In this document: positions 1 through 27,954 of the stretch, one piece after another
How positions within the stretch are numbered: the stretch's first letter is position 1
How the letters are laid out: each line of letters begins with the position of its first letter
Assembly: GCA_003598085.1 (NCBI GenBank)
Contig: QZKU01000014.1
Location: forward strand, 1-27,954
Length of the DNA: 27,954 nucleotides
Reading direction: 5' to 3'
Source: Candidatus Abyssobacteria bacterium SURF_5
GTDB taxonomy: Bacteria; Abyssobacteria; SURF-5
The notes under the pieces: generated by a model
Databases searched by the model: none
What the model was told of the DNA's origin: nothing
What the model saw: only the letters and a program-made list of their open reading frames with translations
Made by a program: the position numbers and the translations under genes

Positions 1-1
1 T

Positions 2-613
2 CCGATTGCCGAATTCGCTTATGATCTGAATGGGAACCTCACGAGTCGAACCACCGCCGCGGGAACCACCGCGATGGAATACGACTACGAGAACCGGCTT
101 GTCCGGATCACGTACCCGAGTAACAGCGGAACCACGGAATTCGTGTACGACGCATTGGGACGGAGACTGAAGACCACCGAGAAGGACGGACTCGGCCAGA
201 TAACCGGCGAGATGCATTATGCGTACGACGGGCTCGATCTTATCGCCGAGCTTGACGCCAGCGATTCACTGATTGCCGGCTTCACGCACGGGCCGGAAAT
301 TGATGATCCGCTGATCGCGCGGTATGATGGCGCTGATTACCTGTATCTGAAGAATCATCAGGGGAGCGTAACCGAGCTGATCACCTTCAACGGCGCGATT
401 GCCAAAAGCTACCGGTACGATGCCTTCGGCAACATCAAGCAGGAGACCACGCGCCGCGCGTGGCTTCACCTACACCTCGCGCGAGCGCCATGCCCGCTCC
501 GGCCTCTACTACTACCGCGCCCGCTGGTACTCGCCCGACCTGGGCCGCTTCATCACCACCGACCCCATCGGTTATCTCGGGGGCGTGAATTTGTATGCGT
601 ACGTGGAAAATGA
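2..613 (+). CDS. RHS/YD-repeat protein, C-terminal core fragment (left edge cut, frameshifted)
   Basis: The frame is open from the left edge, so the ATG at 74 is internal and the true start lies outside the window. The visible product carries YD-repeat signatures (AYDLNGNLTSR, YDYENRL, FVYDALGRRLK) and then the RHS-associated core segment (YLKNHQGSVTELI, SYRYDAFGNIKQET). RHS proteins form a large beta-cocoon shell that encloses a variable C-terminal toxin. At about 455-470 the reading slips: the expected continuation (GFTYTSRE, GLYYYRARWYSPDLGRF) is in the +1 frame, so the last ~48 codons of this frame are out-of-frame nonsense ending at 613. Rejoining the frames needs one surplus base removed or two restored. 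Family assignment is firm. Whether the gene is dead, mis-sequenced or expressed in two pieces is not resolved. Confidence 0.85.
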   Translation, partial: PIAEFAYDLNGNLTSRTTAAGTTAMEYDYENRLVRITYPSNSGTTEFVYDALGRRLKTTEKDGLGQITGEMHYAYDGLDLIAELDASDSLIAGFTHGPEIDDPLIARYDGADYLYLKNHQGSVTELITFNGAIAKSYRYDAFGNIKQETTRRAWLHLHLARAPCPLRPLLLPRPLVLARPGPLHHHRPHRLSRGREFVCVRGK

Positions 614-1052
614 TCCGGTGAATTGGAATGATCCGTTAGGACTTTCCGGAATCGCGAGATTAACTCCCGGTACTGGAGGATTAGTGGCTCCGGCGGCTCC
701 CCCAGGTGTCAATGTCGAGGAAAACCTAATCGAAGCAGGAAGCAACGGAATCTCCTTTTGGATTAATCACGTCAAGAAAGGGGGAAAATGGGATTATAAA
801 CAGTTAGGCTTTGAGAAATATGAAAATTTCGGTAACTATAACTATGGATTTACAGGAAAACAATTTTGGCCAGAAGGTTTATTGCTCAGAGCTGCTGGCT
901 TTGTCCAGGAAGAGAGCGATCCTGCGTGGGGGCACTGGTGGGGAGGACCTCCTTACGGTGATGATCCCAAGGATCAATTATATATTCAACTAGGTATAAT
1001 CGACTATGAGAGAAGAAAAAATTGTCCCGAAGGCGATAAAGAAGAGGATTAA
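399..1052 (+). CDS. RHS core end plus C-terminal polymorphic toxin (type 44-like)
   Basis: This frame continues the RHS core after the frameshift. Real homology begins near 465 (GFTYTSRE), followed by GLYYYRARWYSPDLGRFITT, DPIGYLGG, NLYAYVENDPVNWNDPLGL, the usual end of an RHS core before the toxin. The first ~22 codons (from 399) are the shadow of the other frame. After DPLGL comes a ~140-residue variable tail containing WINHVKKGGKWDYKQ, NFGNYNYGFTGKQF, LLLRAAGFVQEE and PYGDDPKDQLYIQLGI. This pattern matches my recollection of the polymorphic toxin type 44 (Ntox44) family; no search was run and I assert no catalytic residues. The tail is visibly more AT-rich than the core, typical of an exchanged toxin module. 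The next gene starts 3 bases after the stop, the usual place for an immunity gene. Confidence 0.75.
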   Translation: MPKATGTMPSATSSRRPRAARGFTYTSRERHARSGLYYYRARWYSPDLGRFITTDPIGYLGGVNLYAYVENDPVNWNDPLGLSGIARLTPGTGGLVAPAAPPGVNVEENLIEAGSNGISFWINHVKKGGKWDYKQLGFEKYENFGNYNYGFTGKQFWPEGLLLRAAGFVQEESDPAWGHWWGGPPYGDDPKDQLYIQLGIIDYERRKNCPEGDKEED

Positions 1053-1055
1053 AGT

Positions 1056-1496
1056 TTGAAGCACAAGATAATTTACACCGCACTGGCTGCTCTTGTCCTT
1101 GCTGGGTTTTTGATCTTTATGTTTCTCGCAGGCATTTTACATGCACCCGTGCGAGTAGAAGAGATCGAGCGAGTTTCCTCCCCAGACATAGCGCCGCATA
1201 TGATTGTTGACGCCGTAATAACGCAATCAGATGCGGGCGCGACGACTTCTTTTGTTTATCACGTTTTCCTAGTGCCTAAGGGGCATGTGCCGGAGAAAGA
1301 AGATGAAGTTTTCACGGCTGACAAAGTCCGGGATTTAAGAGTAACATGGAGGGAACCACGATTTCTGGAGATACGGTACGAACGGGCTAGGATATTTTAT
1401 TTTAGAAATTTTTGGACAAGGAAAAAGATGTTAAGTTACGTGGTTGAGATACGATTGGTTCCTCAAAATGAATCATTTTCATTAGGCTATCCCTGA
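1056..1496 (+). CDS. Putative immunity protein, single-pass membrane anchored
   Basis: This 146-residue protein starts with TTG at 1056. The start is supported by an AGAGG ribosome-binding site at 1043-1047, inside the end of the toxin gene, 8 bases upstream. An N-terminal hydrophobic segment (about residues 6-28, ALAALVLAGFLIFMFLAGIL) acts as a membrane anchor or uncleaved signal. The rest looks like a small beta-rich domain with the motif DAGATTSFVYHVFLVPKG, then VRDLRVTW and LEIRYERARIF. I recall similar small bacterial hypothetical proteins with a GATTSF motif but cannot name the family with certainty. The immunity role is inferred from position: it directly follows a polymorphic toxin, is likely translationally coupled, and shares its AT-rich composition. 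No biochemical function is visible. Confidence 0.65.
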   Translation: MKHKIIYTALAALVLAGFLIFMFLAGILHAPVRVEEIERVSSPDIAPHMIVDAVITQSDAGATTSFVYHVFLVPKGHVPEKEDEVFTADKVRDLRVTWREPRFLEIRYERARIFYFRNFWTRKKMLSYVVEIRLVPQNESFSLGYP

Positions 1497-1593
1497 ACTT
1501 GAAAGAAAACAATACCTTAAGTCCTACATCCAGTTAACTGAAAATGAGACATTCGATTTCTTTCGTAGCTTAATAAGCTCCACTCTTGAGTAA
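1486..1593 (+). pseudogene. Short orphan reading-frame remnant after the immunity gene
   Basis: One base out of frame with the end of the immunity gene, a 35-codon stretch reads AIPELERKQYLKSYIQLTEN and then ETFDFFRSLISSTLE before a TAA at 1591-1593. It has no start codon and an in-frame stop immediately upstream. The amino-acid pattern (amphipathic, charged, no low complexity) looks like the C-terminus of a real protein. It could be the frameshifted tail of the preceding gene or the remains of another immunity gene. It is short enough to be chance. Confidence 0.25.
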
Positions 1594-1685
1594 GAGCGAG
1601 AATTATCCGCACAATTGGAAGCGGCAATCTACTTCACAAAGATTACACGAAATCTATATATCGTTTTTGGATACATCCCTTAGGC
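1497..1685. other. AT-rich spacer between toxin module and RHS remnant
   Basis: This spacer is markedly AT-rich compared with the flanking RHS sequence. Apart from the short reading-frame remnant ending at 1593 I see no gene, hairpin terminator or repeat. The similarity to the RHS core starts abruptly at 1686, so this probably marks the boundary of an exchanged cassette. Confidence 0.4.
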
Positions 1686-1926
1686 ATTGACGACCCGCTG
1701 ATCGCGCGGTATGATGGCGCCGATTACCTGTATCTGAAGAATCATCAGGGGAGCGTCACCGAGCTGATCACCTTCAACGGCGCGATTATGAAAAGCTACC
1801 GCTACGATGCCTTCGGCAACATCAAGCAGGAGACCGGGCCGACCACGCGCCGCGCGTGGCTTCACCTACACCTCGCGTGAGCGACATCCCCGCTCCGGCC
1901 TCTATTACTACCGCCCCGGGTGCTGA
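1686..1926 (+). pseudogene. Truncated second copy of the RHS core segment
   Basis: Bases 1686-1914 repeat 299-518 with only scattered substitutions and one 9-base insertion (GGGCCGACC, in the GACC-flanked spot after KQE). Translation gives DDPLIARYDGADYLYLKNHQ, GSVTELI, SYRYDAFGNIKQETGPTTRR, then, in the +1 frame, GFTYTSRERHPRSGLYYYRPGC and a TGA at 1924-1926. The copy has no start, breaks off before the RHS end motif (DPLGL), and carries the same frameshift as the first copy. This is what RHS loci leave behind when a toxin cassette is inserted or displaced: an orphan core fragment downstream. It is certainly not a working gene alone. Confidence 0.85.
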
Positions 1927-1975
1927 GTCACCTCATTCCTCACTCCCCTATTTCAGACAATATCGACCGCCACTA

Positions 1976-2004
1976 TTGACCACCTCTTATGCAAGACATA
2001 TAAT
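1976..2004 (+). promoter_or_regulatory. Sigma70-type promoter for the HpaB-family gene
   Basis: The -35 box TTGACC (1976-1981) and -10 box TATAAT (1999-2004) are separated by exactly 17 bases. Transcription would start near 2011, leaving a leader of about 56 bases before the gene at 2067, which has a strong AGGAGG site at 2053-2058. The promoter lies just after the RHS remnant and separates the accessory region from the chromosomal genes. Confidence 0.75.
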
Positions 2005-2066
2005 AAGGCGTCTCACTACCGGAACGATGCGGCTCATTTTAGCAAGACCGAGAGGAGGCCAGACCC

Positions 2067-3503
2067 ATGGCGTTAAGAACTGCGGAGCAATATCGACAGA
2101 GTCTAAGGGACGGGCGGCGGGTGTTCATCCTCGGCGAGAAGGTCGAGGACGTAACCAAGCACCGGCTTCTCAAGATAGCGACCGAGACGGTCGCACAGGA
2201 TTTTGTCCTGACCGAGAGCGAGGACCCGGAGGTCAGGAACCTGTTTGTCGCAAAGGATGAGGAGACCGGCGAGGATATCAGCCGCTTCTTCACGACCCCC
2301 AAGGGATTTGACGATCTCGAGAAGCGCAGCCAGATGATCGCGCAGTCGATCCGGCTGACGGGGGGATTGCCGTTCGGAAAAGACGTCGGCACCGACTGCC
2401 TCAATGCGGTCATGACGGTCGCCGACCAGATGGGCAAAGAGGAGTACAAGGAGAACGCGAAGAATTATCTTCGCCATCTGAAGAAGAACGATCTCGCGAT
2501 GTGCGGAGCGATCACCGATGCGAAGGGAGACCGCAGCAAACCGCCGACAAAGCAGAAACATCCCGACTATTACACGCATGTGGTCGAAAAGAAGAAGGAC
2601 GGCATCGTCGTTTCCGGCTGCAAGTTGCACATTACAAGCGCGCCGGTCGCAAACGAAATCATTGTCACGCCTACCCGCCAGATGCGCGAGGACGAGGCAG
2701 ATTATGCTCTTGCTTTCGCCATTCCCGCAAACGCTGAAGGCGTCACCATGATTTGCCGGCCCGGTCGCGCCGAGCGCAGCCCGCTGGAGTTTCCGTCCGA
2801 CGTTCCCGTGCGCGGCCTCTCCGAGGCGATGATCGTGTTCGACAAGGTTTTTGTGCCGTGGGAGCGCGTCTTCATGTGCGGCGAATGGCAGTTCTCGATG
2901 CTGCTCGCGTACACGTTCGCCACGTTCCACCGGTTCACCGCGATCAGCTACAAGATTCCGATTGTGGAACTGATGGCCGGCGTCGGCATCGCCATGGCCG
3001 AGGCAAACGGAATAGAGCGCGTGGGCCATATCCGCGGGAAGCTCTCCGAGCTGGCCGCCTACGTCGAGACTTTGAAGGCGCTCACCAAGGCGGCCGCAAA
3101 AGACCCGGTCATGCATGGCGACATCGCGGTGCCGAACCCGCTGATTTGCAACATGGCGAAACTGCATTTCGCATCGAATTATCATCACGTCATCAAGCTG
3201 ATCCAGGATATCAGCGGCGGCATCATCACGACCGCGCCGACCTATAAGGATTGGACGAATCCTGAGATTCACGAGTACCTGGAGCACTATCTGGGCGGCT
3301 CAGAAAAATTCACGACCGAGCAGCGGCTGCGGTTGATCGAGCTTGCGCATCGAATGGTCGCGTCCGCCGAGCACGGGCACATGGAAGTCACCACGGTCCA
3401 TGCCGAAGGCTCAATGGAAGCCCAGAAAATGATGATTCTGTACGAGTCGCCGCTGGCGGAGTACTCGGCAATGGCAAAGCGCGCGGCGGGCATCGAGGGG
3501 TAG
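2067..3503 (+). CDS. 4-hydroxyphenylacetate 3-hydroxylase / 4-hydroxybutyryl-CoA dehydratase family protein
   Basis: This 478-residue flavoprotein-fold enzyme has the expected family length (about 480-500). Family landmarks include GDRSKPP, HVVEKKKDGIVVSG, HITSAPVANEIIVTP, VPWERVFM and a C-terminal EHGHMEVTTVHAEGSMEAQK. The superfamily contains HpaB (FADH2-dependent hydroxylase) and AbfD (FAD plus [4Fe-4S] dehydratase / vinylacetyl-CoA isomerase). As I recall them, the AbfD ligands are Cys99, Cys103, His292 and Cys299. Aligning FHRFTAISYK with that region, His288 and Lys296 are kept but the Cys299 position is Tyr295. Around FGKDVGTD the two N-terminal cysteines are also absent (nearest is Cys111). 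It therefore probably lacks the iron-sulfur cluster, and neither classical activity should be assumed. The start is fixed by AGGAGG 8 bases upstream. It appears monocistronic. Confidence 0.8.
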   Translation: MALRTAEQYRQSLRDGRRVFILGEKVEDVTKHRLLKIATETVAQDFVLTESEDPEVRNLFVAKDEETGEDISRFFTTPKGFDDLEKRSQMIAQSIRLTGGLPFGKDVGTDCLNAVMTVADQMGKEEYKENAKNYLRHLKKNDLAMCGAITDAKGDRSKPPTKQKHPDYYTHVVEKKKDGIVVSGCKLHITSAPVANEIIVTPTRQMREDEADYALAFAIPANAEGVTMICRPGRAERSPLEFPSDVPVRGLSEAMIVFDKVFVPWERVFMCGEWQFSMLLAYTFATFHRFTAISYKIPIVELMAGVGIAMAEANGIERVGHIRGKLSELAAYVETLKALTKAAAKDPVMHGDIAVPNPLICNMAKLHFASNYHHVIKLIQDISGGIITTAPTYKDWTNPEIHEYLEHYLGGSEKFTTEQRLRLIELAHRMVASAEHGHMEVTTVHAEGSMEAQKMMILYESPLAEYSAMAKRAAGIEG

Positions 3504-3611
3504 ATTTCAGACTCGAACCTTGACATTCAGATTCTCAAGGCGCCGTAGCGTTTGCTCCCCGATTGCTCTTTGTTTCGCGAGGCAACAAGGGGTTGATGTT
3601 GTGAGACAAAG

Positions 3612-4925
3612 ATGATATTCGGCTTTGAATTGACCGTCATCAGCATAATGCTGGTGTTTAACGCCATATTCGCGGCTTACGAGATGGCGCTTGCATCCGT
3701 GTCGCGGTCGCGCTTGACGGCTCTCCTTCAGGAGAAAAGGAAAGGCGCCCGTGCGGCCGTCTTCATGAAAGACCGCCTGGAGGCAAGCCTGGCCGTTGTT
3801 CAGGTCGGGATCACTCTGGCCGGAGTCATCGCGGCTGCAGCGGGAGGGGCAGGCGTTGAGGAAGTGCTGGCTCCTTATCTGGAGCGTACTCTCGATGTCT
3901 CCGAACGCTTGGCCGAGATACTGGCGCTTGCATGCCTCGCAATCCCATTAAGCAGCTTCACGATTGTCTTTGCCGAACTTGTTCCGAAAGTTTTTGCTCT
4001 CCAGAATAAAGAACTCGTGTGCCTGAAGCTTTCCCCATTCATGAAAGTCTTCTGGCTCATTTTTTATCCCGTCATTTTCGTCTTTGAGTTCGTCGTAAAG
4101 AAAGTCGCCAGCTTGGGTTCTCCGGCGTTGAAAAGCCAGCGAGAGATGAGGGAACACGGTCTTCATGAAATCAGGGCGGCCGTCACCCTGGCGCGCAGTC
4201 TGAGCCTTATCGGCGCACGCGAGGAAAAAATCGTCCTGTCGGCGGCCCAGCTCTCGATGCGTCCGGTCTCGAATGCGGCAATCCCGGCTTCGGAGATATC
4301 CATGCTCGCTTTAACCTCCACGTTGAACGAGGCATTTATTAAAGCGCATCTCGACATGCACACGCGTTTTCCCGTGTCTGAAGCGGAAGACGACCCTCAG
4401 ACCATAGTCGGTTATGTAAATTTCAAGGATATCGCCAATGCAATAAGGATGAACCCTTCGGATCCCACCGTCCGCGGAATCGCGCGGCCTATTGCAAGAT
4501 TCAATGAGAATGTGCCTCTCTCACAGGCGCTCGAACATCTGATTCGCGAAAAAAATCATATCGCTCTTGTTGTGTCAAACGAGAATAAAGTCACCGGTCT
4601 CGTCACTCTCGAGGACATCATGGAGGAACTGGTGGGTGAAATTGAGGATGAATATGACCGGATGCCCTCCTACATTCATCCCTACAGTTCCGGTCTCATC
4701 GCGGGAGGCGGCGCTTCGATGGACGCGATTATGGACAAGCTTGGCAAACAGCCGCAACCGGTCCCTCAAGTAAAGCGCAGCCCGAATCTGCACGAATGGT
4801 GCGTGCAGAAACTCGAGCGCCTGCCGAAAGGCGGAGACGTCATTGAAGGCGAGGGTCTCAGGGTTTCAGTTCGAAAGATGCGCCGCAGAAAGGTATCTGA
4901 AGCGACTGTGAACCAGATCGATTGA
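3612..4925 (+). CDS. CNNM/CBS-domain membrane protein (CorB/CorC, TlyC-like family)
   Basis: This 437-residue protein has the standard architecture of the family. The N-terminal CNNM transmembrane domain covers about residues 5-165, with hydrophobic segments near 5-27, 61-80, 103-122 and 143-162 and the conserved FAELVPK at 120-126. A CBS-domain pair follows (about 215-340; IVGYVNFKDI, HIALVVSNENKVTGLVTLED, ending IMEELVGEIEDEYD), then a C-terminal CorC/HlyC transport-associated domain (about 355-430; GLIAGGGASMDAIMDKLG, GDVIEGEGLRVSVRKM). Relatives are linked to Mg2+ or Co2+ transport and resistance; the older name hemolysin C is misleading. CBS pairs usually bind adenine nucleotides and gate such transporters. 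A TTGACA box lies upstream at 3520 but no good -10 follows, so I call no promoter. No clear Shine-Dalgarno precedes the ATG. Confidence 0.88.
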   Translation: MIFGFELTVISIMLVFNAIFAAYEMALASVSRSRLTALLQEKRKGARAAVFMKDRLEASLAVVQVGITLAGVIAAAAGGAGVEEVLAPYLERTLDVSERLAEILALACLAIPLSSFTIVFAELVPKVFALQNKELVCLKLSPFMKVFWLIFYPVIFVFEFVVKKVASLGSPALKSQREMREHGLHEIRAAVTLARSLSLIGAREEKIVLSAAQLSMRPVSNAAIPASEISMLALTSTLNEAFIKAHLDMHTRFPVSEAEDDPQTIVGYVNFKDIANAIRMNPSDPTVRGIARPIARFNENVPLSQALEHLIREKNHIALVVSNENKVTGLVTLEDIMEELVGEIEDEYDRMPSYIHPYSSGLIAGGGASMDAIMDKLGKQPQPVPQVKRSPNLHEWCVQKLERLPKGGDVIEGEGLRVSVRKMRRRKVSEATVNQID

Positions 4926-5059
4926 AGTGAATTCGGTCAGCCCTTGAAACGCCTTATCCCACCCCACTTGCGCTCTTCTCATTTCTCAATTCTGCGATGT
5001 CGCGACAAATCCTCCCCGTTGACCCCATACATTTTCCCACTTTGAATGCATAATTAAGC

Positions 5060-6004
5060 ATGGTGCGAAGAGCGAAGATCGTGATTATCGGCGCGGGCGC
5101 GGTCGGTTCGACGTTCGCCTACACCTTGGTGCGAGTCGGCCTGTTCGGCGAGATCGTTTTGGTTGACGCGAATCGAGAGCGCGCCGAGGGCGAAGCGATG
5201 GACCTTAATCACGGCCTGTTCTTCGCCCCGCACGTCGAGATTCGATCCGGCGATTACGCCGACTGCGCCGATGCCGCAATTGTCGCGATCACGGCCGGAG
5301 CGAAGCAGAAGCCGGGCGAGTCGCGGCTCGACCTCGTGCAGAGGAACACCGAAATCTGCAAGCAGATCGTTGCCAACATCCTCAAGTATACCCGCGACGC
5401 GATCCTCCTGATGGTCACAAACCCGGTGGATATCCTCACGTATGTGGCGCATAAGGTTTCGGGCCTGCCGGCAAATCGGGTGATCGGGTCGGGCACCGTG
5501 CTCGATAGCGCGCGCTTCCGCTATATGTTGAGCGAACATTGCAACATTGACCCGCGCAACGTGCACGCATACGTCCTCGGCGAGCATGGCGACAGCGAGG
5601 TGGCCGCATGGAGCCTCACCCACATCGGCGGAATCCCGATCCTTCAGTTCTGTTCCGCCTGCGAGATCAACTGCTCGGTCGAAGAGCGGAAACGCATCTC
5701 GGATGCCGTCCGCGATTCGGCCTACCATATTATCGAGTACAAGGGCGCCACAAATTTCGCCGTCAGCCTTGCGCTCGACAATATCGTCGGCGCGATCGTC
5801 CGAGATTCAAACAGTGTTTTGACCGTTTCGATACCGCTGGAGGGACAATTCGGACTGTCGAACGTCGCACTGAGCGTGCCGGCGGTAATCAATCAAAACG
5901 GTGTCAGCCGCATCCTGCAGGCTACCCTCTCCGAGGACGAACTCAAAGGACTGGAGAGATCGGCGGCAGCCTTAAAGAACGTCATCAGCCAGCTCAGTAT
6001 CTAA
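5060..6004 (+). CDS. ldh: L-lactate dehydrogenase
   Basis: This 314-residue enzyme catalyses NADH-dependent pyruvate/L-lactate interconversion in the cytoplasm. It has the Rossmann loop GAGAVGS (11-17) and the acidic cofactor-binding Asp in VLVDAN. The mobile loop AKQKPGESR has Gln83, the position that separates lactate from malate dehydrogenases (Arg in MDH), and Arg89. Also visible are NPVDILTYV (121-129), substrate-binding Arg152 with Asp149 in TVLDSARFR, and the catalytic His176 in LGEHGDSE. DLNHG and the C-terminal half are typical. The Gln in the loop is the reason to prefer LDH over MDH. No neighbouring gene suggests a pathway; it fits fermentative pyruvate disposal. The ATG at 5060 is preceded by AT-rich sequence without a strong ribosome-binding site. 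Confidence 0.93.
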   Translation: MVRRAKIVIIGAGAVGSTFAYTLVRVGLFGEIVLVDANRERAEGEAMDLNHGLFFAPHVEIRSGDYADCADAAIVAITAGAKQKPGESRLDLVQRNTEICKQIVANILKYTRDAILLMVTNPVDILTYVAHKVSGLPANRVIGSGTVLDSARFRYMLSEHCNIDPRNVHAYVLGEHGDSEVAAWSLTHIGGIPILQFCSACEINCSVEERKRISDAVRDSAYHIIEYKGATNFAVSLALDNIVGAIVRDSNSVLTVSIPLEGQFGLSNVALSVPAVINQNGVSRILQATLSEDELKGLERSAAALKNVISQLSI

Positions 6005-6123
6005 AATACTCTGGCCGGGACTTCCCGCTTTCCCGCGCAAGAAACCACAGCGCAATCGGCGATGTTGACCGGCGACTTAAATTCCGGCGGATCTACCATT
6101 AACTTTTTTTCTCTTCAGAATAT

Positions 6124-6137
6124 CCTGCGGTCGCAGG
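6124..6137. repeat. Short inverted repeat upstream of the coiled-coil/ATPase operon
   Basis: The sequence CCTGCGGTCGCAGG has perfect 6-base arms around two central bases. It lies 16 bases upstream of the -35 box at 6154. It is not followed by a T run, so it is not a standard terminator for ldh. An operator for a dimeric regulator is possible but unsupported by a second copy. Confidence 0.3.
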
Positions 6138-6153
6138 GCCCTCGCGAAAGTTT

Positions 6154-6182
6154 TTGACTTTTCAATTTTGCTGCTGTATAAT
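6154..6182 (+). promoter_or_regulatory. Sigma70-type promoter for the coiled-coil/MinD-like operon
   Basis: The -35 TTGACT (6154-6159) and perfect -10 TATAAT (6177-6182) are separated by 17 bases. Predicted transcription start is near 6189, giving a leader of about 65 bases to the ATG at 6256. A usable AGAGGA site lies just upstream of that ATG. Confidence 0.75.
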
Positions 6183-6255
6183 TTGCACAATAGGGGGACT
6201 TTTGAGAGGCGTGCCCCACAATATCCAGTAGCCGCATTCCAAGAGGACACTGCTC

Positions 6256-7512
6256 ATGGCGAAATTCCCCGTCAATCCCCTGAAGTGGTTCCAGAAAAAG
6301 GAAGCCGTTTCCCAAGCCTCGCCCCGTCCGCAGGCCTCCACCGCACGACCGGCGGCACAGCCGAAAAAAAGCGGCGGAATCTTCATGCATCTGATTACGC
6401 TTCAGAAAAACCTGCAATCCATCGAGCTTGCGCTCCAGCAGCAGATCGAGTGCAACTGGCTCCTGCAAAAGGCCAAGACAATCGTATCCGCCCTGAGGGG
6501 CGAGGCTGAAAAAGCGGAAGAAGAGGAGCTTGCGCAGGGCTCAGGCCAGGTGCTCGCATACCTCGACACAGTTCTCGATGGCAGACTCGATTTCGATGAA
6601 GAAGGAGTAAGCGTCATCAAAGATTTCGTGATCATTTTCAAAGATGCCCTCGGGGACGCCGCGCCGGGAATCCGCATGTTAAACGTCAATGAACTGGAGG
6701 AATGGAATGGCCGGTATCAACGCCTGATGGCCCGAATGAAGCCTGTGGAGGAAAATTCTGCTTCCGAGGTTGAGGGCCCACCTGGTTTCGACGAACAGCC
6801 GGTCTCCATTATCGAGATCGATAATATTTTTGAAACTGCCGGCCTTATCGACGGGCAACAGTATCCCGGAGCGAGTGAGGAACGGCAGGATGAGGCGGAG
6901 TTTTTAGGGACATCTGAGCAATCGGCCCCCCTCCGAATCGATCCAATACATGCGGACGAAAATCTGATAGAAGCCGATTCAGCCCCGTCCGTCGAAGAAA
7001 CTGAAGCCGTTCCACCCATTGAGTCAGAAACAGATGCGGAGGTCATACCTTTCAGGCCTCACGAAGCTGTTCCGCCCGTTGAAGAGCCGCCGGAAATAGA
7101 GATAGAAGTGATACCGATCGGGGCCGACGAAGCGAACATAAAAGATGTAATTATTCCCGATGCCGAAATGAAGAGCGCGCGCGAACTGTTGGAATCGGAT
7201 CAGCCGCCTCCTCCGCCCCCGCAACTCGATCCTCCAAAGAGGACCGCAGTGGAAAAAATCGGTGGGCCCGCCGGCAATGGGCAGAGTGGGGTGAAAACTC
7301 CCGTCCAGTTGGAAGAGGTCGAGCGGTTGAAAAGAAAACTGCTCCAACTCCACGAGAAGCAGGAGATTCTTTCGACGAAAATGAGCGGCATGCTTGGCGA
7401 TTTAAAGAAAGCGGTGCGGACGGATCAGAAGCCGCCGGCAGCCGTTTCAATTGAAAAGATGGATATCGATGAGCTTGAAGACCTCATTTTTATCGGCAGG
7501 GAAAAAGGATGA
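6256..7512 (+). CDS. Uncharacterised acidic coiled-coil protein, partner of the MinD-like ATPase
   Basis: I do not recognise this 418-residue protein. Three parts are visible. A basic, proline-rich N-terminus (1-40) leads into a helical domain (about 45-165; LQKNLQSIELALQQQIECN, a YLDTVLDGRLDFDEEG stretch, a second helix pair). A long acidic, proline-rich, probably disordered linker follows (about 165-320) with repeated EAVPPIE/EAVPPVEEPPEIE segments. A C-terminal coiled coil (about 345-390; VERLKRKLLQLHEKQEIL) ends in a short MDIDELEDLIFIGREKG tail. There are no cysteine clusters, no signal peptide and no membrane segment. Its 3' end abuts or overlaps the MinD-like ATPase gene, and a single promoter serves both. 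A role as an adaptor, localisation factor or effector for the ATPase is inference. Confidence 0.8.
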   Translation: MAKFPVNPLKWFQKKEAVSQASPRPQASTARPAAQPKKSGGIFMHLITLQKNLQSIELALQQQIECNWLLQKAKTIVSALRGEAEKAEEEELAQGSGQVLAYLDTVLDGRLDFDEEGVSVIKDFVIIFKDALGDAAPGIRMLNVNELEEWNGRYQRLMARMKPVEENSASEVEGPPGFDEQPVSIIEIDNIFETAGLIDGQQYPGASEERQDEAEFLGTSEQSAPLRIDPIHADENLIEADSAPSVEETEAVPPIESETDAEVIPFRPHEAVPPVEEPPEIEIEVIPIGADEANIKDVIIPDAEMKSARELLESDQPPPPPPQLDPPKRTAVEKIGGPAGNGQSGVKTPVQLEEVERLKRKLLQLHEKQEILSTKMSGMLGDLKKAVRTDQKPPAAVSIEKMDIDELEDLIFIGREKG

Positions 7513-7517
7513 CGAGA

Positions 7518-8516
7518 ATGACTGAGCGATCGCCAATGGAAGGTTCGCCTATCCAGTCAAAAAAAGTGATCACTGTCGCCGGCTGTAAAGGCGGCGTCGG
7601 CAAGAGCATAATTGCCGCCGGTCTTGCGCTCGAATTCGGGAGGGCCGGCAAGAACGTGATTCTTGTCGATGCAGATCTCGGCGGAGCAAACCTGCACACC
7701 TACCTCGGGATACAGGCGCCCCGCCTCGTCATCAATGACTACCTTTCCCGCAAGGTACAATCGATGGAGGAGGTCGTTCTGCCGACCGATTACGAAGGAG
7801 TGCGCTTCATCAGCAGCGCGGGCAATGTTCCCAGCCTGGCCAATCCGAAATTCGCCCAAAAAATGAAGATTATCAACAGCGTGATGTCGCTCAAGGCCGA
7901 CATCATTCTCGTCGATATAGGGGCGGGCAGTTCTTACGACGTGATGGATTTCTTCTCGATGACCAACAAAGGCATCCTCGTGACCGTACCCGAACCGACG
8001 TCGATCATCAACAGCTACGGATTCGTGAAGAACGTCGTCTATAGGCGATTCAATATTATGTTTCGCCAGTTCCCGCTCGTGATGGACCTGGTCAAGCGGG
8101 GAATGAATCCGGACTCGCAGAATGGTATTCCCGCAATCAAGGACCTGCTTGGAGAACTGGCAATTGCAGACCCCGAGAGCTGGCTGAAGGCAAAATCGAT
8201 GCTTTCGAGCTTCCAGCCCAACATCATTGTGAACATGACCTCATCGGAAAGCGACGCGAAACTGGGTGAAAAACTGAGAGCCATCATCATGAAATATCTC
8301 TCGGTGAAAGCCTCTTGCCTTGGTCATGTTCCGGAGGATACATCAGTTCGTGCAGCGGCCAAGAAGATGGTTCCGTTCAGCGTGCTCCAGCCGAATTCGG
8401 CCGCCTCACAGTCGGTTCAGACGCTGGTCCAGCGTTTGATGGGTCAAAAAGAAGAAGTATTGGCGGAAAGTACGGCCGCGGTAACGGCGGAAGAGAATGT
8501 GGAGACGCCCTCCTAG
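7518..8516 (+). CDS. MinD/ParA-family ATPase, FlhG/FleN-like
   Basis: P-loop ATPase of the SIMIBI class. The deviant Walker A motif KGGVGKS (residues 24-30) follows a beta strand ITVAGC. VDADLGGANLHTYLG is the MinD/FlhG switch region, DIILVDIGAGSSYDVMDFF is Walker B-like, and TVPEPTSIINSYGFVKNVVY is typical of FlhG/FleN relatives, which control polar flagellum number. Family members dimerise on ATP and often bind membranes or poles. No flagellar gene is nearby and no C-terminal amphipathic membrane-targeting helix is obvious. The ATG at 7509 overlaps the upstream stop (ATGA), but the AAAGGA at 7504-7509 is correctly spaced only for the ATG at 7518, which I chose. The gene ends tail-to-tail with rel/spoT, sharing four bases. 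Confidence 0.85.
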   Translation: MTERSPMEGSPIQSKKVITVAGCKGGVGKSIIAAGLALEFGRAGKNVILVDADLGGANLHTYLGIQAPRLVINDYLSRKVQSMEEVVLPTDYEGVRFISSAGNVPSLANPKFAQKMKIINSVMSLKADIILVDIGAGSSYDVMDFFSMTNKGILVTVPEPTSIINSYGFVKNVVYRRFNIMFRQFPLVMDLVKRGMNPDSQNGIPAIKDLLGELAIADPESWLKAKSMLSSFQPNIIVNMTSSESDAKLGEKLRAIIMKYLSVKASCLGHVPEDTSVRAAAKKMVPFSVLQPNSAASQSVQTLVQRLMGQKEEVLAESTAAVTAEENVETPS

Positions 8517-10486
8517 ACGCCGCCGGCTACAGCCGACCGCTTAACGCTGTAAACCCCATCCACTTTCCTGATCGTATAGATGATGCTGTTAAGCTGACTC
8601 TGATCGGTCACCTCGATGACGAAATCACAGACGGCGGAGCCGTCCTTCCTGATATACGCATTTGCGGCGTTGATGTTGACATTCAACTCGCGAATCGAGG
8701 CGAGGATATCGGCAAGCAGATGCGGGCGGTCGGTACCCTTCACCCTGATTCCGGCGGGATAACTGGCCTGGATCTTTCCTCCCCAATTCACGGTCAGCAA
8801 GCGGGCGGGATCGTCGGTCAACACGTTCGGGCAACCCTCACGGTGCACCGAAAGACCGCGCGAGCGAGTTATGTAGCCGATGATCTTGTCGCCGGGCAGT
8901 GGATTGCAGCACTTCGCAAAACGCGTAAGCATGTGCGACACATCGCCTATTCCCACGTCGACGTTGTCGCGGGACGTCGCTTTTCGCTGGACATCCGGCT
9001 GCTTCTGGATGCGCGGCGCCTCTTCTTCTCTCTCCTCGGGTTCCTCTTCGATTTTTTCATGAACCCTGAGCCAGTGCCTGATCTTGCTGCGGGCTCTGGA
9101 GGTCTGCACGAAATCGAGCCAATCGCGCCTTGGCGTCTGTTTCTTTGAGGTCATGATCTCGGTGACATCGCCCTGTTTGAGGCGATACCTGAGAGAAACC
9201 ATTCGCCCGTTCACTTTCGCGGCGCGGCACGAGTTGCCGATATCGGTATGAATGGCATAAGCGAAATCGATCGGGGTCGATCCGGCGGGCAGTTCGATGA
9301 CTTTTCCTTTTGGAGTGAAGACATACACCTCGCTGGAGAACAGATCGAGCTTGAGGTTCTCCATGAACTCTTTTGGATCCTTCAGGTCCTGGAGCCATTC
9401 GAGCAACTGCCTCAGCCATACCAGGCGTTCGTCAAAACGAGCCTCCGAGTCTGTCCCTCGCTTGTAAAGCCAATGAGCCGCAATCCCATTCTCCGCAATC
9501 CGATGCATGTCGGCCGTCCGGATCTGCACCTCGATGCGCTCGCCCTTCTGACCGAGCACCGTCGTGTGCAGCGACTGGTACATGTTCATCTTGGGCATCG
9601 CGATGTAATCCTTGAATCGACCCGGGACCGGCGTCCATAACGTGTGTACGATACCGAGGGCGCCGTAACATTCGCGCAAACTGGAGGTGATGATTCGAAG
9701 CGCCCGAAGATCGAAAATCTCGTCCAGATTCTTGCGCTGGTCCACCATTTTCCGATAAATGCTGTAGAAGTGCTTTGAACGGCCGGTCACTTCCGCTTTT
9801 ATTCCCGCTCGCTTCAATTCATTGTTGAGGACCCGGCATAATTCCTGTATTTCGTTTTCGCGTTGGGCTTTTTTCTCCGCGATCTGTTGGGCCAGCTCAT
9901 AGTATGTTTCCGGCTGCAGGTAATGCAGCGAGAGATCTTCGAGCTCAGAGCGGATTTTCGCTATGCCGAGCCGATGCGCCAGCGGAGCGTATATCTGCAG
10001 GGTCTCGGTCGATATGGACTGGATTTTGTCTTTCGGAAGGTACTTGAGCGTCTGCATGTTGTGCAGGCGGTCGGCAAGTTTTATCAGGATGATGCGGACA
10101 TCCTTCGCCATTGCAATGAGCATTTTCCGGATATTTTCCGCCTGATGCTCCTCGCTGCTCTTGAATTTGATCCGGCCGATGTGAGTAACGCCCTCCACGA
10201 GGCGTGCTACCTCTTCGCCGAATTCCTCTTCGAGCTCCTCTTTGGTGTGGGGGGTATCTTCGAGCACATCATGAAGCAGCCCGGCTGCGATGGTGGTCGA
10301 ATCGAGTCTGAGGGAAGTAAGTGTCTCGGCGACCTTGATGCAGTGGCTCATGAAAGGGTCGCCCGACAGCCGCATTTGTCCTTCGTGTGCTTTCGCGGCG
10401 TACGTATATGCCCGTTCGATCAGCTTGAGATCGTTTCTCCGGCTGAATTTTTTCGAATCTTTCAGAATTGCGGCGAGTTCGTTCAT
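8513..10486 (-). CDS. rel: Bifunctional (p)ppGpp synthetase/hydrolase (RelA/SpoT family)
   Basis: This 657-residue stringent-response enzyme makes and degrades (p)ppGpp. Domains in order: HD hydrolase (about 28-185; H72-D73 in LLHDVLED), synthetase (about 225-345; TGRSKHFYSIYRKM, RFKDYIAMPKMNMYQSLHTT), TGS (about 385-450), zinc-finger/RIS (about 515-560; KCCNPLPGD with Cys526 and Cys527, His548, Cys552), ACT (about 578-652). The RFKD at 290-293 is the RxKD signature of bifunctional enzymes (monofunctional RelA has ExDD), and the HD residues are intact, so both activities are expected. It is shorter than usual (about 700-740). The loss lies between TGS and RIS, where only about 40 charged residues replace the normal ~110-residue helical domain. 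It has its own promoter at 10524-10552. Confidence 0.94.
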   Translation of the reverse strand: MNELAAILKDSKKFSRRNDLKLIERAYTYAAKAHEGQMRLSGDPFMSHCIKVAETLTSLRLDSTTIAAGLLHDVLEDTPHTKEELEEEFGEEVARLVEGVTHIGRIKFKSSEEHQAENIRKMLIAMAKDVRIILIKLADRLHNMQTLKYLPKDKIQSISTETLQIYAPLAHRLGIAKIRSELEDLSLHYLQPETYYELAQQIAEKKAQRENEIQELCRVLNNELKRAGIKAEVTGRSKHFYSIYRKMVDQRKNLDEIFDLRALRIITSSLRECYGALGIVHTLWTPVPGRFKDYIAMPKMNMYQSLHTTVLGQKGERIEVQIRTADMHRIAENGIAAHWLYKRGTDSEARFDERLVWLRQLLEWLQDLKDPKEFMENLKLDLFSSEVYVFTPKGKVIELPAGSTPIDFAYAIHTDIGNSCRAAKVNGRMVSLRYRLKQGDVTEIMTSKKQTPRRDWLDFVQTSRARSKIRHWLRVHEKIEEEPEEREEEAPRIQKQPDVQRKATSRDNVDVGIGDVSHMLTRFAKCCNPLPGDKIIGYITRSRGLSVHREGCPNVLTDDPARLLTVNWGGKIQASYPAGIRVKGTDRPHLLADILASIRELNVNINAANAYIRKDGSAVCDFVIEVTDQSQLNSIIYTIRKVDGVYSVKRSAVAGGV

Positions 10487-10523
10487 AGCGTGAAAATTTT
10501 ACCCTTAATTGACTCCTGTCCCT

Positions 10524-10552
10524 ATCATACACCTTCTGATTTCCACTGTCAA
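10524..10552 (-). promoter_or_regulatory. Sigma70-type promoter for rel/spoT
   Basis: On the minus strand a perfect TTGACA (-35, 10552 to 10547) and TATGAT (-10, 10529 to 10524) are separated by 17 bases. Transcription would start near 10517, leaving a leader of about 30 bases before the rel/spoT ATG. It sits in the 105-base gap after recJ, so rel can be expressed independently of the upstream array. Confidence 0.75.
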
Positions 10553-10591
10553 AGCGCCGGGAGGCGTCCGAGCGGAACGAAAAACCAGCTT

Positions 10592-12298
10592 TCAATCCTG
10601 CCGGTGCGGACGCACATCGCGCAAGGAAAGCTGAATGGAGGTTAGCCCTTTATACGTATTAAATTGGGGCGTGTAAATGATATCGAGCAGGGGACGTTCC
10701 TTGAGCGTATGCTCATACTGTTCCATCCTGAACCCTATAGCGGGAAGCACCTTTTTGCCTTGTCGGACTGCGAACTTCAGATGTTTACCACGAAGCACCT
10801 GAACCGAGCTGCCGGCGACCGAGACGCCCAAAGATGCAAACGCGGGGGTCGGATTGGCATTTCCGAAAGGCGCCAGGAGTTCGAGTTGCTCGATAAGGGC
10901 CGAAGAGATCTCGTCCAGCGCCAGCGTTGCATCCGCCCGCACGACCGGCCGTAGATCCTGCTCCATTAGCTTTCCTTTGCAGACCTGCTCGAAGGCGTCC
11001 CGGTACAGAGAGAATTTCGCCGCCTCGACGGTGAGGCCTGCGGCAAATCGGTGGCCTCCGAAGCCGACCAGATGTTGCTGACATTGGCGAAGCGCGTCGC
11101 ACATGTGAAGATGGCGGATACTCCTGGCCGACCCTTTGCCGACTTGATCGCCCATCGCAATCAGAATGGCGGGTCGATGATATAGCTCCACGATCTTCGA
11201 CGCGACTATGCCGATCACACCCGGATGCCATCGGCTGTCGGAAAGGACGATGGAAAAGTCGCGCGCGGGATCAAATTCGTTCTCGACTTTTTCCAGGGCT
11301 TGCGCGAGAATTTCCATCTCGATCGCCTGGCGGTTTCGGTTATCCTCGTCCAGTTTGCGCGCAATCCTTTGCGCCAGCGCCTGCGAAGTGGTGAGCAGAA
11401 GCTGGACCCCAAGATGCCCGGAGCCGAGCCTGCCGGCCGCATTCAATCTCGGCGCCAACTGAAAGGCGACATTCCCCGAGTTGATCCGTTTCCCCTCCAA
11501 TCCTGAAACGCGGAACAATTCCAGCAACCCCGCAGCCGGTTTGCCGTCGGCATTGATCATGTCCAGGCCTGCCCTCGCGAGGATTCGGTTTTCATCGACA
11601 AGGGGCACGATATCCGCGATGGTGCCAAGTGCGGTGAAATCGAGATTCTGCGGCAATTTACCGGAGAGGGCGGTCAGCAATTTCAGTGCGACGCCGACGC
11701 CGGAAAGCTCGCGGAAAGGATAGTTTGAGTTCTCGCGCTTCGGATTGAGCACCGAAACCGCGGCCGGCAAGTTCCCGTCGGGCTCATGATGATCGCAGAT
11801 GATCACGTCGATCCCCAGGCTTGCCGCATACCGGACCTCGTCATGACTGGACATGCCGTTATCGACGGTGATGATAAGGTTTATCCCCTCTTGTGAGGCT
11901 TTCGCTATTCGTTCCTTATTCAGGCCGTAGCCTTCAACCAGCCGGTTTGGAATGTAGTAGTAGGGGGAGCACCCGAGCAAGTCGAGTTCTCGCACAAGCA
12001 GAGCCGTACCCGATATCCCATCGACATCATAATCGCCGAAGACCAGGATTTTCTCCCGACAACTGATCGCCCGCCGCAGCCGCGCAACCGCTCGCTCCAT
12101 ATCATCCAGGAGGAACGGATCATGAAGCCCGTCCAGCGAAGCATTGCAGAAGGCTGCAGCGCCTTCAGCCGATTCCACTCCCCTGTTAAGCAACAGTTGC
12201 CCGATGACCGGCAGACATCCGATCGCCGCGGATATTTCGGTTGCTACTTCCTTATTCGGCCGGGGAATCTCCCACACCTTTTCATTCTCTACCGGCAA
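10592..12298 (-). CDS. recJ: Single-stranded-DNA-specific exonuclease RecJ
   Basis: This 568-residue 5'-3' ssDNA exonuclease acts in recombination and mismatch repair. DHH-superfamily motifs are in order: VFGDYDVDGISGTALL (about 86-101), IITVDNGMSSHDE, VIICDHHEP (the DHH motif), ELSGVGVALKLLTAL, LGTIADIVPLVDENR, then the DHHA1 part with NPTPAFASLGV and a C-terminal OB-like region. Length is normal (about 560-580). The start is a TTG at 12298, backed by AGGGAG 7 bases upstream; no suitable ATG exists. It follows ispH after only 30 bases, so it is likely co-transcribed. Confidence 0.94.
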   Translation of the reverse strand: MPVENEKVWEIPRPNKEVATEISAAIGCLPVIGQLLLNRGVESAEGAAAFCNASLDGLHDPFLLDDMERAVARLRRAISCREKILVFGDYDVDGISGTALLVRELDLLGCSPYYYIPNRLVEGYGLNKERIAKASQEGINLIITVDNGMSSHDEVRYAASLGIDVIICDHHEPDGNLPAAVSVLNPKRENSNYPFRELSGVGVALKLLTALSGKLPQNLDFTALGTIADIVPLVDENRILARAGLDMINADGKPAAGLLELFRVSGLEGKRINSGNVAFQLAPRLNAAGRLGSGHLGVQLLLTTSQALAQRIARKLDEDNRNRQAIEMEILAQALEKVENEFDPARDFSIVLSDSRWHPGVIGIVASKIVELYHRPAILIAMGDQVGKGSARSIRHLHMCDALRQCQQHLVGFGGHRFAAGLTVEAAKFSLYRDAFEQVCKGKLMEQDLRPVVRADATLALDEISSALIEQLELLAPFGNANPTPAFASLGVSVAGSSVQVLRGKHLKFAVRQGKKVLPAIGFRMEQYEHTLKERPLLDIIYTPQFNTYKGLTSIQLSLRDVRPHRQD

Positions 12299-12328
12299 TA
12301 TCTTTCTCCCTTTTTTGGCCCGGCTATC

Positions 12329-13180
12329 TTAACCGTTCGTGTTGATCTCTTCGAGCACTGCCTTCACCCTGTCGACCTGTGATCGGGGTGTGGATGCGCC
12401 CGCCGTTATCCCGATTCGTTTCTTGTTTGCGATCATCTCCGGCACGATCTCATCGGCAGTCTCAATATGATAGACGACCGCACCCGCCGCCCGGCACAAT
12501 CCGGCAAGGCGGGTGGTATTCGCGCTGTTCTTTCCTCCAACCACGAACATGACGTCCACCGAGCCTGCAAGCTCAACGGCGGATGCCTGCCGGGAGGCGG
12601 TCGCGTTACAGATGGTGTTAAAAATGCGGCATTCATACGTCACGGCGAGAACGCCTCGCGCGACCTCGATAAAATTCTCCAGCGACTGCGTCGTCTGGGC
12701 GAGCATTCCAACTTTCGGACCGATTGATTTTCCTTTTAGCTGATGAATGGAATTTACGACCACGGGATTCCTGCCGGCGTAACTCAGGATGCCTTTCACT
12801 TCCGGATGGGTTTCCTCGCCGACAATCACGAGCTGATAGCCCGCCTCGGACAACTGGCGCGCCATCCGCTGCGCATTTTTTACAAATGGGCACGTCGCAT
12901 CTATTATTTCGAGCCCTTTGCGCTCCGCCTCCTCGAGCAGTTCCTTCTCGACCCCGTGAGAACGGATCAGGAGAATTCCTTCATCGATCCCCTCGAGCGA
13001 TTCCACGGGCAAGAGACCCTTTTTCTTGAATTCGGCGACAACCTGCGGATTATGGATTATGGGACCAATGGAATACACAAGCTTGCCTTCTTTTACGAGT
13101 TGTTCACGGGCCAGGTCCAGCGCTCGCCGGACTCCGAAACAATAGCCGGCCTGATCGGAGATTTGGATCGAGCGCTTCAT
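12329..13180 (-). CDS. ispH: 4-hydroxy-3-methylbut-2-enyl diphosphate reductase (IspH/LytB)
   Basis: This 283-residue enzyme catalyses the last step of the MEP (non-mevalonate) isoprenoid pathway, reducing HMBPP to IPP and DMAPP with a [4Fe-4S] cluster. The three cluster cysteines are present: Cys14 (AGYCFGVRRA), Cys97 (DATCPFVKNAQ) and the one in NTICNATASRQ. The diphosphate-binding histidines lie in IIHNPQVV, IRSHGVEKE and GEETHPEVKG. GGKNSANTTRL and ITAGASTPRSQVD complete the family signature. The start overlaps the cmk stop (ATGA-type), indicating translational coupling. Its presence shows that the organism uses the MEP route. Confidence 0.96.
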   Translation of the reverse strand: MKRSIQISDQAGYCFGVRRALDLAREQLVKEGKLVYSIGPIIHNPQVVAEFKKKGLLPVESLEGIDEGILLIRSHGVEKELLEEAERKGLEIIDATCPFVKNAQRMARQLSEAGYQLVIVGEETHPEVKGILSYAGRNPVVVNSIHQLKGKSIGPKVGMLAQTTQSLENFIEVARGVLAVTYECRIFNTICNATASRQASAVELAGSVDVMFVVGGKNSANTTRLAGLCRAAGAVVYHIETADEIVPEMIANKKRIGITAGASTPRSQVDRVKAVLEEINTNG

Positions 13181-13854
13181 TGATTCACCGCCCCTCGCAG
13201 AAAGGCTGCGACATGTTCAGAAACCGCATCCACAACCTCGTCAATCGATAGATCATTTGTATCGATAACCACGGCATCGTCGGCTTTCTTCAACGGCCCC
13301 ACTTTCCTCGTCATATCGCGCCGGTCGCGCTCGAGGACCTGCCGCTCCAATTCGTGGAGCTCGACATGATGTCCCGCGAGATCAAGGTCCCTTTTTCTCC
13401 GGCGCGCGCGTTCCTCGATCGTGGCGTCCAGATAAAATTTCAGCGGAGCATGCGGGAAAACCACCGAGCCAATGTCTCTCCCTTCCATAACGACTCCACG
13501 CTCGCGCCCGATTTCCTGCTGGCGCTCGACCAGAATATCGCGAACCTTGCCAAACGTGGCAATCCTGGAACTCGCGTCGGTGACCTCAGGATTCCTGATA
13601 ACCGAAGTGATATCCTGACCGTCCGCAATCACCCGAGTTCCTTCGTCGCTTGGCTGCAACTCGATGCGCATACCTGCCGCTATCTCCGCAACCGCAGCCT
13701 CATTTGAAAGGTCGGCGCCCCGCGCAAGCGCTTTCCACGCGACCGCACGGTACATTGCACCCGTATCGATGTACAGAAGCGAGTAGCGCCTCGCGACCAA
13801 CTTTGCGATCGTGCTCTTGCCCGCGCCTGCGGGACCGTCGATCGCTATCACCAT
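13177..13854 (-). CDS. cmk: Cytidylate kinase
   Basis: CMP/dCMP kinase, ATP-dependent, essential for pyrimidine nucleotide supply. The P-loop IDGPAGAGKST lies near the N-terminus, followed by YIDTGAMYRAVAWKAL (nucleotide-binding), MEGRDIGSVVFPHAPLKFYL and the lid region EERARRRKRDLD. From the ATG at 13854 the protein is 225 residues, the normal length; this start has an AGGA 10 bases upstream. An alternative ATG at 13872, just 4 bases after the deoB stop, adds six residues, and the frame extends to an ATG at 13962 inside deoB. I prefer 13854 or 13872. The 3' end overlaps ispH by four bases. Confidence 0.93.
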   Translation of the reverse strand: MVIAIDGPAGAGKSTIAKLVARRYSLLYIDTGAMYRAVAWKALARGADLSNEAAVAEIAAGMRIELQPSDEGTRVIADGQDITSVIRNPEVTDASSRIATFGKVRDILVERQQEIGRERGVVMEGRDIGSVVFPHAPLKFYLDATIEERARRRKRDLDLAGHHVELHELERQVLERDRRDMTRKVGPLKKADDAVVIDTNDLSIDEVVDAVSEHVAAFLRGAVNQ

Positions 13855-13876
13855 TTTGTCTTTATCCTGCATGCTG

Positions 13877-15043
13877 CTACAAAAGATCACCCAAAAAGCT
13901 CTTCCCTGCCTTGAGCACCGGAAGGCGGAAGAAAGCGGCGATTGTTTGTCCGACATCCGCAAACGTCTCGCGAGTACCGAGACAGGTCCCCCGTTCCCGG
14001 CGGGCGCTCTTCACAAGCAAGGGAACATATTCTCGCGAATGGTCGGTGCTCGGGGTTGTCGGATCGTTGCCGTGATCGGATGTAATGATAAGCAGTTCCT
14101 GGTCCGACAGGAGATCGAGATAGTCGGGCGCGGCCTCATCGAATTCCATCAGCGCTCGGGCGTATCCTTCGCTATCGTTGCGGTGGCCGTATTTCATGTC
14201 GAAATCGATAAGGTTGGCGAAGAGAAGGCCCTCGAAGCGCGCGCGCATCTCCTGCTTGATCAATTCTATTCCTTCTGTGTTATTGGAAACGTGACTGCAA
14301 GCCGTAAAGCCTCGCTGTGCGAAAATGTCATCCAGCTTGCCAACGCCGCGCACTTGCATTCCTGCATCGAGAATGGAATCCAGAAGCGTGCTTTCCGGCG
14401 GCTCAACGGAAAAATCCTTGCGGTCCGCCGTCCGGACGAAGTCGCCGGGTTCTCCCGAGAACGGCCGCGCGATCACTCGGCTCACCTGCAGCGGGCCGGT
14501 CAGAAGAGAGCGCGCGATCTCGCAGATTCGGTGGAGTTCATCCACGGGCATCACGTCGACGTGCGCCGCCACCTGGAACACAGAATCCGCAGACGTATAA
14601 ATGATCAATTCACCGGTTTGAAGATGCCGCGGCCCGAGTTCCTCGATAATCCGTGTTCCGGAAGCGGGTTTATTTCCGATCGTTTTTCGACCGCTCCTCC
14701 GCTCAAAAGCTTGGATTAAATCGGCCGGGAACCCCTCGGGGAAAACCGGAAAAGGTTCGTCGAGAACGACGCCCATCATTTCCCAATGGCCGGTCGTCGT
14801 ATCCTTGCCGGCGGACACCTCGCCCATTTTTCCATAGGCGCAGATTGGTTCACGTGCCGGAGGAACTCCCGAAATCGGGGCGATATTGCCCAACCCCATT
14901 TTCCGCAAATTCGGCAATCGGAACCCTTCAAAGGCTGCCGCAGCATGAGCAACGGAATTGGCGTCTTCGTCTCCATACTCTGCGGCATCGGGAAGCGCTC
15001 CGACTCCGACGCCATCCAAAATAATGAGGATCACCCTGGCCAT
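13877..15043 (-). CDS. deoB: Phosphopentomutase
   Basis: This 388-residue alkaline-phosphatase-superfamily enzyme interconverts (deoxy)ribose-1-phosphate and -5-phosphate in nucleoside salvage. Signature segments are the metal site ILIILDGVGVGALPDA at the N-terminus, the phosphorylatable-Thr region GKDTTTGHWEMMG, IYTSADSVFQVAAH, and the C-terminal metal ligands in IITSDHGNDPTTPSTDHSRE. Length is typical (about 390-400). It starts 2 bases after the mtnA stop, so the two pentose-1-phosphate enzymes are probably made together. Confidence 0.95.
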   Translation of the reverse strand: MARVILIILDGVGVGALPDAAEYGDEDANSVAHAAAAFEGFRLPNLRKMGLGNIAPISGVPPAREPICAYGKMGEVSAGKDTTTGHWEMMGVVLDEPFPVFPEGFPADLIQAFERRSGRKTIGNKPASGTRIIEELGPRHLQTGELIIYTSADSVFQVAAHVDVMPVDELHRICEIARSLLTGPLQVSRVIARPFSGEPGDFVRTADRKDFSVEPPESTLLDSILDAGMQVRGVGKLDDIFAQRGFTACSHVSNNTEGIELIKQEMRARFEGLLFANLIDFDMKYGHRNDSEGYARALMEFDEAAPDYLDLLSDQELLIITSDHGNDPTTPSTDHSREYVPLLVKSARRERGTCLGTRETFADVGQTIAAFFRLPVLKAGKSFLGDLL

Positions 15044-15045
15044 TC

Positions 15046-16149
15046 TCAGCCGTTTCTTCTCTTTTTGCCGGCGCGCATCGAAGAGCCGAATTTTGAAGCA
15101 ATGTGATCGAGCGTCTTGGCTATGTTGATCCTATATGGAGGATAAATGATTCCTCTCTCCGTGATCAATGCCGTGATCAAACGAGCCGGTGTCACATCAA
15201 AAGCGGGATTATATACGTTTACATCATCGGGAGCCGTCTGTCTGCCGAAGCCCCGGGTGATCTCTTGCGGGTCGCGCAGCTCGATAGGAATCTGCGAGCC
15301 GCTTTTGAGAGAGAGATCGAAGGTGGAACTGGGAGCGGCAATGTAAAAAGGAATCCCGTGCGCCTTCGCAGCAAGGGCCACCCCATAAGTTCCGATCTTG
15401 TTGGCGGCATCTCCATTCGCGGCGATGCGATCGGCCCCCGTTATCACCAGATCGACTTTCCCTTCTTTCATGACCTGCGCGGCCATGTTATCGCAAATCA
15501 GCGTAACATCCACGCCGGCCTGCTTTAGCTCCCACGCAGTCAGCCGCGCCCCCTGCAGGAGCGGGCGCGTCTCGTCGGCAAACACCTTAACCCGTTTGCC
15601 CTTTGCGTGAGCGAGAAAGATGGGCGCCAGCGCCGTTCCCATACCGCCCGTCGCGAGGGCGCCTGCATTGCAGTGAGTAAGAATCGTGTTGCCGGAGCGA
15701 ATAATTTTTTCGCCGTACTTCGCGATGTTGCTGCACAGCTGCTTGTCCTCTTCATGAATGCGGACAGCTTCTTCCTTGAGCGCGGCACGGATTTGCCGAA
15801 GCGGTTTCTTCTGCATCCGGTGCGAGACGTTGCGCATGCGCTCAAGCGCCCACGTCAGATTTACGGCGGTAGGACGAGAGGACGCCAGATAGGAAACAAG
15901 GTCGTCCACGTTCCGAACGAGTTCAGCTGAATCCTTTGCCGGAAGGCGTTTCAGGCCCACAAGCACCCCAAAACCCGCCGCCACCCCGATAGCCGGCGCG
16001 CCCCGGACCTTCAATTCCTTGATCGCACGCCACACGTCCTCGACCGTATCAAGATAGATATATTGAAGCTTCTCCGGCAGTTTCGTCTGGTCGATTATCT
16101 TCAGGCGGCCGTTCTTCCACATAATAGTTTCGGGGGTGGCTATGTTCAT
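15046..16149 (-). CDS. mtnA: Methylthioribose-1-phosphate isomerase (MtnA, eIF2B-alpha-like)
   Basis: This aldose-ketose isomerase of the methionine salvage pathway converts 5-methylthioribose-1-P to 5-methylthioribulose-1-P; relatives also take 5-deoxyribose-1-P. Motifs: VRGAPAIGVAAGFGVLVGL near the N-terminus, catalytic Cys in ILTHCNAGALATGGMGTALA, catalytic Asp in VITGADRIAANGDAANKIGT, IPFYIAAPSSTFD, and the C-terminal FDVTPARLITALITERGI. The chosen ATG at 16149 has a strong AAGGAGA 5-6 bases upstream and yields about 367 residues, the family size. The frame runs further up into ilvD but that part is not homologous. No other methionine-salvage gene is in view; deoB immediately downstream suggests a role in pentose-phosphate disposal. 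Confidence 0.92.
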   Translation of the reverse strand: MNIATPETIMWKNGRLKIIDQTKLPEKLQYIYLDTVEDVWRAIKELKVRGAPAIGVAAGFGVLVGLKRLPAKDSAELVRNVDDLVSYLASSRPTAVNLTWALERMRNVSHRMQKKPLRQIRAALKEEAVRIHEEDKQLCSNIAKYGEKIIRSGNTILTHCNAGALATGGMGTALAPIFLAHAKGKRVKVFADETRPLLQGARLTAWELKQAGVDVTLICDNMAAQVMKEGKVDLVITGADRIAANGDAANKIGTYGVALAAKAHGIPFYIAAPSSTFDLSLKSGSQIPIELRDPQEITRGFGRQTAPDDVNVYNPAFDVTPARLITALITERGIIYPPYRINIAKTLDHIASKFGSSMRAGKKRRNG

Positions 16150-16165
16150 GCTATCTCCTTCCCTC

Positions 16166-17902
16166 TTATTCCATATACGCCCCGAGATGCGCCGAAACGC
16201 AGCGCTCGGTGTAAATCTTGAGCAATCCGGAGCGACGAGGCGCTTGATAGGGCTGCACATCTTTTAGCCTCTTCTTCAGAATCTTCTCCATCGCTGACGG
16301 CGAACGCTCTTTCCCCTCCGTCCCAATCAGTTCCAGTTGCCCGTTTTCCACGTCGATCAGGATAAGATCATTCTCCTGGACCGCTGCAATAGGACCGCCG
16401 GCTGCCGCTTCGGGAGAGACATGCCCGATGCACGGGCCCTTTGAGCCGCCCGAGAACCTGCCGTCGGTAATCAACGCCACGCTTCGATTGAGGACCCGAT
16501 CCGAGGAAATTGCTTCGGTTACGTAGAACTGTTCAGGCATCCCATTACTTTTTGGCCCTTGATACCGAATTACGAGCGCATCGCCGGGAACAATCCGTTT
16601 GTTGTAGATCGCTTCAAGCGCGTCGCCGGAATTCTCGAAAACTCGCGCGCGTCCGGTGAATTTTAACATCTCTTTTATGATGGCTGATCGCTTCAGCACC
16701 GCACCCTCGGGCGCCAGGTTTCCCCATAGAACCGCCAGCCCACCCGCTTCCTGCAGCGGATCCGTGACGGTTCGGATGATGTCGATCTTTGAAAGCGCAT
16801 GATTCTCCAAGAAACGCGGCAGCATCTCGAAATGTCCGGTCTTTTTCAGATCCTCAAGGTTTTCACCGACGGTCTTTCCCGTGACGGTCAGCGCGTCCAT
16901 AGCCAGGAAATCCTCCAGTTCCCACATGATGGCCGGGACACCGCCTGCCGCCCAGACAAGATTGGAAGGATGCATCCCCGAAGGCCGCACGTTCAGAATA
17001 AATGGAATCCTGCTATTTATCTCGGCCACTTTCCGGAGTGAGAACGAGAGCCCCAACTGGTGCGCGATCGCGGGCAAATGAAGCAAGGCGTTTGTCGATC
17101 CGCCGATGGCGGCATGAATAATGACAGCGTTGTCCAGCGCCTGTTGAGTCATGATCTTATCGGCCGTAATGCGGCGATCAAACAGGTTAAGCAATCGCCT
17201 GCCGGTACTGCGCGCCATTCGCTTCTGCAGAAAATAGCCCGCCGGCAGAAGGGCTGATCCGGGCAAAGCCATTCCTATAGCTTCAGCCAAAATCTGCATC
17301 GTTCCTGCTGTCCCCATAAATGCGCACGCGCCCGCACTTGGACATGCATGCTCACGGTAGAACTGATAGTCTTTCCTGGTCATCTTGCGCCGCCGGTAAA
17401 GGGAAGCATATGTGCCCACCATATCAAGCGTCGTCTCGGACGGGCCGGTCTGCATGACCCCGCCTGGAACAACAATGGCCGGCATCTTCAGGCGAGCGGC
17501 CGCAATCAAGTGAGCCGGCAAGCTCTTGTCACAGCCGGAGACGAAAGCGACGCAGTCAAAATGGCCGGTATTGGCATGAAGCTCACCAACCATTGCGAGC
17601 ATCTCACGCGAGGCGAGGGAATAATTCATCGCCTCGGTTCCCTGCGCGACTCCGTCGCATATGTCGGTGCAGAAATATTGAGCCGGAGCGCCGCCTTCCT
17701 CCAGAATGCCGTCGCGCACATTGTCCGCCAGCGATTTCAGATGGACCGAGCACGGGTGCGAATCACCGCCCGAACACTCGATGAGCGCCCATGGCTTCTC
17801 AAGGTCGTTCTTTGTCCAGCCGGTTCCCAGACGGAGCGAATCGGCCTCGGGGGCGGCGGCTCTGCGTTCTGTGCTGAGCCTGTCTTTTTTCCGGTGCGGC
17901 AT
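16166..17902 (-). CDS. IlvD/Edd family dehydratase
   Basis: This 578-residue protein belongs to the dihydroxy-acid / sugar-acid dehydratase family, Fe-S enzymes that convert 2,3-dihydroxy acids to 2-keto acids. Likely cluster cysteines are Cys51 (GGDSHPCSVH), Cys124 (VSGCDKSLP) and Cys187/Cys193 (HACPSAGACAFMGTAGTM); Asp83 lies in CDGVAQG and DGRFSGGSKGPCIGHVSPEA is the C-terminal active-site region. The MGTAGTM segment is closer to the sugar-acid branch than to the CGGMYTAN form I recall for branched-chain DHAD, so I withhold the name ilvD. The start at 17902 is set by AGGAGG just upstream; an upstream ATG at 17977 would overlap the cyclase gene. The neighbours do not include other branched-chain amino-acid genes. 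Confidence 0.85.
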   Translation of the reverse strand: MPHRKKDRLSTERRAAAPEADSLRLGTGWTKNDLEKPWALIECSGGDSHPCSVHLKSLADNVRDGILEEGGAPAQYFCTDICDGVAQGTEAMNYSLASREMLAMVGELHANTGHFDCVAFVSGCDKSLPAHLIAAARLKMPAIVVPGGVMQTGPSETTLDMVGTYASLYRRRKMTRKDYQFYREHACPSAGACAFMGTAGTMQILAEAIGMALPGSALLPAGYFLQKRMARSTGRRLLNLFDRRITADKIMTQQALDNAVIIHAAIGGSTNALLHLPAIAHQLGLSFSLRKVAEINSRIPFILNVRPSGMHPSNLVWAAGGVPAIMWELEDFLAMDALTVTGKTVGENLEDLKKTGHFEMLPRFLENHALSKIDIIRTVTDPLQEAGGLAVLWGNLAPEGAVLKRSAIIKEMLKFTGRARVFENSGDALEAIYNKRIVPGDALVIRYQGPKSNGMPEQFYVTEAISSDRVLNRSVALITDGRFSGGSKGPCIGHVSPEAAAGGPIAAVQENDLILIDVENGQLELIGTEGKERSPSAMEKILKKRLKDVQPYQAPRRSGLLKIYTERCVSAHLGAYME

Positions 17903-17910
17903 AAAGCCTC

Positions 17911-18537
17911 CTATTTTTCCAAAAGGATTGCGCGGCAGGGGGAACCGTCGCCATCGTGAATGCGCAGCGGCAGGCAAAGAAGCTCGTAAATCCCGGCCGA
18001 AACATCCGAAAGGTTCAGCCCTTCGAGAACTACCACTCCCGCTTCAAGCAGCAATCGATGAGCCGCATGATCTTCAGAACCGAATTTCTCGATCGAAAGA
18101 TAATCAATGCCCACCAGCTTCACTCCGCGATCTGCCAATTGTTTTGCCGTCTCGCCTGTCAGGTACGTGAAATCCCTTCGGAAGCCGGGCTGCTTCCAGT
18201 ATGAGGAGTTACGTGTCTTAAAAAGAATTCTCTTGATCCCGTTCAGATGCGGCGAAGCGACAAAATCCGGCGTGATGACCTCGGCGGCGCCCGTATCAAT
18301 AATCAGCGCCGGTCCATGCAGCGTCTCAATCGGAATCTCAGAGATATTCCTGCCGCCCTCGATGACATGCAGAGGCGCATCAATATGCGTGCCCGTGTGC
18401 GTTCCCATGTTCAGCCGCAGAACGTTAACGATGTCGCCCCGCGAGATCCGCGAAAACGGAACCACTTCGACAGGGGGATCGCCTTCATATATGGGCATGG
18501 TCGCGCTGATAGGAACCGATATATCATAATACTTCAT
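17911..18537 (-). CDS. Cyclase family / kynurenine formamidase-like metal hydrolase
   Basis: This 208-residue protein starts YYDISVPISATMPIYEGDPP, typical of the family, and has the metal-binding signature HTGTHIDAPLHV with His47, His51, Asp53 and His57. The conserved DTGAAEVITPDF and KLVGIDYLSIEKF also fit. Family members include kynurenine formamidase (KynB), isatin hydrolase and polyketide-cyclase-named proteins. No tryptophan catabolic gene is nearby, so the substrate is unknown. The ATG at 18537 matches where homology begins; a start at 18576 would add 13 atypical residues. It ends 8 bases before the IlvD/Edd gene, suggesting the two act together on an acid or amide substrate (inference). 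Confidence 0.85.
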   Translation of the reverse strand: MKYYDISVPISATMPIYEGDPPVEVVPFSRISRGDIVNVLRLNMGTHTGTHIDAPLHVIEGGRNISEIPIETLHGPALIIDTGAAEVITPDFVASPHLNGIKRILFKTRNSSYWKQPGFRRDFTYLTGETAKQLADRGVKLVGIDYLSIEKFGSEDHAAHRLLLEAGVVVLEGLNLSDVSAGIYELLCLPLRIHDGDGSPCRAILLEK

Positions 18538-18604
18538 GTGCCAGCCCCGGGACAATTTCCTGCAAGACGCCTGCATGTAGCGGCATGAATAACAAGAGAG
18601 TTTC

Positions 18605-18931
18605 CTATCGGAGATGATTCGAGGAAGAATCGGGTGGATTCGGCTGGCTCCAGCGCTTCAGGGCCCTGACTTCCTGGACGAATTTTCGAATATCCTTTTC
18701 CAGACCCTGAACCATGTCGTCAAGCAACGTGGAGCTTGGGGTTCTGATAAAGCTCCCCTCGAGCAGCCGTTCAACGTCCTTCACCATGCGGTTCAGATAC
18801 GGGCGCACGTTGCGCGTCGTATCATTGATTATCTTGTCGACGCGGCGCATCAGTTCGTCGTCGTTCGCCCGGGTATACTCCTGCTGGAGACCGCCTCCAA
18901 GTTCAAGCTGTCGAACGTCGGAATTTTTCAT
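18605..18931 (-). CDS. Hypothetical small helical protein at the head of the housekeeping array
   Basis: I do not recognise this family. The 108-residue product is charged and predicted largely helical (ANDDELMRRVDKIINDTTRN, MVKDVERLLEGSF, LLDDMVQGLEKDIRKFVQEV) with a serine/proline-rich C-terminus. It has no cysteines, membrane segment or signal peptide. The ATG at 18931 leaves about 33 bases of leader behind the promoter at 18971-18999. The ATG at 18958 would leave only about 6, so the shorter form is preferred. It lies 67 bases upstream of the cyclase gene in the same direction, so it is probably the first gene of the operon. Confidence 0.65.
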   Translation of the reverse strand: MKNSDVRQLELGGGLQQEYTRANDDELMRRVDKIINDTTRNVRPYLNRMVKDVERLLEGSFIRTPSSTLLDDMVQGLEKDIRKFVQEVRALKRWSQPNPPDSSSNHLR

Positions 18932-18970
18932 GCCCACCCACCAAAGACTAACGGCCAAAATACATGACGA

Positions 18971-18999
18971 ATTATATCTATTTAATTCCTAAAATTCAA
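18971..18999 (-). promoter_or_regulatory. Sigma70-type promoter heading the minus-strand array
   Basis: On the minus strand TTGAAT (-35, 18999 to 18994) and a perfect TATAAT (-10, 18976 to 18971) are 17 bases apart. The predicted start is near 18964. It would drive the hypothetical gene, the cyclase, the IlvD/Edd dehydratase and, by short spacing, mtnA through recJ. Confidence 0.7.
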
Positions 19000-19300
19000 G
19001 GAAATACCCGAAACAAAGCCGGGAATCGGCTTCCTCCTGCGATTGTACTATAACTTCCCTCGCTGATTAAGGAAAGTTTCGACCGCCCAGAAGCAGAGAA
19101 CATTGAATTGCAGCGCGTCTTATGAGTGAAGAACCGTTTCGTCGACCTGCGGTGCGAGCTTTTCCGGCATCAGGAACCAGAGGCTTTCCCAACCGGCCTG
19201 TCTGTCGTGCAACGGCCGCTCGCAGCGCCCGTCGGGATTCTATCCATCCCGTTGGCGGTGTCTCCAGGGTTACTTTGGTGAAATTCTATGCAGCTTCCCC
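19000..19300. other. Intergenic region without recognisable gene
   Basis: This spacer separates the minus-strand array promoter from the tRNA promoter. A 60-codon open frame (19122-19304) is Arg/Pro/Ala-rich with no ribosome-binding site and runs into the tRNA -35 box, so I do not call it. I see no repeats or hairpin terminators. Confidence 0.5.
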
Positions 19301-19329
19301 TTGACAAGCCGGACGGCCTTCCATATAAT
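19301..19329 (+). promoter_or_regulatory. Perfect-consensus sigma70 promoter of the initiator tRNA
   Basis: TTGACA (19301-19306), a 17-base spacer and TATAAT (19324-19329) match the full consensus in both boxes and spacing. Initiation is expected about 5-7 bases beyond the -10 box, at 19335-19337. That coincides with the first bases of the tRNA itself. Confidence 0.9.
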
Positions 19330-19334
19330 GTAGA

Positions 19335-19411
<77 letters not shown>

Positions 19412-19786
19412 AGAAAATGAGAGGGACTTGGATTCTTTCTTTCTTTTGCCTATTTGGGCCTTAAATTGTACCCTGCCTGCTCTTCAGAGAAGAGTTCTAC
19501 TTAAGCCTTCAAGAATCTGCAGCAATATATAAAGACACATAAGCTTTGGGTCTATGGGGTTTCCATCGACCGCCTAGCTGGTGCAACTGCATATCATACC
19601 AATCCGAGATCACTGCCTTTGGGAGGCAGGCCTCCAGGTCAAGTGGTGGTTTATCGTCGACAGGTTATCGATTTCAATCTACCGGTGGTCTTTGTACTTT
19701 CATTGAGTCTGATCCGGGAGAATGAATAAAGCGGGGGGAGATGTCAGAATAGTCTGAAAGGGGTGAGAGAGCGTTTTTTGGAAAAT
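19412..19786. other. Intergenic region between tRNA-fMet and the TPR gene, with an open-frame remnant
   Basis: This stretch lies between convergent units. It holds a start-less open frame of 74 codons on the plus strand (19505-19729) reading FKNLQQYIKTHKLWVYGVS, then IDRLAGATAYHTNPRSLPL and so on to TAA at 19727. It also has a short hairpin CTGCC-7-GGCAG at 19613-19629 and an inverted repeat TCAGA-ATAG-TCTGA near 19745. None is followed by a T run, so no rho-independent terminator is called. The open frame may be a decayed gene or chance. No repeat of the tRNA 3' end is seen here, so there is no evidence of an integrated element. Confidence 0.4.
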
Positions 19787-21493
19787 TCAGGACGTCTTCA
19801 ACTCATGCACGAGCTGCCCTGCCGCAGTGAAAATCCGTCCTCTTCCCTCACTGATCACGCCTTCATAGGATTTGCCATCATCACACCAAAACGAAAGGGA
19901 AACCGTGCTTCCTTTGATGGACATCGCTCCGGAGTTTCTGAGGGTTTTCCCCATTGCGGCCGCCATGCCCTGGCACAGATTATCGATTGTCTTGGGCGTC
20001 ACTACTCGCAGACCCAGCTTTTCAGCGGGTCCCCCTTCAGCTTTGCTTTGTTCGCCTCCAGGCTGAAACGGCGCGATATATGGTTCGCTCCCGATCTTTG
20101 CCCTCGTCTCCTCATATTGCGAGACTTCATTTCTTGACTCCGGGCAATCGGCCGAAGTTGAAATGACTACTTTGATAAGTTTTAGAGGAGGCTCGCTCGC
20201 CAGGTTCTGAGATAATGCGTATCCCGCCTCTCCTTTCGCCTCATCAAGGAGCCCCATTTCATGGAATGCCTGGGCGAGTCGCGCGTGATCGTCACCGTCA
20301 CACTGCCCGATTCGTCCACCTATCCGTACCGCTTCCTCCAAATGCGCCGCTGCGCAGCCTGATTTCTGCAGTCGCATATATGCGATCTCCATATCTTTAT
20401 GGATCTGATAGCGAATACTTTCATCCGGTTCGAAGGCGCAGGCCAAATCGAGTGATTCAATCGCTTTCTCGTACTGTTCGGTTTCCATGCAGCACTTTCC
20501 CAGAAAATACCGGCAATTGAATGTTTCCGGGCCGATGTTGACCGCTTTCTCAAAGTGGCCGATGGCCTCTTCAAAATCTCCTTTTCTCCCATACACGATG
20601 CCGATGTTAGTGTGCGCTTCCGCATATTCAGGATTGATACGGATCGCATTCTGGTAGAGCGATATCGCCTTGTCCCATTGAACGGGGTCCGCCTGATTCT
20701 GGCACGCCACCCCATAATTGAAGTGTATCTCGGGATCATTCGGCGATATTCGCAAAGCCTGCTCATAGAAGCTGCATGCTTCGAAGAACTGCCCATTTAC
20801 GTCGAGCTGATTGGCGAGCACCATCTTTTCGCGAGCCGGATTTTTGCCGCCTCCACGGGAAATGACCGTCATTGTCTCGTCCGCAAATCCCCTGATGGTC
20901 GCCTCGAGAATCTCGCAAACGTCAGACGGCAGATCAAATGTTCGCATGGCCTCCTCGACGACTGCGACCGCCTTCCTGCTATCTCCCAACTTGTAGTATG
21001 CGGCGCCCAGACAGCTTATGCACAGGCCCAGTCTCTGCGGTTCGACGTCCTGATTCTGCAATGCGCATTCAAGCGCCTTTTTGTAATAAGCTGTCGCATG
21101 ATCGAATTCATCCCGCCGCATTCGGAGCCGCGCAAGATTGTAGTGCAGGTCGTAGTCGTTGGGGTACGTCTTCATTTGCCATTGCAACAGTTCGAGCGCC
21201 TTGTCGTCATGGTTGAAGTCGGTAAGCACACAAGCCAGATTATTGACGTGCCGGCTGGCGATGCGCCTGACTTCAGAATCGGTCCATAATTCTTCCACCT
21301 TCCCTTCCCTCGCTGATGTTTCCGCTTTCCAAAATTTGGAGAGCGACCCATCATAATCCTCTGTGTCGAAGAGAAAGATGCTCTGGTTTAGCGCATCGAC
21401 CGTGTGTTGGCGCGCAGCGTCGGGCGAAGTTGCTGTGCCGCGGCTCGCGCGCAGAGAATGTATCTTGCTCAACAGGTTGTTGAGAACATTCAT
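19787..21493 (-). CDS. TPR-repeat protein of the kinase/phosphatase cluster
   Basis: This 568-residue protein from the ATG at 21493 is supported by GAGGAGGTG 6 bases upstream; a longer frame to 21565 lacks such a site. The middle consists of tetratricopeptide repeats: YDLHYNLARLRMRRDEFDHA, AAYYKKALECAL, LGAAYYKLGDSRKAV, FFEACSFYEQALRISPNDPE, IHFNYGVACQ, SLYQNAIRINPEYAEAHTNI, DFEEAIGHFEKAVNIGPETF, YEKAIESLDLACAFEPDES. TPR arrays are protein-binding scaffolds. The last ~110 residues form a separate, non-TPR domain that I do not recognise. There is no signal peptide or membrane segment, so it is likely cytoplasmic. It lies 87 bases downstream of the zinc-ribbon gene, last in the signalling operon, and probably assembles or presents kinase substrates (inference). 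Confidence 0.85.
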   Translation of the reverse strand: MNVLNNLLSKIHSLRASRGTATSPDAARQHTVDALNQSIFLFDTEDYDGSLSKFWKAETSAREGKVEELWTDSEVRRIASRHVNNLACVLTDFNHDDKALELLQWQMKTYPNDYDLHYNLARLRMRRDEFDHATAYYKKALECALQNQDVEPQRLGLCISCLGAAYYKLGDSRKAVAVVEEAMRTFDLPSDVCEILEATIRGFADETMTVISRGGGKNPAREKMVLANQLDVNGQFFEACSFYEQALRISPNDPEIHFNYGVACQNQADPVQWDKAISLYQNAIRINPEYAEAHTNIGIVYGRKGDFEEAIGHFEKAVNIGPETFNCRYFLGKCCMETEQYEKAIESLDLACAFEPDESIRYQIHKDMEIAYMRLQKSGCAAAHLEEAVRIGGRIGQCDGDDHARLAQAFHEMGLLDEAKGEAGYALSQNLASEPPLKLIKVVISTSADCPESRNEVSQYEETRAKIGSEPYIAPFQPGGEQSKAEGGPAEKLGLRVVTPKTIDNLCQGMAAAMGKTLRNSGAMSIKGSTVSLSFWCDDGKSYEGVISEGRGRIFTAAGQLVHELKTS

Positions 21494-21580
21494 GATTAAC
21501 ACCTCCTCATATTCGTCCAACGAACGGCGTCGCTGATTCTCGCCGGAACATGTTTCGGGTCTCAAAAGGAGCGCTCGCGA

Positions 21581-21865
21581 TTATTTCCCCTTTTTCATGA
21601 AGAACGAACTGATGTCGAAGAGAAATCTCTCGTGCCGGCCACACTCTTTGCAGACAACGGATAACTCATCGCAGAAGACGCCGTTGACTGCCAGCATTGT
21701 CTGCATGTCATACCTGAAAGCCCCTCCGCACGAACATCTCGAGCGGCTTGCGTAGATGTATTCCTCGAGAACAGAGTTTACCTGAATCGCTTGCGGACCG
21801 GCGTTGCAGGCAGGACATACGTATACACTTTCCGGCAGTTCTCTTTCACAGCTTTTACATTTCAT
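21581..21865 (-). CDS. Small zinc-ribbon protein
   Basis: This 94-residue protein has an N-terminal zinc ribbon MKCKSCERELPESVYVCPAC (two CxxC knuckles) and further cysteines in RSRCSCGGAF and VVCKECGRHE that could form a second metal site. Such ribbons mediate protein or nucleic-acid contacts. The start codon overlaps the end of the PP2C gene by four bases (ATGA-type), so expression is coupled to the phosphatase. The same kind of ribbon is built into the neighbouring FHA-kinase, suggesting a shared interaction surface. Function is unknown. Confidence 0.75.
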   Translation of the reverse strand: MKCKSCERELPESVYVCPACNAGPQAIQVNSVLEEYIYASRSRCSCGGAFRYDMQTMLAVNGVFCDELSVVCKECGRHERFLFDISSFFMKKGK

Positions 21866-22686
21866 CTTTTTTTTCTTCTGTGGCCGTCGCTTTCGCTGAA
21901 ACGCGCCACTTCGATTCCAGGTTCTTCTTTAAGAGCGGCTTTTTCCTCTGCAATTGCAATAACGATAATGGTCACATTATCTTTTCCGCCGGCTTCGTTC
22001 GCCGCTGCAATCAATCGCGTGCAGGCGGCGCCGGGTTTGGCCTCATCAGCCAAGATCGCCTTTATTCCCTCATCGGCCAGCATTTCCGTGAGGCCGTCGG
22101 AACACAGCAGGATGCGGTCGTCTCTCCGGACGGAGAACGTATGAATGTCCGGCAAAGGCTCGCCTTCCATTCCGACGTACCGGGTAAGCTGTCCGCGCGC
22201 CGGATGTGAATCCGCCTCCTTCTCGGTGATATCTCCCGACTCCAGAAGAAGCTGGATGATAGTGTGGTCTCGGGTCAATTTTCTGAGCCTGCTGTTCCGG
22301 AACAGATAGGCGCGGCTGTCGCCCATATGAGCAACAAAGGCCGTCGATGCGCGGAGGAGCACGAAAACTACTGTAGATCCCATGCCGGTCAGATCGGGTC
22401 TTTCTTCGCTTCCGTCGCGAAGGCTATTGCTAAAATTGGCCAACAGCTTGTACAGGATACCTGCAGTTTTCCTGCTCGACATATCCAAATGATCAGGTAA
22501 CTCGCTCCTTACGAAATATGGGAGCGCCTCAACGACTATTTTTGAGGCGACCGCTCCACCCAAGTGCCCGCCCATCCCGTCAGCGACCAGGTACAGTCCG
22601 ATGTCCGGATCCGCATACCAGGCGTCTTCGTTTTCGCGTCGAACACATCCGAGATCGGTCAGTCCCGCATGGGTTACCGTCAGCAT
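21862..22686 (-). CDS. PP2C-family Ser/Thr protein phosphatase
   Basis: This 274-residue metal-dependent phosphatase carries every PP2C motif: VRRENEDAWY, LVADGMGGHLGG, GMGSTVV, FVAHMGDSRAYLF, LTRDHT, LLCSDGLTEML and GGKDNVTIIVI. These supply the acidic residues that bind the catalytic Mn/Mg ions. It resembles the PrpC/Stp group that reverses the action of PASTA-type and other Hanks kinases. There is no membrane segment; the C-terminal ~30 residues are charged and variable. Its start overlaps the kinase stop by a single base (TGATG), and its end overlaps the zinc-ribbon gene, so it belongs to one operon with both kinases and is the likely antagonist. Confidence 0.94.
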   Translation of the reverse strand: MLTVTHAGLTDLGCVRRENEDAWYADPDIGLYLVADGMGGHLGGAVASKIVVEALPYFVRSELPDHLDMSSRKTAGILYKLLANFSNSLRDGSEERPDLTGMGSTVVFVLLRASTAFVAHMGDSRAYLFRNSRLRKLTRDHTIIQLLLESGDITEKEADSHPARGQLTRYVGMEGEPLPDIHTFSVRRDDRILLCSDGLTEMLADEGIKAILADEAKPGAACTRLIAAANEAGGKDNVTIIVIAIAEEKAALKEEPGIEVARFSESDGHRRKKR

Positions 22687-24221
22687 CAGAGCGCTCCCTC
22701 CAGAGCTCGTTTGAAGGCCGCGGCCGATTTGAAGCCGATCACCGGCCTGTCAACAAGGGCTTTGTCAATGACCGCAGCAAGCTTTTTGGGAATATCCGGA
22801 TTGCGTTCACGAATAGGAGCGGCGTCCTGGCTCAGGACTGCACGCCACACGTCTTCGCCTCTCGAGAAGTCGCGGGGGAATACTCCCGTCCCGCACACCA
22901 TATTATACAGACAGGCTGCAACGGCCCAGACGTCCACTTCCGGTTTTGCGTGTTTGAAGTTGACCACCTGTTGGCGCGGTACGAAGCAGGGAGTTCCTCC
23001 TATCGTACCCGTTAATGTCTGTCCGCTGAGGCCCGCCGCATCGAATGCTTTTGCAAGGCCGAAATCGCCGATCTTCACCGTCCACGAATTCTCAGAGCCA
23101 GCCAGAAAAATGTTGCCCGGCTTGATATCTCTGTGCACCAGCCCTTTTTTCTCGACATATTTTCCGTCGGCAAGTTTGGCGCGGACTTCAACGTTGTGCG
23201 CGTACTCGAGCCCGTCGAGAGCCTGCAGCGTTATTGAACATGCTTCATCGATCGAGAGTCTGCCTCCGCGCTGTTCCATCAGTTTGTCGATACTGCCGCG
23301 GTCGCAATATTCGAGTGTGAAGAAGAAGACTCCGTCGGCGTATCCCGACTCGAAGAACCTGACGATGTGCGGGTGATTCAAGCTCTTCATGAGTTCGGTC
23401 TCACGGAGGAAATATTCTTTCAGCTCCGGCTTCACGGCCACTTGCGGAAGCAGGAGTTTCAAGGCGACGATCTGCTCGGTTTTTGTATTGCGCGCGAGGT
23501 AGACGCCGCCCATGCCTCCGCGCCCGATCTCACGGGTCAGCGCGTAGTCCGCTAGGCCCCGGAGTTCCTGTCTGCCCTGATTTCCTCCGTGCAGGAGAGC
23601 CTTCACCAGCGCGTTCAACTCGGATTTCTTGCAGGACAGGCAAATATAGTCGCCCTGCCGGTTTTTTCCGATCTCCTTCGAGACGTCTTTCCCGCATCTG
23701 GCGCACACGTGCTTGCGAGGCGCAAGAGGTTTCTTCTCCTTCGCCGCCTTCAGTTGCTTCCAGCACGCGTCGCACACAAACAGGTTGGGCGCCCGCCTGC
23801 AATTTTCCTTTTTCTTCTCATCGATTTCTCGAGAGCATTCATTGCAGAGAACAGGCGCAAAGACACCAACCTGGAAGACGGTACGCCCGAGCCTGATCTT
23901 GTCTCCCTCTTTGAGGTCGTACTCAGGAAAGTTCACTTTGGCGCCTTCTTCCGGCGTCTGGTTTTTCTCGCGGCCTCCTATCTTCCTGCCGTTCACAAAC
24001 GTGCCGTTCAGGCTTCCGAAATCGCGGACGCGGATGTCGGGAGGATTGATATCCAGCAGGCAGTGGTGCCGCGAAATGATCTTGTGTTCCTGGTCGTTGG
24101 GCAACTGCGGCGAGCATTCATCCGCGCGTCCCATAATACACGAGGTTCTCTCCGCAAATTCATAGTTTTGGCCGGTAAGTTTTCCTTCTGTTACTGTCAG
24201 CGTAACCTTCGCTGGCATCAT
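22686..24221 (-). CDS. FHA - zinc ribbon - Ser/Thr protein kinase
   Basis: This 511-residue Hanks-type kinase has an unusual order of domains. FHA phosphopeptide reader at about 5-120 (GR at 31-32, SRHH at 50-53, LNGTFVNG at 71-78); two cysteine pairs of zinc-ribbon type (Cys126/129 with 150/153; Cys173/176 with 194/197); kinase at about 226-505. Kinase residues: GRGGMGGV loop (233-240), Lys255, Glu274 or 276, HRDIKPGN (363-370), DFG (386-388). The activation segment reads GGTPCFVPRQQ, so the usual APE Glu is Arg. No transmembrane helix, so it is cytoplasmic. AGGAGG ends 2 bases before the first ATG (24221) and 5 before the second (24218), which may be the true start. It follows the WD40 kinase and overlaps the PP2C gene. 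Confidence 0.92.
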   Translation of the reverse strand: MMPAKVTLTVTEGKLTGQNYEFAERTSCIMGRADECSPQLPNDQEHKIISRHHCLLDINPPDIRVRDFGSLNGTFVNGRKIGGREKNQTPEEGAKVNFPEYDLKEGDKIRLGRTVFQVGVFAPVLCNECSREIDEKKKENCRRAPNLFVCDACWKQLKAAKEKKPLAPRKHVCARCGKDVSKEIGKNRQGDYICLSCKKSELNALVKALLHGGNQGRQELRGLADYALTREIGRGGMGGVYLARNTKTEQIVALKLLLPQVAVKPELKEYFLRETELMKSLNHPHIVRFFESGYADGVFFFTLEYCDRGSIDKLMEQRGGRLSIDEACSITLQALDGLEYAHNVEVRAKLADGKYVEKKGLVHRDIKPGNIFLAGSENSWTVKIGDFGLAKAFDAAGLSGQTLTGTIGGTPCFVPRQQVVNFKHAKPEVDVWAVAACLYNMVCGTGVFPRDFSRGEDVWRAVLSQDAAPIRERNPDIPKKLAAVIDKALVDRPVIGFKSAAAFKRALEGAL

Positions 24222-24290
24222 TTCCTCCTTTGCGACAGCCAGTCTTCCTGAAGCTTTATGGAAATTTGTTCTTCTTAGCAGACGCGCCTG

Positions 24291-27200
24291 TCATTTCCCT
24301 TCCGGCAGAGGCGGTGGCCCGTCCCAGTCGGCAGCCATTTCTTCAAGCTTTCTTCGCACGCCATCGGGCCTGAGCCAGCCGTAGCCGCAATAGCTCAGGC
24401 GCGTCAGGAGCTTCTGAAAATCTTCTTCGTTCCATGAGGGTTTGCCGCGACGGGTCAGAGCGCGTGTGATTTGGTCATGGGTTGGTTCTCGTTCTCCCGG
24501 CAATTCGGCGGCATACGGCGTGTGGAGAGTCAGGAATTTTTCGAGATATGGTTTTGCGTCATCATACCAATCTGCTGGATTGGGAAACTCATAGTTCCAC
24601 ACTAGTTCCCACAGCCGGAGAGTCTTGTCCTTTGATCCCGAGAGTGCGAAGCGGCCATCAAGAGAACAGGCTACAGAAGTCACGCGGCCTTTGTGGCTCT
24701 TGAACGTGCGTAGACATTGCCCGCTGTTGATGTCCCACAACCGAACACTCTTGTCCTCTGATCCGGAGAGCACGAAACGACCATCGGAAGAATAGGCCAG
24801 AGAATTCACATTACAAATCTCCCCTTTGAAGGTGCGCAGACATTCTCCGCCGATGATATCCCACAGCCGAAGAGTCCTGTCCTTTGATCCCGAGAGCGCA
24901 AAGCGGCCATCCGGAGAAATGGCGACAGGACTCACAACTTCGAGCATGCGCAGGCATTGCCACGTATCCATATTCCACACCTGAAGAGTTTTATCCCCCG
25001 CCGAGAGCACGAAACGGCCATCCGGAGAAAACGCAACAAACTTGACAGGCTCTGTGAATCGATTGAGGTATCGCAGAGAGTTGTTGACCAGCTTTTGTCC
25101 GCTGTTGACATCCAGTACCCGAATGCTTCCGTCCTGTGATCCCGAGAGCGCAAAACGGCCGTCCGGAGAAAATGCGACAGAAGTCAAATTATCTGTGTGC
25201 CCCTGAAATAAGCGCAGGCACTCCCCACTCCTGATCTCCCAGAGCCGAAGAACGTAATCGTCCGATCCCGAAAGTGCGAAACGGTCATCCGGAGAAAACG
25301 CGACAGAACGCACCTCCCGTCTGTGTTCGATTGTGCGCAGGCATTTTCCCGTGTTCATCTCCCACAGCCGGAGATCGCAGTCGTCTGATCCCGAGAGTGC
25401 GAAGCGGCCATCTGGAGAAATGGCGACAGAAGACACAGAGGCTGTGTGTCCTTCAAATGTGCGCAGATGCCAGCCTTGAGCATATCTGCGAATCCTTCCA
25501 CGTAGGCCTGCTTTAGCCCTCAAGTCCAGAAGTTCCCGCGACCTCAAATATCCAGGAACAGAGGCGGCCTTCGAAATAGCGTCAGAAGCTCCGGCAGGAT
25601 TCCCTGCTTTCAGTTCTGCTTTTGCGGTTGAAAAAAGATCATGCACCTTGCTCTTATATTCAATAAGAGCGGAAATAGATACGGCTTTGCACAGTATCGA
25701 TCTTCCTTGCGAGACGCCAGCAAAAATATTCCAGAGCCGAAGGTTATTGTCTCCTGATCCCGAGATCGCGAAACGGCCGTCCGGAGAATAGGCCACAGAT
25801 GTTACAGATCTGATGTGTCCTTCAAATGTGCGCAGGCATCGGCCCGTGGAGATCTCCCACAGCCGGAGACTGGAGTCGTATGATCCCGAGAGTGCGAAGC
25901 GGCCATCTGGAGAAATGGCGACAGAAGACACAGAGCTTGTGTGTCCTTCCAATGTGCGCAGGCATCGGCCCGTGGAGATCTCCCACAGCCGGAGACCGCA
26001 GTCGTCTGATCCCGAGAGCGCGAAACGGCCGTCCGGAGAATAGGCCACAGATGTTACAGATCTGGTGTGTCCTTCCAATGTGCGCAGGCATCGGCCCGTG
26101 GAGATCTCCCACAGCCGGAGAGTCTTGTCTTTTGATCCCGAGAGTGCAAAACGACCGTCCGGAGAACAAGCGACAGAAAACACAGAGCTTGTATGCCCTT
26201 CGAATGTGCGCAGGCATTTTCGCCTATTGATCTTCCAGAGTCGAGCAGTATTGTCGTCTGATCCCGAGAGTGCGAAGCGGCCGTCCGGAGAAAAGGCCAC
26301 AGAATTCACATTACGAATCTGCCCTTTGAAGGTGCGCAGGCATTTCCCGCTGTTGATATCCCACAGCTGAAGCAGAAGACTTCTGTTAGTGGATCCCGAG
26401 GACCTAAGACGGCCATCCCCGCGGTCAATGTCCCACAGCTGAAGCGGAACAGCACTTGCACTGGATCCCGAGAGTGCGAAGCGGCCGTCTGGAGAAATGG
26501 CGACGGATTCCACTTCCCCTGTGTGTCCTTCGAATGTACGCAGACATTTCCCGCTGTTGATATCCCACAGCTGAAGAGTCTTATCGGATGACCCAGTAAT
26601 CGCGAAGCGTCCATCTGCAGAAATGGCGACAGAAGAAGAGCATGAGCATCCATCGAACGTGCGCTGGCGGGACGAATCCATCATACGAGCCTGTTCAAGG
26701 GCCGCAAGGACTTTTCGATTTTGACTGGAGATCTCTGCAATCTCCTCCAACACCTTCACGGCGGACCCCCCGTCACCTCGTTCCATATGAACTAGTCCCA
26801 AGCAATACTCATCCATCCAGTCAGATTCATGGCTAAACCGGAGTTCCTCCATGCGTTCTACAACTTCCTGATCAGTGATCTCTGCTTTGTGCCACTGTCG
26901 CAGGCTAAACCCGTACGTCGATTCGGCATGATGCGGGTCAATTTTCAGCGCCTCTTCCCAAAGCTTTTCGGCTTCGTCCGCCTTGCCCAGTTCGAGAAGC
27001 GAGGTAGCCTTGTTGTTCAAGACATCAGCCATCTCTGCAAGTTGTTTTGGCTCTTCCCTGGCATAGTCATGTCGTGTCTCCTTTCCATAGATCGCCTTGA
27101 GGCTTTCGATCACATCAGACATCGATTTCGGCCGTTCGTCAGGATTCTCCTGCAGACACTTGGCGATGAGAGCCGCAAGAGATTCGGGCATTGGGGGCAG

Positions 27201-27954
27201 ATGCCCTTCGGCGGGACCGGTCCTGAGGTATTCACTGAAGACTTCGCCCACCACCGTCCCCGACGGCCAGGTGACGCCGCCGTTGAAAATCTCGAAGATG
27301 GATACCGCCCAGGAGTAGAGGTCGGACTGCGGAGTTATCCGGACTACATCCTTTTTGGGGACTCCGGCCGCGCGCTGGGCATGGGCCTGCGCCTGCTCGG
27401 GAGAAGCGTACAGCGGTGTCATGCCGGCAAACGTGCGGTCGACTGAAGCAGTCTGCTCAGGTTGAACTCCCTTCGGCAGTTCCAATGCCGCGCCTGCCAG
27501 TCCGAAGTCGCTCATCTTGGCGATTCCGTCAGAAGTTATGAGAACATTGGCCGGCTTGACGTCCTGATGCACCATTCCGCGGGAGTGGGCATATTCAAGA
27601 CCCCGGGCAAACTGAATGGCAATATCGAGGATGTGTTCGATCACATCCTCAGGGCTGCCCTCATATATCTTGCCGGTCTTGATCCAGTCTGAGACCGTTC
27701 CGCCTTCGACGTATTCGGCAAAAACGCGAGGGACCTTTCCCAAGACGCGCACAAAATGGCAGGTGACTATGTTCTCGTGCAGCCCGAGGTCCATCCAGGT
27801 ATGGCATTCACGGACAAAACTCTCTACGCCGCCGGCTCCTGCAATGGCCTTCTCGTTCGGCGTCTTGACCGCCATATCCATATCCCAGTCAAGATGATGG
27901 ACTTTGTAGACTTTTCCGTAGCCACCTTCGCCAAGAACATCCCTAATTTCGTAG
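24291..27954 (-). CDS. Ser/Thr protein kinase with TPR-like segment and two WD40 propellers (right edge cut)
   Basis: The frame is open to the window edge: upstream of the ATG at 27881 it reads YEIRDVLGEGGYGKVYKVH, the kinase glycine loop, so the gene starts outside the window. About 1,220 residues are visible. The kinase (27954 to about 27080) has AVK lysine, VHQDVKPANVLI (HQD in place of HRD), DFGLA and ASPEQ, all consistent with activity. A short TPR-like stretch follows (AEKLWEEALKIDPHHAESTY). Then come fourteen WD40 repeats in two sets of seven, separated by a helical insert at about 25470-25715. A C-terminal domain of about 90 residues (DAKPYLEKFLTLHTPYAAEL, GYGWLRPDGVRRKLEEMAA) closes the protein. 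WD40 propellers bind partner proteins and probably select targets. No membrane segment is seen. Confidence 0.9.
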   Translation of the reverse strand, partial: YEIRDVLGEGGYGKVYKVHHLDWDMDMAVKTPNEKAIAGAGGVESFVRECHTWMDLGLHENIVTCHFVRVLGKVPRVFAEYVEGGTVSDWIKTGKIYEGSPEDVIEHILDIAIQFARGLEYAHSRGMVHQDVKPANVLITSDGIAKMSDFGLAGAALELPKGVQPEQTASVDRTFAGMTPLYASPEQAQAHAQRAAGVPKKDVVRITPQSDLYSWAVSIFEIFNGGVTWPSGTVVGEVFSEYLRTGPAEGHLPPMPESLAALIAKCLQENPDERPKSMSDVIESLKAIYGKETRHDYAREEPKQLAEMADVLNNKATSLLELGKADEAEKLWEEALKIDPHHAESTYGFSLRQWHKAEITDQEVVERMEELRFSHESDWMDEYCLGLVHMERGDGGSAVKVLEEIAEISSQNRKVLAALEQARMMDSSRQRTFDGCSCSSSVAISADGRFAITGSSDKTLQLWDINSGKCLRTFEGHTGEVESVAISPDGRFALSGSSASAVPLQLWDIDRGDGRLRSSGSTNRSLLLQLWDINSGKCLRTFKGQIRNVNSVAFSPDGRFALSGSDDNTARLWKINRRKCLRTFEGHTSSVFSVACSPDGRFALSGSKDKTLRLWEISTGRCLRTLEGHTRSVTSVAYSPDGRFALSGSDDCGLRLWEISTGRCLRTLEGHTSSVSSVAISPDGRFALSGSYDSSLRLWEISTGRCLRTFEGHIRSVTSVAYSPDGRFAISGSGDNNLRLWNIFAGVSQGRSILCKAVSISALIEYKSKVHDLFSTAKAELKAGNPAGASDAISKAASVPGYLRSRELLDLRAKAGLRGRIRRYAQGWHLRTFEGHTASVSSVAISPDGRFALSGSDDCDLRLWEMNTGKCLRTIEHRREVRSVAFSPDDRFALSGSDDYVLRLWEIRSGECLRLFQGHTDNLTSVAFSPDGRFALSGSQDGSIRVLDVNSGQKLVNNSLRYLNRFTEPVKFVAFSPDGRFVLSAGDKTLQVWNMDTWQCLRMLEVVSPVAISPDGRFALSGSKDRTLRLWDIIGGECLRTFKGEICNVNSLAYSSDGRFVLSGSEDKSVRLWDINSGQCLRTFKSHKGRVTSVACSLDGRFALSGSKDKTLRLWELVWNYEFPNPADWYDDAKPYLEKFLTLHTPYAAELPGEREPTHDQITRALTRRGKPSWNEEDFQKLLTRLSYCGYGWLRPDGVRRKLEEMAADWDGPPPLPEGK
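24605..26655 (-). repeat. 126-base tandem repeats encoding WD40 blades
   Basis: The WD40 region is built from 42-codon (126-base) units with consensus SVAxSPDGRFALSGSxD then LRLWEI and CLRTFEGH. The period is exact where units are most alike: the segment beginning AATGTGCGCAGG recurs at 25825, 25951, 26077 and 26203, and a variant at 26329. Units between 25825 and 26200 are nearly identical in DNA, indicating recent duplication or gene conversion; outer units are more diverged. One shortened unit lies near 26380-26460. The helical insert at about 25470-25715 interrupts the array between blades 7 and 8. Confidence 0.88.

Follow-up and report, generated by a model that had tools for sequence, protein, structure and literature searches.

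Three adjacent genes on this contig form a unit that is conserved across phyla: they encode a Ser/Thr kinase with two WD40 propellers (WD40K), a kinase with an FHA domain and zinc ribbons (FHAK), and a phosphatase of the PP2C family. Under the model proposed here, to which a probability of roughly 0.6 is assigned, these proteins would act as a conserved cytoplasmic phosphorylation unit with a lineage-specific output. Bacterial Ser/Thr kinases are numerous, though few have known partners, and this trio, found from Nitrospinota to Planctomycetota, with its kinases also neighbours in actinobacteria and joined into one protein in some cyanobacteria, offers a defined and testable partner set.

Gene layout of the source contig

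The window, i.e. the whole stretch of DNA analysed (27,954 nt), is the complete contig C14 of a 5.1 Mb assembly that is 98.5% complete. Its features of interest are the following, in the direction of transcription:

24291..27954, minus strand: WD40K, Ser/Thr kinase with two WD40 propellers; 5' end lost, open at the contig end
22686..24221, minus strand: FHAK, FHA-zinc-ribbon-kinase (Pfam FHA and kinase); about 45-56% full-length identity in many phyla
21862..22686, minus strand: PP2C, Stp1/IreP-type Ser/Thr phosphatase (Pfam; NCBIfam NF033484)
21581..21865, minus strand: 94-aa Cys-rich protein, probable zinc ribbon (paired cysteines read by eye)
19787..21493, minus strand: TPR-repeat protein (Pfam TPR), with its ATG at 21493

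The original prediction of five co-directional genes, three of them with overlapping ends, agrees with this layout: all five are present on the minus strand, FHAK and PP2C overlap by 1 nt, and PP2C and the gene of the 94-aa protein by 4 nt. The intergenic gaps are 69 nt between WD40K and FHAK and 87 nt between the zinc-ribbon and TPR genes, and AAAGGAGG precedes the FHAK start; expression as one operon is plausible. As for the TPR gene, the longest version of its reading frame begins with a TTG at 21565; the ATG at 21493 is preceded by GAGGAGG, and the predicted start moves to this ATG. The claim that no product has a membrane segment also held, the highest 19-residue hydropathy being 1.53 in the five proteins, with the N-terminus of WD40K missing. 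Regarding the named gene products, Pfam confirmed the WD40 kinase, the FHA-kinase, the PP2C and the TPR protein; the zinc ribbon remains a cysteine pattern only.

A tRNA-Met gene on the opposite strand lies between the five genes and a block of genes for housekeeping and metabolism; this tRNA (anticodon CAT, 19335-19411, plus strand) lies right behind a perfect TTGACA-17-TATAAT promoter (region 19301-19411). At the other end of the window (2-1052, plus strand), an RHS-repeat reading frame runs off the left contig end and is overlapped by one whose product has a bacterial toxin 44 (Ntox44) domain; the two mark the end of what is probably a polymorphic toxin gene.

The WD40 kinase

WD40K has the arrangement of a PkwA-type WD40 kinase, in that a single protein carries a Ser/Thr kinase domain followed by WD40 repeats: the repeats matched Pfam WD40 with an E-value of 2e-157, and the kinase domain matched with 2e-36, a value measured on the equivalent segment of a paralogue. 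In the part present, the kinase (residues 1 to ~280) is followed by a TPR-like linker (~300-420), then by two WD40 propellers with a helical insert between them, and at the C-terminus by a helical domain (residues ~1117-1220, nt ~24294-24605). For this last domain the fold model was helical and confident (pLDDT 90); it had no match in Pfam or NCBIfam, and Foldseek returned nothing below an E-value of 0.6. The yeast MATalpha2/MCM1 complex, its best VIA match with a Z of 5.3, was rejected, this score being in the range of common helical arrangements. With two propellers and a C-terminal domain of no named family, WD40K is, judging from its architecture, itself a scaffold.

The residues of the ATP and metal sites are intact in a family alignment of 18 members, with the motifs HQD and DFG; because HQD takes the place of HRD in most of these proteins, their activity may be low or differently controlled. 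In other species, the homologues have a CxxC...CxxC zinc ribbon at their start, for which the Pfam match is weak; in the protein of the window, the corresponding N-terminal ribbon would fall past the contig end.

The first 99 nt of the WD40K gene at the contig end are identical to the start of another contig of the same genome, C82, so both contigs break in a common stretch, and no third contig of the genome carries it. C82 encodes a second WD40K, with 83.6% nucleotide identity over the first 1183 nt. At this locus (L074, 2-5115) the second WD40 kinase is followed by a 173-aa reading frame and a stray WD40K C-terminal fragment (4420-5115), which look like traces of a duplication.

FHAK and PP2C

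FHAK matched Pfam FHA (E 6e-14; 23967-24137) and kinase (E 5e-41; 22698-23546), and it carries two Cys4 zinc ribbons: the second, at 23631-23705, is invariant in seven members, and the first is not. Both functional parts keep their key residues, namely Lys, HRD, Asn and Asp in the kinase, and Arg, Ser and Asn at the FHA site.

As for PP2C, it matched its Pfam family with an E-value of 4e-14, and it barely passed as Stp1/IreP-type, with 230.3 bits against a cut-off of 230 for NCBIfam NF033484; the metal-site residues D36, D197 and D236, together with G37, are invariant in 16 of 16 members.

Linkage of the three genes across phyla

In the window the three genes are adjacent, WD40K has its C-terminal domain, and FHAK has the order FHA-zinc ribbon-kinase. 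The first relatives came from a PP2C search, which led to a Nitrospinota assembly (G064) with adjacent genes for FHAK (53% identity over 512 aa), PP2C (50%) and WD40K (36% over 1233 aa); the order FHAK-PP2C-WD40K is shared by this assembly and four more Nitrospinota loci. A query of contigs with a single FHAK gave no match, and a query with an FHAK alignment did find relatives. An FHAK profile from seven members returned 135 related GTDB stretches, and among the best 80 of these 135, which were analysed, FHAK relatives occur in Planctomycetota, Acidobacteria, Verrucomicrobia, Nitrospirae (including Magnetominusculus), Syntrophobacteraceae, a gammaproteobacterium, cyanobacteria and actinobacteria.

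The locus set, drawing on the best 80 of 135, numbered 83 after de-duplication, window included; it was scored with profiles run on stop-to-stop frames, which keeps the ORF caller from biasing the count. Linkage meant a PP2C within 250 nt downstream of FHAK and, for the WD40K-type kinase, a gene no more than 5 kb away in the same orientation. Outside the cyanobacteria and actinobacteria, with the window excluded, PP2C lies directly downstream in 19 of 22 FHAK loci (20/23 with the window), a WD40K-type kinase is nearby on the same strand in 17 (18/23), and both are present in 15 of the 22, counts that are lower bounds, since several loci are cut by contig ends, and that do not represent independent events, since some genomes are related. 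Many of the relatives are MAG fragments. One locus counted as positive for WD40K, L076, has a kinase without the diagnostic C-terminus. The linked loci span Nitrospinota, Nitrospirota, Desulfobacterota, Planctomycetota and others; within the two groups set aside, WD40K is on the same strand as FHAK in 12 of 22 actinobacterial and 6 of 38 cyanobacterial loci.

The gene order of the window, WD40K-FHAK-PP2C, recurs in L085 and L106, a Planctomycetota and a Gammaproteobacteria MAG, with WD40K cut by the contig end; other orders are WD40K-FHAK in actinobacteria, and FHAK-PP2C-WD40K in Nitrospinota, Nitrospirota and Syntrophobacteraceae. A search led by WD40K in 386 genomes found six with a full-type WD40K outside the set used to build the query, and in four of the six, which represent three genera, its neighbours include an FHA-kinase and a PP2C. 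Here Pfam confirmed the kinases of G122, G259 and G288 and the PP2C of G122; the labels in G386 and the other PP2C labels come from the profiles of this analysis.

Two Symploca MAGs encode WD40K and FHAK as a single fused protein, in one continuous reading frame of 1732-1733 aa; combined with the linkage, this fusion speaks for joint action of the two kinases. The tree distances of FHAK are correlated with those of WD40K (r 0.82, 27 loci) and of PP2C (r 0.83, 13 loci), which is weak evidence alone, because such values are expected from co-inheritance and in part reflect the common history of the species. FHAK is probably able to work alone, as most of its cyanobacterial representatives and many actinobacterial ones have neither WD40K nor PP2C nearby. 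Two genomes of the same family as the source had no FHAK and no WD40K at the cut-offs used.

The conserved unit is therefore made of three genes and not five. The co-occurrence foreseen for the whole set was found for WD40K, FHAK and PP2C, and a conserved set of five was rejected, because the zinc-ribbon and TPR genes are near no other FHAK in the loci checked. This lack of conservation, in a genome rich in kinases (27 matches to the WD40K query), is what one would expect of a coincidental cluster of common signalling genes with no joint function; such a reading is very improbable for three of the five genes, however, since these specific subfamilies are repeatedly adjacent across many phyla and in several orders, and the two kinases can be fused.

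The Cys-rich and TPR proteins

The 94-aa protein had no Pfam family match, and its fold model from the single sequence was poor (pLDDT 50); its zinc-ribbon label rests on the cysteine pattern, because the pairs were read by eye and the model is of this quality. The TPR protein matched Pfam TPR with an E-value of 7e-29. Both are almost without relatives among 290 genomes, and from these comparisons their genes are local additions, outside the conserved unit; in the window, the two proteins would probably serve as adaptor and scaffold.

One clear relative of the 94-aa protein was observed (L201, on contig C74 of G197, 500-721), with 43% identity and matching residues 25-91. Its gene is directly behind one resembling, by eye, a STAS anti-sigma antagonist. 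STAS proteins belong to another phospho-switch setting.

Proposed mechanism

In the preferred reading, a conserved phosphorylation unit, WD40K would be activated by a signal or partner sensed via its TPR-like and propeller part, and would then phosphorylate Thr/Ser sites of its own and of clients bound to it. The FHA domain of FHAK may dock on these phosphosites, where FHAK would be activated and would spread or maintain the mark; other proteins with FHA domains could dock on the same marks. Finally, PP2C would strip the phosphates and reset the unit. This mechanism is proposed mainly because FHA domains occur not just in FHAK but also in PP2C, cyclases and a HATPase protein encoded on C82, as a docking system would require. 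The output would vary, with AAA+ unfoldases/proteases, FHA-cyclases or an FHA-histidine kinase added in other lineages. The earlier idea of a wholly cytoplasmic switch with its own reader thus survives in part: it fits the soluble kinase/FHA/phosphatase unit with its conserved catalytic residues, and it does not extend to the zinc-ribbon and TPR genes, which are not conserved.

Comparison with known systems

The post-translational switch of type VI secretion, PpkA/Fha/PppA, consists of a kinase, an FHA reader and a PP2C. The trio has the same kinds of parts, and Hsp100 occurs beside some of its relatives, so it could be pictured as a regulatory branch of type VI secretion with the secretion genes elsewhere. 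The trio differs in having two kinases, one with WD40 propellers, and no sheath gene: VipB/TssC was not found in the 98.5% complete genome, in a search that detected the E. coli control, and it is missing in nine of the ten WD40K-bearing genomes tested (source included), being on another contig in the tenth. The original prediction had already set the genes apart from a type VI secretion module, correctly as regards the sheath gene, and a link to this system has a negligible chance of being right for this genome, unless its small missing part contains the sheath gene.

The TerY-P triad is of the kinase/PP2C/vWA kind, and actinobacterial GAP1-N2 conflict systems have a triad of kinase-zinc ribbon, PP2C and vWA (PMC7159879). 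The resemblance to both is an active kinase with a zinc ribbon beside a PP2C; the trio differs in its FHA domain and WD40 kinase, and there was no vWA match among the window proteins scanned, the upstream side of WD40K lying off the contig. A kinase system for anti-phage defence or conflict was considered on two grounds, the match of the kinase domains to several PADLOC kinase models and the filamentous or multicellular nature of many carriers, like that of the conflict systems of PMC7159879. It is improbable, given that the PADLOC matches are limited to the generic kinase domain and that the proteins scanned beside the core included no recognisable nuclease or other effector.

PkwA of Thermomonospora curvata is a WD40 protein kinase (Janda 1996, as cited in PMC5587647), and WD40K likewise has a kinase joined to WD40 repeats; its WD40 part matches the solved PkwA propeller 5yzv with an E-value of 4e-85, and it matches many other WD40 proteins as well. 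Unlike PkwA, it has two propellers, a TPR-like linker and a helical domain at the C-terminus that belongs to no Pfam family, and its gene is linked to FHAK and PP2C. FHAK has the domain pair of the cyanobacterial cbSTKII FHA-kinases, which combine FHA and Ser/Thr kinase in one protein, and its relatives are often cyanobacterial; in the excerpt of the cbSTKII description used here (PMC2176072), the FHA domain is listed, without zinc ribbons, a WD40K partner or PP2C linkage. In cyanobacteria and planctomycetes, WD40 genes are often beside kinase genes, and the portion of PMC5587647 describing these neighbourhoods does not name the FHAK/PP2C trio. The literature searched, chiefly open-access papers without preprints, gave no description of the trio, which apparently is an undescribed combination of familiar parts.

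Neighbouring genes as possible outputs

The genes beside the trio vary by lineage, and two kinds recur as possible outputs, AAA+ unfoldases/proteases and cyclases. Regarding the former, Hsp100/ClpP or Clp-FtsH protease genes are beside the module in five groups, among which is the second WD40K locus of the source genome. There, the second WD40K gene shares C82 with genes for an FHA-HATPase protein and a receiver, for an Hsp100 that has two Walker A motifs and an IGV loop, and for a ClpP with Ser and His motifs; this ClpP is one of two full copies in the genome, the other being on C92. Three actinobacterial genera, Planotetraspora, Catenulispora and Kitasatospora, have a two-module Hsp100 directly adjoining FHAK, Planotetraspora with the layout WD40K-Hsp100-FHAK. 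In MAGs of Desulfobacterota, Acidobacteriota and Verrucomicrobiota, the unit stands beside a fusion of two AAA modules and a peptidase M41, with a Clp_N-like start, a receiver-like stretch mid-protein and HExxH (L084, 15601-19164; L078, 9530-13057; L076, 6847-10323); the two fusions scanned were below every NCBIfam cut-off. No Clp-M41 fusion was found at E<=1e-180 in 386 genomes, a set without a positive control, so that rarity of the fusion is only suggested.

These neighbours raise the possibility of regulated proteolysis, in which the kinases would either tag proteins or switch an adaptor, leaving the tagged ones to be destroyed or remodelled by a dedicated AAA+ unfoldase/protease; in the source genome, this role would fall to the Hsp100 and ClpP whose genes accompany the second WD40K. 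The C82 locus, the AAA-AAA-M41 fusions and the actinobacterial Hsp100 genes speak for this reading, which nevertheless is the less likely one: an unfoldase/protease gene is within 6 kb in only 7 of 83 FHAK loci, one of which (L089) may encode a housekeeping chaperone, the window holds no protease gene and hence no dedicated Clp protease at the same locus, and the link to C82 runs through a paralogue. If these recurrent neighbours are outputs, they would connect Ser/Thr phosphorylation to targeted proteolysis in bacteria. A broader version, quite doubtful at present, is a so far unrecognised cross-phylum platform where proteins marked by the WD40-propeller kinase and the FHA-kinase would go to a dedicated AAA+ protease, either ClpA-like/ClpP or a Clp-FtsH fusion of the soluble kind, with cyclase outputs in other lineages; if true, it would be the counterpart of the eukaryotic phosphorylation-directed degradation by WD40 receptor complexes.

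As for the cyclases, G122 has two class III enzymes with FHA and GAF domains, FHA-GAF-cyclase-PP2C and FHA-GAF-cyclase, and G386 has the same layout; in Nitrospirota a PP2C-FHA protein is followed by a weak cyclase match, and in Nitrospinota a CHASE2-cyclase is behind WD40K.

Finally, two further arrangements were observed beside FHAKs. In some filamentous cyanobacteria (L093, L128, L142, L144) a large gene lies between two FHAK-like genes, and in L128, the one scanned, it has a Band_7/SPFH domain; in five loci (L094, L105, L111, L151, L154) small genes belonging to a single cluster lie beside cyanobacterial FHAKs, the copy in L094 being a XisI protein.
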